A DNA stretch of 64,000 nt from Dehalococcoidia bacterium (lineage in GTDB: Bacteria; Chloroflexota; Dehalococcoidia; Bin125): NCBI GenBank assembly GCA_022828105.1, contig JAJEJC010000001.1, positions 300,090 through 364,089 of the forward strand. Direction: 5' to 3'. Below are positions 1 through 64,000 of this stretch, in pieces. The notes beneath the pieces were generated by a model. That model worked only from the letters and a program-made list of their open reading frames with translations, was not told where the DNA came from and made no database searches. Both the position numbers and the translations under genes were made by a program. Each line of letters begins with the position of its first letter. The stretch's first letter is position 1.

Positions 1-23
1 CCAGTTGAGCGGAGGCATACGCC

Positions 24-926
24 ATGCCCAACAACTGTCCTCATTGCGACTGGGTCGGCCAGCGCCGATTCTGCCCTGCCTGCGGCGCGGCGCTCTGGTC
101 GCCCGACACCGACCAAGGCGCCGGCGAGTGCACCGTCGTCCTCTCATTCGATGTCGACGGCGCATCGGGGATGATCAACCGCAATCCGCAGATCGAGCAT
201 CTGCCCTCGGCCCGCTCGTTCGGCGACTACGGCCCCACGGTCGCGGTGCCGCACATCCTCGCGGCGCTGGCTCGGGCGGTCGTACCCGCTTCGTTCTACA
301 TCCCGGGCTGGGTCGCCGAGCGCAATCCCGCCACGGTCGAACGGATCGCCGCGGCCGGACACGAGATCGGACATCACGGCTATCTGCACGAGCCGCCGGC
401 CACGCTCACGGCGGAGGAAGAGGCCGACGTGCTGGATCGGGGCAGCGAGATCCTGCAGGCGATCATCGGCGAGCCCGTCGCCGGCTACCGTTCGCCCTCG
501 TGGGAACTGAGCAATGTCTCGTTGCAGCTCATGGCCGAGCGCGGCTTCCGCTACGACTCGTCGCTGATGGGATCGGACGCGCCCTACTGGGTCGCCGCCG
601 GCGATTCGAGGCTGGTCGAGTTGCCGATTCACTGGGCGCTCGACGATTATCCCTACTTCGTCTTCGCCCCAACCGACGGTCGGCGCTTGCAGGCCGCACC
701 CGAGCAGGTCGAGTCGACCTGGAAGGACGCGTTCGACGAACTCCGTCGCCGCGGCGGCGTCTTCACCCTCACCATGCATCCCTACATCATCGGCCGGCCC
801 GGCCGCGTCGCGATGCTGGAACGCTTGATCCAGTACATGAAGTCGAAGTCAGGCGTGACCTTCGCCCGCGCAGTCGACGTCTGCGACGAGTTTGCGTCCG
901 AGTGGAACACGGTGCAACCGCAGTAG
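24..926 (+). CDS. Zinc-ribbon polysaccharide deacetylase
   Basis: A 300-residue NodB-type carbohydrate esterase that probably removes acetyl groups from N-acetylated glycans or peptidoglycan. Residues 5-20 form a small zinc ribbon (CPHC and CPAC pairs), an uncommon N-terminal addition. The NodB core follows: SFDVDG at 41-46 gives the metal-binding and catalytic aspartates, GHEIGHHGYLH at 112-122 gives the metal histidines, and GYRSPSW is the motif-3 arginine region. There is no signal peptide, so a cytoplasmic or loosely associated location is likely. The start follows a GGAGG-like ribosome site at about 10-15. The exact substrate cannot be told. Confidence 0.85.
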   Translation: MPNNCPHCDWVGQRRFCPACGAALWSPDTDQGAGECTVVLSFDVDGASGMINRNPQIEHLPSARSFGDYGPTVAVPHILAALARAVVPASFYIPGWVAERNPATVERIAAAGHEIGHHGYLHEPPATLTAEEEADVLDRGSEILQAIIGEPVAGYRSPSWELSNVSLQLMAERGFRYDSSLMGSDAPYWVAAGDSRLVELPIHWALDDYPYFVFAPTDGRRLQAAPEQVESTWKDAFDELRRRGGVFTLTMHPYIIGRPGRVAMLERLIQYMKSKSGVTFARAVDVCDEFASEWNTVQPQ

Positions 927-955
927 CCTGGCACGGCGGCAGATAAGCTGCCTTT

Positions 956-1567
956 GTGAGTTCCACGTCCGACCGTTTCGACAACGCCATCGCCGCCATC
1001 GATGCGGCCAATGCCGACGATCCGTTCACGCTCAGCGTCGACGGTCAGGAACGCCCCAAGGAGCAGACCCACGCTGAGATGATGACCCGCTGGGTGCGCG
1101 AACTGGAGCCCGGCGCATCCGAAGAACTGCTGCTCGCCGCGCGAGCTCACCACATCCGCCGCTGGATGATTCTCCGCTCGACCTTTCCCGCCGGCCGGTC
1201 CGCCTATCTACGCTGGCGGCGGGCGCTGCACGCTGTCCACGCCGAGCTGACGGCCGCGATCCTCGAGGAGTGCGGCTACCCGCGACGCTCGGTCGAACGG
1301 GTCGCCGCGCTGGTCGCCAAGGCCGACCTGCTGCAGGCCGGCGACGCCGACGCCCAGACGCTGGAGGACGCGCTCTCGCTCGTCTTCTTCGACACGCAGT
1401 TGGAGCCGCTGCTGGACGATCTCGACGATCGCCAGCTCCGACGGGCGTTGGGCCGGACCTGGCGTAAGATGTCGCCCAACGGGCGGGCCGCCGCCCGACG
1501 ATTGCATCTCTCCGACCGAGCGGTTGAGACACTGGCCCGGTTGGTCGACGGATTCGCGGATGCGTGA
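956..1567 (+). CDS. DUF4202 domain protein
   Basis: A 203-residue soluble protein that matches DUF4202 over its whole length. Hallmarks are FDAANADDP-like text near residue 15, the AARAHHIRRW block near residue 62 and TLEDALSLVFFD near residue 121. The histidine-rich central helix recalls HD-type metal sites, but no function is established for the family. Translation starts at GTG. Its stop overlaps the start of the following methyltransferase, so the two genes are probably co-translated. Confidence 0.85.
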   Translation: MSSTSDRFDNAIAAIDAANADDPFTLSVDGQERPKEQTHAEMMTRWVRELEPGASEELLLAARAHHIRRWMILRSTFPAGRSAYLRWRRALHAVHAELTAAILEECGYPRRSVERVAALVAKADLLQAGDADAQTLEDALSLVFFDTQLEPLLDDLDDRQLRRALGRTWRKMSPNGRAAARRLHLSDRAVETLARLVDGFADA

Positions 1568-2378
1568 CAAGCCTCAGGTCCCGCAGGACCGCTACACGCA
1601 CGGCCACCACGAATCGGTGGTGCAGTCGCACGCACGCCGCCGCGCCGAGGTCGAGGCCTGGTTCCTGCTGCCGCGACTCGAGCCGGGCATGACCTTGCTG
1701 GACGCAGGTTGCGGACCGGGCACCGTGACGGCGGGTCTGGCCAGAGCTGTCTCGCCCGGTCAGGTGATCGGCCTCGATGCGGCCGCGGAAGTGCTCGAAC
1801 ACGCTCGTCTCCATTCCTCCGAGGAAGCGGTTGACAACGTCGACTTCGTCGCCGGCGACGTCTACGCGCTCGACTTCGCCGAAGCCGAGTTCGACGTGGT
1901 CTACGCCAACCAGCTCCTGCAACACCTCGCCGATCCGGTCGGCGCGCTCGGGGAGATGCGCCGCGTGCTCAAGCCCGGCGGCCTGCTCGCCGTCCGAGAC
2001 GCCGACTACGCCACGATGTCGCCGCAGCCCAAGTTCCCGGAGTTCATCGACTGGAACCGGCTCTACCACGAGGTCGCCTACCGCAACCGCGCCGAGCCCG
2101 ACGCCGGCCGCACGTTGCCTGCCTGGGTGCGCTCAGCAGGATTCCCTGAGATTGAGATTCACCCCAACGTCGTCGCGATGGACGGCGAGGAAGCCCGCAT
2201 CTGGGGCCGGACCTGGTCGCAGCGCATCCTTTACAGCGGCATCGCCGATCAGGCGCTCGAATACGGCTTGGCGGACCAGTCGGAGTTGCAACGAATCTCA
2301 GACGGCTGGGCAGCCTGGGCCGATTCCCCGGAGCCGTTCTTCATGTTCACCCAGATCGCCGTCCTGGCGCTCCGCTAG
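1560..2378 (+). CDS. Class I SAM-dependent methyltransferase
   Basis: A 272-residue methyltransferase of the UbiE/Methyltransf_11 type. Motif I is LLDAGCGPG, followed by an acidic residue at the end of strand 2 (GLDAAAE), the motif FDVVYANQLLQHL, and a post-motif block RVLKPGGLLAVRD. The ATG at 1560 overlaps the stop of the DUF4202 gene by 8 bp; a longer upstream in-frame start would lie deep inside that gene and is not needed. The substrate is unknown. Convergent with the oxidoreductase that ends at 2375. Confidence 0.88.
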   Translation: MRDKPQVPQDRYTHGHHESVVQSHARRRAEVEAWFLLPRLEPGMTLLDAGCGPGTVTAGLARAVSPGQVIGLDAAAEVLEHARLHSSEEAVDNVDFVAGDVYALDFAEAEFDVVYANQLLQHLADPVGALGEMRRVLKPGGLLAVRDADYATMSPQPKFPEFIDWNRLYHEVAYRNRAEPDAGRTLPAWVRSAGFPEIEIHPNVVAMDGEEARIWGRTWSQRILYSGIADQALEYGLADQSELQRISDGWAAWADSPEPFFMFTQIAVLALR

Positions 2379-2755
2379 TCGGCAAACACCACCTCGATCA
2401 GCGGCGAGCCGTCGACCCACTCCTGCACGTTGGCCTCGTTGATGTACTCGCTCAGCTTCTTCGCCGAGAGAAAGAACGAGCGCTTCTCCGCACTATCCGT
2501 GACCGCCCGCGCCGTGCCCTCAAGGTCGGCGTCGGTCGATTCCTTGAAGTGGAACGTGATCGCCGGATTGGCCAGCACGTTCGCGTACCACGACCTCGGA
2601 CCGGGACGCCCGGTGATGTAGTACCGGTCGTCGACGTTGTGGAACCAGATCTCGAGCCGCTTCGCCTCGCCGCTCGAACGGCCGATCGTCGTGATGTCGA
2701 TCACCAGGTCCTTGGCCAGGGCTGTGGCAATGCCGGGGTCGGATGTTGCAGCCAT
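2375..2755 (-). CDS. Nitroreductase/deazaflavin-dependent oxidoreductase family (DUF385)
   Basis: A 126-residue beta-barrel protein of the DUF385/F420-dependent nitroreductase family. The pattern of a TTIGRSSG-like segment, a W-H/Y stretch near IWFHNVDDRYYITGRPG and the W-Y-N-V block WYANVLANPAITFHFK is typical of the family, which binds a flavin or deazaflavin cofactor. The start at 2755 overlaps the ogt stop as ATGA, indicating translational coupling. The cofactor (F420, FMN or haem) cannot be decided from sequence alone. Confidence 0.8.
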   Translation of the reverse strand: MAATSDPGIATALAKDLVIDITTIGRSSGEAKRLEIWFHNVDDRYYITGRPGPRSWYANVLANPAITFHFKESTDADLEGTARAVTDSAEKRSFFLSAKKLSEYINEANVQEWVDGSPLIEVVFAD

Positions 2756-3270
2756 CAGTCGTGTCCGTTCTTGCTCATCTGCAGGTGCTTGCGCTCGTGC
2801 TCGAGGAACCACTCTTTGCGGTGCAATCCGCCGCCGTAACCGCCGAGACCGCCGTCCGAACGCACGATCCGGTGGCATGGTACGGCGATGCCGACGGGAT
2901 TGCGCCCGGTTGCCGTGCCGACTGCTCGATAGGCAGCCGGCTTTCCCACGGCGCGCGCGATGTCCTGGTAGGACACCGTGCGTCCGGCCGGCACCTCGCG
3001 AATCGCCTGCCAGACCGCGACCTGGAACTCCGTGCCCTGGGGGTCGATGTCAATCTCGTCAATCGCTTCGACGTCGCCCTCGAAGTACGCCGCCACTCCG
3101 TCGCGCACACGCTGAGCTTCAGTCGATAGTCCCGAATCCGGCGACTCGGATTCCGGCTCCCGCACAGGCCGCGCCCAGGTTTCGACAAAGCCCGCCTCAC
3201 GCAGCGCGCCATCGGCGATCGCCAGGTACATCGTCCCCAGCGGCGTTTCGATCCAGCAGTGTTCGGTCAT
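2755..3270 (-). CDS. ogt: Methylated-DNA--protein-cysteine methyltransferase
   Basis: A 171-residue suicide repair protein that transfers O6-alkyl groups from guanine to its own cysteine. The active-site motif PCHRIV places the acceptor at Cys132. The preceding helix-turn-helix region with YRAVGTATGRNP and the downstream GGYGGG loop are intact. The ATG at 3270 fits family N-termini better than an upstream in-frame start at 3330. First gene of a two-gene minus-strand operon with the DUF385 oxidoreductase, divergent from selD across 123 bp. Confidence 0.92.
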   Translation of the reverse strand: MTEHCWIETPLGTMYLAIADGALREAGFVETWARPVREPESESPDSGLSTEAQRVRDGVAAYFEGDVEAIDEIDIDPQGTEFQVAVWQAIREVPAGRTVSYQDIARAVGKPAAYRAVGTATGRNPVGIAVPCHRIVRSDGGLGGYGGGLHRKEWFLEHERKHLQMSKNGHD

Positions 3271-3393
3271 GGCGGCGCTCCTCAGCATGCACTTCGACCA
3301 CAGGCTATGCGCCATGCTCATAGAACGCAAGTACTATTCTTGATGCGTCTACGCTCCGCGATACGCTGCGATTGAGATTGGAGCGCTCAGCGT

Positions 3394-4539
3394 ATGTCCG
3401 AACGCGACACCCGCGCCGTGCGATTGACCGACCTCGCCCGCTGCGGCGGTTGAGGCTCCAAGTTCGGCCCCGAGGGGTTGGCTCACGTGCTGAGCCATCT
3501 CGGTCCCCAGTTCCCGCCCGAGCAGCACCCTGAGTTGCTCGTCGGACTCGCGCGCCCCGACGACGCCGCCGTCTACGCGATCGACGACGAACGGGCGCTC
3601 GTGCAAACGCTCGACTTCTTCGCGCCGCTGGTCGACGACCCCTACCAGTTCGGCGCAATCGCCGCCGCCAACGCCATGTCCGACGTCTACGCGATGGGCG
3701 GGCGCGTGCTCTTCGCGCTCAACATCGCGGCCTTCCCTGAGGACCTGCCGCCCGACGTGATCGCCGATGTCCTGCGCGGCGGCGCGGACAAGGTGCGCGA
3801 GGCAGGCGCCGTGATCGCCGGCGGACACACGATCATCGACGAGGAACCCAAGTACGGGCTCGCGGTGACCGGCGAGGTCGCCCGCGACCTGATCCGCACG
3901 ACCGGCGGTGCGCAGCCCGGCGACACCATCATCCTGACCAAGGAGATCGGCACCGGCGTCCTGATCGGCGCCAACCAGCAGGGCGCGGTCTCCGAGGAGC
4001 ACTGGAACGCCGCCGTCGCCCAGATGATGACGCTCAACCGCGACGCCGCCGAGGCCGCCTCCGACCCCGACCTCGCCCAGGGCGTCCACGCCATCGCCGA
4101 TGTCACCGGCTTCGGCCTCGCCGGACACCTGCACGAGATGGCCGAACTCAGCGACGCCGCGATTGCAGTCGACCTCGGCGCAGCGCCGGCCCTCGGCGGA
4201 CTCGCCGAAGCCGTCGCCGCCGGATTCGGCTCCGGCGGACTGTCTCGCAACCGCGAGTACTACGGCGCACGCCTCACTGTTCACGGCGAACGCGAACTGA
4301 CCACCTTCGAAGAAGCCCTGCTCTACGACCCGCAGACCTCCGGAGGCCTCTTGATCGCGGCCGGAGTCATCGAAGCCCCGCATCTGATCAGCGAACTTCA
4401 ACAACGCGGCGTCGCCGCGACGCCTATCGCCCGAGTCACTGAACAGATTCACAGTGGACGCTTGACGGTCAATCCCTCCGAGACTCCGCGCTCCGGCGAT
4501 CCCCTCTCCCCCCGCTCCACGGGGGGAGATGTCTCGTAG
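3394..4539 (+). CDS. selD: Selenide, water dikinase with selenocysteine (in-frame TGA at 3451-3453)
   Basis: Makes selenophosphate from selenide and ATP for selenocysteine and selenouridine synthesis. Reading through the TGA gives RCGGUGSKFGPEG, so Sec is residue 20 and the catalytic Lys is residue 23, exactly where SelD carries Cys or Sec. The rest is a full AIR-synthase-like fold with GGHTI and DVTGFGLAGHLHE motifs, 381 residues in all. A conventional gene caller would start at TTG 3478 and lose the active site. The last 12 codons and the TAG stop come from a palindromic repeat at 4501-4553, so the native C-terminus has been replaced or extended. Confidence 0.92.
3471..3502 (+). promoter_or_regulatory. 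Candidate bacterial SECIS hairpin in selD
   Basis: Downstream of the TGA, GGCTCA (3480-3485) pairs perfectly with TGAGCC (3491-3496) around the 5-nt loop CGTGC. CGAG (3471-3474) can extend the helix with CTCG (3499-3502) across an internal loop. The apical loop begins about 32 nt after the TGA and has G as its second base, which fits the spacing and loop rule used for bacterial SECIS elements. No folding program was run. Confidence 0.6.
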
Positions 4540-4553
4540 AGACAGAGGGGGGC
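4501..4553 (+). repeat. Palindromic element, selD 3' end
   Basis: Forward-orientation copy: a C6/G6 hairpin, a second hairpin TGTCTC-GTA-GAGACA, then GAGGGGGG. It encodes the last residues of SelD; the stop codon TAG (4537-4539) is the loop of the second hairpin. The terminal AGAGGGGGG lies just upstream of the next ATG (4560) and may act as its ribosome-binding site. Confidence 0.85.
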
Positions 4554-4559
4554 TTTCCG

Positions 4560-5789
4560 ATGCCTGACCACGACGCAGAGATGGCCGACGTCGCCGTCAT
4601 CGGCGCAGGCATCCTCGGACTCTCCACCGCCATGGCGCTCGCGACCAGGCACGACGGCCTCCGCGTCGTCGCCCTCGAGCAGGAATCCGGCGTCGGACGG
4701 CACCAGAGCGGTAACAACTCAGGCGTCATCCACTCCGGCCTCTACTACCGGCCCGGCTCGGCCAAGGCCCGCATGGCCGTCGCCGGCGCCGAGCGCATGT
4801 ACGCCTTCTGCGACGAGCACGGCATCGGCGCGGAGCGCTGCGGCAAGGTCGTCGTCGCCACGCACGACTCCGAGCTCGAGCGCATGCGCGAATTGCACCG
4901 CCGAGGCGACGCCAACGGCGTGCCCGGCATTCGCGAACTCGGACCTGACGAGCTGCACGAGTTCGAGCCCAACGCCGCAGGCGTCGCGGCCCTGCACATC
5001 CCATCAACCGGAATCGCCGACTACCGCGGCGTCTGCGAGAAGTACCGCGAATTGCTCGAATCCGCCGGCGGCTCCGTCCGCCTGCGCTCCCGAGTCTCAG
5101 GCGTACGCGTCGACTCCGACGGCGTTCAGCTCGCGACCGGCACCGGAGTCGTCCGCGCGAAGTTTGCCGTCAACTGCGCCGGACTCCAGGCCGACCGCAT
5201 CGCCCGACGCGCCGGCGCGGCCGAAGCCCGAGACTTGCGCATCGTCCCCTTCCGCGGCGAGTACTACGATCTCGTCCCCGCCGCCCGCGGCATGCTCAGG
5301 AACCTCATCTATCCCGTCCCCGACCCCGCCTTCCCCTTCCTCGGCGTCCACTTCACCCGCCGACTCGACGGCACCGTCGAGGCCGGACCCAACGCCATTC
5401 TCGCCCTCAAGCGCGAGGGCTACCGCTGGCGCGACATCGCGCTCCGCGACGCCGCCGAGTCGCTTTCCTGGCCCGGCTTCCTCCGCCTCGCCCGCGACCA
5501 CTGGCAGACCGGCCTCGGCGAAGTCTGGCGCAGCGCCAACAAGTCCGCCTTCGTCAACGCCCTGCGCCGCCTGATGCCCAACCTCGAACCCGACCAGCTC
5601 GTCCGAGGAGGAGCCGGAGTCCGAGCCCAGGCCCTCCGCCGCGACGGCAGCCTGGCGGACGACTTCGAGATCGCCCACCAGGACCGGTTGATTCACATCC
5701 TGAACGCCCCAAGTCCCGGCGCGACCGCGTCACTGCTGATCGGCGAGGAGATCGCAGCAAACGCAGAATCGGCGTGGTTGGGCGGATAG
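4560..5789 (+). CDS. lhgO: L-2-hydroxyglutarate oxidase/dehydrogenase
   Basis: A 409-residue FAD-dependent DAO-fold enzyme that oxidises L-2-hydroxyglutarate to 2-oxoglutarate. It shows the dinucleotide motif VIGAGILGLST near residues 12-22, the family signature HQSGNNSGVIHSGLYY with the covalent or near-FAD histidine, the PFRGEYYDL block, and the C-terminal GGAGVRAQ and NAPSPGATASL motifs. Only 20 bp separate it from the selD stop. Most of that gap is the palindromic element, whose purine-rich end serves as the only visible ribosome site. Confidence 0.9.
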   Translation: MPDHDAEMADVAVIGAGILGLSTAMALATRHDGLRVVALEQESGVGRHQSGNNSGVIHSGLYYRPGSAKARMAVAGAERMYAFCDEHGIGAERCGKVVVATHDSELERMRELHRRGDANGVPGIRELGPDELHEFEPNAAGVAALHIPSTGIADYRGVCEKYRELLESAGGSVRLRSRVSGVRVDSDGVQLATGTGVVRAKFAVNCAGLQADRIARRAGAAEARDLRIVPFRGEYYDLVPAARGMLRNLIYPVPDPAFPFLGVHFTRRLDGTVEAGPNAILALKREGYRWRDIALRDAAESLSWPGFLRLARDHWQTGLGEVWRSANKSAFVNALRRLMPNLEPDQLVRGGAGVRAQALRRDGSLADDFEIAHQDRLIHILNAPSPGATASLLIGEEIAANAESAWLGG

Positions 5790-5798
5790 GCTGCCGTT

Positions 5799-8700
5799 AT
5801 GGCGAGCTCCAACCCGATCTGGTCCGACGACCTCCTCAATCGTTGGCTGCCCGAGCAGCCCGAGTACCGAGAACTCGTAGACGATCCGGCGCCGCTCCAC
5901 CAGTTCCGCGACACTGCGGTCGGGCTCTTGGCCGCCTATGTCGACGGACCCGCGCCCAACGAGGCAGTCACACGCGAAGAGGTCATCCTGCCCTTGCTGC
6001 GGGCACTCGGTTGGGAACACACGCTCACCGAGCAGCCCCTGCTTGAAGGCGGAACTCCCGACCGGATGCTCTTCGCCGACGCCGAATCACGGCAGCGCGG
6101 CGCACTCTCCGACAACCCGATCGAACACGCGATCGGACTCACCGAGTGCAAGGCTTGGCTGCGCAGCTTCGACGCTCGCGGCTCCGACCCGCGACGCGGG
6201 ACGCCGGCCGATCAAGTGCGCGGTTATCTGCTGCGCGCTCACCCAGATTCCCGCGGTGGCGTCCGCTGGGCGATGCTGACAAACGGAGCCGCCTGGCGCA
6301 TCTACAGCCATGAGGCACGACCGCGGACGAGGTATTGGGAAGTCAACCTCCTCGAGATACTCCAGGTCAGCCAGCAAGGCACTCTCTTCGCGCAGAACAA
6401 CGCCGCCGAGAATCTGCACGCACTACGCGTCGCCTACCTGGTGCTGCGCCGTGACTCGTGGATCCTCGCAGGCGCTCAGCGCGAGTCATTTCTCGACCGC
6501 TTGCTGGCGGAAGGCCGGCACGCTGAGGCGAGTCTGTCGGACGACCTGTCCACGGTGGTCTTTAAGGATGTCTACCCGCAACTGGTCCGCGACCTCTGGA
6601 ACGCTGAGCCCGGCGCTTCCGCTGACGAGATAGCCCAGGCCGCGCAGACCTTCCTCTATCGGCTGTTGTTCATCTTCTATGCCGAAGACCGCGAAATGCT
6701 GCCTGTCGAGCGCGACCCGTACAGGGACAACAGCGCCCGCTATTCCCTGCGCCGCCACATCAACGAGCGCTACAACCGCGTCCCAATCTCGGCGACGTTC
6801 ACGAACTATTGGGACAATATCCAGCAGCTGAGCGGGATGGTTGACGGCGGGAACGAAGAAATCGGCATTCCCGAGTACAACGGCGGCCTGTTCGCCGAAT
6901 ATCGCCACCCGCTGCTGGGTCGCGTGAAACTCAACAACCGACAAGTTGCCAATATCATCCAACCGCTCAGTTATCGCGGCCCCGATTACATCAATTACCG
7001 CGATCTCTCCATCCGCCAGCTCGGCGGCATCTACGAGCGCCTGCTCGAACTGGTCCCCGTCCGCAGCGACGACGGTGCGGTCTCAACAGCCCTGCAGCCT
7101 TACGCCCGCAAGGATTCCGGCTCCTACTACACGCCCCAGGAACTCGTCGACTTGATCGTCGAGCAAACCCTGGGCCCGCTGGCCGACGAGCGCGAACAGG
7201 CATTCCGCGACAACCCGAGCCCCGAAAACGATCCGGCTATCGCCATTACCCGGCTGCGCGTGCTCGATCCTGCGATGGGCTCCGGACACTTCCTGCTCAC
7301 CGCCATCGACTGGCTCACGGAGCGGTTGGAGGACCTGGTGGATCGCGAATGGCCGGAAGCAAAAGGCTATGTCTCGCCTCTCCGAGAGCAGCTGTGGGAG
7401 TTGCAGGAAGAACATCCCGACCTCAGCGACTACGCCTTGCTCCAGCGCATGGTGCTCAAACGCTGCATCTACGGTGTCGACAAGAACCCGATGGCGGTCG
7501 AACTGGCCAAGGTCGCCCTCTGGCTGCACAGCTTCAGCGGAGCACTGCCGCTGCCGTTCCTGGATCATCGCCTGCTCACCGGCGACTCTTTGCTCGGCAT
7601 TCGCGCTGACGCCGCCGCCGATTTTTTCACGCAGTACGCCCCCGAGCGGTTCGGCAACCACTTTCCCGCCGATCTGGAGAACTTGCGGTCGCTCGAACAG
7701 AACGCAGCCCCGGCCCTCTCCGAGCCGCTCGATCTGCTCGTCGACGAGGTACATGCGGCAGGCGCCAAACGCGACGAGCTCCGCCCGTCATTCCAGCGCA
7801 TTCGGCGTGCCTTCAACCTAGTCGCCGGAATGAGAATGCTCGGCGTCGGGATGACGAAACGAGAACGCGACGAGTTCTTCGAGCCGGTCCGCGAGACCTT
7901 CCACCGCGGTCCCCGCCGGGCCATCGCCATCCTCTACAACGGCGAGAACCAGGCCGACCGCACCCCGACCACTCCCGAGTATCGCCAGATCCGCGACGAT
8001 GCATTCGATTTCGCCGAACGCGACCGCATTCTCCACTGGGAGATCGAGTTCCCTCAGGTGATGGCCAACGGAGGCTTCGACGCCGTGATCGGCAACCCGC
8101 CCTGGGACAAGATCAAGCTGCAAGAGGTTGAGTGGTGGGCGACCCGCGATCTGGACGTGGCACGCGCACCGACCGCTGCGGCGAGAAAGGCTTTGGTCGC
8201 TGAGCGTCGCGCACTTGATGACCCACTCGTTGCAGAATTCGATGAGGCTGCAGAACAGGCAACCCAGCTTTCGACCCTAATCCGAAAGGCCGGAGACTAT
8301 CCGCTGCTGGGAAAGGGTGACATCAACCTCTACAGCCTCTTCGTCGAGCGTTCTCTCCTGCTGCTCAAGTCGGACGGTGTTTGCGGACTGCTTACTCCGT
8401 CCGGCATCTACGCCGACAAGACCGCGGCCGACTACTTCCGTTCGATCTCGACTACAGGCCGGCTGGGCGGCATCTATGACTTTGAGAATCGGCGTTCGGC
8501 TAATCGCAGCGCGAAAACAGCCAAGTGGTTCGACGACGTGCATCCTCAGTTCAGGTTTTGTGCCACGATCACCGGGGGCACCTCACGTGTTTTCGCAAAG
8601 GCCATTTGCGGCTTCCTTCTGAATGGGCAGGCTGATCTCGACGATAGGGACCGTGTTTTTCCTTTGTCGCCTGAAGACTTCTCCACCATCAATCCGAACA

Positions 8701-9761
8701 CTGGAACCGCGCCAATCCTGCGCAACAGGATCGATGCTGAACTCTTGACCCGCATCTATCGTGAGCACAAGGTCTTGGTTGATCGTTCAACAGGTAACGA
8801 GCAAAAGCTCTACCCGGTTCGCTACCATCGCATGTTTGACATGGCGAATGACTCCGACTTGTTCATTGCAACGAAAGACTTGCAAGCGTCCGGAGCATAC
8901 ATGGTTGCGCGGAATCGGTACAAGAAAGGCGACCAAGAGTGGATGCCTCTCTATCAGGGCCGAATGATTGACACCTTCGATCATCGAGCCAACAACATTG
9001 GACTCAACCCCAACAACACAATGCGACCATATACTAGCAGCAGAGTGTCGGATACGATGCACGCGGATCCGAAGTTCTTCCCTGCGGTTCCGAACTGGGT
9101 TGAAGCCCAGGAGATCGATAACGTCCTAGTACAAGAAGTGACTTGGTTTATCTCCTTCCGGGACGTCACCAGCGCGACGAACGAGCGCACTATGATCGCT
9201 GCAATTTCCCCAAGGTCAGCGTATGCTCATAAGGCTCCCTTGCTACTTCCTGATGCTCGATTGTCCGGAATTGATGCGGCAACCCTATTGGCGAATCTCA
9301 ATAGCTTATGCTTCGACTACTGCGCCAAGCGCAAATTGCCCGGCGTGAGCTTGACATGGTACGTCGTCGAGCAACTCCCGATGATCCACCCTGACGACTT
9401 CGACCGTCCCTTCGGCGACACCACCGCTCGCGAGCTGGTCCGAGACCACGTCCTCCGCCTCACCTACACCGCCTACGACCTCACCCCCTTCGCCCGCGAC
9501 CTCGGTTACGACGGCGACCCCTTCACCTGGGACCCAGCCGAGCGCCGACAACTCCGAGCTCGCCTCGACGCCCTCTTCTTCCACCTCTACGGCCTCTCCG
9601 AGGACGACGCCGACTACATCCTCGACCAGTTCCCCGTCCTCGAAAAGAACGAGCGCAAAGAGTTCGGCCACTACCTCACTAAGCACCTCGTTCTCAGCCA
9701 TTACAAGGCCCTGGACGCCGGCGACACGACTGCGGAAATCTCCGAGCAAGCCTCCGGCTGA
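5799..9761 (+). CDS. Type IIG restriction-modification enzyme (fused nuclease and N6-adenine methyltransferase)
   Basis: One 1320-residue chain with an N-terminal PD-(D/E)xK nuclease (PD at 87-88, ECK at 116-118), a helical connector, a gamma-type methyltransferase and a C-terminal target-recognition region. SAM motif I is DPAMGSGHFLL (from Asp490) and catalytic motif IV is NPPW (766-769), which implies N6-adenine methylation. It cleaves and methylates DNA as a self-contained defence system, with no separate specificity subunit nearby. The segment of about 8250-9350, covering the specificity region, is visibly poorer in GC than both flanks, which suggests exchange of the recognition domain. 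It resembles Eco57I-like enzymes; BREX PglX is a less likely alternative because no brx/pgl genes are present. Confidence 0.9.
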   Translation: MASSNPIWSDDLLNRWLPEQPEYRELVDDPAPLHQFRDTAVGLLAAYVDGPAPNEAVTREEVILPLLRALGWEHTLTEQPLLEGGTPDRMLFADAESRQRGALSDNPIEHAIGLTECKAWLRSFDARGSDPRRGTPADQVRGYLLRAHPDSRGGVRWAMLTNGAAWRIYSHEARPRTRYWEVNLLEILQVSQQGTLFAQNNAAENLHALRVAYLVLRRDSWILAGAQRESFLDRLLAEGRHAEASLSDDLSTVVFKDVYPQLVRDLWNAEPGASADEIAQAAQTFLYRLLFIFYAEDREMLPVERDPYRDNSARYSLRRHINERYNRVPISATFTNYWDNIQQLSGMVDGGNEEIGIPEYNGGLFAEYRHPLLGRVKLNNRQVANIIQPLSYRGPDYINYRDLSIRQLGGIYERLLELVPVRSDDGAVSTALQPYARKDSGSYYTPQELVDLIVEQTLGPLADEREQAFRDNPSPENDPAIAITRLRVLDPAMGSGHFLLTAIDWLTERLEDLVDREWPEAKGYVSPLREQLWELQEEHPDLSDYALLQRMVLKRCIYGVDKNPMAVELAKVALWLHSFSGALPLPFLDHRLLTGDSLLGIRADAAADFFTQYAPERFGNHFPADLENLRSLEQNAAPALSEPLDLLVDEVHAAGAKRDELRPSFQRIRRAFNLVAGMRMLGVGMTKRERDEFFEPVRETFHRGPRRAIAILYNGENQADRTPTTPEYRQIRDDAFDFAERDRILHWEIEFPQVMANGGFDAVIGNPPWDKIKLQEVEWWATRDLDVARAPTAAARKALVAERRALDDPLVAEFDEAAEQATQLSTLIRKAGDYPLLGKGDINLYSLFVERSLLLLKSDGVCGLLTPSGIYADKTAADYFRSISTTGRLGGIYDFENRRSANRSAKTAKWFDDVHPQFRFCATITGGTSRVFAKAICGFLLNGQADLDDRDRVFPLSPEDFSTINPNTGTAPILRNRIDAELLTRIYREHKVLVDRSTGNEQKLYPVRYHRMFDMANDSDLFIATKDLQASGAYMVARNRYKKGDQEWMPLYQGRMIDTFDHRANNIGLNPNNTMRPYTSSRVSDTMHADPKFFPAVPNWVEAQEIDNVLVQEVTWFISFRDVTSATNERTMIAAISPRSAYAHKAPLLLPDARLSGIDAATLLANLNSLCFDYCAKRKLPGVSLTWYVVEQLPMIHPDDFDRPFGDTTARELVRDHVLRLTYTAYDLTPFARDLGYDGDPFTWDPAERRQLRARLDALFFHLYGLSEDDADYILDQFPVLEKNERKEFGHYLTKHLVLSHYKALDAGDTTAEISEQASG

Positions 9762-9764
9762 CTG

Positions 9765-11435
9765 TCAGTCGCAGCACTCCTCGACGTCCAGGCGGCAGAA
9801 GCAGGAGGAGTGGACGGGGAGGTCGGCGCGGGCCTGGGCGAGGTTGAGTCTTTGGCGGGCGACCTCTGCGAGGTCTGGCTGGCCGAGGCGGTCGAGGCAC
9901 TCGGTGTAGCCGGCGAGGGCCCAGATGTTGTCGAGGTGCTGGCGGGGGCGGCTGACCGACTGGTCGTAGCCGAGGTCGGCGCGGTAGACCTCCAGCGCCT
10001 CGGCGACCCGGCCCTGCTCCAACAGCAGCGCTCCCAGCGCGTGGCGGACGGGCTGCATCCAGCCCCAGGGCTCGTCGTAGTGCAGGTCGTCGTCCAGCTC
10101 GACCGCGCGGCGGAGGTGGGCGAATGCGTCGTCGAACTCGCCCTGCCGATACGCGATTTCTCCGCGCATCATCTCCTGCGCGATGGCGAGGATGTCGCGG
10201 CTCGGATTGTTGAACTGATAGCGCGTCTCGGGCACTGCGTCGTAGGCGCGGTCAAACTCCTGCGCCTCGGCCACGGCTTCGTCGGTCCGGCCCAGCGTCG
10301 CCAGCGCGATGGCCCGCGCGTAGCGCATCGTTGCCGTCGTCACGCAGTACAGCTCGCGATCCTCCGGCAACTCCTGCCCCAGTATCTCCTCCCACTTGCC
10401 GAACCGCACCATCACGTGCTGCTCGATCGGCACGAACGACTCCAGCCAGTCGGCCATGTTGGGCGACTCCATCCGCAGCAGCGCCTCGGGAATCTGCGCT
10501 TGCATTGCCTTCGCGGTCTCGATCGCCTGACCGTACCGACCCAGGAACATCGCCCCGTAGATCTTGAAGTGGTAGTTGTGGCAGCGGTACATCGTGTAGA
10601 AGTTGTACGGACCCCGAGCCTCGACGTACGGGCGGTCGGCCTGGATCGCCCGCTCGTTCCAGTCGACGACGCTCTGGTAGTCGCCGCAGAGCACGTCAAT
10701 GTGCGTCCCCATGTGCTGCAAGTGGCCAGAGTCGGGGACCAACCCCTTCAACTGGTCGGCAGCGCGCAGCGCCGCCTGCGGAAACGGCGACATCTCCATC
10801 AGGTGGATGTACATGTGCAGCAGCCCGGCGTGCGGATCGTCGCCGCAGTGCTCGCAGTGCTGCATCGCCCGTTCGAGCACATCCCGCGCCTCGACCGTGT
10901 CCGCGCCCTCGGCCGGCTCGCCCGTCGCCAGGTCCCAGAGCGACCACGGAGTCCGGTTCATCATCGCCTCGGCAAACAGCGACGCGACATCCGCATCGTC
11001 CGCGTGCTTTGCATAGACCTCGCGCATCGCGTCGGCGTAGTCGTCGACCCAGGGCATCATGTCCTCGAGCGGTTGCCGCGACGGATAGCGCCGCAGCAGC
11101 GCCTCCGTAAGATCCCGCTCCGCCGCCGTGCCCTGTTCTGCCAGTTCAGCCGCCCGATTCGCCGCGTCGAACGCTCGGCCCAGCGCGTGCGCCGTCTCCT
11201 TGCGGCCGAACGCCTCCCAGGGCTTGTTGTAGTTCGGGCCAATCGCGTAGGCGACGCCCCAGTGCGCCATCGCGCAGTCGGGATCGGCCACGACCGCCTG
11301 CTCAAAGCAGTAGACCGCCTCGTCGTGGTTGAAGCCGTAGGTCCAGGCCAGGCCGCGGTCAAACCAGGTCTGCGCCTCAGCGGACGTCGTCGTGATCGGT
11401 CGGCTGTAGGCGCCGAGGTCGTAGCGGTATGTCAT
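9765..11435 (-). CDS. Tetratricopeptide repeat protein with cysteine-rich tail
   Basis: A 556-residue soluble all-helical protein built from TPR-like pairs (for example FDRGLAWTYGFNHDEAVYCFEQA near residue 25, and AFAHLRRAVELDD near 450). It belongs to a widespread family of large TPR proteins with no assigned biochemical role. The C-terminus ends in CFCRLDVEECCD, four cysteines within 12 residues, which could bind a metal or serve as a thiol site. It converges on the restriction enzyme with only 3 bp between stop codons. No signal peptide. Confidence 0.75.
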   Translation of the reverse strand: MTYRYDLGAYSRPITTTSAEAQTWFDRGLAWTYGFNHDEAVYCFEQAVVADPDCAMAHWGVAYAIGPNYNKPWEAFGRKETAHALGRAFDAANRAAELAEQGTAAERDLTEALLRRYPSRQPLEDMMPWVDDYADAMREVYAKHADDADVASLFAEAMMNRTPWSLWDLATGEPAEGADTVEARDVLERAMQHCEHCGDDPHAGLLHMYIHLMEMSPFPQAALRAADQLKGLVPDSGHLQHMGTHIDVLCGDYQSVVDWNERAIQADRPYVEARGPYNFYTMYRCHNYHFKIYGAMFLGRYGQAIETAKAMQAQIPEALLRMESPNMADWLESFVPIEQHVMVRFGKWEEILGQELPEDRELYCVTTATMRYARAIALATLGRTDEAVAEAQEFDRAYDAVPETRYQFNNPSRDILAIAQEMMRGEIAYRQGEFDDAFAHLRRAVELDDDLHYDEPWGWMQPVRHALGALLLEQGRVAEALEVYRADLGYDQSVSRPRQHLDNIWALAGYTECLDRLGQPDLAEVARQRLNLAQARADLPVHSSCFCRLDVEECCD

Positions 11436-11538
11436 GGTGCGTCCTTCAGAAGCAGCAGCCGTCCAGTCTCACTCAGAATCGTAAACTGTTCGCGGGTCTG
11501 ATCACTCAACCGACCAGCCTGGATCAGCGTCTTGATAC

Positions 11539-11551
11539 CCTCACAGTGAGG
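11539..11551. promoter_or_regulatory. Palindrome in the hicBA leader, possible operator
   Basis: CCTCAC-A-GTGAGG is a perfect 6-bp inverted repeat just upstream of the hicB start and overlapping its ribosome-binding site (GAGGAGG). HicB antitoxins commonly repress their own promoters through such palindromes. No promoter boxes could be placed with confidence. Confidence 0.4.
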
Positions 11552-11559
11552 AGGCTGAC

Positions 11560-11859
11560 ATGGCCCTGCAATGCACTGCGGAGATCTACGAAGAGCGCGT
11601 GGGCGGGTACTCCTCGGTTTGTCCGGAACTGGTCATAGCCAGCCAGGGCGAGACGATTGAAGAAGCTCGCGCCATGCTCATCGAGGCGATCGAGCTCACC
11701 CTCGAGGACATGACTCCGCAGGAGTACGAGTACCGCGTGAGCGGACAGATGTCGGCCAACAGCCACATCTCAGAAAACGAGCTGCGCGACGAGTCGGTGT
11801 TAGTCGAGTCCAGCGTGGTCGAAGTGAATGTAAACCTGCCGTTCGTGTCTGCGCGCTGA
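11560..11859 (+). CDS. hicB: HicB-family antitoxin
   Basis: A 99-residue protein with the partial RNase-H-like HicB fold: GGYSSVCPEL, then TIEEARAMLIEAIELTLED. It should neutralise the HicA toxin by blocking its active site. A separate DNA-binding domain is not obvious in the C-terminal half (residues 55-99). The antitoxin-first order and a strong ribosome site (GTGAGGAGG) are typical. Its stop is 2 bp from the hicA start. Confidence 0.85.
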   Translation: MALQCTAEIYEERVGGYSSVCPELVIASQGETIEEARAMLIEAIELTLEDMTPQEYEYRVSGQMSANSHISENELRDESVLVESSVVEVNVNLPFVSAR

Positions 11860-11861
11860 CG

Positions 11862-12071
11862 GTGCGGGTCCTTACCGCAAGGCAGATCAACCGGATTCTG
11901 GAACGGCAAGGGTTCGTCCGGATTAGGCAGCGGGGCAGCCACCGCCGATACCGGGCCGTCATCAACGGCATCGAACGAAACGTAACCGTGTCTCAGCATC
12001 GTGACATTCCTCCGCGAACACTGAAAACGATCATCGAACAATCCGGCCTTCCTGAAGACCTGTTCGAGTAG
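11862..12071 (+). CDS. hicA: HicA-family mRNA interferase toxin
   Basis: A 69-residue double-stranded-RNA-binding-like protein. It carries the HicA pattern: TARQINRILERQGFVRIRQRGSHR with the catalytic histidine in GSHRRYR, and the C-terminal IPPRTLKTIIEQSGL. It starts at GTG directly after hicB. It would cleave mRNA in a ribosome-independent way when antitoxin is scarce. It looks intact. Confidence 0.87.
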   Translation: MRVLTARQINRILERQGFVRIRQRGSHRRYRAVINGIERNVTVSQHRDIPPRTLKTIIEQSGLPEDLFE

Positions 12072-12090
12072 CCCGCGTATCCTCCTCTGC

Positions 12091-13278
12091 ATGACTACCA
12101 ACGACCACCTCCTTCCGCCACTCGACGGCATCGTCGTCATCAACGCCGGACAGATCCTCGCCGCGCCCCACTGCGCCACCATGCTCGCCGAGTTCGGGGC
12201 CGACGTGATCAAGGTCGAACGACCCGGCAGCGGCGAGCCGAATCACGGCACCATCTCTTACGTGCAGGAGAACCGCTCGCAGCGCGGCGTGACCTGCAAT
12301 CTTGCCGATCCGCGAGGCAAGGACCTGTTCCGCCGGTTGTGCGCGCGGGCCGACGTGCTGATCGAGAACTTCCGACCGGGCACGCTGGAGAAGATGGAGC
12401 TCGCGCCCGACTCGCTGCGCGAACTCAATCCCAGACTGGTCGTGACCCGAGTCTCCGGCTACGGCCAAACGGGACCATACCGCGAGCGGGCCGGCTTCGA
12501 CCGTGTTGCGTTGGGCTTCGCCGGGATGACCTACCAGACCGGTTGGGCCGACGGTCCGCCCGTGCGGCCGGGCTACATGGTCGCCGACTACTCGGCCGGC
12601 GTCTTCGCCGCGATGGGCACGCTGATGGCGCTGCGCGCGCGCGACGTCAACGGCGGCGTGGGGCAGGATGTCGACGTGGCGCTCTACGAGGCGATCTGGA
12701 AGCAGTCGGGCACGCACGCCTCGCAGTTCGCGCACAGCGGCCGCAACAGAGAGCGCAGCGGCAACTACTGGCCCGGCGTCGTGCCGGCCGAGCAGTGGCC
12801 GACGGCCGACGGCCACCACCTGATCATCAACGCGACCACGCAGGGCACGTTCGAGCGGCTGGTGGCGGCGATGCAGCGGCCGGAGTTGCTCAGCGACCCG
12901 CGCTTCGAGGTCCACGCGATTCGGCGCAAGAACTACGAGGCGATTCACGAGATCGTGGGTGAATGGGTCGGCTCATTGACGCTGGAGCAGGTCCAGCACC
13001 TGCTCGACCAGCACGGCGTCCCCGCGACCAAGGTCTACGCGACTTCCGACATCATGTCGGACGAGCACTACGCCGCCCGCGAGCAGATCGTGGCCGTACC
13101 CTCGGAGCAGCACGGGGCCATGCCGCAACCCGGTATCGTCCCGCGTCTGACCAGAACGCCCGGCGCCGTGAAGCACCGCGCCCCGACGCTCGGCGAGCAC
13201 AACCGTGAAATCTACGGCGGTCTGCTCGGCGTCAGCGATGACAAGCTGCGCCAACTCTCGGAGGATGGAGTGATCTGA
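12091..13278 (+). CDS. CaiB/BaiF family CoA transferase
   Basis: A 395-residue class III CoA transferase (intertwined-dimer family) that moves CoA between organic acids. It has the N-terminal PLDGIVVINAGQILAAPHCATMLAEFGADVIKVE block, the VLIENFRPGTLEKM motif and a GQDVDVALYEA segment around the residue that carries the acyl intermediate in the family. The substrate cannot be inferred. It is translationally coupled (ATGA-type overlap at 13278) to the MaoC-like genes, suggesting a shared acyl-CoA activation and hydration pathway. Confidence 0.9.
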   Translation: MTTNDHLLPPLDGIVVINAGQILAAPHCATMLAEFGADVIKVERPGSGEPNHGTISYVQENRSQRGVTCNLADPRGKDLFRRLCARADVLIENFRPGTLEKMELAPDSLRELNPRLVVTRVSGYGQTGPYRERAGFDRVALGFAGMTYQTGWADGPPVRPGYMVADYSAGVFAAMGTLMALRARDVNGGVGQDVDVALYEAIWKQSGTHASQFAHSGRNRERSGNYWPGVVPAEQWPTADGHHLIINATTQGTFERLVAAMQRPELLSDPRFEVHAIRRKNYEAIHEIVGEWVGSLTLEQVQHLLDQHGVPATKVYATSDIMSDEHYAAREQIVAVPSEQHGAMPQPGIVPRLTRTPGAVKHRAPTLGEHNREIYGGLLGVSDDKLRQLSEDGVI

Positions 13279-14137
13279 TGACCACCGCGATTGTTGAACG
13301 CACGATCACCGCCTTCCTCGACGGCGACGACTCGCTGGAGATCAACAACATCATTCACTCCACGGCCGGCGCGGCGCGCTTCGGATACACGGGACCACTG
13401 GTCGGCGGCACGACGGTGTACTCCTGGTCGGTGGCGGCATTGGTCGAGGCGTTGGGCGACGCCTGGCTTGACCAGGGCTGGGTCGAGTTCCAGTTGCGAA
13501 AGCCCGTCTATCCGGGTGAAGTGATCACCACTCAAGTGAATCTCTCTCCCCCCGCTCCGCGGGGGAGATGTCCCGTAGGGACAGAGGGGGGCCGGCGGCG
13601 GTCGAGTTCACGATGGCCAAACACGCCGGCGACATTGCGGTCAGGGGCACCGCCGGACTAGGCATCACCGACTTCAATGCCGAGATCACCGAGGCCACTG
13701 ATCGCACCCCAGTCGCCCAGCCCGAAGAGCGCCCCTTCATCACCAGGGCGCTGGCTCCGCTCGGCGAAGTCCTGCCCGCCATGTCCATCGACCTGAGCTC
13801 CGCCGAAGCGGAGCTCTACGCCGACGAGAAGGCCCGCGACTCAGACCCGCTCTGGCGCGGCGCCGGCGCGCGCGTGCATCCCGGCTGGATCGCCCAGCGC
13901 GCCAACGCCCTGCTCGCGCACACCTGGCGATACACCGCGATCCACGCATCGAGCCAGATACAGCACCTGGCGCCGGTCCATGCGGACCAGCGACTACTGG
14001 TCAGCGGACGGCTCGCGTCGGGATACGAACGCAAGGGACACGAATACGCCGTGATCGACCTGACCATCTCGTCGGAGGACGGACGCGACCTGGTTCGGAT
14101 GCGTCAGCCGACGATCTACCAGGTCGCCGCACGCTGA
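13278..14137 (+). pseudogene. Double hot-dog (MaoC-like) protein, frameshifted inside a palindromic repeat
   Basis: Two reading frames, one from 13278 running into 13661 and one open from about 13568 to 14137, together match the intact neighbour at 14149 end to end. The frame breaks inside the repeat at 13552-13592, where the G-run is G5 instead of the G6 seen in the neighbour and in most other copies. Restoring one G would give a 286-residue protein that reads LSPPAPRGEMSRRDRGG through the element. The first half has the hot-dog motif FGYTGPLVGGTTVYSW and the second half HASSQIQHLAP. It is either a true null allele, a slippage-switchable gene or a sequencing error in a homopolymer. Confidence 0.8.
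13552..13592 (+). repeat. Palindromic element inside the first MaoC-like gene
   Basis: A forward copy with C6 but only G5 in the first hairpin, a second hairpin TGTCCC-GTA-GGGACA and a terminal GAGGGGGG. It lies at the same codon position as the copy in the paralogue at 14415. Confidence 0.85.
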
Positions 14138-14148
14138 GGAGACGAGCT

Positions 14149-15018
14149 ATGACCACGCCGACCATCGAACGCTCGATCACTGCATTCCTCGACGGCGAGG
14201 ACTCGATCGAGATCGACAACATCATTCACTCAACCGAGGGCGCGGCGAAGTTCGGCTTCACCGGCGCGCTGGTCGGCGGAGTGACCGTCTATTCCTGGGC
14301 GGTCCCGGCGCTGATCGAGGCGCTCGGCGACGACTGGCTCGACTCCGGCTGGATCGATTTCCGTCTGCGCCGCCCCGTCTACCCCGGCGACGAAATCACG
14401 ACCCGCGTCGTTAGCTCTCCCCCCGCTCCGCGGGGGGAGATGTCGCGGAGCGACAGAGGGGGGCCGCCGACAGTTGAGTTCACCATGGCCAAGGAGTCGG
14501 GCGAAGTCTGCATCGCCGGAACCGCGGGATTGGGCGAAGCCGACTTCTACGCCGACCTCGCCGTCGCGCAGAATCGCAGCGCCGTCCCGCCGGCCGACCC
14601 GCCGACCCTGCTGACGCCCGAGAACCTGCCGATCGGCGAGGACTTGCCGGCGATGGCAGTGCCGATGTCGGTCGAAGACGCGGCCGCCTACGCCGACCAG
14701 TTCGCCCGCGACCCGCACGAACGCTGGCGCGGCGAAGGCGCGCGACTGCATCCCGGCTGGATTGCCGGTCGCTGCGTGCGGCTGACCAAGCACACCTACG
14801 CCTATCCGGCCGGCATCCACGCCGGCAGTCAGATCCAGATGATCGCGCCGGCCAATGCGGGCCAGACGCTGGTCGTCTCGGGCCATGTGACCGACGGCTA
14901 CCGACGCAAGCAGCATGAGTACTGCCTGCTCGACGTGACGATCAGCGACGAATCGGGCCGCGACATCGCCCGACTCCGCCACCGCACGATCTACCAGGTC
15001 GGCGGCGGCGACGCCTAG
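14149..15018 (+). CDS. Double hot-dog (MaoC-like dehydratase family) protein
   Basis: A 289-residue protein with two hot-dog halves: FGFTGALVGGVTVYSWAVPALIEAL in the first and HAGSQIQMIAPANAGQTLVVSGHV in the second. It is probably an enoyl-CoA hydratase/dehydratase-like enzyme. A classic MaoC catalytic motif (D-x4-H) is not clear, so activity is not assured. Residues about 89-106 (SPPAPRGEMSRSDRGG) are encoded by the palindromic element, placed between PVYPGDEITTRV and TVEFTMAKE, probably in a surface loop. It lies 11 bp after its frameshifted paralogue, so the pair arose by tandem duplication. Confidence 0.8.
   Translation: MTTPTIERSITAFLDGEDSIEIDNIIHSTEGAAKFGFTGALVGGVTVYSWAVPALIEALGDDWLDSGWIDFRLRRPVYPGDEITTRVVSSPPAPRGEMSRSDRGGPPTVEFTMAKESGEVCIAGTAGLGEADFYADLAVAQNRSAVPPADPPTLLTPENLPIGEDLPAMAVPMSVEDAAAYADQFARDPHERWRGEGARLHPGWIAGRCVRLTKHTYAYPAGIHAGSQIQMIAPANAGQTLVVSGHVTDGYRRKQHEYCLLDVTISDESGRDIARLRHRTIYQVGGGDA
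14415..14464 (+). repeat. Palindromic element inside the second MaoC-like gene
   Basis: A forward copy with full C6/G6 hairpin and second hairpin TGTCGC-GGA-GCGACA, open in frame for 17 codons. Compared with the copy in the paralogue, the second stem shows paired changes (CC/GG to GC/GC). Confidence 0.88.
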
Positions 15019-15602
15019 CTCATCCACCGGCGCCAGATGACCAGGGCGATGGCGAAGATCAGGCCAAGGAAGACGGCCACGTAGAGGACGATTCGCACGC
15101 CGTTGACGAGCGGTTGGTGGTACACAACGCGCACATTGAGCGGCGGCGAGTAGGTCCAGGTCTCACTGCGTACCTGGTCCAACGTGACCGGGTCGTGTGA
15201 GGGGAATCGCGTGCTGCCGTAGCGCCGATTCGGACGCAAACTGCGGAAACCCAGGATGATCTCCTCGTCGCTGAGGCCGCGCTGCGTGATACGCACCTTG
15301 CTGGGCGCGTTGTCTTCGTCGTTGGAGAGCACGATCGGCTCCGAGTAGAGGGAGCGCGGGCGATCGACCAGGGAGAGATCGAGGACGAAGCCGTCTGCCT
15401 CGTAGAAGTGCTCGACGCCCTCGTGGTCGGTCTCGAGAATGCCGAGTTCGGCCTGCTGCTCGGAAATGCTGCGCATGGCGATCTGAATCTGCACCACCCG
15501 CGGCGGCTTGTCGACGCCGAAAGCCCAGATGCCGAGCGCGACGATCGCGCCGAGGAAGAAGATCAGAATCCAGCGCTGACGACTGAAGCTGGGAAGTGTC
15601 AT
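15015..15602 (-). CDS. Membrane protein with N- and C-terminal helices, unknown function
   Basis: A 195-residue protein that I do not recognise. It has one hydrophobic helix at residues 8-27 (WILIFFLGAIVALGIWAFGV) and one near the C-terminus (VRIVLYVAVFLGLIFAIALVIW), with about 130 polar residues between, most likely outside the membrane. The ATG at 15602 places the first helix at the N-terminus; an upstream in-frame start at 15683 would add 27 residues of low-complexity sequence. Its stop overlaps the MaoC-like gene end by 4 bp, and it is divergent from the MFS gene. Confidence 0.6.
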   Translation of the reverse strand: MTLPSFSRQRWILIFFLGAIVALGIWAFGVDKPPRVVQIQIAMRSISEQQAELGILETDHEGVEHFYEADGFVLDLSLVDRPRSLYSEPIVLSNDEDNAPSKVRITQRGLSDEEIILGFRSLRPNRRYGSTRFPSHDPVTLDQVRSETWTYSPPLNVRVVYHQPLVNGVRIVLYVAVFLGLIFAIALVIWRRWMS

Positions 15603-15676
15603 CGGGGCAGCGTATCGAAGGATCGGCAATACGCCTCTACGACGGTTCGGGGCGGCGGCATGCGTAGACTGTTCGC

Positions 15677-17062
15677 ATGGCACGAAATATCTCGGCCTTT
15701 GCCGCCTGGCGGCAACACACGTTCGCGGCGCTGAACGACCGCCACTTCCGCGTGCTCTTCGCCGGCACCCTTTTCGCGACCTTCGGCTACATGATGATGA
15801 TGATGGTCATGGCGATCGTCGCCTATGAGCTCTCGGGCAACAACACGGCAGTCGGACTGATTGGCAGCGGCGTCGGCCTGGCCATGCTGCTGGCGCCCTT
15901 TGGCGGCGTGATCGCGGACCGGGTGAACCGCAAGCGGCTGATCGTCATCGGGCAGGGCGGCGGCGCTGCCATGCTGATTCTCACCGGTCTGCTGCTCGCC
16001 TTCGACCTGATGTCCCTGCCGTTGATGTTCATCTTGATGATGATCCTTGGCTTCACCTTCGTCGTGATGGGACCGGCCCGCAATGCCTTCACTGCCGATT
16101 TAGTGGGTCCGCGCCTGATCGGCAACGCAGTCGTGCTCAATCAGTTGGCCCACACCTGGGGCGCGCCGTTCTCGCCCTTCCTCGCCACATTCGCAATGGA
16201 CTCCTTCCTGAGCTATGGCGGCACCTACATCTTGATGGGCGTCTTGGTCAGTGTCGGCGTGTTCACGATGGCGATCATGCCGAATCGCGGAAGAGTGACG
16301 CCGCGTCCCGAGTCCAACGAGGGCCCAGTGCGGAGCGTGCTTAGCGACATCGCCGACGGAGCTCGTTACGTCTGGCAACGACCATCGCTGAGGTTGATGC
16401 TGGCCGTGTTCGTCAGCGCGGTCGTGATCGGCTTCCTCTTCCGCACGCTGGCGCCCGCACTACTCGAGGAGCACCTTGGCCGCAGATCGACCGAGATGGG
16501 ACCGTTGCTGCTGGTCTACGGGTTGGCGTCGGCGGCGGTTTCACTTTTGGTTGCCGGAGCGGCGACCACACGCTGGGCCTGGCCGGTCGTGCTCAGCATG
16601 ATTGCCCTGATGGGCGTCGGCTACTTCGTGCTTGCTCAGGCGCAGAGCTACGGCGGCGCGATGGTCGCCATGGCGCTGCTCGGTCCCGGCATGATGGGAC
16701 CAGTGATGATCCTCCAGGCGCGACTGATGATGCACACCGAGTCCGCCTACTACGGACGGGTGATGGCATTCACGATGATGTCCTGGGGCGTGCAGATGCT
16801 CTGCGGCCTGCCGGCGGGCATCCTGGCGGACATGCTCGGCGAGCGGGAGGTGCTCGCCGGAACGGGATTGCTGTCGCTGGTGGTCGCCGCACTCGCCACC
16901 TTCGGCTGGCTGGCAATCCGCAAGCATGACCGTCCGCCCTTGCCGGCGATGCCCGCCTTTGCGGGCGACGCCAACGGCGGCGGCCTGGCCGTGACGGCCA
17001 TGCCACCGCCGCCAATGTTGCGTCCCGTGGGTTTGATGTCGGGCCAGAAGATCGACCGCTAG
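15677..17062 (+). CDS. MFS transporter (EntS/MFS_3-like)
   Basis: A 461-residue secondary transporter with about 12 hydrophobic segments. The N-terminal half has the loop 2-3 signature GGVIADRVNRKR (MFS motif A), and a long cytoplasmic loop (residues 200-225) separates the halves. The tail after the last helix (residues about 415-461) is polar. The substrate is unknown; this branch usually exports small molecules such as siderophores or drugs. It ends just before a short palindromic repeat that separates it from the phage-type amidase. Confidence 0.85.
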   Translation: MARNISAFAAWRQHTFAALNDRHFRVLFAGTLFATFGYMMMMMVMAIVAYELSGNNTAVGLIGSGVGLAMLLAPFGGVIADRVNRKRLIVIGQGGGAAMLILTGLLLAFDLMSLPLMFILMMILGFTFVVMGPARNAFTADLVGPRLIGNAVVLNQLAHTWGAPFSPFLATFAMDSFLSYGGTYILMGVLVSVGVFTMAIMPNRGRVTPRPESNEGPVRSVLSDIADGARYVWQRPSLRLMLAVFVSAVVIGFLFRTLAPALLEEHLGRRSTEMGPLLLVYGLASAAVSLLVAGAATTRWAWPVVLSMIALMGVGYFVLAQAQSYGGAMVAMALLGPGMMGPVMILQARLMMHTESAYYGRVMAFTMMSWGVQMLCGLPAGILADMLGEREVLAGTGLLSLVVAALATFGWLAIRKHDRPPLPAMPAFAGDANGGGLAVTAMPPPPMLRPVGLMSGQKIDR

Positions 17063-17077
17063 GCGGGCGGCGACAGA

Positions 17078-17107
17078 CTCTCCCCCCGCTTCGCGGGGGG
17101 AGAGGGG
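17078..17107. repeat. Short palindromic element (first hairpin only)
   Basis: CTCTCCCCCC-GCTTCGC-GGGGGGAGAG. It sits between the convergent MFS and amidase genes and could act as a bidirectional terminator. It marks the left edge of the phage-derived gene block. Confidence 0.75.
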
Positions 17108-17111
17108 CATC

Positions 17112-17819
17112 TCACCCGACGCCGACTGGTCTGCCGTGCGTGTGCGACTCGAGTCGCGCGAGCCGACGTTCGATCTGGGTCATCCGAGACTCCAGATCGC
17201 TCGACGACAGCTCACGTACCCGCTCCAACAGCGCCGTCCAGGGGAAGTCGCGGCCCGGGTCCGACTTCTGCCGCGTCAGTTCGCTGTGGCCGACGTGGTA
17301 GCGGCGGTCGACGGGAATGCCGTACTTGTCGCAGACGAACGCCGACCAGGCGGCGACGGTCTCGAACTGGCGGCTGCCTGGAACGAAGGTCGCTCCGATC
17401 TCGTGGGCATAGCCCTCGATCTCGATGGAGAGCATGCAGGCGTTGTAGCTGACGTACTCGTCCCGCCACCAGCTCGGACGGGGCAGGATCAGGTCCTTGC
17501 GGCGGACCCCCTGGGCCCAGGCGAAGTCCTGGTCACGGACCATCTGGTAGAGGTCGCCGTCCGAGTCGGCGTAGTAGTTGGTGCTGGCGTTAGCGCGCGG
17601 ATCCGCGAACCACTTCGGCGTGACTTCGTTGTCGTCCCACGGCTCCTCGGGCGTGTGATAGCAGAGCGCGACAAAGCGGCGCTCCGCCCCCGAGTAGGGG
17701 CGCGAGGAAGCCGCGTGGTAGTTCGATGCATGCGCCGGAACCCAGATCGTGCGCGCGCCCTCGGGCAGACCGACGATCCCGGCCAGGTCCGGCGCAGGTG
17801 AGTCGGTGCTGCTGGTCAT
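17112..17819 (-). CDS. N-acetylmuramoyl-L-alanine amidase (phage-type endolysin)
   Basis: A 235-residue Amidase_2 (T7-lysozyme/PGRP-like) enzyme that cleaves the amide bond between MurNAc and L-Ala. Zinc ligands are visible as His in LCYHTPE, His in VGHSEL and the Asp of KSDPGRDF. The fold also shows NYYADSDGDLYQMVRDQDFAWAQG. Residues about 200-228 form a short coiled coil (LESRMTQIERRLARLESH). It has no signal peptide, as expected for a lysin released through a holin. It overlaps the upstream small membrane protein by 4 bp. Confidence 0.88.
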   Translation of the reverse strand: MTSSTDSPAPDLAGIVGLPEGARTIWVPAHASNYHAASSRPYSGAERRFVALCYHTPEEPWDDNEVTPKWFADPRANASTNYYADSDGDLYQMVRDQDFAWAQGVRRKDLILPRPSWWRDEYVSYNACMLSIEIEGYAHEIGATFVPGSRQFETVAAWSAFVCDKYGIPVDRRYHVGHSELTRQKSDPGRDFPWTALLERVRELSSSDLESRMTQIERRLARLESHTHGRPVGVG

Positions 17820-18091
17820 TCGCCGCCTCCCGTCCGATCCGTTCGCTCCGATGGCTCGCCGCGCTGTTCGCGGTTGCGCAGGACGCCGTAACCGGCGGCG
17901 ACGGCGACCGCGATCGAACGCACCGCGTCGGAGGCGGGGATGCCGACGAGTCCGGTCTCCAGCGCCGCCCAGACGCCGATCACGCCGATCGCGATCAGCG
18001 CGCGGACGCTGCCTCGCGGCAGCCAGAGCGGGTCCGGCGCGTTCGGGCGCGCTTCCCGAGGCGGTTCAAATGGATGAGCCTGTTCGCTCAT
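17816..18091 (-). CDS. Small membrane protein, holin-like
   Basis: A 91-residue protein with an N-terminal polar stretch, one clear hydrophobic helix (ALIAIGVIGVWAALETGLVGI, residues 31-51), a second weak one (SIAVAVAAGYGVL) and a charged C-terminus. Size, topology and coupling (ATGA overlap) to the amidase fit a phage holin, but there is no diagnostic motif. The start at 18091 leaves a compact protein; the longer in-frame extension upstream is arginine-rich shadow sequence of the adjacent gene. Confidence 0.6.
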   Translation of the reverse strand: MSEQAHPFEPPREARPNAPDPLWLPRGSVRALIAIGVIGVWAALETGLVGIPASDAVRSIAVAVAAGYGVLRNREQRGEPSERTDRTGGGE

Positions 18092-18119
18092 GTTCGGTTC
18101 CTTTCCGGTTCCTGCGGCG

Positions 18120-18371
18120 TCAGCCGCCGCGGACGATGAATGCCGAGCCCAGGCCAATGGCAGCGAGCAATACGGTGCCGCCGCCGAGGGCGATGTAGAG
18201 CCGGTCGATCCGGGCGTCGATCTGATCGAGCCCGCTCTCGATTCGGCGCAAGTATTGCCACAGCGCATCGGTCTGGCTCTCAAGACACGACGGGGAGCAG
18301 CCGCCCGACCCGGCGGGAGATGCCGGGTCGGGCGGCTGAGATGGGTGGCGGGGAAAGTTCGGTGGCGACAT
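18120..18371 (-). CDS. Small coiled-coil/transmembrane protein, XhlA-like
   Basis: An 83-residue protein: proline-rich N-terminus, an amphipathic helix LWQYLRRIESGLDQIDARIDRLYIAL and a C-terminal membrane helix (LLAAIGLGSAFIV). The arrangement resembles haemolysin XhlA-type phage lysis accessories. A perfect 16-bp hairpin (18299-18337) sits in its first third. A TTG downstream of the hairpin could be the real start, giving a protein that begins near LESQTDALW. Confidence 0.5.
   Translation of the reverse strand: MSPPNFPRHPSQPPDPASPAGSGGCSPSCLESQTDALWQYLRRIESGLDQIDARIDRLYIALGGGTVLLAAIGLGSAFIVRGG
18299..18337. repeat. Perfect 16-bp inverted repeat
   Basis: AGCCGCCCGACCCGGC (18299-18314) pairs fully with 18322-18337 around a 7-nt loop GGGAGAT. 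It lies inside or just upstream of the small XhlA-like reading frame. It may be another inserted palindrome or a regulatory hairpin. Confidence 0.7.
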
Positions 18372-18405
18372 GGGGTCCTCTCCGTTGCGCCCTCGGGGGC
18401 TTCAA

Positions 18406-18738
18406 CTAGCCGGTGGACTCGGCAAAGGGGTCTCGCCCCTCGGCGAGCGCGCGCCATTGTTCGGGCAGCTCGTCCAGAGACGCGGCCTCGCGCCATTCCA
18501 TAGCGCGGTGCTTGAGGTACTTGACGGCCGGCACCGGCGTCCAGCGATCCTCCTCGCTGAGGGGTTGGCCCATACCGTCGATGTCCTCGGGATTGCGCAT
18601 CACGAGGTCGTAGCCGGCGAGGCCGTTGCCCTGCGCCCGCGCGAGCTGGTACTCGTGGTGGCTGAGCAGGACGGCCCGCTCACCCGGGACGACCAGCGCC
18701 GGACCTGCCGGCTTGGGTTCCTGCTTCTTGGTTGGCAT
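18406..18738 (-). CDS. Hypothetical protein in phage block
   Basis: A 110-residue soluble protein that I do not recognise. A lysine/proline-rich N-terminus (MPTKKQEPKPAG) is followed by an acidic, alpha-helical body (for example YDLVMRNPEDIDGMGQPLSEEDRW, and AVKYLKHRAMEWREAASLDELPEQW). Its place between lysis-type genes and the capsid gene suggests a virion or head-tail accessory protein. A good ribosome site (AAAGGAACAG on the minus strand) precedes its ATG. Confidence 0.5.
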   Translation of the reverse strand: MPTKKQEPKPAGPALVVPGERAVLLSHHEYQLARAQGNGLAGYDLVMRNPEDIDGMGQPLSEEDRWTPVPAVKYLKHRAMEWREAASLDELPEQWRALAEGRDPFAESTG

Positions 18739-18791
18739 CGTTCTGTTCCTTTCACTCGTCCCGCGGGACGAGTCCGTGTCGTCGTGTGTGT

Positions 18792-19109
18792 TTAACTCGG
18801 ACCGAGACCGGCGTTGATCTCGGTTTCGAGCCAGGGCTGCGCGTCGATCTGAACCGACTCATGCGGCAACCCCAAGCCCTGGGCCGCGTCGAGCAAGAGG
18901 CGCTCCGCCTCGCGCGCGTCGTGGAATCCGTGGCCCAGCAGGGCGTGGTCGCGGCCGAGGTACTCGCGACCGTGGCTGTCGCGCTTCGGCGTGTGGAGGT
19001 GCGCGCGTCGGGCGCGGAGCCCGGCTCCCAGCCGCGGCGTCGCAAAGCGCTCGGACCGCAACTCGGAGAAGTCGGCCGGCGACCAGAGGCCGCGTTCGTC
19101 CAGCGGCAT
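18792..19109 (-). CDS. Hypothetical protein downstream of capsid gene
   Basis: A 105-residue soluble protein, not recognised. It contains LWSPADFSELRSERFATPRLGAGLRARRAHLHTPKRDSHG-type text, rich in Arg and His in the middle and acidic at the C-terminus. It begins 3 bp after the capsid stop codon and so is clearly co-transcribed with it. By position it could be a head-completion or decoration protein, but no motif supports this. Confidence 0.5.
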   Translation of the reverse strand: MPLDERGLWSPADFSELRSERFATPRLGAGLRARRAHLHTPKRDSHGREYLGRDHALLGHGFHDAREAERLLLDAAQGLGLPHESVQIDAQPWLETEINAGLGPS

Positions 19110-19111
19110 GT

Positions 19112-19993
19112 CTAGCCTCCGTCCGCGGTGATCTGGCAGCCGTGGTGGGCGAATCCGGCGATCCCGGCGTCGTAGTCCGCCATCGAGCGCAGGGTCACGC
19201 CCGGCCACTCGGCTTCCTCGAACACCGACATCTCCCAGTCCATCGAACAGGCCCAGACCAGGGCCTCGGTGCCGAACATCGAGCAGATGTAGTCGCCGGC
19301 GCCATTGGCGGCCATGTAACCGTCGACGAACACCGCCGTGCCCATCAGCGGAATCTCCGAGACATGGAAGCGCCGGATCATTCGCTCGGAGATTCCGGCC
19401 GGGATCCAGCTCGAGTTACCGGCGACGCCGGACGCTCCGAGGTCTTCGAGCACGTGCTCGGCGACGACCGGCGAGAGCACCGTCACGATGTCGCCGCGCG
19501 GCGGCCCGCCCTTGGCTCGCTTGACCGACTGCAACACGCGCCGAGCCTCGCGCAGCTTGGCCAGGGTCAGCTTCTTGCCCGTCGCGCCGATGTCGTTGTC
19601 GGTGTGCCAGTTGGCGAATTCGCCGGTCAGGTCGGTGTCGATGTCCTGGCCCTGCGAGAGCGCCATTTCGTCCGAGACCAGGCGCACCAGGTCTTCTCGC
19701 GAGTAGTTGATCGCGCGCACGTGGATGCGCACATAGATCGCGCGGAAGGTAGGCGAGATTGTCGTGCTGGCCAGCGTGAAGCGCGAGGTGGTCGAGAGTT
19801 CGGCGTTCTCGGCGGGCGTCTGCACGTTGGAGACGCTGGACACTCGCGGAATCTGGGCGCTGCCCGAGCCCTTGGGCACGATCAGCTTGCGCGCCAGAGA
19901 GAGCATCGGCGCCGACTGCGGCATCTGCGCAATCGTGCGCTCGACCATCTCCGAGTAGGAGGCGGAGATGTTGGTAGAGAGTGTGTCGGCCAT
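19112..19993 (-). CDS. Phage major capsid protein (candidate)
   Basis: A 293-residue protein with features of a phage coat protein: an N-terminal helical arm (SASYSEMVERTIAQM), a beta-rich core with IPRVSSVSN and RFTLASTTISPTFRAIYVRI, the segment SREDLVRLVSDEMALSQGQDIDTDL, and late VVAEHVLEDLG and GISERMIRRFHVSEIPLMGTAVFVDGYMA, which resemble capsid A-domain text in HK97/P22-like coats. The preceding gene looks like a scaffold. No prohead protease or portal lies beside it. The assignment rests on pattern and context rather than a single diagnostic motif. Confidence 0.65.
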   Translation of the reverse strand: MADTLSTNISASYSEMVERTIAQMPQSAPMLSLARKLIVPKGSGSAQIPRVSSVSNVQTPAENAELSTTSRFTLASTTISPTFRAIYVRIHVRAINYSREDLVRLVSDEMALSQGQDIDTDLTGEFANWHTDNDIGATGKKLTLAKLREARRVLQSVKRAKGGPPRGDIVTVLSPVVAEHVLEDLGASGVAGNSSWIPAGISERMIRRFHVSEIPLMGTAVFVDGYMAANGAGDYICSMFGTEALVWACSMDWEMSVFEEAEWPGVTLRSMADYDAGIAGFAHHGCQITADGG

Positions 19994-20021
19994 ATGGCCT
20001 GTTCCTTTCTGATTTGTTCGT

Positions 20022-20044
20022 CATTCCCGCGAAGGCGGGAATGC
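20022..20044. repeat. ATTCCCGC-type palindrome
   Basis: ATTCCCGC-GAAG-GCGGGAAT type hairpin in the 69-bp gap between capsid and scaffold genes. This sequence type is common as a dispersed repeat in many bacteria. It could attenuate transcription between the two genes. Confidence 0.6.
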
Positions 20045-20062
20045 AATCCCCATGCGTGAACG

Positions 20063-20515
20063 TCACGCCTCGGGGTGCGCCGCCAACCAGTTGGCGAACT
20101 GGGAGCGACGCTGCTGGCGCAGCGACTGGTTGTCGGCCGAGCGGATGAAGTCGGTCCACTCGCTCACGCTGCCGGGCTGCGGCGGCGGCGCGCCGCCGCG
20201 CAGTCCCGCCGTCGGTCGCTGCTGCGCCGTGCGGACCTGGGTCTCGAACTCTCGGGTCAGTTCGGTGCGGACCTGCTGCTCGCGTTCGCGGGCGGCTCGT
20301 TCCGCGATCAGATCGCGCCAGACGCCGGCCACGTCACTCGGCTGCTCGACCGAGGAGAGTCGCGTTCGCTCGTCCTCCGACAGCTCGCCGATCGCGGTCA
20401 GCATCGCTTCGCGCAACGGCGTGTCGCCGCCCGTGCGCTCGACACCGTGATCGGGCGCAGCCGCGCGCTCGCCGTGCGGAGCCTCGAGCTGTGCCGTGGG
20501 CTGGGTTGCATCCAT
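20063..20515 (-). CDS. Phage scaffold-like protein
   Basis: A 150-residue, highly charged, mostly helical protein. The middle (AERAAREREQQVRTELTREFETQVRTAQQR) is a continuous coiled coil, then a Pro/Gly linker, then a C-terminal segment WTDFIRSADNQSLRQQRRSQFANWLAAHPEA that would suit a coat-binding end. Length, charge and location directly upstream of the capsid gene fit a scaffolding protein. No enzymatic motif. It is divergent from the CoA-transferase fusion gene. Confidence 0.55.
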   Translation of the reverse strand: MDATQPTAQLEAPHGERAAAPDHGVERTGGDTPLREAMLTAIGELSEDERTRLSSVEQPSDVAGVWRDLIAERAAREREQQVRTELTREFETQVRTAQQRPTAGLRGGAPPPQPGSVSEWTDFIRSADNQSLRQQRRSQFANWLAAHPEA

Positions 20516-20599
20516 CGCATGCCTCCAAACAGATTGAGCGCCGACGGCTACGAACCGTTCGGCGCTCGGAGGCGCGCATGCCTGTCGACGTTGTAGATA

Positions 20600-20622
20600 G
20601 AACGTACGTTCCTCTCAAGAGG
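20600..20622. promoter_or_regulatory. Palindromes in divergent intergenic region
   Basis: GAACGTACGTTC (20600-20611) is a perfect 12-bp palindrome, followed at once by CCTCT-CA-AGAGG (20611-20622). Both lie in the 184-bp gap between the divergent scaffold and CoA-transferase genes, a position expected for an operator. No regulator gene is adjacent. Confidence 0.35.
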
Positions 20623-20699
20623 AAATCAAGCGTCAGCGGCCAACGGTTGTGTTCGGCGCTACCGAGTTCGACTACGGGCAGCGCCGCTATCCTGCGCCA

Positions 20700-23126
20700 A
20701 TGCTCGACGACACGCGAGTGCTCGACCTGACCGACGAACCGCTCGCGCTGGGCGCGCGGCTGCTCGCCGACCTGGGCGCGGAGGTCGTGCGCATCGAAGA
20801 TGTGCGCGGCGACGGACTGCGGCTGCGGGAACCGGCGGTCGAGTCGAACGCGCCGCGCGAAGAGCGCGGCTGGGCGCACCTGCTCTACAACGCCGGCAAG
20901 CGTTCCGTCGCCGTCGAATTCGACGACCCGGCAACCTGGACACGGATTGAAGCCCTGTTGCCTCGGTTCGACGTGCTGCTTGCGCCGTTGGAGCCGCGGG
21001 GCCGGCTGGCGGGCTGGCTCCAACGCGGACGCGAGGGCCGCTGGTCATCCGAGATCCCGGTGGTCGACGCCGTGTTCCGTCGCGGCGCAGATGAGCCAAT
21101 GACCGACCTGACCGCGATGGCGGCGGGCGGCCACGTGGTGCTCAATGGGCATCCACAGGATCCGCCGGTCTGGCCCGCCGGCAATCTCTCGCACAAGCAG
21201 GGATCGCTGGCCATGGCCGAAGCAGCGATGGCCCTGATCTTCCAGCGCCGGCGCGGAGCCGGTAGCGGCCGAATTTCTGTTTCGATGCAGGAAGCCGTCG
21301 CCTTTACGACTCTGCAGACGGCCAGCGGCAACTTCTGGACCTGGCACGGCATGTCGCCCGACCGGCACATCCCGATTGGCTCGGGTGCGACCTTCCAGGC
21401 GGGCGACGGGCACTGGGTCTCGTTCACGATTCATCCACCGCACTGGCCGCGATTCGTCAACTGGGTCGACGAGGTGCTTGGCGCCCCCGAACTTCGCGAG
21501 CCGCAATGGGACGACGAGTTTTATCGCGAGGCCAACTACGACGAGATCAGGCCGTGGATCGAGCGGCTCTGTGGGGCGCTGACTGTGACCGAACTGCACG
21601 ATCGGGGGCAGGAACTCGGCTTGCTCGTGCTTCCGATCAACACGGTCGAAGAAGTCGCCCGCGACCCCCATCTGCGGGCGCGCGGGTACTACCAGGACGT
21701 CGAGCACCCACAGCTCGGCCGCACGCTCACGTTGCCGCGCCCCGCCGTGCGCACGCGAGGCGAACAACCCCGCGCTGTACGCGCCCCCATCCTCGGCGAA
21801 CACAACAGTGAACTGTTCGATGCCGAGCGCTCTCTCTCCCCCCGCTCCGCGGGGGGAGATGTCGCGGAGCGACAGAGGGGGGCGCCTTCTGCCACCCTCT
21901 ACAACACCCAACCCGCGCCGCGCCGGCCGCTGGACGGCGTGCGAGTGCTCGACTTCACCTGGGCGATCGCCGGATCGCTCGGCACGCGCCTGCTCGCCGA
22001 CCTCGGCGCGGAGGTAATCAAGATCGAGTCCGAGTCGCGCATCGATCCAATCCGCTATCGCGGGGTGCAGCCACCCGATCAGTTCTCGATCAACACCAAT
22101 GGCACCTTCAATGACTGCGCCGGCGGCAAGAAGTCGGTCACGCTCAATCTCAAGACCGAAGAGGGGATCGAAGCGGTCCGCCAACTGGCCCGGCACTCCG
22201 ACGTGGTCACCTCCAACTACACGCCCTATCGACTCGACCGCTGGGGCATCGGCTACGACGACCTGCGCCGAATCAAGGACGACATCATCGTCTGCAACGT
22301 GGCCGTAATGGGCATCGAGGGTCCGCGCGCCGAGTGGCGCTCCTATGGCAACGGGATCATCGCCATGTGCGGCCTGTCGCATCGCTCGGGATTCCCCGGC
22401 CGCGCGCCGATTGGCCTCGGCACGCTGCACTCCGACTTCACCGTGCCCTTCTACCTCGCCGCCTCGGTGATGGCCGCGCTCGACGACCGCGAGCGCACGG
22501 GCAACGGACGGTACCTCGAGATTGCCCAATACGAGACCGCCGTGCAGTTGCTGGACACCGAGCTGATCGAGGCGCTGAACGGCGTTGTCGAGCGTCCGCG
22601 CATAGGCAACCGCTCGCCGTTTATGTCGCCGCACGGCGTCTTTCCCGCCGCCGGCGAGGATCGCTGGGTGGCCATTGCGTGCCGCGACGACGCCGATTGG
22701 CGCAATCTCTGCCGCGTCATCGGCCGCGCAGACCTGGCCGGACGGAGCGATCTGTCGCATGTCTCCGGGCGCCAGGCCAGCGAGGATGTGCTGGAAGCGG
22801 CGGTTTCCGAGTGGACTCGCTCGCAGGACGAGTGGACCTCGTACCGGCTGCTGATTAACGCCGGCGTCCCCGCCAGCCCAGTCGAGCGGCTGGAGGACTT
22901 CTTCGCGGGCCAGGACGCGGCGATGCGCGACGCCTACCATCCCGCCGACTCGCCCGAGGGCTGCAGCTTCCAGATCATCAGGGAGCCGGTGCTCTGGGAC
23001 GGCGAGCGGCTGCCCGCGCGCCGCGCGCCGCTGTGGGGAGAGCACACCGAGGATGTCCTCAAGGGCCTGCTCAACTACAGCGACGACGACATGATCCGCC
23101 TCGCCGCCGCCGGCACGCTGGGCTAG
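20700..23126 (+). CDS. Tandem CaiB/BaiF CoA transferase (two domains fused via a palindromic element)
   Basis: An 808-residue protein with two class III CoA-transferase domains. Domain 1 (about 1-375) starts LDDTRVLDLTDEPLALGARLLADLGAEVVRIE and holds GRISVSMQEAV around the catalytic position. Domain 2 (about 409-808) starts PLDGVRVLDFTWAIAGSLGTRLLADLGAEVIKIE and holds YLEIAQYETAV. Both have Glu where formyl-CoA transferase has its catalytic Asp. Residues 377-394 (SLSPRSAGGDVAERQRGA) are encoded by a palindromic repeat, so two once-separate genes may have been joined by an element that removed the first stop. It is flanked by phage genes on the opposite strand. Confidence 0.88.
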   Translation: MLDDTRVLDLTDEPLALGARLLADLGAEVVRIEDVRGDGLRLREPAVESNAPREERGWAHLLYNAGKRSVAVEFDDPATWTRIEALLPRFDVLLAPLEPRGRLAGWLQRGREGRWSSEIPVVDAVFRRGADEPMTDLTAMAAGGHVVLNGHPQDPPVWPAGNLSHKQGSLAMAEAAMALIFQRRRGAGSGRISVSMQEAVAFTTLQTASGNFWTWHGMSPDRHIPIGSGATFQAGDGHWVSFTIHPPHWPRFVNWVDEVLGAPELREPQWDDEFYREANYDEIRPWIERLCGALTVTELHDRGQELGLLVLPINTVEEVARDPHLRARGYYQDVEHPQLGRTLTLPRPAVRTRGEQPRAVRAPILGEHNSELFDAERSLSPRSAGGDVAERQRGAPSATLYNTQPAPRRPLDGVRVLDFTWAIAGSLGTRLLADLGAEVIKIESESRIDPIRYRGVQPPDQFSINTNGTFNDCAGGKKSVTLNLKTEEGIEAVRQLARHSDVVTSNYTPYRLDRWGIGYDDLRRIKDDIIVCNVAVMGIEGPRAEWRSYGNGIIAMCGLSHRSGFPGRAPIGLGTLHSDFTVPFYLAASVMAALDDRERTGNGRYLEIAQYETAVQLLDTELIEALNGVVERPRIGNRSPFMSPHGVFPAAGEDRWVAIACRDDADWRNLCRVIGRADLAGRSDLSHVSGRQASEDVLEAAVSEWTRSQDEWTSYRLLINAGVPASPVERLEDFFAGQDAAMRDAYHPADSPEGCSFQIIREPVLWDGERLPARRAPLWGEHTEDVLKGLLNYSDDDMIRLAAAGTLG
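21831..21882 (+). repeat. Palindromic element forming the interdomain linker
   Basis: A forward copy, C6/G6 first hairpin, second hairpin TGTCGC-GGA-GCGACA, then GAGGGGGG. It is read in the same frame as the copy in selD (LSPRS-GGDV) but escapes the stop because its second-hairpin loop is GGA rather than GTA. Confidence 0.88.
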
Positions 23127-23171
23127 TCCAGCCTGCCGGCAGCAGTCGATGCGTGCTGGTACGTCGAGGCG

Positions 23172-23663
23172 CTATCCTGCGCTGACGCCTCGACCGAAGC
23201 CGTGACCGCGCCAGCGAGACTTGCCCCAGACTCGGCCGTTGTCGTGGTCGAAGCCGTTGTTGACGCGGTCTTCGATCCTCGCCGCAGCATCCGACTTCCG
23301 GGTCTCAGCTTCTTCTTCGGTCAGCTTGCCGTCCTCGGCCCAGGCGTCGATCCGCTCGTTGACCTGAGTAATCAGCGCATCGATCACGGTCTGAACTTCG
23401 ACGCCGTTCGCTTCGGCGATCTGGGCCAGCGTCTGACCCTCGGTCAGCGCGGTCTTGAGGCCGTCGCGGTCGGTGCCGACCAGTTCCGCCAGTTCCTCGA
23501 ACCTGGCTCCGAACCCGCCATGACCCTTGCGCCCGTCGCAATCGTCATCGTCCGACCGCGCCGAGACCACCGTCACCGCGGCAACGCCGATCGCCGCCGC
23601 CAACGCGATGGGCATCAGCCACTTGTATGCCAGGCCAAGCCAACGATTTGAACTTGCTGCCAC
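23172..23663 (-). CDS. Secreted or membrane-anchored small helical protein
   Basis: A 163-residue protein with an N-terminal signal or anchor helix (WLMPIALAAAIGVAAVTVVSA, residues 15-35). The body contains a helical unit FEELAELVGTDRDGLKTALTEGQTLAQIAEANGVEVQTVIDAL followed by NERIDAWAEDGKLTEEEAE, a pattern common in small exported proteins of high-GC Gram-positives and Chloroflexota. The C-terminus is Gly/Arg/His rich. No function is known. It is convergent with the CoA-transferase fusion. Confidence 0.6.
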   Translation of the reverse strand: MAASSNRWLGLAYKWLMPIALAAAIGVAAVTVVSARSDDDDCDGRKGHGGFGARFEELAELVGTDRDGLKTALTEGQTLAQIAEANGVEVQTVIDALITQVNERIDAWAEDGKLTEEEAETRKSDAAARIEDRVNNGFDHDNGRVWGKSRWRGHGFGRGVSAG

Positions 23664-23793
23664 TCGTCGATCCTTTCATCCGGTCGGAGACCGCCTCCGA
23701 CGCAAGAACCGTACGCACGGCGTGTATGCGCCAGGGACAGGGCGCGTATGCGGATCGTCAATCGCATGTCAACGCCGGCTGGGCGGTTGGCTG

Positions 23794-25119
23794 CTACGGA
23801 ATCTCGGGGTCGTAGTCCATGCCGATGTGTCCCCGTTCGACGAAGCCGGCAATCTCATCGTCCGAGTAGCCGAGTACCTCGCGGTACACATAGTCGTTGT
23901 CTTCGCCCAGGGCGACCGGCGGTTTGCGGATGCCGAGCGGGGTCTCCGAGAAGCGGAAAAACGGTTTGTTGAAGCGGAACGTGCCGACGCCGTCGTACAG
24001 CTCGTGCGCCTCGTTAAGTTGGCGGTGCTCGACATGGGGATCGTCATAGATGCGCGACGAATCCAGCACCGGCGCTGCTGGGACTCCATGAGACTGCAGC
24101 AGATGCATCAGCTCGTAATCGTCCCGCGTTGCAGTCCACTCGGCAATCCGCGCGTCGAGTTCGTCGTGGTGAGTGAGCCGCCCCTCATTGCGCCTCAACT
24201 CAGGGTCGCGCGCCCACTCGGGATCGCCCATCGCCTCGCGCAGGCCCAACCACTGATCGTCGTCCAGCACCGAAATCGAGATCCAGCGGTCGCCGCCATC
24301 CGCGCCGTCGCCTTCACTGCGGGCCGGATAGAGGTTGTAGGGCGCGAAGCCGTCGACCGATCGATTGCCGGTCCGCCCTTGCACGACGCCGTTGAAGGAG
24401 AAGTCCATGAACGCCTGGGCCAGCATCCCGCCGGCGCATTCGGCCTGGGCGAGCTCGATCAGCTGTCCCTCGCCCGTCCGGCGTCGATGCCGCAGCGCCG
24501 ACATCACCGCGAACGCGCCGTGCGCTCCGGCGACGTAGTCTCCGGAGAAGATCGAAGTGATGTAGGAGGGGTCGAGGTCCGGATAGCCGCGTAGAAGCGT
24601 GTGGCCCATCACCGACTCGAGGTGCACGCCGAGCGCCCGGGCAAAACGGTAAGGTCCGTCCGATCCGTACGCGGGCATTCGCAGGACGACCAGATCCTCG
24701 CGCGCCTGGCGCAGGAAGTCGGGTCCGATCCCGATCTTCTCCAGTGTGCCGGAGGCATTGTTCTCGACCAGCGCATCGGACTCCGCCACGAGCCGGGCAA
24801 AGATCTCGCGGCCCTCGTCGGAGACGAGGTCAACGGTCATCGAGTGCTTGTTGCGGTACTGCTGGACGAAGGTGGGGCAGTAGTTCCAGGGACGTGGGCC
24901 CGGCTCCGAGTTGGGGTACCCGGTCGCCCAGCCGGCGCCGGCTTTGACCAGCGCGGGCGAGGGCCGCGCCTGGCCGCCGCGCGTCATCGGCTGCCAGACG
25001 TGCATGTTCTCGACCTTGATCACCTCTGCGCCAAGGTCGGCCAGCAGCGTCGACGCAAACGTCCCCGCCCAGACCACGGTCAGGTCAATGACTCGGATTC
25101 CCGCAAGAGGCAGCGACAT
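23794..25119 (-). CDS. CaiB/BaiF family CoA transferase
   Basis: A 441-residue class III CoA transferase with LPLAGIRVIDLTVVWAGTFASTLLADLGAEVIKVEN at the N-terminus, ALVENNASGTLEKIG, and GQLIELAQAECAGGML around the catalytic position. The ATG at 25119 is preceded by GAGGAA at good spacing and is preferred to the TTG at 25134. It lies 15 bp downstream of another CoA-transferase gene, so the two form an operon; two CaiB-type chains next to each other can form heteromeric enzymes, as in BaiF- and benzylsuccinate-type systems. Confidence 0.9.
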   Translation of the reverse strand: MSLPLAGIRVIDLTVVWAGTFASTLLADLGAEVIKVENMHVWQPMTRGGQARPSPALVKAGAGWATGYPNSEPGPRPWNYCPTFVQQYRNKHSMTVDLVSDEGREIFARLVAESDALVENNASGTLEKIGIGPDFLRQAREDLVVLRMPAYGSDGPYRFARALGVHLESVMGHTLLRGYPDLDPSYITSIFSGDYVAGAHGAFAVMSALRHRRRTGEGQLIELAQAECAGGMLAQAFMDFSFNGVVQGRTGNRSVDGFAPYNLYPARSEGDGADGGDRWISISVLDDDQWLGLREAMGDPEWARDPELRRNEGRLTHHDELDARIAEWTATRDDYELMHLLQSHGVPAAPVLDSSRIYDDPHVEHRQLNEAHELYDGVGTFRFNKPFFRFSETPLGIRKPPVALGEDNDYVYREVLGYSDDEIAGFVERGHIGMDYDPEIP

Positions 25120-25134
25120 ATACAGATTCCTCAA

Positions 25135-26346
25135 TCAACCGATTGCGCCTGAGGTGCTCAGCTTGAATATCTCCGATGCGCTGAAGCCGCACTCGGCGAG
25201 CACTTCGTCCGTATGTTGACCCAGCCTCGGCGGTGGTCGTCGGATGGACCAGGGCGAGGCGGGCATGATCAGCGGGCGGCCGGGCAGCTTGACTTCGCCC
25301 AACTCGTCATGCTCCACCGTGGACCAGAACCCGCGATCGCTGAAGTGGCTGTCCTCGAACAGCTCATCGACCGAGAAGAGCGGGCCGCAGAGCACCTTCG
25401 CCTCGCGCGCCGCCGCCCAGATCTCGCGCTTGCCGCGCTCCAGCGCCCAGGGCAGGAACATGGCGTTGAACTCCTCGACCAGGTCGGGAATCAGATTCAC
25501 GCCCGGCTGCCACCACTTGTCGTCCTGCAGCCAATCGGGACTTCCCAGCATCTCGTTGAGCCGCGGGATACGGATCGCAGCGCCGGAGAACTCGACGTAG
25601 CCGTCGGCGCAGGGATAGACGCCGGCGAGCATGCCCGCCGCCGGGCCCGGCGCGCGCAGCGAGCGGCGACCGGCGAACTCGAACCCGATCGTCGCGGCGT
25701 GGCGCCGGTCAACGCCGTTGAATTGGGCGTCGGCCATGGAGAAGTCCACGTGCTGGCCGACGCCCTGCAGCTCGGCGGCGGTCAGTGCCGCCATCGCGCC
25801 CGTCGCGGCCGCCGATCCGCACTCGACCAGCGACGCCGTGCCGTACATCTTGACCGGCTCGCGGTCTTGCACGCCAATCGAGTACATCTCACCGGCGAAG
25901 CCGTACAGCACAAGGTCGGACACCTGGTAGTCGCGATACGGCGAGTCGTGGCCGAACGGCGTGATCGAGACCATCGGCAAGTCATCGCGAAGCGATGAGA
26001 CGCGCCGCCAGCCAAGTCCGAGGGCGTCGAGTCGACCTGCAGGTTGGGACTCGACCACGATGTGGGCGCGTCGCATCAGCCGTTCGACCACTGCCTTCGC
26101 ATCCGGATGCTCGATGTCCAGAACCAGCGATCGCTTGTTGGTGTTGAAGTAGAAGAACGTGCCCGAGCGCTCGGGGCCGGGAGTGCCTTGATGCCAGGGA
26201 CCGACGGAGCGCGAAGGGTCGCCGCCGGGCGGTTCGATCTTGATCACGTCGGCGCCGAAGTCGGCGAACAGCTTGGTGCAGTACGGTCCGGCAATGTGCT
26301 CGGTCAGATCGAGTACGGTCACGCCGTCGAGAGGTCCGGATGTCAT
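25135..26346 (-). CDS. CaiB/BaiF family CoA transferase
   Basis: A 403-residue class III CoA transferase. It has PLDGVTVLDLTEHIAGPYCTKLFADFGADVIKIEPPGGDPSR, HIVVESQPAGRLDALG and GQHVDFSMADAQFNG, where the MAD aspartate aligns with the catalytic Asp of formyl-CoA transferase. Of the CoA transferases here, it is the one with the most canonical active-site text. It is transcribed with the gene at 23794 and is divergent from the DUF104 antitoxin gene. Confidence 0.9.
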   Translation of the reverse strand: MTSGPLDGVTVLDLTEHIAGPYCTKLFADFGADVIKIEPPGGDPSRSVGPWHQGTPGPERSGTFFYFNTNKRSLVLDIEHPDAKAVVERLMRRAHIVVESQPAGRLDALGLGWRRVSSLRDDLPMVSITPFGHDSPYRDYQVSDLVLYGFAGEMYSIGVQDREPVKMYGTASLVECGSAAATGAMAALTAAELQGVGQHVDFSMADAQFNGVDRRHAATIGFEFAGRRSLRAPGPAAGMLAGVYPCADGYVEFSGAAIRIPRLNEMLGSPDWLQDDKWWQPGVNLIPDLVEEFNAMFLPWALERGKREIWAAAREAKVLCGPLFSVDELFEDSHFSDRGFWSTVEHDELGEVKLPGRPLIMPASPWSIRRPPPRLGQHTDEVLAECGFSASEIFKLSTSGAIG

Positions 26347-26419
26347 GGCCAGAGTCTAGGACGTGATTGAGGCGGCTCGACCCTGCCGACAGTTGGTAGT
26401 CTTGGACCCGGAGGCGACG

Positions 26420-26653
26420 ATGAGCATCCAAAACGTTCGAGCGCGGTATCGAAACGGTGTGCTGGAGCCGCTGGAGGCGGTGGAGTTGGACGAGGATGAG
26501 GTCGTCTACCTGACCGTGCAACCAGAAGACGAAGACCCTCCCGTCTGGTCGATGCCTCGAACCTTGCCGGACATGCATGACGATCCCGACGGCTTCATCA
26601 AGGCCATCTATCAGGCTCGCATCGACGGCACGCGTCCATCGAGGCAACGCTGA
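26420..26653 (+). CDS. DUF104/AF2212-type antitoxin
   Basis: A 77-residue protein whose first half, VRARYRNGVLEPLEAVELDEDEVVYLTVQ, matches the small beta-rich antitoxins (DUF104/AF2212 group) usually paired with PIN-domain toxins. The ATG at 26420 has a good GGAGG ribosome site. The expected VapC-like toxin begins 5 bp later but is cut off after about a dozen codons. The antitoxin itself looks intact. Confidence 0.72.
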   Translation: MSIQNVRARYRNGVLEPLEAVELDEDEVVYLTVQPEDEDPPVWSMPRTLPDMHDDPDGFIKAIYQARIDGTRPSRQR

Positions 26654-26657
26654 GCGG

Positions 26658-26700
26658 ATGCCGTATCTCCTCGATACCGACTGCGTCACTCCGGCCATCT
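26658..26700 (+). pseudogene. 5' remnant of a PIN-domain (VapC-like) toxin gene
   Basis: The ATG at 26658 reads MPYLLDTDCV, the classic beginning of a VapC-type PIN RNase with its first catalytic Asp. After about 12 codons the sequence becomes the antisense of the terminase 3' end (its stop is at 26686-26688) and shows no PIN similarity. The toxin therefore seems broken exactly at the edge of the terminase block. Confidence 0.6.
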
Positions 26701-28161
26701 TGCGATGCGGCCGCGGGGCGGCAGCTCGATCCGGACCCTGCCCGGCGCCGACCGGGGCTGGGCGGCGAGCTCGTGCATGTAGCGATCAGCGTCGAGCAGG
26801 TCGTCGTTGCGCTTGAGCGGCCTCGGCGCATGGTCGGGCGCGGAGCGGTCCCACTGATAGTCGCGAATGCGAGCCGCGAACTGTGACATGCCCGGCGTGA
26901 AGTAGGAGCTGGGCGGATCGCAGTTGAGGCGCTGTTGCACCAGCGAGATACCCCAGCTCACCGAGTCGGGTCCGCCCTTGCTGGGCACGACCCGATTGCC
27001 CTGACGCCGCTGGTGATCGATCCATGCGGACTGCGATCGATCCGCGCACCACTGGATCGGTCCGAGTTTGAGCCGCCAGTCGCGTTGCCATTGTTCGAGA
27101 CGTTCGGTGACGCCGGGCCCGCGATCCTCGAACTCGCCGAGGCGGATCAGGATATTGGCGGGGAGCCCCCCTCTGCCTTCGGCATCTCCCCCCGCTGACG
27201 CGGGGGGAGAAGGGAAGGAGATGATGCCGCTACTTCCTCCTGCCGGCGCGGGGGGAGAAGGGAGACCCGAGGTGATGCCGGCGACGACGCCTGCTGTGTA
27301 GTGGTCGCGGGGCGACTGTCCGCCAAAGTCGAGGCCGCCGATGTAACGGGCGAAGGCCGGCAGCGGCGCTTCCCAGCAGTGCCGCGCTGCGTCGAAGTGC
27401 TGATAAATCTGACCGTCGAATGCATCGAATCGCCCCTCGATGAAGCGATCGACCCATTCGCCCGGTTGGAGCGCCCGTTGTTGGGCGGCGTAGTTGCCGG
27501 GCAGATGCGGGTTGTCGGGAATCCTGGCGGGGATGTACACGACTCGCCCATCGGCGGCGGCGAGCGCGTCCTCATCGAGTTCGCGCCGGGCGAACCAGCG
27601 CTCGAACCATCCCGGCCAGGGATTGGAGGCGGCGACGAACCAGCGCTGCGGCTGGGCCGGATGGCGCAACCTGGTGAGCAGCATCAGCGCGGCCTCCTCG
27701 GCGACCTCGCCGGCTTCGTCCACGAACACCGCTCCGTACTGCTCCGACCCCAGTCCCGACCAATCCGTCAGGTGACGAAAGTGGATTGTCGAGCGCACGC
27801 CCGCAGGCCAGGACCGGTCGCGGATTGCCACCCATTGCGGCGCCGAGCGCTGACGATCGACGATCAGTCGCTGCGGCAGACAGTCGAAGAACTCCCGCAT
27901 CGTGGTGGTCTGCAGATTCGAGTAGTGCTGGCGGGCCACCAGGATGTTGGTGCCGGCGAATGCCAGCGCGGTGTCGATCGCCAGCTCCGCGATCGCGCGG
28001 GTCTTGCCGCCACCCATCGCGCCGCCGTACCCGACCAGCGAAAGACCTCCCTGCGGCGTGCATCTCAGCGCCTCGTACACGTCGAGCTGGCGGTCCGTCG
28101 GCAGGAACCGGCGATTCTGAGAGTGTGCGCCGAGTGCGACCGCGCGCTGCTCATCCATCAT
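26686..28161 (-). CDS. Phage terminase large subunit (TerL) with repeat-encoded insert
   Basis: A 491-residue DNA-packaging motor protein. Walker A is GGAMGGGKT (46-54), Walker B is AVFVDEAGE (from 144), and the RNase-H-like nuclease starts at YIGGLDFGG with Asp278; a second acidic site is WCADRSQS and a late one NDDLLDADRY. Residues about 300-333 (with SPPAPAGG and SPPASAGGDAEGRGG) are encoded by one full and one partial palindromic element inside the nuclease domain, between its first strand and ANILIRLGEFEDRG. The ATG at 28161 has GGAG at 5-nt spacing and overlaps the small-subunit gene by 11 bp. All visible catalytic residues are kept despite the insert. Confidence 0.9.
   Translation of the reverse strand: MMDEQRAVALGAHSQNRRFLPTDRQLDVYEALRCTPQGGLSLVGYGGAMGGGKTRAIAELAIDTALAFAGTNILVARQHYSNLQTTTMREFFDCLPQRLIVDRQRSAPQWVAIRDRSWPAGVRSTIHFRHLTDWSGLGSEQYGAVFVDEAGEVAEEAALMLLTRLRHPAQPQRWFVAASNPWPGWFERWFARRELDEDALAAADGRVVYIPARIPDNPHLPGNYAAQQRALQPGEWVDRFIEGRFDAFDGQIYQHFDAARHCWEAPLPAFARYIGGLDFGGQSPRDHYTAGVVAGITSGLPSPPAPAGGSSGIISFPSPPASAGGDAEGRGGLPANILIRLGEFEDRGPGVTERLEQWQRDWRLKLGPIQWCADRSQSAWIDHQRRQGNRVVPSKGGPDSVSWGISLVQQRLNCDPPSSYFTPGMSQFAARIRDYQWDRSAPDHAPRPLKRNDDLLDADRYMHELAAQPRSAPGRVRIELPPRGRIARWPE
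27164..27264 (-). repeat. One full and one partial palindromic element inside terL
   Basis: The full copy is 27164-27213 with second hairpin TGCC-GAA-GGCA. A partial copy at 27233-27264 keeps the G6 arm. Both run in the coding orientation of terL and stay open in frame. Confidence 0.82.
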
Positions 28162-28417
28162 CAGCGCTCCGATCGTCATCGCCGGCGGCTGCCGAACTCA
28201 GATCGGGCGTCAGCCGGATCACTGGTACGCCGCCGTCGTCCTGACTGTCGCGGAACATGCCGATATCCCGGCCCATTAGCTCCCAGGCGCGCAGTCGAAC
28301 GTTCTCCGAGTCCGCCTCGCGCGCCAGGAGGCGAATGCCGGCCAGCACCTCCTCGCGCGTCACGCGCGCGAAGGAATCTTGATCGACACGGTCGTCGTCG
28401 TGGTCTGACTCCGGCAC
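28151..28417 (-). CDS. Terminase small subunit-like protein
   Basis: An 88-residue protein containing EEVLAGIRLLAREADSENVRLRAWELMGRDIGMF, which resembles the helical oligomerisation end of phage TerS proteins (the ENxRxRAxELLGKxxGMF pattern). The usual N-terminal DNA-binding helix-turn-helix is missing or reduced. A GTG at 28417 follows a GAGAGAGAGGGG ribosome site and is preferred to the TTG at 28471. It sits directly upstream of terL, the normal order. Confidence 0.65.
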   Translation of the reverse strand: MPESDHDDDRVDQDSFARVTREEVLAGIRLLAREADSENVRLRAWELMGRDIGMFRDSQDDGGVPVIRLTPDLSSAAAGDDDRSADDG

Positions 28418-28643
28418 GCTCAATCCCCTCTCTCTCTCTTTGAATCGTAGTGAAACATATGTACTTATCAACTTCGGCAGGTTGCCTGCGTGTCACTGTC
28501 GACCGACCTGGGCCCCGGGCGGTAACGGAAGCGTGTGTATCGCGAACGTAATTGGCGTTGATAGATGACCGATTATCGGCTGGCGCCGTGGGGAGCAGGC
28601 TCTCAGAGTGATCGCTTGTGACCTCTGGTGAATGGAGAGACTG

Positions 28644-29330
28644 ATGCGACTGGCGACAATGACGGCTGGGGCGGTTGGTTGGCGTGCAGCGACAGCGACG
28701 CTCCTTGCGCTGTTGGCGCTGACGGTGTTGGCGGCGAGCGCGTCGGCTCAATCTCGGCCTCCGCTGCACCTGTACGGCGAAGGTGAAGCAGGCGACACGA
28801 TCACCATCACCGACGATCTGGGCGAACCGATGGGTACGACCACGGTGGCGTCGTCGGGCGTCTGGTTCGTGCAGGTCCAGTGCGACTCTGAAGTGCTGTC
28901 GAAGCTGCGCTTCTCCGTGAACAGCGTCGCCGTCGATGCGCTGATTGAACCGACCGGCGAAGACCAGGCGAGCGTCACCTTGATGGCGCCGAAGTCAGGC
29001 ACAGAAGCGGAAGACGATTCGATCGTCGCCGTCAGCGACACCGTCTCGGACGACGCCCAGGGTGAGGACGCGATGTCGAGCGGCTACAGCTCGATGGGTA
29101 TGACCGACGACGACGAGACGCTGGCGGAAGACACCGAGCCGGCCTTGGGCTCGGGCGGTGGCGCGTCGGCGGAAGAGGGCACGGACGACGAGCATGAGGT
29201 GTACCCGGTGTCCGGCACGGGCGGTCTGGCCGACCAGGGCCCGTCGACCTCGGCGCTGATCGGGACCCTCGCGGTGCTAACCTCGCTGGTCCTCGGACTG
29301 GGCGTCTGGCGAGTACGCCGCCGCGCGTAG
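28644..29330 (+). CDS. Exported, C-terminally anchored protein with LPXTG-like signal
   Basis: A 228-residue protein: signal peptide (LLALLALTVLAASASA), a beta-rich domain of about 80 residues (LHLYGEGEAGDTITITDD to RFSVNSVAVDA), a long acidic Ser/Asp/Glu linker, then YPVSGTGGLAD, a membrane helix (LIGTLAVLTSLVLGLGVW) and an RVRRRA tail. The last three elements imitate a cell-wall sorting signal. It is paralogous to the gene at 50995, which has the same layout. The ATG at 28644 has the better ribosome site (GGAGAG); an ATG at 28632 is the alternative. Confidence 0.65.
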   Translation: MRLATMTAGAVGWRAATATLLALLALTVLAASASAQSRPPLHLYGEGEAGDTITITDDLGEPMGTTTVASSGVWFVQVQCDSEVLSKLRFSVNSVAVDALIEPTGEDQASVTLMAPKSGTEAEDDSIVAVSDTVSDDAQGEDAMSSGYSSMGMTDDDETLAEDTEPALGSGGGASAEEGTDDEHEVYPVSGTGGLADQGPSTSALIGTLAVLTSLVLGLGVWRVRRRA

Positions 29331-29339
29331 GCTCGACGC

Positions 29340-29440
29340 CGCCCTCTGCCTTCAGCTCGACCCCCGCGCAAGCGGGGCGCGGAAGCCAACACTCTCCCCC
29401 CGTTGCAAGCGGGGGGAGATGTCTGTTGGTGACAGCACAG
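29340..29440 (+). repeat. Degenerate plus full palindromic elements
   Basis: A worn copy at 29340-29375 (CCCTCTGCC, CCCCCGCGCAAGCGGGG) is followed by a clearer copy at 29392-29440 with the C6/G6 hairpin and a diverged second hairpin (TGTC ... GACA). They occupy the gap between the anchored protein and the oxalyl-CoA decarboxylase-like gene. Confidence 0.75.
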
Positions 29441-29518
29441 ACTTCCCAGCGCCTGTAGGCGCGGAGAGTTGGTGTAGCCTGCGGACAGTGTGAGTCGTTT
29501 CACTAGAGGAGAATTCTC

Positions 29519-31183
29519 GTGGCTGAATTGAGTGGCGCGCAGATCGTCGCCAAGTCCCTGGCGACACAGGGTGTTGAGGAAATGTTCGGCCTGGTCGGCG
29601 TACCGGTGGTGCCGATCTCGGTTGCCTGGATGCAGGAAGGCAAGCCGTTCATCGGCGTGCGGCACGAGCAGGCGGCGGGCTACGCGGCGCAGGCCGCGTC
29701 GTACATGCGCGGGCACCTGTCGGCGGCGCTGGTCGTCTCGGGACCGGGCATGACCAACGTGATCTCGGCGCTGGGCAACGCGCAGGCGAACTGCTGGCCG
29801 ATGATCCTGCTCGGCGGCGCGGCCAACATCGGCCTCTCGCAGATGGGCGACTTCCAGGACGCCCCGCAGGTCGAGTCGGCGCGGCCGTTCGTCAAGTGGG
29901 CCGACCAGGCCCGCGACGTGCGGTTGATCCCGCGCCTCATCGCGCAGGCAACGCGGGCAGCGGTCAACGGGCGTCCCGGTCCGGTCTACCTGGACCTGCC
30001 GGGCGACATCATCGACGCGGTGGTGGACGAGGACGAGGTGCAGTGGGCGCCGCGCATCGAAGAGCCGCAGCGGCCGACCGTCTCGCAAGAATCAGTGGAG
30101 GCGGCGATCGAGGCGCTGAAGACGGCCTCGAACCCGCTGGTCATCGTGGGCAAGGGCATGGCCTGGTCGCAGGCCGAGCAGGAGGTCCAGGAGTTCGTCG
30201 ACAAGACGGGCATCCCCTGGCTGTCGACGCCGATGGGCGCCGGCGTCGTCCCGGCCGACGCGCCAAACAACGCGGCCGCGGCGCGCACGCACGTGCTGCG
30301 TAACGCCGACCTCGTCGTGCTGCTGGGCGCGCGCCTCAATTGGATCCTGCACTTCGGCAAGCCGCCGCGCTTCAAGGAGGGCGTGCGCATCATTCAGCTC
30401 GACATCGAGCCGGAGGAGATCGGCACCAACGTCCCCACCGAGGTCGCGCTGGTCGGCGACGGCAAGGCAGTGATGGGTCAGTTGAACAGCCACCTGGACG
30501 AGAATCCCTGGCAGTTCGAAGACACGACCGAGTGGATTGCCTCGATCAACGCCGAAGTCGAACGCAAGGCGGCCGAGCAGGCCGAGTGGGCGTCGTCGGA
30601 CGAGGCGCCGATGAATTACTACCGGCCGCTCAAGGAGATCCAGGATCGAATGCCGCGCGATGCGGTGTTCGTCACCGAGGGTGAAAACACGATGGCGATC
30701 GCCCGCCAGGTGATCCAGTCGTATGAGCCGCGCAAGCGCCTCGACGCCGGCACCTGGGGCACGATGGGCGTCGGCCCCGGCTTCGCGCTGGCGGCGCAGG
30801 TCGTCAATCCCGGCAAGCGTGTGATCGCGCTTGAAGGCGACGCGGCCTTCGGCTTCGGTCCCGGCGAGGTCGAGACTGCGGTCCGGCAGAAGCTGCCGAT
30901 CACCTGGATCATCTTCAACAACAATGGCATCGGCGGCGGCGCGCCCGAGCTGCCGGATGAGTACGAGACCGGCGGACTTTCGCCGGGGCAGCTCACGCCG
31001 ATGGCGCACTACGAGAAGATCATGGAAGCCTTCGGCGGCAAGGGCTACTACGCGCGCAGCCCCGAGGAGCTTGAGGCGGCGCTCGACGACTCGTTCGCGC
31101 AGGAGGGTTCGACGCTGATCAACGTCGAGATCTCGCCCCAGGCCCAGCGCCGCAAGCAGCAGTTCGGCTGGCTCCAGCGCTAG
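29519..31183 (+). CDS. Oxalyl-CoA decarboxylase/2-hydroxyacyl-CoA lyase family (ThDP enzyme)
   Basis: A 554-residue thiamine-diphosphate enzyme. The N-terminal Pyr domain has the activating glutamate in RHEQAAGYAAQ, the central domain is of TPP_enzyme_M type, and the C-terminal PP domain has GDAAFGFGPGEVETA and NNNGIGGG for Mg-ThDP. The ending ISPQAQRRKQQFGWLQR matches the oxalyl-CoA decarboxylase and 2-hydroxyacyl-CoA lyase subgroup. It would decarboxylate oxalyl-CoA or cleave 2-hydroxyacyl-CoA to formyl-CoA. CoA-transferase genes in the window could supply or recycle CoA. GTG start with GGAGAA site. Confidence 0.85.
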   Translation: MAELSGAQIVAKSLATQGVEEMFGLVGVPVVPISVAWMQEGKPFIGVRHEQAAGYAAQAASYMRGHLSAALVVSGPGMTNVISALGNAQANCWPMILLGGAANIGLSQMGDFQDAPQVESARPFVKWADQARDVRLIPRLIAQATRAAVNGRPGPVYLDLPGDIIDAVVDEDEVQWAPRIEEPQRPTVSQESVEAAIEALKTASNPLVIVGKGMAWSQAEQEVQEFVDKTGIPWLSTPMGAGVVPADAPNNAAAARTHVLRNADLVVLLGARLNWILHFGKPPRFKEGVRIIQLDIEPEEIGTNVPTEVALVGDGKAVMGQLNSHLDENPWQFEDTTEWIASINAEVERKAAEQAEWASSDEAPMNYYRPLKEIQDRMPRDAVFVTEGENTMAIARQVIQSYEPRKRLDAGTWGTMGVGPGFALAAQVVNPGKRVIALEGDAAFGFGPGEVETAVRQKLPITWIIFNNNGIGGGAPELPDEYETGGLSPGQLTPMAHYEKIMEAFGGKGYYARSPEELEAALDDSFAQEGSTLINVEISPQAQRRKQQFGWLQR

Positions 31184-31190
31184 CGCTCAT

Positions 31191-31243
31191 TCTCTCTCCC
31201 GCCGCTTGCGCGGGGGGAGATGTCCCGTAGGGACAGAGGGGGG
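31191..31243 (+). repeat. Palindromic element between convergent genes
   Basis: A forward copy with second hairpin TGTCCC-GTA-GGGACA and GAGGGGGG. It fills the 72-bp gap between the ThDP enzyme and the M23-like gene and may act as a bidirectional terminator. Confidence 0.85.
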
Positions 31244-31255
31244 CAGTGCGCCGCC

Positions 31256-32500
31256 TCAGGGTAACTGCGTCCAGGTCGATCCCACCTTCACGACAAGGTG
31301 GAAGGCGTCGCCTGATTTGAGCGTGTCGAGCGTGTTGAGGAAGTCCGGCGCTCCGGGGATGTAGAGCGACCAGGATTCCGTGTAGGCGTCATACCTGTAG
31401 GCGCGGTCGAGATGTGCGACGTTGCGTAAGGCGTCGGCGATGTCGCGGTCGGGTCCCTGCCAGGAGACCATGTTGACGCCGGCGGCCAGCCGAATCGTCA
31501 CCGACTGCGGCGCGACCGGCGGCGCGGGAACCCAACGTGCCTGCGGTTCGACCAGCGCCCAGAGCGCCTGTCCCGGCCGCAGCGACTGCACCGCAATCTG
31601 GGCCGATGCCTCGTCGGTGGGGTCGAATCGGTGGAAGGTATCGAGGAATGGATTATGGACGACGAACTCGAGCAACGGTGAGTCGAGGATGGCGAACAGT
31701 CCGGAGACCGAGGTCCGCTGGTAGACGCCGACCGTGCGCCACCCGCCCACCGGCGCGTCGTCGGGGACGATCCAGGTGGGCCCTGAATCCACCTCGGATT
31801 CCGTATTCGATGGCTGCGTGGCGTACTCAGGCGGTTCGGTGTTGGGGCTTGGCTCGGTCGTATCGGATGGCGGCGTCGTGGCGACCGGCTCAGGCGCGGT
31901 CCAGCCGGGAACGTTGGTCGAAGTAAACACTGTGCCGGCGTGCAGATTGTACTCGTCGGAGTCGTGCAATTCGCGGCCCTCAAGCGCGTACTCCTCGATG
32001 AAGGGGATGCTCTTGGCCAGGTACCCGCCGCCGTAGGTCTCGTGGATGGCGTAGTGAATGTGCGCGACTCCACCGTTCAGGGCCAGGCCGGCGGGATAGA
32101 CCATTCCCAGGTCGTCACCGATGCGGACCTGGACGCCACGCTGCAGGCGCTCGTGCAGCGAAATGTGGCAGAGCAGATGCGCGTACCCTCTCTGGTCGCG
32201 AATGGTCAGGCACTCAAGGCCGCGCCAAGTAACCTCGCCGTCAACGGGCGAGAGCACCTGGCTCCAGTCGGTAGAGTCGTCGACGCGGACGATGTCGATG
32301 GCGTAGGGATCATTGCCGTCCGCCTCCGAGTGCGTGCCGGTGTTGTACCCGGCGATGATGCTCCAGGTCGTGCCGGCCGGCGCGGGAATCGGCACACCTC
32401 CGTCGGCGCGGACTGACGAGGGCAAGGCCGCCAGAACGCCGGCGAACACCGCAATCGCAACCGCGAGGATCGGCCGCGCCGCCCAAGAACTAACGCTCAT
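31256..32500 (-). CDS. Secreted M23-like metallopeptidase with C-terminal W-rich domain
   Basis: A 414-residue exported protein with a signal peptide (ILAVAIAVFAGVLAALPSSVRA). The M23-like domain has a His in GTHSEADG followed by NDPYAIDI with the metal Asp, then SPVDGEV, AHLLCHIS and AHIHYAIH, the H-x-H zinc pair. It probably cuts peptidoglycan cross-links. A Thr/Pro/Ser linker (residues about 210-245) leads to a beta-rich region. The last 75 residues (from GVNMVSWQGPDRDIADAL to SGDAFHLVV) match C-terminal domains of two other secreted proteins in this window. Confidence 0.75.
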   Translation of the reverse strand: MSVSSWAARPILAVAIAVFAGVLAALPSSVRADGGVPIPAPAGTTWSIIAGYNTGTHSEADGNDPYAIDIVRVDDSTDWSQVLSPVDGEVTWRGLECLTIRDQRGYAHLLCHISLHERLQRGVQVRIGDDLGMVYPAGLALNGGVAHIHYAIHETYGGGYLAKSIPFIEEYALEGRELHDSDEYNLHAGTVFTSTNVPGWTAPEPVATTPPSDTTEPSPNTEPPEYATQPSNTESEVDSGPTWIVPDDAPVGGWRTVGVYQRTSVSGLFAILDSPLLEFVVHNPFLDTFHRFDPTDEASAQIAVQSLRPGQALWALVEPQARWVPAPPVAPQSVTIRLAAGVNMVSWQGPDRDIADALRNVAHLDRAYRYDAYTESWSLYIPGAPDFLNTLDTLKSGDAFHLVVKVGSTWTQLP

Positions 32501-32594
32501 TTGCCCAACGATGCCCCGCCAGTCGCCCGACCGCAGTCTTCCTCTGACTCTACAGAGTTCCAACGCAGACGAACCTCCAAAGGGCACATGATTG

Positions 32595-32648
32595 CTCCTC
32601 TCCCCCGCGCAAGCGGGAGGAGATGTCCCGTAGGGACAGAGGGGGGGC
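32595..32648 (+). repeat. Palindromic element, forward
   Basis: First hairpin slightly altered (CCCCCGCGCAAGCGGGAGG), second hairpin TGTCCC-GTA-GGGACA, terminal G7. It lies in the 309-bp gene-free stretch 32501-32809, which otherwise shows only leader sequence for the aldo/keto reductase. Confidence 0.85.
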
Positions 32649-32671
32649 AAGCCTGACCTGCTGATGCCCGG

Positions 32672-32725
32672 AGCCCCCCTCTGCCTTCGGCATCTCCCCC
32701 CGCTGGCGCGGGGGGAGAGGGGAGG
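32672..32725 (-). repeat. Palindromic element, reverse
   Basis: A reverse-orientation copy with second hairpin TGCC-GAA-GGCA and C6/G6 first hairpin. It faces the copy at 32595, forming a head-to-head pair with a 23-bp spacer. Confidence 0.85.
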
Positions 32726-32809
32726 TGTCTCGACCTACGCGCAGGCCGTACCATCGAGCGAGAACAAGAGTGTTCAGCGTTGAGCCCGACCTCGCGAAAG
32801 GACATACAG

Positions 32810-33760
32810 ATGCAGTACCGCCGACTGGGGAATTCCGGATTGCAGGTGTCGCTGGCCGGGTTGGGGACGAACAACTTCGGCATGCGGCTGGACTATGAAG
32901 GCTCGAAGTTGGTCGTCGACGCCGCGCTCGACGCGGGGATCAACTTCTTCGACATGGCCGACATCTACGGCGGCGGCAAGTCGGAGGAGTTTCTCGGCAA
33001 GGCGCTCGGATCGCGTCGCGAGGACGTGCTGATTGCGACGAAGTTCGCGATGCCGGTGGGCGAGGGACCGTTCACGCGCGGCGGCTCCCGGCACTACATC
33101 GAGAAGGCGGTCGAGCGCTCGCTGAAGCGCCTGGGCACCGACTACATCGACGTCTACCAGATGCATCAGCCGGATCCCGACACGCCGATCGAGGAGACGC
33201 TCGAGGCGCTTTCGGATCTCGTTCATCGCGGCGTGGTGCGCTACATCGGACATTCCAACTTCACGGGCTGGCAGATCGCCGACGCCGACTGGACGTCGAA
33301 GGCGAAGGGCTACGTCCGCTTCGTCTCGGCGCAGAACGAATGGAGCCTGCTGGAGCGCAAGATCGAGCCGGAGATCATGCCTGCCTGCCGCCAGTTCGGT
33401 CTGGGACAGCTTCCCTTCTTCCCGCTCGCCTCGGGGTTCCTGACCGGCAAGTACGCGCGCGGCGCGGACCTTCCGGAAGGCACACGGTTGGCGGCCTGGT
33501 CGAGAGCGATGCCGGCGCGGATCGGCGCGCTGACCTCGGACGACAACTGGGACAAGCTCGACGCGCTGACGCGCTTCGCCGAGGACCACGGCCACACCAT
33601 CCTCGATCTCGCCCTGAGCTGGCTCGCATCGGACCAGGCGGTCTCGTCGGTCATTGCCGGCGCAACGAAGCCGGAGCAGATCGAGGCCAACGTCGCATCC
33701 ACGCTGAGCTGGGAGCTGTCGGCCGAGGACTTCGCAGCGGTCGACGAGATCCTGGGCTGA
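32810..33760 (+). CDS. Aldo/keto reductase
   Basis: A 316-residue TIM-barrel NADPH-dependent oxidoreductase of the YghZ/KAT-beta-like group. The catalytic tetrad is visible as Asp and Tyr in FFDMADIYGGG, Lys in IATKFAMP and His in QMHQPDPD. The C-terminal VSSVIAGATKPEQIEANV is the cofactor-phosphate-binding region. The ATG at 32810 has GAAAGGA upstream and matches family N-termini (MQYRRLGNSGLQVS). The substrate is unknown. Confidence 0.9.
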   Translation: MQYRRLGNSGLQVSLAGLGTNNFGMRLDYEGSKLVVDAALDAGINFFDMADIYGGGKSEEFLGKALGSRREDVLIATKFAMPVGEGPFTRGGSRHYIEKAVERSLKRLGTDYIDVYQMHQPDPDTPIEETLEALSDLVHRGVVRYIGHSNFTGWQIADADWTSKAKGYVRFVSAQNEWSLLERKIEPEIMPACRQFGLGQLPFFPLASGFLTGKYARGADLPEGTRLAAWSRAMPARIGALTSDDNWDKLDALTRFAEDHGHTILDLALSWLASDQAVSSVIAGATKPEQIEANVASTLSWELSAEDFAAVDEILG

Positions 33761-33765
33761 CGCTC

Positions 33766-34650
33766 TTGAGTCTTGCCGGATTGGCGACCTGGATTGGCGC
33801 GTTGGGCGCCGGGGCTGCGCTCTATGCCTGGTGGGAGTCGACGGCGGTCGAGGTGACCGAGCGGCGGCTCGCGTTTGCCGAACTGGCGCCCGGACTCGAC
33901 GGCCTGCGCATCCTGCATGTCTCCGACACGCACTTCCCCGCCTCGGGCGACTCGGTCGGCCGGTTCCTCGACGCGATTGCGCCGCTGGAGTACGACCTCA
34001 TCCTGTGCACTGGCGACTACGTCGAGACGGGCGCGGGTTGGGACGTTGCCGCTGACGCGCTGACCCAACTGCAAGCGCCGTTCGGGGTCTTCGCCACGCT
34101 TGGCGCGCACGACTACTGCGCGCCGGTGCGGACGCTTGAGCAGTGGGCGTCGTTAAACCTTGACCGGCTACGCGGGTCGCCGCGGCGTTTCGTCAGTCCG
34201 GCGCCGTTCGTCGAACGGCTGGAGTCGGCCGGGATCAACGTGCTGCGCAATGAGTGGCGGTCGCTGGAGATCGGCGGAGAGCTGGTGCGGATCGGCGGGG
34301 CCGGCGACGACTCGGTCGGCATGGCGCGGCTGGAGACGGCGCTTCCCCCATTAGGCGGCTTCACGATGCTGCTGACCCACGCACCCGACGCCGCGCTGCG
34401 GCTGCCGCCGCAGATGGAAGGCGGACCGTCGCTGGTGCTCTGCGGTCACACGCACGGCGGGCAGATTCGCGTGCCGGGTTGGGGCGCGCCGCTGCGCCAT
34501 TCGCGGCTGGTGGATCGGAAGCGGGCGTCGGGCGTGTTTCAGGTGCGCGGGACCCGGGTCGTGGTCAGCCGCGGCTTCGGCACGGCGCACGTGCCCCTGC
34601 GATTCGCTTGCCGGCCCGAGATCGCATTGCTCAGACTCGAACGCGGTTAA
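33766..34650 (+). CDS. Membrane-anchored metallophosphoesterase (YkuE/YaeI-like)
   Basis: A 294-residue calcineurin-like phosphoesterase with an N-terminal membrane helix (SLAGLATWIGALGAGAALYAW). Metal motifs are SDTHF, GDYVE, GAHD (usually GNHD; Asn is replaced by Ala here), LTHAPD and GHTHGGQ. Loss of the GNHD Asn could weaken one metal site. The likely TTG start at 33766 is 5 bp after the aldo/keto reductase stop. The family includes lipid-A and UDP-diacylglucosamine hydrolases, but the substrate here is open. Confidence 0.82.
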   Translation: MSLAGLATWIGALGAGAALYAWWESTAVEVTERRLAFAELAPGLDGLRILHVSDTHFPASGDSVGRFLDAIAPLEYDLILCTGDYVETGAGWDVAADALTQLQAPFGVFATLGAHDYCAPVRTLEQWASLNLDRLRGSPRRFVSPAPFVERLESAGINVLRNEWRSLEIGGELVRIGGAGDDSVGMARLETALPPLGGFTMLLTHAPDAALRLPPQMEGGPSLVLCGHTHGGQIRVPGWGAPLRHSRLVDRKRASGVFQVRGTRVVVSRGFGTAHVPLRFACRPEIALLRLERG

Positions 34651-34794
34651 CGATTCGCTCTGCGTGGTTAACGGCGGCGAAATCGAGCGAGCGAGGCGTT
34701 CCCTAGAATGAACCCTGAGCGATATGACAACTAGCGGGCAGCGCGCCGCGCCGAGGGTCGCTTTCGCGCGGCGGCGCCGAACAGGAGTGTTGGC

Positions 34795-36222
34795 ATGGTC
34801 AGCAATCAGTACGACGTAGTGAACATGGAGTCGATGGACTTCGGGTCCGAACAGTACCAGGCGATCAACCTGCACAACTTTGAACAGCTCGAGCAGGTCC
34901 AGGCACTGCCCGACGAAGTGGTCTACAACATCAACGTGGTCGGCCGGGTGCTGCCCTTCAAGTCGAACCGCTACGTGGTCGACCACCTGATCGACTGGAA
35001 TGATGCGCTCAACGACGGCATGTTCCGGCTGACCTTCCCGCAGAAAGACATGCTTGCGCCGGCCGACTTCGACAAGATGGCGGCGGCGATCGACTCGGGC
35101 AAGAACTCGCGCGAACTCAAGGTGGTCGCGGACGAGATCCGGATGACGCTGAATCCACACCCAGCGGGACAGATGGAGCACAACATGCCGAGCTATCAGG
35201 GCGAGCCCCTGCCCGGCATGCAGCACAAGTACCGCGAGACAGCGCTGTTCTTCCCCTCCCAGGGTCAGACTTGCCACGCCTACTGCACGTTCTGCTTCCG
35301 CTGGCCTCAGTTCGTGGGGCTGGAGGGCAAGAAGTTTGCGATGCGCGAGGGTGAGTTGCTGCGCGGCTACCTGTCGGAGCATCATGAAATCTCCGACATC
35401 CTGTTCACCGGCGGCGATCCGCTGATTATGAAGACGAAGACGCTGCGCGAGTACATCGAGCCGCTGACCAAGCCCGACGCGGGACACAACCTGCGCACCG
35501 TGCGGATTGGCTCGAAGGCGATCGCCTACTGGCCGCACCGATTCCTCTACGACGACGACGCTGAGGACTTGCTCGATCTGTTCCGCGAGGTGACGGACGC
35601 AGGGATGCAGCTTGCGTTGATGGCGCACTTCAACCATCCGGCCGAGCTGCGCACGTCCGTGGCGCTTGAAGCGGTCAAGCGGATTCGCGAGACCGGCGCG
35701 CAGATTCGCACGCAGACGCCGCTGCTCAACCACATCAACGCGGACTCGCAATTGCTCGCGGACATGTGGGCCGAGCAAACGCAGGCCGGCTGCGTGCCTT
35801 ACTACCTCTTCGTCGCGAGGGACACCGGGGCAAAGCGCTACTTTGAGCTGCCCCTGGTCGACTGCCAGGAGATCTTCCGCGGCGCGTACGCCAAGGTTTC
35901 GGGCGTGGCGCGGACGGTTCGCGGCCCGTCGATGTCGGCCGGACCGGGCAAAGTCCAGATCCTCGGCGTGTCGGAGTTCCGCGGCGAAAAACTGATTGTG
36001 CTGCGCTTCCTCCAGGGTCGCGACCCCGAGTGGGTCGGCAAGCCATTCTTCGCCAAGTATTCCGACAGCGCGAGCTGGCTGGACGAGCTGGAGCCGGCCG
36101 AGGGCGACGAGTTCTTCTATGAGGCGCGCCTGCGAGAACTGCTGGCCGAAGAGGGCTCGCCCTGGTCGCGCGAAGAGACGCGCATCCAGTTGCTCGACGC
36201 TGCGGCCGCCGGCGGCGGCTAG
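34795..36222 (+). CDS. KamA-family radical SAM aminomutase
   Basis: A 475-residue member of the lysine 2,3-aminomutase family. The 4Fe-4S cluster motif is CHAYCTFC (Cys160, 164, 167). The barrel has DILFTGGDPLIM, the PLP region TPLLNHIN, and VPYYLFVARDTGAKRYFELP. The lysine in SMSAGPGKVQILG aligns with the PLP-binding Lys of KamA. It is longer than KamA at both ends, and this subgroup may act on other amino acids or on a protein-bound residue. It is followed 12 bp later by a cysteine-cluster protein. Confidence 0.87.
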   Translation: MVSNQYDVVNMESMDFGSEQYQAINLHNFEQLEQVQALPDEVVYNINVVGRVLPFKSNRYVVDHLIDWNDALNDGMFRLTFPQKDMLAPADFDKMAAAIDSGKNSRELKVVADEIRMTLNPHPAGQMEHNMPSYQGEPLPGMQHKYRETALFFPSQGQTCHAYCTFCFRWPQFVGLEGKKFAMREGELLRGYLSEHHEISDILFTGGDPLIMKTKTLREYIEPLTKPDAGHNLRTVRIGSKAIAYWPHRFLYDDDAEDLLDLFREVTDAGMQLALMAHFNHPAELRTSVALEAVKRIRETGAQIRTQTPLLNHINADSQLLADMWAEQTQAGCVPYYLFVARDTGAKRYFELPLVDCQEIFRGAYAKVSGVARTVRGPSMSAGPGKVQILGVSEFRGEKLIVLRFLQGRDPEWVGKPFFAKYSDSASWLDELEPAEGDEFFYEARLRELLAEEGSPWSREETRIQLLDAAAAGGG

Positions 36223-36234
36223 GAACGCAATCGG

Positions 36235-36651
36235 ATGACCGAGGACGCCCGGCAGGACGACGACCCTGTTGTGCGACCAGGCACGCCCTCGTTTCGCTGC
36301 ATCGCCGACGAGTGCGGCGCGATGTGCTGCCGCAATCCCTACCGCGTTGACCTCGGCGAGGACGAAGTTGCGCGTCTCGCCACCAGGGTTGACGTCTGGG
36401 AGGTCGTGGAAGAGCGCGCGGCGATGATCCTGATGCGTCAGGATGACGACGGCTGCGTCTTGCTCAGCGGCGAATTGCGTTGCAGTGAGTATGAGGTCCG
36501 ACCCAAGGGCTGCAGGGACTACCCGTTCCGCCTCGAACTCGTGGAAGGCCGCCCGCCGAGGGTCGAACGGGATCTCGCCTGCCCCGGATTCGTCGGCCCA
36601 CCGATGACGGAGTTGGAGTACGAGAGTCTGGTCGCGTCATTGAGTCACTGA
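36235..36651 (+). CDS. YkgJ-family cysteine cluster protein
   Basis: A 138-residue protein of the YkgJ/UPF0153 zinc- or iron-chelating family. Cysteines occur as CIADECGAMCC near residues 22-32, CSEY near 81, CRDYPF near 92 and CPGF near 116, the typical spacing. The family has no proven activity. Close coupling to the radical SAM gene is consistent with a role in metal or cluster handling for it, which is inference only. Confidence 0.85.
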   Translation: MTEDARQDDDPVVRPGTPSFRCIADECGAMCCRNPYRVDLGEDEVARLATRVDVWEVVEERAAMILMRQDDDGCVLLSGELRCSEYEVRPKGCRDYPFRLELVEGRPPRVERDLACPGFVGPPMTELEYESLVASLSH

Positions 36652-36664
36652 CCGACGAGCATGC

Positions 36665-37018
36665 TCAGCGAAGAAGCGGTGAGACCAACTCGATAAACCG
36701 CCGGACGGCGACCAGGGCCCTGCGGACATTCTCAGGAGTGTCCCAGTTCTCGTAGAAGTTCTTGTGCAATTGATTGGCGACCTGGAACAACAAGTGAATA
36801 TCGTCGTTGCCCGTTTCAGTGCACATGAGATCCACGGCCCGGTGTAGGGAACCATGTGAGTGATGCTCCCAGCCGCGTTCTTCGGCAACAGCCTTAACGA
36901 TCTGAGCGGTTGCGCCCCAGCCCTTCTCTGAAGCCTGGCGGACATCGCCGACGGCAAGTTCCGCTTCAGCCTGTTCGAGCAAGACGCTGCTGGCCTCGAG
37001 ATATGCGTGAGTGGTCAT
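36665..37018 (-). CDS. PaREP1/HEPN-like protein
   Basis: A 117-residue all-helical protein with [38 protein letters not shown] near the N-terminus and [16 protein letters not shown] in the second half, the pattern of PaREP1/HEPN-fold proteins. About half its residues match the paralogue at 41385. No R-x4-6-H HEPN RNase motif is clear. HEPN proteins often pair with nucleotidyltransferases, but none is adjacent. It converges on the YkgJ gene. Confidence 0.7.
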
Positions 37019-37097
37019 AGACTCATCCTACCTGAGAGCAGGGTCTGGGCATTCCTATACTCGACCCAGAGCGAGCGGTACCAGGCGGGAGACGGCG

Positions 37098-38774
<1,677 letters not shown>

Positions 38775-38815
38775 CCGGCGCCGGATCAACAGTTGGGTAC
38801 GTGTAGGAGGACGGT

Positions 38816-40042
38816 ATGCCGGGGCCGCTGGATGGAATCAAGGTGCTGGAGTGCTCGACCTGGGGGTTTGGGCCAATTGGCGGGATGATGCTGGGCGATC
38901 TGGGCGCGGATGTGGTCAAGATCGAGTCGCCCACTCGTCCCGATGCCGCACGTTATGTCGAGTCGGTGGCGGGAATTCCCAACATGATGCCCGATGGCCA
39001 CTCGGCGCTGTTCGAGGCGGTCAACCGCAACAAGCGATCACTGGCACTGGACCTCAAGTCAGAGCGGGGCCGCGAGTTGTTCCGGGAGCTGATCGTCGAT
39101 ACCGACGTGTTCATCGAGAACTATCGACCCGGCACGTTCGAGAAGCTTGGACTCTCCACCGAGGCGTTGATGCAGATCAATCCGCGCCTGATTCATGCCG
39201 CCACAGCCGGCTACGGCTTCAAGGGCGACGAGGCGCACCTTCCCGCGCTCGATGCGGTCGGCCAGGCGCGGGGCGGATTCATGTACTCGGGCGGCGCGCC
39301 CGGCGAACCGCCCAACTGGAACACCCTGGGCATCGCCGACGTGATGGGCGCGACCTGTCTGGCCTACGGCTGCCTGGCCGCAATCGCGGGACGCGAGCTG
39401 AACGGCGGCAAGGGACAGCGAATCGAGGTTTCGCACATCATGGCCACGATGTGGCTGCAGTTCTGGGGCATCAGCGTCGGCATGATGCAGGGTCTCGATC
39501 TCTGGCCGCGGTTCGACCGCTCCAAGGCGGCGAATCCGCTCTGGAATCTTTACCGGTGCGGGGACGGCGAGTGGCTGATGCTGGGCATCCTCGAGGCAGA
39601 GCGCGACTGGCCTTCGTTCTGCCGAGCGATGGGTCTGGACTCGATCGTGGACGATGAGCGGTTTCGCACGCTGGCGGCGATGGGCGAGCACTGCGAGGAA
39701 CTGATCGGGCTGATTGAGAAGCGATTTGCCAGCGCACCTCGGTCCGACTGGGAACAGCGACTGCTGACCGAGCCGAACCTGATCTTCACCCGCGTGCAGA
39801 AGATCAGCGAGCTGCCCAGCGATCCCGCGGTGATTGCGAACGATTACCTGTTCAGCCATGATCACCGGCACTTCGGTCCCACGCAGACGCTGACCCATCC
39901 CGTCATGTTGCACGGTCAGGCGGCGACACTGCGTCGGGACGCTCCTGAGTTGGGCGAACACTCGGGTGAGGTCCTGCAAGAACGGCTTGGGCTGTCCGAG
40001 GACGAATTGGCGCAGTTGTCGGCTGACGGCGTGATCGGCTGA
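38816..40042 (+). CDS. CaiB/BaiF family CoA transferase
   Basis: A 408-residue class III CoA transferase: PLDGIKVLECSTWGFGPIGGMMLGDLGADVVKIESP at the N-terminus and VFIENYRPGTFEKLG. At the catalytic position it reads GQRIEVSHIMATMWL, with no Asp or Glu where other family members carry the acyl-accepting residue, so this chain may be inactive alone or may work as a partner subunit. It lies 41 bp downstream of the mutase gene in the same direction. Confidence 0.88.
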   Translation: MPGPLDGIKVLECSTWGFGPIGGMMLGDLGADVVKIESPTRPDAARYVESVAGIPNMMPDGHSALFEAVNRNKRSLALDLKSERGRELFRELIVDTDVFIENYRPGTFEKLGLSTEALMQINPRLIHAATAGYGFKGDEAHLPALDAVGQARGGFMYSGGAPGEPPNWNTLGIADVMGATCLAYGCLAAIAGRELNGGKGQRIEVSHIMATMWLQFWGISVGMMQGLDLWPRFDRSKAANPLWNLYRCGDGEWLMLGILEAERDWPSFCRAMGLDSIVDDERFRTLAAMGEHCEELIGLIEKRFASAPRSDWEQRLLTEPNLIFTRVQKISELPSDPAVIANDYLFSHDHRHFGPTQTLTHPVMLHGQAATLRRDAPELGEHSGEVLQERLGLSEDELAQLSADGVIG

Positions 40043-40047
40043 ATGTT

Positions 40048-40073
40048 GTCGGCCCCGCCAAGGCGGGGCCGAC
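40048..40073. terminator. Strong hairpin between convergent genes
   Basis: GTCGGCCCCGCC (40048-40059), loop AA, and its perfect complement (40062-40073). There is no T-run, but the position between the convergent CoA-transferase and thiolase genes suggests a bidirectional terminator or a palindromic repeat of a second family. Confidence 0.6.
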
Positions 40074-40120
40074 GTTGGTGGGTTGGTGCTCAGCTCCTCC
40101 GGTGGGAGAGCCTCCAGCGG

Positions 40121-41347
40121 TTACCGACCGATCACCAGCGACACCGAGGTCGTGCCCGAGCCGCCGATGTTCAGCATGGCCGCGCGCTCGGCGCCGTCGA
40201 CCTGGTAGTCGCCGGCGTTGCCCGTGACCTGCTTCCAGCAGTCGAGCGCCTGACGCACGCCGGTCGCGCCGACCGGGTGACCGCCGCCGATCAGACCGCC
40301 CGAGGGGTTCATCGGCAGTTCGCCGCCCATGTCGATACGGCCGTCTTCGATTGCCTCGTAGCTCTTGCCCGGCTCGGTGATGCCGAAGTGGTCAATGGCC
40401 ATGTAATGGCTGGTCGTGAAACAGTCGTGGGTTTCGATCGCGTCCAGGTCCGAGGGGCCGTCGATGCCGGCGCGCTCATAGGCGTCGGTGATCGCGCGTC
40501 GCGTGTGCGGGAGCACGTAGTCGTCGCCCTGGGCCTGAGCAATCTTCTCATCGAACGTCAGCGCGGCGGTGTGGTGGCCCCAGCCCTGGATCGTGGGCAC
40601 GTCGGCGAGGTCGATGCCGCGCGCTTCGGCCCATTCGGCCGCTCGCTCCTCGTTGGCGAGGATCAGCGCGGCGGCGCCGTCGGTGATCTGCGAGCAGTCG
40701 CGCAGCAGCAGCCGACCGGTGATCGGCGCCACGTACTTGCCCTCGGACAGGTCGGCCTGGACGTCGCCGAGCCAGCCGCGAGTCTGGGCGCCGGGATTGC
40801 GCCTGGCGTTCTCGTAGTTGAGTTCGGCCAGCCGCTGCAGGTGCGCCGGGTCGAGGCCGTAGCGCTCGTCGTAGACGTCGCCCAGGCGGCCGAAGAGCTT
40901 GGGGAAGGGCAAGTCGACGCCTTCGGCTTCAAGCTCGTACCAACCGGCGGTACCGAGGAAGTCGCCGCCCTCGACCGGGCTGACCGTCTTCATCTGCTCC
41001 ACGCCGAGCACCAGCGCGGTGCCGTAGCGCTCGGCTTCGAGTTCGGCCGACGCCATCAGGATCGAAATGCTGCCCGAAGCGCAGGCGGCTTCGTGGCGCG
41101 AGGTCGGCAGGCCGCCGAAGTCAGGGTTGATCTCGGCGAAAAACCCGCCGAGTTGTCCCTGCTTGGCGTAGAGCTCTCCGGCAAAGTTGCCGACGTGGGC
41201 AGTGTCGATGTCGGCGGGCTCCATCGAGACGGAGTCCAGCGCGCCGTGAACGGTTTCCGCCATCACGTCGCGCAAATTGTGCTCCTCCTTGCGCCAGTTG
41301 CGCGCAAAGTCGGACTGGTATCCGCCGAGGATGTAGGTCTTGGACAT
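40121..41347 (-). CDS. Thiolase family protein (SCP-x/acetyl-CoA acetyltransferase-like)
   Basis: A 408-residue thiolase-superfamily enzyme. The nucleophile Cys is in SRHEAACASGSISILMA, and the second-half motifs are IETHDCFTTSHYMA and NPSGGLIGGGHPVGATGVRQ, with the catalytic His in GGGHPVGATG. Together these suit the SCP-x-like branch that cleaves branched or sterol-side-chain 3-ketoacyl-CoA. The C-terminal LNIGGSGTTSVSLVIGR completes the fold. The ATG at 41347 matches family N-termini (KTYILGGYQSDF). It fits a beta-oxidation role alongside the nearby enoyl-CoA hydratase. Confidence 0.9.
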   Translation of the reverse strand: MSKTYILGGYQSDFARNWRKEEHNLRDVMAETVHGALDSVSMEPADIDTAHVGNFAGELYAKQGQLGGFFAEINPDFGGLPTSRHEAACASGSISILMASAELEAERYGTALVLGVEQMKTVSPVEGGDFLGTAGWYELEAEGVDLPFPKLFGRLGDVYDERYGLDPAHLQRLAELNYENARRNPGAQTRGWLGDVQADLSEGKYVAPITGRLLLRDCSQITDGAAALILANEERAAEWAEARGIDLADVPTIQGWGHHTAALTFDEKIAQAQGDDYVLPHTRRAITDAYERAGIDGPSDLDAIETHDCFTTSHYMAIDHFGITEPGKSYEAIEDGRIDMGGELPMNPSGGLIGGGHPVGATGVRQALDCWKQVTGNAGDYQVDGAERAAMLNIGGSGTTSVSLVIGR

Positions 41348-41384
41348 GGTTACTCCAGGGTTGGTGTTGTCTGCGGCGAGGATA

Positions 41385-41735
41385 TCAGGACAGCGCGTCG
41401 AGCTTGTCGATGAATCGGCGAACGTCCCGGAGTCCATCGGCAACAATCTGCGGTTCCTCCGCATCCTCATAGAAGTTGACGTGGAGCAGGTTTGCGCTGC
41501 GAAACAGAGGTCGGACCTCCTGATCGCCAGTCTCTTCCTCCAGACGCTTCACCGCCCGCGCCAGCGCCTTGTAGTTGCGATGCTGCCATCCTCGACGCTC
41601 GCAGATTGCCTTGAGGATCTGCGTCGCGGCGCCCCATCCCTTTTCCGAGGCTTGCCGAGCGTCGCCGACGCTAAGTTCGGATTCGGCTTGGCCCAGCAGG
41701 TGCAGCGCAGCATCGTGATAGGTCTGCGTTGTCAT
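41385..41735 (-). CDS. PaREP1/HEPN-like protein (paralogue)
   Basis: A 116-residue paralogue of the protein at 36665. Shared blocks are [14 protein letters not shown], AIxERRGWxH, LFRSANLLHVNFYED and the VRRFI end. It sits 37 bp upstream of the thiolase gene on the same strand. No partner toxin, antitoxin or nucleotidyltransferase is seen nearby. Function unknown. Confidence 0.7.
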   Translation of the reverse strand: MTTQTYHDAALHLLGQAESELSVGDARQASEKGWGAATQILKAICERRGWQHRNYKALARAVKRLEEETGDQEVRPLFRSANLLHVNFYEDAEEPQIVADGLRDVRRFIDKLDALS

Positions 41736-41763
41736 CGGCGCCTCCCATCTTCAGCCTAGTGCC

Positions 41764-42591
41764 TCAGTACCCCCGAAACACCGACGGGCGCTTTTCGCGC
41801 CAGGCGTGTCGGCCTTCCCGGGCGTCTTCGGTGAAGCGGTAGCGGTCAGAGACTTCAACCTCGTGGGCGAGGCTGTCGCGGAGCGAGTGCTCAGCCGAAT
41901 AGTCGATCATCTCCTTGAATGCCGACAGGTTGAGTGTCGGCAGCCTGGTCAGACTGTCGACGTAGGCCTCGGCTTCGCGATCGAAATCTTCCAACGGCCA
42001 GACGCGATTGGCCCAGCCCGACTGCAGCGCTTCCTCCGCGAACATGTGGCGGCCCGTCATGAGCAATTCCAGCGCACGGCCGCGTCCGATGATTCGCGGC
42101 GCGAACCAGGTCGTACCTCCGTTCATGCCGATCGCCCGCTGCGCGCGGTGGTCGCCGACCTCGAGGTTGTCCGCGCAGAGCCGGATGTCGCAGGCGCAGG
42201 CGATCTCCCAGCCGTGACCGAGCGCCCAGCCGGTGACCAGAGCGATGACCGGCTTCTTGAGCGCCCGCAGGGAGAGGATGAAGGGATGATGCACCGTGAT
42301 CGACGAATCGATGGCGGTGGTCGGTTCCATGCCGTAGAGATCGTCGCCCGAGCAAAACGCCTGGCTTCCCGACCCACGCAGCGTGATGACGCGTACATCG
42401 GGCCTCGCGGCCGCGAAGTCGATCAGCGCCTGAAGCTCATGGAGCAGGCGGAACGACAGCGCATTGAGACGCTCGGGACGATTGAGCGTGATGGCCAGCA
42501 CGCCGTTATCGGTGATGTCCCAGAGTGTGACTTCCCACTCGCCGTCCTCAAGGGGAGTCGGCGCCTCGGGCCAGGCTTCATGGTTGGTCAT
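41764..42591 (-). CDS. Enoyl-CoA hydratase/isomerase family protein
   Basis: A 275-residue crotonase-fold enzyme. It shows LNRPERLNALSFRLLHEL, the oxyanion-hole segment LRGSGSQAFCSGDDLYGM and the second oxyanion region KPVIALVTGWALGHGWEIACACDIRLCADN. One catalytic glutamate of classical hydratases appears replaced in the VGDHRAQRAIGMNGGTTW segment, so an isomerase, hydrolase or other crotonase reaction is possible. It is upstream of and co-directional with the PaREP1 and thiolase genes. Confidence 0.87.
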   Translation of the reverse strand: MTNHEAWPEAPTPLEDGEWEVTLWDITDNGVLAITLNRPERLNALSFRLLHELQALIDFAAARPDVRVITLRGSGSQAFCSGDDLYGMEPTTAIDSSITVHHPFILSLRALKKPVIALVTGWALGHGWEIACACDIRLCADNLEVGDHRAQRAIGMNGGTTWFAPRIIGRGRALELLMTGRHMFAEEALQSGWANRVWPLEDFDREAEAYVDSLTRLPTLNLSAFKEMIDYSAEHSLRDSLAHEVEVSDRYRFTEDAREGRHAWREKRPSVFRGY

Positions 42592-42804
42592 CGTGCGTTG
42601 CCTTTCGTCGGCGTTAAACGTTGGACTCTGTGCAGTCGGCGGTCGTTGGCAAGTCTAGGCGGGCGCGTGAAGCGTCGGTAAAACCGCGCCGATTGCGTGG
42701 CTATGTCATAGCCCTGCCGAAGCGGCGACCTGGCTGGTGCGTACACTGAGCCAGTAATGACAGGCCGGTTTGTGCGCGGCTGCCGACTGTTGGCCGGAGG
42801 CCTG

Positions 42805-44439
42805 ATGACCAGGCGAGCAACCAGACTTGCCATGCTGCCGGCATTGATGCTGTTGATCGTCGCCTCCTCGGCGCTGGTCCACGACACCGGCCGTGCGTCG
42901 ACGCAAGGCGCGCTGTCGGTGACGGCGTCTCCGAGGGCCATTCTGGCCCATGGCGGACAGTCGCAGATCACGGTGCGGATTCCGGTCGGCGCGGCGGGCG
43001 GTGAATCACGAGTCGAACTCTCGACCGAGCTTGGCGCGTTCACGGCATCGAGCGGGCCGACGGAGATCACGGCTCCATTGCGCGATGTAGGCAACGACAT
43101 CCTCGGCGCGCATGTGCTGCTATTCGCCGATGGTCGCGCCGGCACAACGGTCATCACCGCGCAGGTCGGATCGCTGGTCGACACGGTGACCGTCACTCTG
43201 ATCGGCGAGCCGCGAGAGCTTCGTCTGCTCCAACCGACCGCCGGAGCCAACCTCGACGCCTCTCGGCAGCACCAGATTCGTGTCGTCGCAAGGGACAGCG
43301 CCGGAGTCAGGGTGCCTTCTGCCGATTTGACGCTGGAACTGATCGATCCGCCGCAAGATGCCCGGTTGCGCAGCGGAACAGAGTCAAGCTCGACGACCGT
43401 GACCGTAACCACAAACCAGAGCGGCGAGGCTGGAGTGACGCTCACCTCCGGACCGGGCAGTGTGCGAATCCTGGCAAGCAGCGGTTCGGCCGAACTCAGC
43501 ATCGAGTTCCGGCTCTACGGCGCGCCGACGACGTTGCGCATTGTGCCGGTCGCCGCAAGCGCGATCGAACGCGGAACGGTCGGCGATGCCGGGTCGCTCC
43601 AGGTGTTGTTGCTCGACGAGCGCCAGCAGGGCGTGCCCAACGGTCGTATTCGGTTCCTGCCCGAGGGCGGACTGGTCGTATCGTCCGACGGCGACGGCGA
43701 GTCGCTGGTCACCGACGACTCGGGACGCGCCCGCGTGCACCTCGACGCCAGCAATGCCCGCCTGGGCGTGCGCACACTGACCGCGACCTGGACATCGGGC
43801 AAGCTGATGCTCAGCGACGATGTGGAGATTCGCGTGACCGGTCCTCCCGTAGCGCTCTATCTCACCGCCGAGGAAGCGCTGTCCGACGTCGGTGAACTCC
43901 TCATCGAGGAGTTTGCCGCACTGACCCGATACCGGGTGACGGCTGAAGTGGTCGATGAACTTGGCCAACCGGTTGCCGGCGCGTACCAGGTGCGCTGGCG
44001 ACCACTGGTCTCGGGCGCGGGCGCGCACGTCGATCCAATCGAAAGCACGACGAACGAGGGGATCGCCATGGCGACCTTCAGCCTGGAGCATCTGGACGCT
44101 GTCCCTCAAGTCGAATCGACCTGGGCGCAGGCCTGGCTGATCGCGAAGGCGCAAGTCAACAACCGCGGCCTGATCTCCGACTTGCTTGGCGAGGGTGTGC
44201 CGCTCCGTGCGAGCTGGAACAACCTCGTCTGGCTCGGTCCCGAGTTGCCGGTCAGCTTCATTGTCGAATCGATCCTGCACGTCGTCTCGGCGGCCTGGCG
44301 ACAGAACGAGAACGGCGGCTGGCAGGCCTGGTTCACGGCCGACGTACCGGGAGCGGTTGATTTCACCCTGCAGACGGGCGACAGCTTCCACCTCGTACTG
44401 CAGTCGGCGGCACTGCTGCCCAATGTCGAGCGCCGCTAG
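42805..44439 (+). CDS. Secreted protein with Ig-like (invasin/Big-type) domains
   Basis: A 544-residue exported protein: signal peptide (LAMLPALMLLIVASSALVHD), then at least three Ig-like repeats, recognisable by text such as RVVARDSAGVRVPSADLTLEL, QVLLLDERQQGVPNGRIRFL with a GESLVTDDSGRARVHLD follow-up, and AEVVDELGQPVAGAYQVRWRP. The C-terminal 80 residues (WNNLVWLGPELPVSFIVESIL to QTGDSFHLVLQ) form the domain shared with the genes at 31256 and 44490. The ATG at 42805 has GGAGG 4 nt upstream; an earlier ATG at 42757 is less good. Probably a surface or matrix protein. Confidence 0.75.
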   Translation: MTRRATRLAMLPALMLLIVASSALVHDTGRASTQGALSVTASPRAILAHGGQSQITVRIPVGAAGGESRVELSTELGAFTASSGPTEITAPLRDVGNDILGAHVLLFADGRAGTTVITAQVGSLVDTVTVTLIGEPRELRLLQPTAGANLDASRQHQIRVVARDSAGVRVPSADLTLELIDPPQDARLRSGTESSSTTVTVTTNQSGEAGVTLTSGPGSVRILASSGSAELSIEFRLYGAPTTLRIVPVAASAIERGTVGDAGSLQVLLLDERQQGVPNGRIRFLPEGGLVVSSDGDGESLVTDDSGRARVHLDASNARLGVRTLTATWTSGKLMLSDDVEIRVTGPPVALYLTAEEALSDVGELLIEEFAALTRYRVTAEVVDELGQPVAGAYQVRWRPLVSGAGAHVDPIESTTNEGIAMATFSLEHLDAVPQVESTWAQAWLIAKAQVNNRGLISDLLGEGVPLRASWNNLVWLGPELPVSFIVESILHVVSAAWRQNENGGWQAWFTADVPGAVDFTLQTGDSFHLVLQSAALLPNVERR

Positions 44440-44489
44440 CGCGAGCATCAATACTCCTCTTCCGGGCGGCGCCGACATAGAGTGATCGT

Positions 44490-46901
44490 GTGAACCTCCG
44501 CACTGCACTCGTGGCGGCCTGCGGTCTGCTGGTCGCCGGACTCTTGTTGACCTTCGCGTCGATCTCGGCGCAGACGACCAACGAGTGGCTGGTGACGTCG
44601 GACGGCGACAGCGGGGAGGGCACGCTTCGCTGGGCGATCGAGGCGGCAAACCGATCAGCGGGCGGCGATGTGATTCGCTTCGCTTCACAGATGACGATCC
44701 GGCCGCGCTCGCCCTTGCCCCTGCTGGAAGACGCTGATATCGCCATCGTCGGATCTGACGGTGCACGTTCCGTCGACACTCTGCCGAGGGTCTGGATTGA
44801 CGGCGAACAGGCCGGCGACGGCGCCGGACTCGAACTGCTTGCGCCGCGCGCCAGGGTGAGCGGCCTGGGCATCTTTGGGTTCGAGCGTTACGGGATCGGC
44901 GTGATCGGAGCCGAAGCCGCAGACGCGCAGCTCGACGGCAACTGGATCGGACTCAACCAGAACGGCCAGGCAGCCCCCAACCGGCTCAGCGGCGTCGCCG
45001 TAATCGCCGGCGCGGCCGGCGCGCGGATCGAGTCCAATCGGATTGGCGGCAACAGCGTCTCCGAACGAACCGGCCACGGGATCGTGGTCGGCGGCGGCGG
45101 CAGTGTCCGAGCGGAGATTGTCGGCAACGTGATCGGCATCACCGCCGACGGACGGCCCGCGCCCAACGACGACGGCATCCTGATTGTCGACTCCGCCCAG
45201 GCCACTATTCGAGGTAACACGATTGGCTACAACCGCGTTGCAGGGATCGAACTGCGAGACACAAGGCTACCCGTCAGGGTCGACGGCAACCGTGTCGGCC
45301 TGCGGCGCGACGGTCAGGCGGCGGCGAACGACGTCGGCATTTACCTGGGCCCGGGATCGTCGGGAGCGCGAGTCGGCTCCAGAGAGGCCAACATCGTGTC
45401 CGGCAACCGCGTCGGAATCGCGGTTGAGCAAGGCGCGCGCGAAGCGCGGATCGAATCCAACTGGATCGGACTCGCTCCGCCCCGCGGCGAGACCACGCTG
45501 ACGGTCAACGCACTGCCCGCCGCAGCGATCATGCCGAATCAGGAGCGCGGCATCTCCGTAATCGCGGGAGCGGCCAAGATCCAAGTCGTGAACAACTACG
45601 TCGCGGCCGGAGATTTTGGCATCGTGATCGATGGTGAAGACACGACCCATGTGAGTCTGACCCGGAACGTGGTCGCCGGCGCCCGCAGCGGGCGGACCGA
45701 AGCCGCTATCGATGTTCGCGGCGGAGCAGAAATCGCAATCGGCGGGGACCGTGGCTACGGAAACGACGTCTGCGGCGCTGAGTACGGCATTCGCATCGCC
45801 CGGACCGAGGAGCCGAGCGTGCGGTCAAACGCCGTGGGAGCCGGCGCGGCAACGCGCGTCAACTTCGACAGCGACGCAGACATGCGCTGGGGCATCAGGC
45901 TCGAGCAGGGAGTGGTGGGCGCGGTCGTTCAGCAGAACCATCTGGCGGAGATTTCCAGCGCGGCCATTTCCGTGGTCGGAGTTGAGTCGCAGGACAACAA
46001 CCTCACCCGGAACCGCTACGGATGGAACGGCATCGACATCGATCTCGGCGCGGACGGCGTGACGGCCAACGACGTGCGGGACCGTGATCGCGGGCCGAAC
46101 GGACTGCTCAACCGCCCGGTGATTGTCGATCACCGCGTTGAGCGGATTGGCAACGCCAACTTCCGCAACACCTTTCAAGGGAGCGCCACTTCCGGTTCAT
46201 ACGTTGAGATCTATGTCTGGCGGGATAGTCGCTGGGATCGGATCGCCCGCAGCCGTCCCGCACGGCAGGGCAAGTGGACGGCCACCACTACGGTCATCCC
46301 CCGGGCGCCGATCCGTGCGCTGGCCGTGACCGGACCCGGAGCCACCTCCGAGTTCTCCGATGTTTTCCTGCCCTCACAGCGCGTCCGCCTGAGCGAAGGA
46401 CTCGTGCGCTTCGCGTGGACCGGCCCGGAGATGGCTATCGCCGACGGACTGGAGCCGATCGCCCGCTGGGTCGACGCCGCCTGGCGCTGGAACGCGGCGC
46501 TGAATCGCTGGGATGGATGGTCGCCGAAGATTCCACACCTGGCGTCGTCCTCTGAGTTTCGTCTTCGCACCGGCGATGTCTTGCACGTCCGCCTGTCGGG
46601 ACGGCCTCCGGCCGACTTCTTTGTCCCAGCCGGCGCAGCGCTCCCCGAGCCCGAGTCGATCGAACTCCGGACCGGCTACAACAGCGTCGCCTGGTTGGGT
46701 GGAGGCGCACATGGTCTGGACGTGCTTGAACGGCTGGAGGCGTCGGCCTCCGGCCTGATCGGGACCCTCTGGCAGTGGCATGACGGCGAGTGGGAACTGA
46801 CCTGGCCGTATCTGATCGGTGCCCGTAATCCAGGGACCTGGGAATTCCCCGTCTTCTGGATTCGCGCAACCCGCGACGGAACACTGGGCCCGCCGGAGTA
46901 G
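44490..46901 (+). CDS. Secreted right-handed beta-helix protein
   Basis: An 803-residue exported protein with a signal peptide (LVAACGLLVAGLLLTFASISAQ). The start of the mature part (WLVTSDGDSGEGTLRWAIEAANRSAGGDVIRF) is the CSLREA/parallel beta-helix entry motif. Repeats of G-N-x-I-G-x-N type (NWIGLNQNGQAAPNRLSGV, NVIGITADGRPAPNDDGI and others) run to about residue 520. Two copies of the shared C-terminal domain follow (EGLVRFAWTGPEMAIADGLEPI and TGYNSVAWLGGGAHGLDVLERL). It likely binds or modifies polysaccharide or acts as a surface fibre. GTG start. Confidence 0.78.
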   Translation: MNLRTALVAACGLLVAGLLLTFASISAQTTNEWLVTSDGDSGEGTLRWAIEAANRSAGGDVIRFASQMTIRPRSPLPLLEDADIAIVGSDGARSVDTLPRVWIDGEQAGDGAGLELLAPRARVSGLGIFGFERYGIGVIGAEAADAQLDGNWIGLNQNGQAAPNRLSGVAVIAGAAGARIESNRIGGNSVSERTGHGIVVGGGGSVRAEIVGNVIGITADGRPAPNDDGILIVDSAQATIRGNTIGYNRVAGIELRDTRLPVRVDGNRVGLRRDGQAAANDVGIYLGPGSSGARVGSREANIVSGNRVGIAVEQGAREARIESNWIGLAPPRGETTLTVNALPAAAIMPNQERGISVIAGAAKIQVVNNYVAAGDFGIVIDGEDTTHVSLTRNVVAGARSGRTEAAIDVRGGAEIAIGGDRGYGNDVCGAEYGIRIARTEEPSVRSNAVGAGAATRVNFDSDADMRWGIRLEQGVVGAVVQQNHLAEISSAAISVVGVESQDNNLTRNRYGWNGIDIDLGADGVTANDVRDRDRGPNGLLNRPVIVDHRVERIGNANFRNTFQGSATSGSYVEIYVWRDSRWDRIARSRPARQGKWTATTTVIPRAPIRALAVTGPGATSEFSDVFLPSQRVRLSEGLVRFAWTGPEMAIADGLEPIARWVDAAWRWNAALNRWDGWSPKIPHLASSSEFRLRTGDVLHVRLSGRPPADFFVPAGAALPEPESIELRTGYNSVAWLGGGAHGLDVLERLEASASGLIGTLWQWHDGEWELTWPYLIGARNPGTWEFPVFWIRATRDGTLGPPE

Positions 46902-46920
46902 CCGCCAACGCGGATGGAGT

Positions 46921-47424
46921 CTACGCACCTTCGTCGGTGGCCAGCGTTTCGACTGCGATCAGCACCACGATGGCTCGATCTCCTTCTTGCGAGATACGCA
47001 ACTCGCCGCGGAAGTCCGGATTGTCGGCGTCGCGGAACGTAATGAAGTCGACGCCGGCGCGCTGCGGATCGGCGGTGACGCGCCAGGGATCGGTGTCGAG
47101 GCGGGAGCGGAACCAGCTATACAGGTCGTCGGCGTGTTCGTCGTCCGATTGCCAGCCGATGATCAGCTCGCGCCGCGTTTGCGTGTCGGTGAAGGCGGAG
47201 CCGAGCAGATCGAGCTGCTCGTGCTCGGGAAAGCTGGGCGGCAATTCGTCGACCATGCCCTGCACGCGCACGTCGGAGATCGCGGTGCGGTCCGACTGCA
47301 GCAGGTAGTTGCGGAACAGGCGTTGAGCAGCCAGGCGTTCCTCGTCGTCGCTGTTCTGACACGCAGCGGCCAGGCCGGCGATGAACAGGACAGGCAGCAC
47401 GAGCAAGACCGAGAGGTGAGTCAT
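46921..47424 (-). CDS. Putative lipoprotein, unknown function
   Basis: A 167-residue protein with a lipoprotein signal (LSVLLVLPVLFIAGLAAAC, lipidated Cys22), then an acidic mature part that includes AQRLFRNYLLQSDRTAISDVRVQGMVDELPPSF and ending in a beta-rich segment (FRGELRISQEGDRAIVVLIAVETL). I do not recognise a family. The ATG at 47424 is preferred to an in-frame start that would overlap tRNA-His. Confidence 0.6.
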   Translation of the reverse strand: MTHLSVLLVLPVLFIAGLAAACQNSDDEERLAAQRLFRNYLLQSDRTAISDVRVQGMVDELPPSFPEHEQLDLLGSAFTDTQTRRELIIGWQSDDEHADDLYSWFRSRLDTDPWRVTADPQRAGVDFITFRDADNPDFRGELRISQEGDRAIVVLIAVETLATDEGA

Positions 47425-47472
47425 CGGGGTGCTCCTCAGTTGATGCGGCGAGACAGGACGACGGGATAGGAG

Positions 47473-47550
47473 TGGGGTGGACGGTGGGATTCGAACCCAC
47501 GAATACCAGGGCCACAACCTGGCGCCTTAGGCCTCTAGGCGACGCCCACC
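47473..47550 (-). tRNA. tRNA-His (GTG), CCA encoded
   Basis: On the minus strand the anticodon arm is CCAGG-TTGTGGC-CCTGG with anticodon GTG. The acceptor GTGGGCG pairs with CGTCCAC (one G-T). An extra 5' G (position 47550) can pair with C73, the hallmark of tRNA-His. The T-arm GTGGG-TTCGAAT-CCCAC is perfect, and CCA is encoded at 47473-47475. Confidence 0.95.
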
Positions 47551-47602
47551 ACGCTCCATCAGCGTATCACCGACCGTTGGGGCAATGGAGACACGCCAGC
47601 GT

Positions 47603-47731
47603 TCCCTCTCCCCCGCGAAGACGAGCGAGATGCACTCACGTTTCCCCTCTCCCCCCGCTCTCAGCGGGAGATGCGTTCGCTTCTCCCCTCTCCCCCCGCA
47701 GAGCGGAGGGAGAGGCCGAAGGCAGAGGGGG
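47603..47731 (+). repeat. Cluster of three palindromic elements (forward)
   Basis: Units at 47603-47637 (degenerate), 47644-47674 (first hairpin only) and 47683-47731 (with second hairpin CCGAAGG and GAGGGGG). Together with the reverse copy at 47757 they fill the 279-bp gap between tRNA-His and mgtE. No gene is visible here. Confidence 0.8.
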
Positions 47732-47756
47732 CTCCGTCCATCGCGGCGTTGGGCGT

Positions 47757-47809
47757 GCCCCCCTCTGTCCCTACAGGACATCTCCTCCCGCTCTGCGGGG
47801 GGAGAGGGG
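47757..47809 (-). repeat. Palindromic element, reverse
   Basis: A reverse copy with second hairpin TGTCC-CTACA-GGACA and a first hairpin with G6. It lies 20 bp downstream of the mgtE stop codon and could serve as its terminator. Confidence 0.83.
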
Positions 47810-47829
47810 TTATACCGTCGCAGCAGGTC

Positions 47830-49227
47830 TCACGTGATCCGATCGATCAACAGCGCAGCGAGGCCGAGGAAGAAGAGGAAGCCGAGCATGTCGGTCGCGG
47901 TCGTGACGAAAATGCTGGCCGCGAGCGCCGGATCTGCGCCCAGCGCGCGAAGCAGCAGCGGGATCAGCAGGCCGAACAGACCGGCCACAATCATCGTGCC
48001 CAGCATCGCCGCGCCCACGGCCACGCCGAGCCAGGGATTGTCCTGCCAGACCCATCCGACCGCTCCGACCAACAGCCCGAAGGCGATGCCCGACGCGATG
48101 CCGATCACCACTTCGCGGGGCAGTACGACGCGGGTGAAGTGCCGGTCGAATTCGCCCAGCGCCATGGCCCGAACGGCAAGCGTCGTGACTTGCATGCCGG
48201 CGTTGCCGCCCTGTCCTGCGATGATTGGCAGGAAGATCGCGAGCGCGGCAACCCTCGCCAGGGTGCTCTCGAAGGCCGCCACGACCGCTGCCGCCGCGAA
48301 TGCCGTGGCCAGGTTGAGCAGCAGCCAGGGCAAGCGACGACGCAAGGCAGTCGCAAGCGGTGCGGTGAGTGCCTCGTCATCAACCAGGCCGACCAACCGG
48401 TACATGTCTTCGGTCGCTTCCTGCTGCGCGATGTCGAGCAGATCGTCGGCGGTCGTCACACCGACCAGCCTGCCCTCGTGATCGAGCACGGGCAGAGAGT
48501 GAAGTCCGAAGCGCTGCAGAATCTTGAGCGCGTCCTCCTGGTCCATGTCAGTCATCACCGTCGGTCCGACCGGCTCCATCAGGTCGCGCAGTGCGGTCAT
48601 GGGCTGGGCGAAGACGAGGGCATGCAGCCCGACCGAGCCGAGCAGCACGCCCTCGCTGTCGACGATGTAGACGGTGTCCTGCACGGTGGGCGCGGGCGCG
48701 GTAGCGCGCAGCACGCTGAGCGCCTGCTCGGCGGCGAGGTGGGGGTTAAGCACCATCAGCTCGGGCGCCATGATGCCGCCGGCCGACTCATCGTCGTGTT
48801 GCAGCAGCGGCTCGACCAGGCCGGCCTTGGGCAAGCGGTCGAGCACCATCTCGGCATCGCCGACCGGAAGCGCGTGCAACACGTCCGCGCCGAGCTGCGC
48901 CGTCGTCTGGTCGAGCGCGGCCGTCAACTGCGGTATCGCAACATCCGGCGCGACGTGTTCCAACTCCTCCGGGGTGAGGAAGGGCAACAGCTCGGCCAGC
49001 GTGTGCGAGTCGATCCGGTCGAGCAACCTACGCCGCTCGCGATGATCGAGCGCCGCCAGTGCATCGGCCTGGTCGGCAGGATGGAGGTTGTGCAACAGCG
49101 CGGCGGCGGTAGCCAGCTCGCCGGCGTCGACGCGAGCGACCACGTCCCAGACGGCGGCGGAGGGCTCCTCGATGTCGCTGAAACGGCGGGTCGAGCGTGC
49201 GTGCTGGCTGGGAGTGGGTTGAACCAT
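47830..49227 (-). CDS. mgtE: MgtE-type magnesium transporter
   Basis: A 465-residue Mg2+ channel. The N-terminal superhelical MgtE_N domain (residues about 20-140; LLHNLHPADQADALAAL) is followed by two CBS domains (PTVQDTVYIVDSEGVLLGSV and LHSLPVLDHEGRLVGVTTADDLLDI) and five membrane helices, with the pore signature IAGQGGNAGMQVTTLAVRAMALGE. The cytoplasmic domains close the pore when Mg2+ is high. The ATG at 49227 is preferred to the TTG one codon earlier. Confidence 0.93.
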   Translation of the reverse strand: MVQPTPSQHARSTRRFSDIEEPSAAVWDVVARVDAGELATAAALLHNLHPADQADALAALDHRERRRLLDRIDSHTLAELLPFLTPEELEHVAPDVAIPQLTAALDQTTAQLGADVLHALPVGDAEMVLDRLPKAGLVEPLLQHDDESAGGIMAPELMVLNPHLAAEQALSVLRATAPAPTVQDTVYIVDSEGVLLGSVGLHALVFAQPMTALRDLMEPVGPTVMTDMDQEDALKILQRFGLHSLPVLDHEGRLVGVTTADDLLDIAQQEATEDMYRLVGLVDDEALTAPLATALRRRLPWLLLNLATAFAAAAVVAAFESTLARVAALAIFLPIIAGQGGNAGMQVTTLAVRAMALGEFDRHFTRVVLPREVVIGIASGIAFGLLVGAVGWVWQDNPWLGVAVGAAMLGTMIVAGLFGLLIPLLLRALGADPALAASIFVTTATDMLGFLFFLGLAALLIDRIT

Positions 49228-49264
49228 CAAAGCATCCGCGGAGCGCGCGATAAGCTGGGATCGT

Positions 49265-49340
49265 GCGCCCGTAGCTCAGCGGAGAGAGCACCAGGCTTCG
49301 GACCTGGGGGTCGGGGGTTCGAGTCCCTCCGGGCGTGCCA
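49265..49340 (+). tRNA. tRNA-Arg (TCG), CCA encoded
   Basis: Acceptor GCGCCCG pairs with CGGGCGT, D-arm GCTC/GAGC, anticodon arm CCAGG-CTTCGGA-CCTGG with anticodon TCG (reads CGA), and T-arm with GGTTCGAGTCC. CCA is encoded at 49338-49340. Confidence 0.95.
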
Positions 49341-49456
49341 TACCAGTCTGCCCGAACTTTGCCCAGCGTACAGTCGCCTCGCTAGACGCGTGCGGCGTCT
49401 GGATGTGCGATACCTTGCGAGTGACCTGAGTTGCAGCGCGATGTTGGGAGTGGACG

Positions 49457-50791
49457 ATGTTCATAGGCTGGTTTACCGAACGGCCGTATCAGGACCCCGA
49501 GGCGTCGTGGTGGGGACGGACCGGTCGGCGGCTGACCGACCTCGACTCGTCCAACGACGAGTACGACCCGGTGCTGGGCGCAAACCTCTATCACCGCTAC
49601 CTCGACGAGGCGGTGGCGGCCGAGAATGCCGGCTTCGACGGAATCATCCTCAACGAGCATCACTCGACGCCGTTCTGCATGGGCTCGGTGCTCAACGTCG
49701 AGGCGGCAATCCTGGCGCGGATCACGCAGAAGGCCAAGATCTGCCTGTTGGGCAACATCCTGCCGATCTGGGAAGACCCGCTCTGGCTGGCCGAGACGCT
49801 GGCCGAAATCGACATGATCTCCGGCGGGCGACTGATCACGGGTTGGGTGCGCGGGACCGGACGCGAGTCCCTGGCTCACAACTCGCAATCTCCCTACAAC
49901 TGGGAGCGCTACCAGGAGGCCCACGACCTCGTCGTCAAGGCCTGGACCGACGCCGGACCCTTCCGCTGGGAAGGCGAGCACTACGACTACCGCTACGTCA
50001 ATCCGTGGTCGAAGCCGCTGCAAAAGCCGCATCCGCCGATCTGGATTCCCGGCGCGGTCTCGCAGCGCACGGTCGCCTGGGCGGCCGAACGGCGCTACCC
50101 CTACGTGATGCTCGCCACTCGTCTGACGCCGACGCGAGACTCCTTCGCCTACTACGACAAGATCGCCGCCGAATTCGGCTACGAAGCCGGACCGCAGCAT
50201 CGCGGATACCTGTGGAAGGTCCACGTTGACGAGACCGAGGAGCTGGCGGAGGAAGTCGGGCGCAAGTACTTGACCGGTCCCGGCAACATCTTCCTCGAGG
50301 GTTCGCGCGGCGACGTCAAGCGGCACATCCAGAATCTGCCGGGCATGATCGATCGGCGGCGGCTGTTGCCCACGGCCGGCGTGCGCCACGTCGAACAGTC
50401 GCGCGGCACGGACAGTCCGAATCCCGACGAGTACAAGCGCCTCACGCTCGACGCGGCCGAGGGCTTCGCCGACACCGACGACACCTACCAGGGACTGACC
50501 GAGTCGTACTCGATCATCTCGGGCACGCCCAAGACGGTGCTGCCCAAGATTCGTCACGTGCTCGAGTTCATCCGCCCGGGCAGCATCTGCTTCTGGGACG
50601 GCGACGGCTCGATGTCGCACGAGGACTCGATGCGCTCGCTGCGTCTGATGGGCGAAGAGGTCCTGCCCGCCGTGCGCGAAATGGCGAAGGAACTCGACCT
50701 TCCCGGTCCCTTCGATCTCCCCGAATCTGCCGAGCCGGTCGGCATCTCGCCCCAGGCCATGGCCACGGTCGGCAGCGGCGCCCGCTCGTAA
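49457..50791 (+). CDS. LLM-class flavin-dependent oxidoreductase
   Basis: A 444-residue luciferase-like monooxygenase. The TIM-barrel text includes YLDEAVAAENAGFDGIILNEHHSTPFCMGS, LGNILPIWEDPLWLAETLAEIDMISGGRLITGWVRGTG and HPPIWIPGAVSQRTVAWAAER. It would use FMNH2 (or F420H2) with O2 to oxidise a substrate that the sequence does not reveal. Many paralogues of this type are known from SAR202 Chloroflexota. It stands alone between tRNA-Arg and a palindrome-rich gap. Confidence 0.88.
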   Translation: MFIGWFTERPYQDPEASWWGRTGRRLTDLDSSNDEYDPVLGANLYHRYLDEAVAAENAGFDGIILNEHHSTPFCMGSVLNVEAAILARITQKAKICLLGNILPIWEDPLWLAETLAEIDMISGGRLITGWVRGTGRESLAHNSQSPYNWERYQEAHDLVVKAWTDAGPFRWEGEHYDYRYVNPWSKPLQKPHPPIWIPGAVSQRTVAWAAERRYPYVMLATRLTPTRDSFAYYDKIAAEFGYEAGPQHRGYLWKVHVDETEELAEEVGRKYLTGPGNIFLEGSRGDVKRHIQNLPGMIDRRRLLPTAGVRHVEQSRGTDSPNPDEYKRLTLDAAEGFADTDDTYQGLTESYSIISGTPKTVLPKIRHVLEFIRPGSICFWDGDGSMSHEDSMRSLRLMGEEVLPAVREMAKELDLPGPFDLPESAEPVGISPQAMATVGSGARS

Positions 50792-50798
50792 CTACCCA

Positions 50799-50876
50799 GT
50801 CCCTGCGCACGCAGGGACCCGCTTGTCACTCCGTCGTGCTTACGGCGGGGAACGGGTTCCTGCGTGAAGCAGGAAC
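50799..50876. repeat. Second-family hairpins (GTCCCTGCG and GTTCCTGC)
   Basis: GTCCCTGCG-CA-CGCAGGGAC (50799-50818) follows the LLM oxidoreductase stop by 8 bp and may terminate it. GTTCCTGC-GTGAA-GCAGGAAC (50856-50876) follows. The rest of the 203-bp gap to 50995 holds only leader sequence. Confidence 0.65.
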
Positions 50877-50994
50877 TGGGACCCGTGGATTGTTGAGACT
50901 GCGTAAAGCTACGGACTTCACCGTTATCGGTGGGTTGATTGAGCGTGTGCTCTCGGCGCAAAGTGCAGACAGTGCCGGTCGAGAGGACGCGTTA

Positions 50995-51597
50995 ATGCAG
51001 TTCGCCGGAGTCGCGAGGTCGGCGCGACGGTTGATCGCCGTTGGCTTGGTGGCGCTGATCATGTTGACGGGCTGGACCACCATCTCCGCCCAGGATGGCT
51101 CCATGTATCGCTTCTTCGGCTTCGCCGGAGACGTGACAATTGACGGCGAGCCGCTCGAACCTGGCTCGGTGATCGTGGCCACGGTCAACGGCGTCGAAGT
51201 TGGACGAGCCGAGGTCAACGCCGCCGGCGCGTTCGTCCTCGACGTGAACAGCGACAGCTTTGACGAGGCGACCTGCAACGTGGTCTTTGCAGTGAACGGT
51301 CTCGAGGGTCGGCAGTCCGGCGACGACTGTTCGCTGCGGCTGAGGCTGGCGCTACACAGCGGAGATCTTGCCGAAGCGGAAGCAATGAGTGAGGCGGAAC
51401 TGGCAGCGGATGACGACGAGCTATCGCAAGCAGGGCCGATCGTACGGCCCGGAACGCCGCGCACCGGCAGCGGCGGTCTCGCCGAGGCCGAGTCGGCGGC
51501 CAACTGGCCGCGCACGGCGGCAATCACCGCCGTGCTGACGCTCTTCGCCGCACTCGCGGCCCTGGTTCTCAGCCGCCGCAGCGACGGCGCGCAATAG
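50995..51597 (+). CDS. Exported, C-terminally anchored protein with LPXTG-like signal (paralogue)
   Basis: A 200-residue protein with a signal peptide (LIAVGLVALIMLTGWTTISA), a beta-rich domain (FGFAGDVTIDGEPLEPGSVIVATVNGVEVG to NVVFAVNGLEG) with two cysteines, an acidic linker, then TPRTGSGGLAEAE, a membrane helix (AAITAVLTLFAALAALVL) and a short SRRS tail. It has the same architecture and ending as the gene at 28644. The ATG at 50995 follows GAGAGGA. Probably displayed on the cell surface. The partner sortase is not in the window. Confidence 0.65.
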   Translation: MQFAGVARSARRLIAVGLVALIMLTGWTTISAQDGSMYRFFGFAGDVTIDGEPLEPGSVIVATVNGVEVGRAEVNAAGAFVLDVNSDSFDEATCNVVFAVNGLEGRQSGDDCSLRLRLALHSGDLAEAEAMSEAELAADDDELSQAGPIVRPGTPRTGSGGLAEAESAANWPRTAAITAVLTLFAALAALVLSRRSDGAQ

Positions 51598-51662
51598 CGA
51601 TCGGGCTGCTACGCTTACCGAGACTGGCCGCACGAGACGTTGATCAGAGGATTTGACCGCCC

Positions 51663-51875
51663 ATGCTACTGGTGAGCCGCAAAGAGCAGGAGAGCCCGGA
51701 AGCGCTCATCCGCCGCTTCAACAAGATGGTGCAGCGCGACGGTGTGCTGCAAGAATCGCGGCGACGGCGACGGTTCATCAGCAATCGCGAAAAGCAGCGG
51801 CAAGCTGAGCGCCGCGCCGCCCGTCGACGACGGCGAGCCATGGTCAAGGTCCGCCGGCCCCGGATGAGCCGCTAG
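51663..51875 (+). CDS. rpsU: 30S ribosomal protein bS21
   Basis: A 70-residue basic protein with the bS21 pattern ESPEALIRRFNKMVQRDGVLQESRRRRRFISNREKQRQ, followed by an Arg-rich tail that contacts 16S rRNA. The true start may be the GTG at 51672 (VSRKEQES). It is followed by the two-component genes in the same direction. Confidence 0.92.
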   Translation: MLLVSRKEQESPEALIRRFNKMVQRDGVLQESRRRRRFISNREKQRQAERRAARRRRRAMVKVRRPRMSR

Positions 51876-51996
51876 CGCCCAGCCGGCCCCGATTTCCACC
51901 CGTACCCGCTTTACTCAATGCTGACACCGGGCTGACCTGGGCCTGATGACTCTGCGTACCCTCGAACCTGAAGATGGGGACGGAGGGCACCGCAAT

Positions 51997-52740
51997 ATGA
52001 CGCTGCACGATCATACCGACCGCACGATCCTCGTTGTCGATGACGAGGCCAACATTCGCGAACTCTGTTCGATTTACCTGGAGCGCGAGGGCTACACCGT
52101 CACGACCGCCGAGGACGGCGAGTCGGCCCTGGAGATGGCGCGGTCGGATTCGCCTGACCTGATCGTGCTCGACCTGATGCTGCCGAGGAAGTCCGGCTAC
52201 GAAGTGACCCGTGAGCTGCGCGCTGATCCAGCCTCGATCTCCGAAGTGCCGATCTTGATGCTGACCGCGCGCTCCGAGGATGTGGACCGGATTGTCGGAC
52301 TCGAACTTGGGGCAGACGACTACCTGGTCAAACCCTTCCACCCGCGCGAACTGACCGCGCGGGTCAAGGCGATCCTGCGCCGCGCCTCGGCGTCCGCGAG
52401 CCGCGATGGACTGCGACTCAACGCCAGGCGTCGGGTCGCGGTCGGGCCGCTGGCGCTGGACTGGGACCGTCGCGAGGCCAGCCTCAACGGCGCGCCGCTC
52501 ACGCTGCGCAACAAGGAATTCGAACTGCTTCGCCGACTCGCGGAGTACACCGGCATCGTCTTGACCCGCGAGCAACTGCTCGAACATGTCTGGGGCTACG
52601 AGTACTTCGGAGAGACCCGCACGGTCGACGTGCACGTTAACCAGCTCCGACGCAAGCTCTCGCCGGACGGTTCGGATCCCGGAGTCGCGATTGAGACGGT
52701 CCGCGGTGTCGGCTACAAGCTCGTGGAGACTTCCAGGTGA
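51997..52740 (+). CDS. OmpR/PhoB-family response regulator
   Basis: A 247-residue DNA-binding regulator. The receiver domain has DD at 15-16, phosphoacceptor Asp59 in LIVLDLMLP, Thr in MLTARS and Lys in DDYLVKPF. The C-terminal winged helix has TLRNKEFELLRRLAEYTGIVLTREQLLEHVWG and TVDVHVNQLRRKL. It controls transcription after phosphorylation by the kinase that follows 59 bp later. The ATG at 51997 is behind GGAGGG. Confidence 0.92.
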   Translation: MTLHDHTDRTILVVDDEANIRELCSIYLEREGYTVTTAEDGESALEMARSDSPDLIVLDLMLPRKSGYEVTRELRADPASISEVPILMLTARSEDVDRIVGLELGADDYLVKPFHPRELTARVKAILRRASASASRDGLRLNARRRVAVGPLALDWDRREASLNGAPLTLRNKEFELLRRLAEYTGIVLTREQLLEHVWGYEYFGETRTVDVHVNQLRRKLSPDGSDPGVAIETVRGVGYKLVETSR

Positions 52741-52799
52741 CGTTCGCTGTTTCTGTGGGAGCTCACAATTGAAGGAGCCTCGGAACAGAACGTGAGGCA

Positions 52800-54224
52800 A
52801 TGATCGCCGGGTACGGACTCAGGTTGTTTCTTGGCTTTGCCGGCATCGTGCTGGTCATGCTGGTCGTGTCCGCGCTGGTCTTCTTCTCGCTCTTCGGCGG
52901 ATACCGCAAGGAGATTGACCGCTCCGAGCTGCGCACGGCGGGAAACGCGTTGGGTGTGGAGATCCTGCGCAATCTGCGGCGCGCCGACGCCGTCGATCGG
53001 GACCAACTGGTGATGCTGATCCACGAGCAGAGCGAGCACGCCGGACTGATGGTCGTGCTGACCGACGGCCGCGGACGGGTGCTGCGCGGCTTCGGGCCGG
53101 CCCGGGGTCTGCCTGACGGCGCGATTGGCGTTCAGTACGCCGACATCATGCACGACGCCGGCGCCGACGGTTGGCTCGACACCAAACTCCGCGTCGGCGG
53201 AGAGTCGCGCACGGCGCTGGCCAGGATTCTCGTCGCGTCCCCGGACTCGAGCTCGACCGCCAGCGATTCGGTGGTGCTGATGGCCGTGACGTTCAACGAC
53301 GACGACCGCTTCGCGGGATACGAAGAGCTGGTCGGCAGACTGTTGGTCGCCGGCCTGGCCGGATTGCTCGTCGCAGTCCTGGTCGCGATGATCTTGTCGC
53401 GGCAACTGATGCGACCGTTGGAGGCGCTGACCGCTGTGGTCCGCGGGTTCGGGCCGGATCGTTATGACATGCGGGCGTCGGAGAGCGGTCCCAGCCAGAT
53501 CCGCGACCTGGCCGCCGCGTTCAATGGGATGGCCGAGCGCATTTCCAGCAATGAGCGCGCGATGCGCGGCTTCATCGCTGACGTCTCACACGAACTGCGC
53601 ACGCCGCTGACCTCGATTCGCGGATTCGTCGAAGCGCTGCGCGACGGCACCGTCACCGACCCTGCCCGGCGCGAGTCGTCGCTCGAGGTCATCCAGGACG
53701 AGACGCGACGGATGCTGCGGATGATTGAGCAACTGCTCGATCTCTCGCGCCTCGAGGCCGGACACTACCGGCTCGAACGGTCGCCGTTCGAGTTGGAGGA
53801 ACTGTTTGCACACGTCGTGTCGATGTTCGAGTCGAGAGCGCAAGAAGCCGGAGTCGCGCTGCGTGCGGAGATCGCGCCCGGCGCGGGCCCGCTCGAAGCT
53901 GACTTCGACCGGCTGGTACAGGTGCTCAACAACCTTGTCGACAACGCGCTGCGTCACACGACCAAGGGCGAGATCGTCTTCTCGGCGGTGGAGTCCAACG
54001 GGAGCGTCGAGATCGTGGTACGCGACACGGGAGAAGGCATCGCCGCCGAGCATCTCGATCACCTCTTCGACCGCTTCTGGCAACCGGAGTCGCGCAGCGG
54101 TCCGGGCGCCGGGCTGGGTCTGGCAATCTCCCGCGAGATCGTCCGGGCCCACGGAGGCAGGATCGATGCGCAGAGCGAGCTCGGCTGGGGCACAACGATC
54201 ACGTTCTGGTTGCCCGCCAAATGA
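52800..54224 (+). CDS. Sensor histidine kinase
   Basis: A 474-residue membrane kinase: TM1 (LFLGFAGIVLVMLVVSALVFFSLF), an extracellular sensor of about 145 residues, TM2 (LLVAGLAGLLVAVLVAMIL), a HAMP domain (RPLEALTAVVRGFG), dimerisation helix with the phosphorylated His264 in FIADVSHELRTPL, and a catalytic domain with NLVDNALRHT (N box), RDTGEGIA (G1) and GAGLGLAISREI (G2). It partners with the response regulator upstream. The sensed signal is not evident. Confidence 0.92.
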   Translation: MIAGYGLRLFLGFAGIVLVMLVVSALVFFSLFGGYRKEIDRSELRTAGNALGVEILRNLRRADAVDRDQLVMLIHEQSEHAGLMVVLTDGRGRVLRGFGPARGLPDGAIGVQYADIMHDAGADGWLDTKLRVGGESRTALARILVASPDSSSTASDSVVLMAVTFNDDDRFAGYEELVGRLLVAGLAGLLVAVLVAMILSRQLMRPLEALTAVVRGFGPDRYDMRASESGPSQIRDLAAAFNGMAERISSNERAMRGFIADVSHELRTPLTSIRGFVEALRDGTVTDPARRESSLEVIQDETRRMLRMIEQLLDLSRLEAGHYRLERSPFELEELFAHVVSMFESRAQEAGVALRAEIAPGAGPLEADFDRLVQVLNNLVDNALRHTTKGEIVFSAVESNGSVEIVVRDTGEGIAAEHLDHLFDRFWQPESRSGPGAGLGLAISREIVRAHGGRIDAQSELGWGTTITFWLPAK

Positions 54225-54279
54225 CTCGCAACCATTCACGCGGTCACACCGTCCCCGACCCTGCGATACGCTGCCTGCC

Positions 54280-55209
54280 ATGGATCCTCGTCAGCAATTG
54301 GCGCTTGTCTCCTGCGCGATGACGCGCGACGCGCTCGCTGCTGCAGGCGCGAGCGATGTGTCGTTCGATCCACCTGAACCGGGCGAGTTGACGGCTCAGT
54401 TCCGAGCCAACGGCGCCGACGGCATGGCGGCCGGTTGCCCGCTGTTCGATCTGGCAGGTCTGCTCGCCGACGGCGCGACATTGGCCCGCAAGGCGGCCTT
54501 CGAAGAGCGCCTGCACGCCTATGGCGCTCGCGACGCACTGGTCTGGATTCCGCCGGGGACGGCACTTCCCGACGATCCCGACCAGGCCGCCGGACTGGTG
54601 AGCGACACGGTTCGCGAGCTCGAGCTCGGCGCGCGCGGCGAAGCCGCGTTCAGGGTCGACGTCGCCGTGCGCAAGACCGGTTCGGAGGGCTCCTACATGA
54701 GCGTCCTGGGGGGACTCTCGCAGCACTGGGCCAAGTTCACCAACCAGGTCATGGGCGAGTACCAGCTCGACTCATCGAATGTGCATCGATTGCCCGAGGA
54801 CGAGTCGAAGATCACGCAGATGGTCGATTTCCTCGTGCTGGTCGCCAACGGCATCCGACAGGACGGCAATGCAACGACCGTCCAGGTCGAGGACACCTGG
54901 CGAGTCCAGCGACTGGACGGACTGGAGCAGCCAATCGTGCTCTGCGCGCCGCCCGCCTCGGCGGTGGATGGCCGTGATGTCCGGCGTCTGATGCGGCGCT
55001 CACTGCGCGACGCTGAAGAGCGGGTCGGCGGGTCGGACGGGTTCCGGATCGCCGCGATGATCACCCTGGCCGCCAGTCTCGACCGTGAACTGGTCAGCAC
55101 GGCGCTGCGAGGGATCGATCCGCTGCTGCTCGCCGGCTGGGACTACATGCCGCTACTGGTCGACGGCCAGGTCAGATCCCTGCTGGAGCCTTCGCCGCCG
55201 CTTGCGTGA
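54280..55209 (+). CDS. Protein of unknown function downstream of two-component system
   Basis: A 309-residue soluble protein that I do not recognise. It has no signal peptide or membrane helix. Notable text is AANGADGMAAGCPLFDLA-like near residue 50, GSYMSVLGGLSQHWAKFTNQVMGEYQLDSSNVHRLPEDESKITQMVDFLVLVANGIRQDG in the middle and AAMITLAASLDRELVSTALRGIDPLLLAGWDYMPLL near the end. The ATG at 54280 is 55 bp after the kinase stop, so it may belong to the same operon. Confidence 0.6.
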   Translation: MDPRQQLALVSCAMTRDALAAAGASDVSFDPPEPGELTAQFRANGADGMAAGCPLFDLAGLLADGATLARKAAFEERLHAYGARDALVWIPPGTALPDDPDQAAGLVSDTVRELELGARGEAAFRVDVAVRKTGSEGSYMSVLGGLSQHWAKFTNQVMGEYQLDSSNVHRLPEDESKITQMVDFLVLVANGIRQDGNATTVQVEDTWRVQRLDGLEQPIVLCAPPASAVDGRDVRRLMRRSLRDAEERVGGSDGFRIAAMITLAASLDRELVSTALRGIDPLLLAGWDYMPLLVDGQVRSLLEPSPPLA

Positions 55210-55257
55210 ACGAACGCCCACGCAGGCGGCGCTTCGCTGGTTTCCACCGAGGCGCGG

Positions 55258-57363
55258 TTACGCGCGCTCGACGATCGTGACCTGGCCGTTCGAGCCGTCG
55301 ATCCTGAGGGAGTCGCCCGAGCGGATCAGCTCGGTCGCCCGCTGCACATTCACGACCGCCGGGATGCCAAACTCGCGCGCAACGATTGCGCCGTGGCTCA
55401 GCACGCCGCCGATCTCGGTGACCACGGCCGAGGCCAGCGGAAAGATCGGCGTCCAACCCGGATCGGTGAACCGCGCGACGAGAATCTGGCCGGCCTGAAT
55501 CTCGCGGCCGCTGGCCGGAGAGTCGGCAACGTGCGCCAGACCCTCGGCGACGCCGGCCGACGCGGCGATCCCGCTCAGCATGAGCGGCAGCTCGGATCGC
55601 TCGTTCTGTTCGCTACCCGGCGCATCGCCGGCCTGCACGACCGCGTCGACGCTGACGCTGCTCACGCTGATCACCTCACCGTGCAGGTCGCGCAGGGGCG
55701 GCGCAGGCGACTGCGTCCACTCGGCAAACTGCGCGCGGCGACGGCGGATTCGGCTCCGCATCCGCGCGCCAACGGCCGGATCGCTTGAGCGACGCGCCAG
55801 CGTCGCCAACTCCTCGAACAGCAGGTAGTAAATGTCATCCTCGCTGCTGAGCAGGTCAGCGTCGATCCAGCGGGCGGTGAGTTCCTTCCACAACGCGCGC
55901 TGTTGCTGCGAGACTTCGAGCAACGTGAACTTGGGATTCTCCCGAAGCGGTTGCAGTCGGCGCGCCTGGTGAATCTGGGCGCGGAACAGGGGCCAACGCA
56001 GGTAACCGAGCGGATGGCGGTAGAGCTGGTCTTTGATCTGTTGCTGAGCTTCGGACCGCAACTGCCGCTGTCGCTCCAGCGACTCGTCGGTGCCGGCCTC
56101 TCCGGGATGAAGCACGTAGTCGCGGAACGTGTCCAGGATTAGTGCAGGCTGCTCGGCCCAGCGCGGCTCGGCGATCTCCAACTCGCCTGCTGCCCGGTGT
56201 CCGTACTCGTCGATGAAGTCGTCCAGTTCATGGCGCAGCCAGAGCAGCGAGGCCGGCAGCTCGGCCGCATAAAGCGCCGGCCAGATCTGTTCCGCCTCGT
56301 GGCTGCGGACGAAGTCCACCGCGTCCGACTCTCGCGCCGCCCGCTCGGCGATCCGGCGCAGCGCGAGATTGCCGTCCTGGGTACGGATACCCGGCACGCC
56401 CTGCAGCACCGAGAGCACCAGGTTTCGCTTGTCGATCCCCAGCCAGCGGTCGATTGCCCAGAGCAACCCCTGGGCTGCGGCGTAGACGGCGCTTTGCGCG
56501 CGCATCAGGAAGATCACCTGGCGTTCGCTCTCGGCTGCAGAGCGGGTCAATTCGCGCAGGATGTCGCGGTCCGAGAGTTGCGAAACGTCGAGTGCCTTGA
56601 GCCGGTCGCGCTCCGCCTCGGCAGTGGCCCGTTCGTCCAGCCAGCGTTTGGGCAGCGTGTCCTGATCCCGCAGCCAGCGCATCAGCCAGGGCAATTGGCG
56701 CAGCAACCGCGACCAGCGGATGCGGGTGGCGCGGCTGGCGTCGCCGTCCTGCTCGACGGCGGCGGCCTCGGGTCCGCCCACGGCTTCGAGGAAATGCGCG
56801 CCGGTCAGCCCAAAGCGCTCCTGGATGATCTCCAGCATCAGACCAATATTGAAGTACACGTAGCCGTCGTACATGGCCACGAAGCGGCGGCCCTCGGTCC
56901 AGCCGCCCCAGGGATTGTGGAAACCTTTGTCGAGCGAGTCGGCGATCACCGACCAGCTCAGCGGTGTGATCACATTAGGGATCACCTCGCCCGCGTTGGC
57001 GCGAGACCAGCGGTCGAGCCGATTGGGCGTCTGCGGCAGCCCGCGTCCGGGCCCGCCGCCCCAGGGCAGCGGCTCGTCGATCAGGCGCGCTTCGCTCGTC
57101 ACCGCGCCGCCCAGACCGTCTGCGCGCCAGCGCAGCACCGAGGGTCCACCCAGCGACCGTTCGGCGTCGAGCAGTTCAGCTCGAACGGCGCTGAGCGCGT
57201 CGGCCTCGGCGAACTCCGTCAGCCGGATCGGTCCGCGCCGGGGCAGCGACACCGTGTGCGGCAACGCGCCCTCGAAGTCGATCCGCAGCGCGTTCAGCTC
57301 GACACCGCGCGGGTCTTCGGACCAGGCCAATCCACCGACATGCTCAGCGACGGTCGCGTTCAT
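55258..57363 (-). CDS. PEP-utilising (swivelling His domain) protein lacking ATP-grasp
   Basis: A 701-residue protein. The C-terminal 75 residues form the mobile phosphohistidine domain of PEP synthase/rifampin phosphotransferase (VTEIGGVLSHGAIVAREFGIPAVVNV, catalytic His in LSHG). The long middle, which begins RWSRANAGEVIPNVITPLSWSV, matches the substrate-capping region of rifampin phosphotransferases. The ATP-grasp domain normally found at the N-terminus is absent; the first 120 residues are different. It may need a separate ATP-binding subunit or have a new role. The ATG at 57363 is preferred to the TTG at 57387. Confidence 0.8.
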   Translation of the reverse strand: MNATVAEHVGGLAWSEDPRGVELNALRIDFEGALPHTVSLPRRGPIRLTEFAEADALSAVRAELLDAERSLGGPSVLRWRADGLGGAVTSEARLIDEPLPWGGGPGRGLPQTPNRLDRWSRANAGEVIPNVITPLSWSVIADSLDKGFHNPWGGWTEGRRFVAMYDGYVYFNIGLMLEIIQERFGLTGAHFLEAVGGPEAAAVEQDGDASRATRIRWSRLLRQLPWLMRWLRDQDTLPKRWLDERATAEAERDRLKALDVSQLSDRDILRELTRSAAESERQVIFLMRAQSAVYAAAQGLLWAIDRWLGIDKRNLVLSVLQGVPGIRTQDGNLALRRIAERAARESDAVDFVRSHEAEQIWPALYAAELPASLLWLRHELDDFIDEYGHRAAGELEIAEPRWAEQPALILDTFRDYVLHPGEAGTDESLERQRQLRSEAQQQIKDQLYRHPLGYLRWPLFRAQIHQARRLQPLRENPKFTLLEVSQQQRALWKELTARWIDADLLSSEDDIYYLLFEELATLARRSSDPAVGARMRSRIRRRRAQFAEWTQSPAPPLRDLHGEVISVSSVSVDAVVQAGDAPGSEQNERSELPLMLSGIAASAGVAEGLAHVADSPASGREIQAGQILVARFTDPGWTPIFPLASAVVTEIGGVLSHGAIVAREFGIPAVVNVQRATELIRSGDSLRIDGSNGQVTIVERA

Positions 57364-57451
57364 GTGTCCACTATATGTATCTGCCAAGCGGTTTCCCGCG
57401 CAATCATTCGGCTATTCGAATCTTCAATCCACTGCTGCTATAGATCACGAC

Positions 57452-58420
57452 ATGCCGTCTTCTTCACTCAGCACAGGCAAAGCGCCGCCCGAGGTTCTGG
57501 CGGTGTTGCGCGCGAGCGCAAGTGCAGATGTCCTTCAGGGGCCCGGCGTCGGCCGCGACGCGGCGATCGTCCGCTGGGGCGAGGAAGCGCTGGTCGCCAC
57601 TTCCGATCCGATCACGTTCGCCGGCGCAGACGCCGGCAAGCTGGCGCTCACGGTCAACGCCAACGACATCTTCGCCGTCGGCGCTGAGCCTCGCTGGTTG
57701 CTCGCCACGATCCTCGCGCCGCCCGGCACAAGCGATCAGGAACTGCGGTCGCTGCTCATCGACCTGCAGACCGCCTGTGTCGCTGAACAAGTCGAACTGG
57801 TTGGCGGACACACCGAAGTCACCGACGCGGTGTCACGCACCGTCGTCTCCTGCACCCTGATCGGCAGCGCGCCGCTGGAGGCAATCGTCCGCTCCGACGG
57901 CGCGCAGGATGGAGACCTCATTCTCCAGGTGGGTCCCGCGGCCGTCGAGGGAACCGCGATCCTGGGCCATCCGCATTTGCTTCGCGACCCGGGTATCAGT
58001 ATCGCCTCCGTCGCCCGGGTGCTGGGCGCTGTCGACGGCGTCCACGCCATGCACGATGTCACGGAAGGCGGAATCGCAACGGCGGCGCTCGAACTGGCCG
58101 AGGCTGCCGGGCGTTCTCTCGAGTTGGTCTTCGACGACATCATCTGGTTGCCCGAAACGCTGGCAGTCTGCCGGGAGCGCAAACTTGATCCGTTGGGACT
58201 GCTCGGCTCCGGCACGCTGTTGGCCGCAGTGTCGCCCGACGCCGCCGATTTTGCGCTCGCTGAGTTGTCCAACGCGGGGGTGCAATCGTCGTTGATCGGA
58301 CGGGTGCGATCGGGCATACGCGCTACACTCAGTCACGGCGGCCAGATGAGACCGCTTCCGCGCTTCCCGCGCGATGAAGCGCTGCGGGCACGTGACGATG
58401 CCCGGCGCTCAACCGATTGA
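57452..58420 (+). CDS. HypE/SelD-like AIR-synthase family protein
   Basis: A 322-residue protein of the PurM/HypE/SelD superfamily. The N-terminal half has GPGVGRDAAIVRWGEEALVATSDPITF and the middle VELVGGHTEVTDAVSRTVVSCTLIG; the second half has MHDVTEGGIATAALELAEAAG, the ATP-binding DVT(E/D)GG motif. It lacks the Cys-terminal tail of HypE and the Cys/Sec loop of SelD, and no hydrogenase genes are nearby. The substrate is therefore open. It lies 52 bp upstream of the AAA ATPase gene. Confidence 0.75.
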   Translation: MPSSSLSTGKAPPEVLAVLRASASADVLQGPGVGRDAAIVRWGEEALVATSDPITFAGADAGKLALTVNANDIFAVGAEPRWLLATILAPPGTSDQELRSLLIDLQTACVAEQVELVGGHTEVTDAVSRTVVSCTLIGSAPLEAIVRSDGAQDGDLILQVGPAAVEGTAILGHPHLLRDPGISIASVARVLGAVDGVHAMHDVTEGGIATAALELAEAAGRSLELVFDDIIWLPETLAVCRERKLDPLGLLGSGTLLAAVSPDAADFALAELSNAGVQSSLIGRVRSGIRATLSHGGQMRPLPRFPRDEALRARDDARRSTD

Positions 58421-58472
58421 TCTGAAGCCGACCGAGTTCGAGCGAGTCGGTCGGGAGTGGACAGGAGTCGAT

Positions 58473-59882
58473 GTGAGCGCAAACGCGAGCAAGCAGGCCG
58501 CAACCGTTGGAGAGTTGAAGCTATCCGGCTACCAACCTCGCACGGTCAGGGAGGAAATCCGCGACAACTTGATCAAGCGGCTTGAAGCCGGGGGGCCGCT
58601 GTTCCCCGAAATCCACGGCTATGAAGACACCGTCGTCCCGGCACTGGAGAACGCGCTGCTGGCCGAGCAGGATGTGATCTTCCTCGGCGAGCGCGGCCAG
58701 GCCAAGAGCCGCATGATCCGCGCCCTGACCGGCCTGCTCGACGAGGAGATCCCGACCCTGGACGGCGTCGAGATCTATGAAGAACCGCTCGCCCCGATCT
58801 CGGTCGAGGGCAAGCAACGGACCGAGGAGTTGGGAGACGACGCGCCGATCCGCTGGGTCCCGCGCGCCGACCGCTACGGCGAAAAACTGGCCACGCCCGA
58901 CATCACGATCGCCGACCTGATCGGCGAGGTCGACCCGATCAAGGTCGCCGAGGGCCGCTACCTGTCCGACGAACTGACGATTCACTTCGGCCTGATCCCG
59001 CGCACCAATCGCGGCATCTTCTGTATCAACGAGCTGCCCGACCTGGCCGAGCGCATCCAGGTCGGCCTGCTCAACATCATGGAGGAGCGCGACGTTCAGA
59101 TTCGCGGCTTCCGCGTGCGACTGCCGCTCGACGTGCTGATCGTCGCCTCGGCCAATCCCGAGGACTACACCAATCGCGGCCGGATCATCACGCCGCTCAA
59201 GGACCGCTATGGCGCCCAGATCCGCACCCACTACCCGTCGGAGCTGGAGACCGAGCTGGAAATCGTCTCGCAGGAGTCGGTGCCGATGGCCGCTCCCGGA
59301 CGCAACCTGAACACGCCCGACTACATGGCCGAGATCGTGGCCGAGATCGTGCGGCTCGCCCGCCGCAGCCCCGATGTGGCCCAGCGCTCGGGCGTCTCGG
59401 TGCGCGCCTCGATCGCCGGTTACGAGACGCTGACCGCCAATGCGATGCGACGCGCCATCCTCGCCGGCGAGGAGCAGGTCGCGCCGCGCATCTGCGACCT
59501 CTGGCATCTCGCCCCTGCCCTGCAGGGCAAGATGGAATTGGAAACGGTCGACGAGGGCGCGGACGAGAAAGTGATAGAGAAGCTGATCGCCGGCGCCATC
59601 GCCGTCGTCTTCGGCCGCTACTTCGAGTTGGGAGCGCTGGAGCCGGTGATCGCGGAGTTCAAATCGGGCATCGCGGTCGAGGTCGGCGAGGCGCTCAAGG
59701 CAGGCGACTACGCCTCGATCGTGGGCCGAATCGAGGGTCTCGACGAGGCGCTGCAGCCGCTCAACGTGGGCGAAGACGCCGCCTCGATCGCCGCCGCCGT
59801 CGAATTCCTGCTCGAGGGCCTGCACCTCAACAAGCGCCTCAACAAGGACGTCGTCGGAGGCAGCATCTTCTACCGCGCCTAG
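58473..59882 (+). CDS. AAA+ ATPase, magnesium-chelatase ChlI/MoxR-like
   Basis: A 469-residue AAA+ ATPase. Walker A is GERGQAKS (72-79), with Ala where most P-loops have Gly; I recall the same from actinobacterial relatives. Further motifs are IFCINELPDLAERIQVGLLNIMEERDVQIRG (Walker B and ChlI insert), VIVASANPEDYTNRGRIITPLKDRYG (sensor 1 and arginine finger). Such proteins form rings that act with VWA partners as chaperones or metal insertases. The GTG at 58473 has AGGAG at 5-nt spacing; an upstream ATG at 58374 would overlap the HypE-like gene. The VWA gene follows directly. Confidence 0.87.
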   Translation: MSANASKQAATVGELKLSGYQPRTVREEIRDNLIKRLEAGGPLFPEIHGYEDTVVPALENALLAEQDVIFLGERGQAKSRMIRALTGLLDEEIPTLDGVEIYEEPLAPISVEGKQRTEELGDDAPIRWVPRADRYGEKLATPDITIADLIGEVDPIKVAEGRYLSDELTIHFGLIPRTNRGIFCINELPDLAERIQVGLLNIMEERDVQIRGFRVRLPLDVLIVASANPEDYTNRGRIITPLKDRYGAQIRTHYPSELETELEIVSQESVPMAAPGRNLNTPDYMAEIVAEIVRLARRSPDVAQRSGVSVRASIAGYETLTANAMRRAILAGEEQVAPRICDLWHLAPALQGKMELETVDEGADEKVIEKLIAGAIAVVFGRYFELGALEPVIAEFKSGIAVEVGEALKAGDYASIVGRIEGLDEALQPLNVGEDAASIAAAVEFLLEGLHLNKRLNKDVVGGSIFYRA

Positions 59883-59896
59883 ACTGCCTGCTACAC

Positions 59897-59946
59897 CTCC
59901 CTCTCCCCCCGTGAAGCGGGAGGAGATGCCCAAGGCAGAGGGGGGC
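59897..59946 (+). repeat. Palindromic element between AAA and VWA genes
   Basis: A forward copy with second hairpin TGCC-CAA-GGCA and GAGGGGGG. It occupies most of the 85-bp spacer between the two genes of the pair. Confidence 0.83.
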
Positions 59947-59967
59947 GATCCAACAGAGGAAGTGCCC

Positions 59968-62175
59968 ATGCCCACCCGATTCCGATACACGCAGTGGGAC
60001 GGCACGCAGGACATCCCGGCGCTTGACGCCGACGAAGTGCTGCAATCGCTCTCCGACGACCTGCTCTCATTCGGCGACCTGCAGCAAGCGCTACGCAACA
60101 TGATGCAGCGCGGCATCCGCACGCCCGACGGCGACCGCACGGACGGACTCCGCGACCTGCTGCAGCAGCTTCGCCAACAGCGCCGCCAGCAACTGGAGCG
60201 CTTCGATCTGTCCTCGGTCTTCGACGATATCCAGCAGCAGCTCGATGAAATTCTCGACATGGAGCGGGACACGCTGGACGACCGCCTCGACGAAGTCGGC
60301 CCGAGGCCGGAAGCCCCCCCTCAGTCCCTACGGGACAGCTCCCCCCCAGAGGGGGGGAGCGGGGATCAAGATCCCGCGGGTTCTCCTTCCCCCTCTAGTG
60401 GACAGATGCCGCCTTCTTCCTCTTCTCTCCCCCCCTCCGGGGGGGAGATGCCGCAGGCAGAGGGGGGGTCCCCCGACGCCGGCCTGACCGAAGACGAGAT
60501 GGAGCGGCTCAAGGAAGCGCTGCGCCAGCGGCTTGAGCGCAAGCAGGAACAGATCGAGCAGCTTCCCGAGGACGCCGCGGGTCAGATGAAGGACTTGCAG
60601 GAGTACGAGTTCGAGAACGAGGAGGCGCGGCAGAAGTACGAGGAGCTGCTGGAGCAGTTGAAGCAGTCGATGATGAATCGCTTCTTCAACGACATGAGCC
60701 AAATGATGTCCGACATGTCGCCGCAGGACATGGACCAGATGCGCGAGATGATGCAGGACCTGAACGAGATGCTGGAGCGCCAGCGTCGCGGCGGGGACCC
60801 GCGCTTCGACGAGTTCATGGACAAGTGGGGCGAGATGTTCGGCGACGACCCGCCCCAGTCGCTGGACGAGCTGGTCGAACAGATGCAGCGCCAGGCCGCA
60901 CAGATGCAGAACCTGATGTCCTCGCTGCCCGGCGAAATGCGCCAGCAACTCAACGACATGATGCAGCAGCTCATGGGCGAGATGGGCATGGAACAGGAAC
61001 TGTCGCAGCTCGCGCAGAACCTGGAAGCGCTCTATCCGATGCGCGACCTGCTCAACCAGTACCCCTTCCGCGGTCAGGAAGAGATCGACCTGCAGGCTGC
61101 GATGTCGCTGATGGGCGACATGCAGCAACTGGACGAACTTGAGCGCGCCCTGGAGCGGGTCCAGTACGGCGGCAACATCGACGACATCGACCCCGACCAG
61201 CTCGAAGAGCTGATGGGCGAGGAAGCGCGCGAGATCCTGGAGCAACTCAAACAGCTACTTGAGCTGCTTGAGGAGGCCGGTTACCTGGAGAAGAAGGGCA
61301 ACGCTTGGGAGCTGACGCCGCGCGGCAACCGGCGGATCGGCGAGAAGGCGCTGGCCGAGATCTACGCCAACCTCAAGCGTCAGAACTTCGGCAAGCACAA
61401 CGTGCCCGAGACCGGCCGCTACGGCGACCGCGCCGACGACAGCAAGCTCTACGAGTTCGGCGATCCCTTCCATCTGAATCTCAAGGAGACGATCTCCAAC
61501 GCGATCTTGAGAACGGCTCCCGAGGGCGGACCTCAGTTGCCGATCAATCTGACGCCAGACGACTTCGAGGTCTACCGTTCCGAGACGCTGACCCAGACGG
61601 CGACCGTGGTGATGCTCGACCTCTCCTGGTCGATGGCGCTGCGCGGCTCATTCCAGGCGGCCAAGAAGGTCGCCATGGCGCTCAACAACCTAATCCGGAT
61701 GCAGTACCCGCGCGACTCGCTCTACCTGGTCGGATTCAGCGCATACGCGCGCGAACTCAAGGCCGACCAACTCCCCTACGTCCGCTGGGACGAGACCGTG
61801 CTGGGCACCAACATGCACCACGCCCTGTTGATCGCCCAGCAACTGCTGGCCAAGCACAAGCTCGGCACCCGGCAAGTGATCATGATCACCGACGGCGAGC
61901 CGACGGCGCACCTGGAACAGGGACGCTCCTACTTCGCCTATCCGCCCTCGCCGATCACGATCCGCGAAACGCTCAAGGAAGTGCGGCACTGCACGAAGAA
62001 GGACATCGTGATCAATGTCTTCATGCTCGACCGCAGCTACTACTTGAAGGAGTTCGTCGACCGGGTCGCGCGGATCAACGGCGGCCGCGTCTTCTACAGC
62101 CAGCCGGACGAACTCGGCGAGTACGTCCTGCACGACTTCGTCACCCACCGCCGCAAGACGCTGAGCCGCTCCTGA
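59968..62175 (+). CDS. VWA-domain protein, partner of the AAA+ ATPase
   Basis: A 735-residue protein. The N-terminal 350 residues are a long, Gln/Met/Glu-rich helical region (for example LLQQLRQQRRQQLERF and QMMSDMSPQDMDQMREMMQDLNEMLERQ). The C-terminal VWA domain has the MIDAS motif DLSWSMA (Asp551, Ser553, Ser555), a Thr in GTNMHHALL and ITDGEPT. Residues about 115-132 and 151-168 are encoded by two palindromic elements in opposite orientation (PPQSLRDSSPPEGG and LPPSGGEMPQAEGG). The ATG at 59968 gives the family start MPTRFRYTQWDG. It is likely a cytoplasmic MIDAS adaptor for the ATPase. Confidence 0.87.
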   Translation: MPTRFRYTQWDGTQDIPALDADEVLQSLSDDLLSFGDLQQALRNMMQRGIRTPDGDRTDGLRDLLQQLRQQRRQQLERFDLSSVFDDIQQQLDEILDMERDTLDDRLDEVGPRPEAPPQSLRDSSPPEGGSGDQDPAGSPSPSSGQMPPSSSSLPPSGGEMPQAEGGSPDAGLTEDEMERLKEALRQRLERKQEQIEQLPEDAAGQMKDLQEYEFENEEARQKYEELLEQLKQSMMNRFFNDMSQMMSDMSPQDMDQMREMMQDLNEMLERQRRGGDPRFDEFMDKWGEMFGDDPPQSLDELVEQMQRQAAQMQNLMSSLPGEMRQQLNDMMQQLMGEMGMEQELSQLAQNLEALYPMRDLLNQYPFRGQEEIDLQAAMSLMGDMQQLDELERALERVQYGGNIDDIDPDQLEELMGEEAREILEQLKQLLELLEEAGYLEKKGNAWELTPRGNRRIGEKALAEIYANLKRQNFGKHNVPETGRYGDRADDSKLYEFGDPFHLNLKETISNAILRTAPEGGPQLPINLTPDDFEVYRSETLTQTATVVMLDLSWSMALRGSFQAAKKVAMALNNLIRMQYPRDSLYLVGFSAYARELKADQLPYVRWDETVLGTNMHHALLIAQQLLAKHKLGTRQVIMITDGEPTAHLEQGRSYFAYPPSPITIRETLKEVRHCTKKDIVINVFMLDRSYYLKEFVDRVARINGGRVFYSQPDELGEYVLHDFVTHRRKTLSRS
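60312..60364 (-). repeat. Palindromic element in VWA gene, reverse
   Basis: A reverse copy with second hairpin GTCCC-TAC-GGGAC and a first hairpin of C7/G7. It encodes PPQSLRDSSPPEGGSG in frame. Confidence 0.82.
60421..60471 (+). repeat. Palindromic element in VWA gene, forward
   Basis: A forward copy with C7/G7, second hairpin TGCC-GCA-GGCA and terminal G7. It encodes LPPSGGEMPQAEGG in the same frame as the MaoC copies. It faces the copy at 60312. Confidence 0.84.
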
Positions 62176-62190
62176 GTCCTGGATCGGGGT

Positions 62191-62206
62191 TGCCGCCTGC
62201 GCGGCA
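62191..62206. terminator. Hairpin between convergent VWA and CBS genes
   Basis: TGCCGC-CTGC-GCGGCA in the 34-bp gap between two converging genes. It has no T-run, so the terminator role is inferred from position. Confidence 0.45.
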
Positions 62207-62209
62207 GTC

Positions 62210-62620
62210 CTACGCCTCGGACAGCCCCAGCACCAGGTCGCGCACCGTAACCAGTCCCAGCGGCTCGCCCTGCGCGTCGACGACCAGCGTGCGGGACACG
62301 CCGAACTGCACAAGCAGCCGCACCGCATAGCGCGCGAGCATGCTCGACTGCACCGTCAGCGCCGGCTTGGACATGACCTCGTAGACGTTGACTCGCTCCG
62401 GCGCGCGATCGTGTGTGACTACTTCCCGCGCCAGGTCAGTCACCGTCAGCATCCCCAGTTCGTCGTCGTCGTGCCGCCGATTGACCACCAGCGAACTGAT
62501 CCGCAGCCGTTTCATGGTGGCCATCGCCTCGGCGACCGTCGCCAGGCCATCGATTGTGTGCAGCTCGCCGCTCATCACGTCGCCAACGCGAAGCGTCGAT
62601 TGGCCGCCATGGGTGGTCAT
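62210..62620 (-). CDS. CBS-domain pair protein
   Basis: A 136-residue protein made of two CBS motifs (VGDVMSGELHTIDGLATVAEAMATMKRLRISSLVVN and VMSKPALTVQSSMLARYAVRLLVQFGVSRTLVVDAQGEPLGLVTVRDL). It would bind adenine nucleotides or similar ligands. Its start overlaps the PII-like gene by 4 bp, which makes it the last gene of the DUF1538 operon and a likely sensor for the transporter. Confidence 0.87.
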   Translation of the reverse strand: MTTHGGQSTLRVGDVMSGELHTIDGLATVAEAMATMKRLRISSLVVNRRHDDDELGMLTVTDLAREVVTHDRAPERVNVYEVMSKPALTVQSSMLARYAVRLLVQFGVSRTLVVDAQGEPLGLVTVRDLVLGLSEA

Positions 62621-62967
62621 TGCGCTTCTTCCAGTTCTTCCATCAGCCTGGGCAGTTGGGTCGAGAGACCGACTGCGTCCTCGATGGTGATCTGGAAGGC
62701 GACGCCGTCGCCATGCTCACGGTCCATGCCGCCGGCCTCGGCAATGCGCTCGAGGATGTCCCGCGCCCGCTGCTCGGCCACGAGGAATAGCACCATGTCC
62801 AGCCGCGAGGTCAAGTCCAGCCCCAGGAACGTCTTCTCCGGGCGCAGCCCCTCGCCGCGCGCGCCGCTGATGATCGTGTCGCCCGTCGCGCCGCCCGCTC
62901 TCGCCGCGGCGATCACGTCGGTGGTCTTGTCGTCGCTCACCAGCGCGACGACCAGCGCCATCTTCAT
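62617..62967 (-). CDS. PII-like regulatory protein of the DUF1538 operon
   Basis: A 116-residue ferredoxin-like protein with MALVVALVSDDKTTDVIAAARAGGATGDTIISGARGEGL, matching the PII superfamily start and its T-loop region, and FLVAEQRARDILERIAEAGGMD near the C-terminus. The uridylylation Tyr of GlnB is absent. It overlaps both neighbours by 4 bp. PII-like proteins often bind and control the transporter encoded beside them, which is inferred here. Confidence 0.8.
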   Translation of the reverse strand: MKMALVVALVSDDKTTDVIAAARAGGATGDTIISGARGEGLRPEKTFLGLDLTSRLDMVLFLVAEQRARDILERIAEAGGMDREHGDGVAFQITIEDAVGLSTQLPRLMEELEEAQ

Positions 62968-63749
62968 TGCTCCACCTCCTGTTGCTCCTTCCGCCGGCGC
63001 CAGCGCTCCACCAGGTCCGCACTGATTGCATAGCCTAATACGGACATGATCGGGAAGACACTGGCGAAGGCGATCAGGCCAAAGCCGTCGATCAGCGGAC
63101 TGCGGCCCGGCACATTGGCGGCCAGTCCGAGTCCGAGCGCGGCGACTACCGGCACCGTCACGGTCGACGTGGTGACGCCGCCGCTGTCGTAGGCCAGCGG
63201 GACGATTGTTCGACTGGCCAGATACGTCTGTACGACGACGATGATGTACGCGCCCACGATGTACCAGGGCAGCGGCGTGCCCGTCACGATCCGGAAGCAG
63301 CCCAGCGACACGCCCGCAGCAACCCCGACTGCCACGGCGATGCGCAGTCCCCAGGCTCGCACCGCGCCGCCGGACACTTCCTCGGCCTTCAACCCCACTG
63401 CGATCAACGAGGGCTCGGCCACCGTCGTCGCGAAGCCGATGGCGGCGGCAAACACGTAGACCAGCCAGTAGTCTTCCCAGCGGACGACGCCGGCCACCGT
63501 TTGCGCCTCCTCAGTCAGTTGCCGCGCCATCGTCTCGCCGATTGGGAACAGCGCCTGGTCAAGTCCAATCAGGAACAGCGCCAGCCCCAGCAACACCATC
63601 ACTGACCCAGTGACGATGCCTCCAATATTGAGCGGCTTGCGCCGCAGCACCGCCACCTGGAAGAGCACAAGAATTGCAATGATCGGCGACACGTCGCGAA
63701 GCGTGTACAACAGGGTTTCCCCGAACAGCGCCAGTGAATCCAACATCAC
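62964..63749 (-). CDS. DUF1538 membrane protein (second subunit)
   Basis: A 261-residue protein with six or seven membrane helices. The DUF1538 signatures are [23 protein letters not shown] and [26 protein letters not shown], repeated in the partial neighbour. DUF1538 pairs (UmpA/UmpB) have been described as cation/proton antiporters, to my recollection. The start overlaps the next DUF1538 gene by 4 bp. Confidence 0.87.
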
Positions 63750-64000
63750 GACACCATCCCGTAGGCCAACACGCAGATCATCGGGGTCAAACTGGCGAAC
63801 GCGATCAGTCCGAAGCCGTCAAGCATCGGATTCCGTCCCCGGATCGCGGACGCCAACCCGACGCCCAGCGCCGTGATCAGGGGCACGGTGATCGTGCTTG
63901 TCGTCACCCCGCCAGAGTCGTAGGCCACGCCCACGATCTCCTCGGGCGCGAACACGGTCATCACCATGACCAGGGCGTAACCGCCGATGATGAACCGGTG
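63746..64000 (-). CDS. DUF1538 membrane protein (first subunit), 5' part beyond window
   Basis: The C-terminal 84 residues are present, beginning [40 protein letters not shown] and ending in LAYGMVS. It repeats the [10 protein letters not shown] motif of the next gene. The frame is open to the window edge, so the gene continues to the right. It is first in the operon of DUF1538, DUF1538, PII and CBS genes, all coupled by ATGA overlaps. Confidence 0.85.

Follow-up and report, generated by a model that had tools for sequence, protein, structure and literature searches.

A palindromic repeat occupies the same protein loops in several species of a Dehalococcoidia genus

Two tandem MaoC-like genes carry a repeat at the same codon position

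We analysed a 64,000-nt stretch of DNA (the window) from a Dehalococcoidia bacterium. The host genome has 2.74 Mb in 10 contigs and is 97% complete, and the window lies on its contig C4. The named relatives of this genome are Dehalococcoidia/Chloroflexota metagenome bins. Their bin names hint at sponge samples, and the group is uncultured and probably sponge-associated. Below, G000 is the genome of the window, and G001 to G014 are 14 related genomes.

In the region of interest, a CoA-transferase family III gene is followed by two tandem MaoC-like genes, termed A and B.

12091-13278, plus strand: CoA-transferase family III gene, adjoins A upstream, without the element
13278-14137, plus strand: MaoC-like gene A, frame split at the element into 13278-13661 and 13568-14137; in-frame orthologs exist in relatives
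13539-13600, plus strand: loop of A holding the element, 62 nt against 18 nt in empty orthologs
13544-13591, plus strand: element core in A, CTCTCCCCCCGCTCCGCGGGGGAGATGTCCCGTAGGGACAGAGGGGGG, with G5 at 13561-13565; one edit from the copy in locus L081
14149-15018, plus strand: MaoC-like gene B, intact, 289 aa, predicted fold like MaoC / mesaconyl-CoA hydratase
14410-14472, plus strand: loop of B holding the element, 63 nt against 18 nt in empty orthologs; at a beta-hairpin tip between predicted strands 82-89 and 108-115
14415-14463, plus strand: element core in B, with G6 at 14432-14437; in frame, reads SSPPAPRGEMSRSDRGGP; folds as two hairpins

Reading the sequence directly, we confirmed the initial annotation that one repeat sits at one site in two MaoC-like paralogs. 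A double-hairpin repeat of about 49 nt lies between ITT(R/Q)V and VEFTMAK at the same codon position in both genes. Aligning A and B with related insert-free genes, a check that the same annotation had proposed, we find that the two sites are homologous. The translation of B passes straight through the element (RVVSSPPAPRGEMSRSDRGGPPTVEF). The element of A has its nearest relative at another locus (1 edit), and that of B matches the copy at 21838 exactly.

Aligned with each other, A and B are 76-82% identical. Their spacing is 871 before the G run and 872 after it, and therefore A is one base short. This bears out the earlier observation that G5 in A, against G6 in B, splits the frame of A. 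The open reading frame at 13278-13661 leaves the frame at the element, and the remainder is open as 13568-14137.

Performing a profile search, we obtained a match of B to PF01575 (E 4.5e-5) that stays below the gathering score; a PDB sequence search gave nothing significant. We then modelled B. An alignment of 12 sequences gave a poor model (pLDDT 35), and one of 22 sequences gave a mean pLDDT of 78 and a pTM of 0.81. The best Foldseek matches of the latter model among solved structures were MaoC-like dehydratases, with a probability of 1.00, and mesaconyl-CoA hydratase, a Chloroflexus protein being among them. In the model, the insert sits at a beta-hairpin tip flanked by strands 82-89 and 108-115, and its residues 94-104 have a pLDDT under 50. 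The insert of B is thus predicted to be a disordered segment at a beta-hairpin tip.

The element is a dispersed double hairpin restricted to the genus

The element core measures about 41-49 nt and comprises two hairpins. Hairpin 1 has the form CTCTCCCCCC-loop-GGGGGGAGATG; a second small hairpin (e.g. TGTCCCGTAGGGACA) and then GAGGGGGG follow. The left border, TTCCCCTCT (TTCCCC), and the right border, CTCCCC, are more weakly conserved. The RNA of the copy in B folds into two hairpins with z = -2.55 against shuffles, and an Rfam search returned tRNAs only, with no match at the element.

Searching the window with a 32-nt pattern (up to 3 mismatches), we found 8 copies, against none in 100 shuffles. 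A looser pattern matched the genome 148 times (72 + 76), against 2 + 2 for the reversed control. These counts show that the repeat is not a chance product. We read the C/G runs of hairpin 1 in 91 copies: 81 have 6/6 and 4 have 7/7, and in the other 6, among them A, the two runs differ in length.

Matches to the pattern range from zero to a few hundred in same-genus relatives and are nearly absent from the family's other genera. In the members of the phylum that we sampled, the C/G hairpin families are of other kinds, with tails unlike those of this element. Among the genomes sampled, the element is restricted to this genus. One genus member, G008 (95% complete), has zero matches, against tens to hundreds in relatives.

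In most copies, between four and six reading frames are open. We considered whether this openness is a special adaptation and rejected the idea, because random 45-mers from the G+C-rich window come close to the same degree of openness.

The frame break in A is a one-base loss or a sequencing error

Since 81 of the 91 copies read are 6/6, the 6/5 run of A is most likely derived. No second lesion was seen in A, whose 3′ frame continues without interruption as far as the normal stop. For this 3′ part we obtained dN/dS values of 0.07 and 0.18 against two relatives (the pairs G006/G014 and G001/G005, 5′ part, were left out for a frame offset). These low values indicate that the 3′ part was under constraint until recently.

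The G5 of A is either a recent one-base loss after insertion or a local sequencing error. If the loss is real, A has either been recently inactivated or is made in two pieces. An error of sequencing or assembly has a substantial chance, though somewhat under even. The site is a hairpin with homopolymers, the assembly is probably metagenome-derived like those of the named relatives, and the 3′ part bears the mark of purifying selection noted above. On the other hand, other intragenic copies in the same assembly stay in frame across like runs. A coding-frame scan over 278 kb also gave only a couple of unexplained switches, a figure that bounds the error rate loosely because A itself was not flagged.

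The initial annotation had offered on/off switching of A by slippage at the G run, and a homopolymer does lie at the frame break. However, six bases make a short run, the 91 copies show stable run lengths, and among filled A copies only that of G000 has an off-frame length. We therefore regard a phase-variable switch as very improbable.

The MaoC loops are empty in most species and variably filled in the others

We collected A and B orthologs from the 14 related genomes, which with G000 gives 15 species and 29 gene copies. In a tree built after the insert columns had been taken out, A and B each group as a clade of their own (support 100/100), and so the A/B duplication predates the genus.

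The site is empty in 18 of the 29 copies, always at exactly 25 nt over the measured interval. All 18 empty loops keep the spacing of the outgroup, whose copies are also empty. The remaining 11 are filled, nine in frame (61, 61, 64, 64, 70, 70, 70, 106 and 178 nt) and two out of frame (69 and 183 nt). Filled copies vary in element subtype, register and unit number. G000 and G004 have a long second hairpin, B of G011 has a short type, B of G009 and A of G013 share the subtype GAAGCTG...CTGAAGGGGGG, and tandem units occur in G003 and G014. The sister species G006 and G014 show opposite filled and empty states in A and B.

When the filled label is mapped on the gene tree, 8 changes are needed, at least 6 of them on well-supported branches. 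An AU test rejects a single filled clade for all copies (p = 5.6e-5), for A (p = 3.6e-75) and for B (p = 5.5e-5). On a concatenated tree of flanks, in which MTHFR covers only 7 species, B needs 5 changes and A as few as 2. Part of the A pattern may thus go back to a single gain in the clade that unites G000, G003, G004 and G013, and some filled copies would share ancestry and have been altered later.

The original 18 nt are largely lost in the filled MaoC loops, which makes an exact return to the empty state unlikely. Lesions occur in 3 of 11 filled copies against none of 18 empty ones (p = 0.045); we take this excess as suggestive only.

In one filled copy, gene A of G004 (locus L027), a conserved Trp codon outside the insert is replaced by an in-frame TGA; the frame is otherwise intact.

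Loops of other conserved enzymes show the same alternation

We traced five further families across the genus, picked for being filled in this genome. In each of the five, one loop is empty in some copies of the gene and filled in others. Loop 2 of ValRS holds the element in sense orientation in G000, G003, G004, G005 and G014, in antisense orientation in G001, G006, G010 and G011, and in both orientations in G009. It is empty in G008, G012 and G013 and ambiguous in G002, and all filled copies are in frame. A second ValRS loop near the N terminus carries an antisense copy in G000 and a sense copy in G004. The relatives have one ValRS gene per genome, and the element-bearing enzyme should therefore be functional. 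From this single-copy state, we infer that ValRS carrying the insert is probably translated and active.

The TatD loop is empty (48 nt) in seven species and filled in six. For MurE, four species have an empty loop (15 nt) and nine a filled one; its copies mostly have a common GCGAAGC head, and the second hairpin differs. For MTHFR, nine species have an empty loop (81 nt), and in four the loop is filled or left with a remnant. As in MaoC, the old TatD loop is mostly replaced by the insert. We saw no clean target-site duplication at the filled sites.

Taking MaoC, ValRS, MTHFR, TatD and MurE together and leaving the terminases out, we find the reading frame kept at 40 of 42 filled sites, a count whose binomial value is no true probability because the 42 sites are not independent. 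Both exceptions are MaoC genes, namely A in this genome and B in G003.

Origin of the same-site copies

We think it highly likely that the element is a lineage-specific mobile palindrome, and that the same loops were hit, overwritten and expanded separately across species and in both MaoC paralogs, the G5 of A being a later loss or an error. The element would be moved by a factor acting in trans and supplied from elsewhere. It would land widely, and within a gene its translation could yield a flexible stretch of about 13-20 residues. Intragenic copies would persist only in loops that tolerate residues, selection removing the intolerable insertions. Later units would be added to earlier ones in the same loop or overwrite them. 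Several points weigh against repeated insertion. Among them are the low number of changes that A needs on the concatenated tree, the lack of a clean target-site duplication and the choice of loops already filled in this genome. Searching for a Y1/RAYT transposase, we found none in this genome; Y1_Tnp was absent from 14 of the 15 genomes, with one borderline match. Further, an old insertion whose element was later converted by another copy could look like a new hit at some sites, at MurE most of all.

In a rival history, each site received one old insertion, followed by conversion among copies, decay, loss or recombination with empty alleles of other species. The B genes of G000, G003 and G004 do have a common left boundary and register, the MurE copies mostly keep one head while the second hairpin varies, and A needs only 2 changes on the concatenated tree. 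Nevertheless, opposite orientations occur within one ValRS loop, B needs 5 changes, and the AU test rejects a single clade. The 18 empty loops with exact outgroup spacing would, moreover, require exact restoration. We hold this history to be a minority possibility.

The initial annotation had explained the shared site by an insertion that preceded the A/B duplication or by gene conversion between the paralogs. The same site and register in both paralogs of this genome would suit the former. That order of events has almost no chance of being right, since the A/B split is older than the genus, the outgroup copies and most orthologs are empty with identical spacing, and the AU test on all copies rejects it. 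The elements of A and B also have different nearest copies in the genome. Conversion of A by B is not clearly indicated, and we consider copying of the element between the two in an ancestor of G000, G003 and G004 improbable. That reading draws on the fact that both paralogs are filled in these three genomes, with similar right flanks and register. A-B identity beside the element is near the between-genome mean, except that over the 120-nt right side it is mildly above that mean in G000. Yet this excess amounts to about 1.4 s.d., and G013, where B is empty, has a larger one; the left boundaries differ, as do the nearest copies elsewhere.

Separate filling of tolerant loops by a mobile palindrome thus remains our preferred reading. 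It is conceivable, although we would rather doubt it, that the element, or whatever moves it, prefers certain gene positions, so that fixed loops receive it anew in different species and paralogs. If so, loop diversity in core enzymes would exceed what tolerance alone gives.

Relation to known coding palindromes

Coding palindromes have been described chiefly in Rickettsia, in Wolbachia and in certain bacteria with REPs, and they are usually taken as tolerated accidents. In the present genus, ValRS, MurE, TatD, MTHFR and the two MaoC loops carry different elements in different species, and the genus amounts to a natural replicate experiment. Because filled loops have empty sisters, direct study of mobile DNA that adds residues to essential enzymes becomes possible. 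One can also ask whether the choice of site reflects targeting or selection. The same feature is a warning, as gene callers and alignments will meet species-specific inserts here and sometimes split genes.

The Rickettsia palindromic elements (RPEs) enter conserved genes in frame, and at least one RPE-bearing product that was tested, guanylate kinase, was translated and active (PMC2229807, PMC10969869). By description rather than by sequence, the present element resembles them in being palindromic, dispersed and in frame in unrelated conserved genes. We find a dispersed multicopy palindrome, in frame in ValRS, MurE, TatD, MTHFR, MaoC and terminase genes, and an unstructured or exposed insert site in the MaoC-B model, the one case modelled. 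In contrast to RPEs, it belongs to another phylum, is G+C-rich, measures about 45-60 nt against 105-150 nt, and entered the same loop separately in many species. By analogy, we would class it as a protein-coding palindromic repeat that acts like the RPEs, with unusually frequent recurrence in the same loop.

As cited in PMC2996958, palindromic repeats of Wolbachia and Methanocaldococcus jannaschii are likewise coding and in frame in housekeeping genes; their hosts are unrelated to ours, and this comparison too is by description and not by sequence. PARCEL repeats are also palindromic and coding, but they form 25-residue domains in tandem, frequently within proteins whose function is unknown, whereas single inserts in enzyme loops are seen here (PMC2996958). 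GTAG/CGTC REPs share the short palindromic form, and some are intragenic (PMC3733652). Unlike them, the element has no GTAG/CGTC tag at its borders, RAYT is missing from most of our genomes, and every loop traced across species shows same-site recurrence. The sole same-site precedent that we found is recB, in which two Xanthomonas species have different REPs at about the same site (PMC3733652). Our search of the open-licence literature turned up no description of repeats of this kind from these Chloroflexota.

Further copies in the window and the genome

Outside the MaoC pair, the window holds these copies.

4504-4552, plus strand: element copy directly upstream of the start codon at 4560
21834-21882, plus strand: element copy with core identical to that of B, inside the CoA-transferase III double-domain frame 20601-23123
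27166-27207, minus strand: element copy in frame in the terminase-like gene 26689-28197; the paralog at locus L062 has a different copy in the same loop
60314-60468, no single strand: two element copies of opposite orientation in the low-complexity linker of frame 59650-62172

Scanning the stretches around other copies, we found in-frame copies in ValRS, MTHFR, TatD, MurE, CopD-like, double CoA-transferase and terminase-like genes. The terminase-like genes (window 26689-28197, minus strand, and L062:2451-4646) occur as several paralogs per genome in the genus, with one to four units in the same loop. The frames at window 20601-23123 and L059:700-3315 each fuse two CoA-transferase III domains with the element in the linker, and the element may have bridged two adjacent genes there. 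At about 377.9 kb on contig C4, positions 4561-5157 of locus L068 hold approximately four tandem 152-nt units with two opposed element copies per unit. A similar 160-nt array follows at positions 5594-5883.
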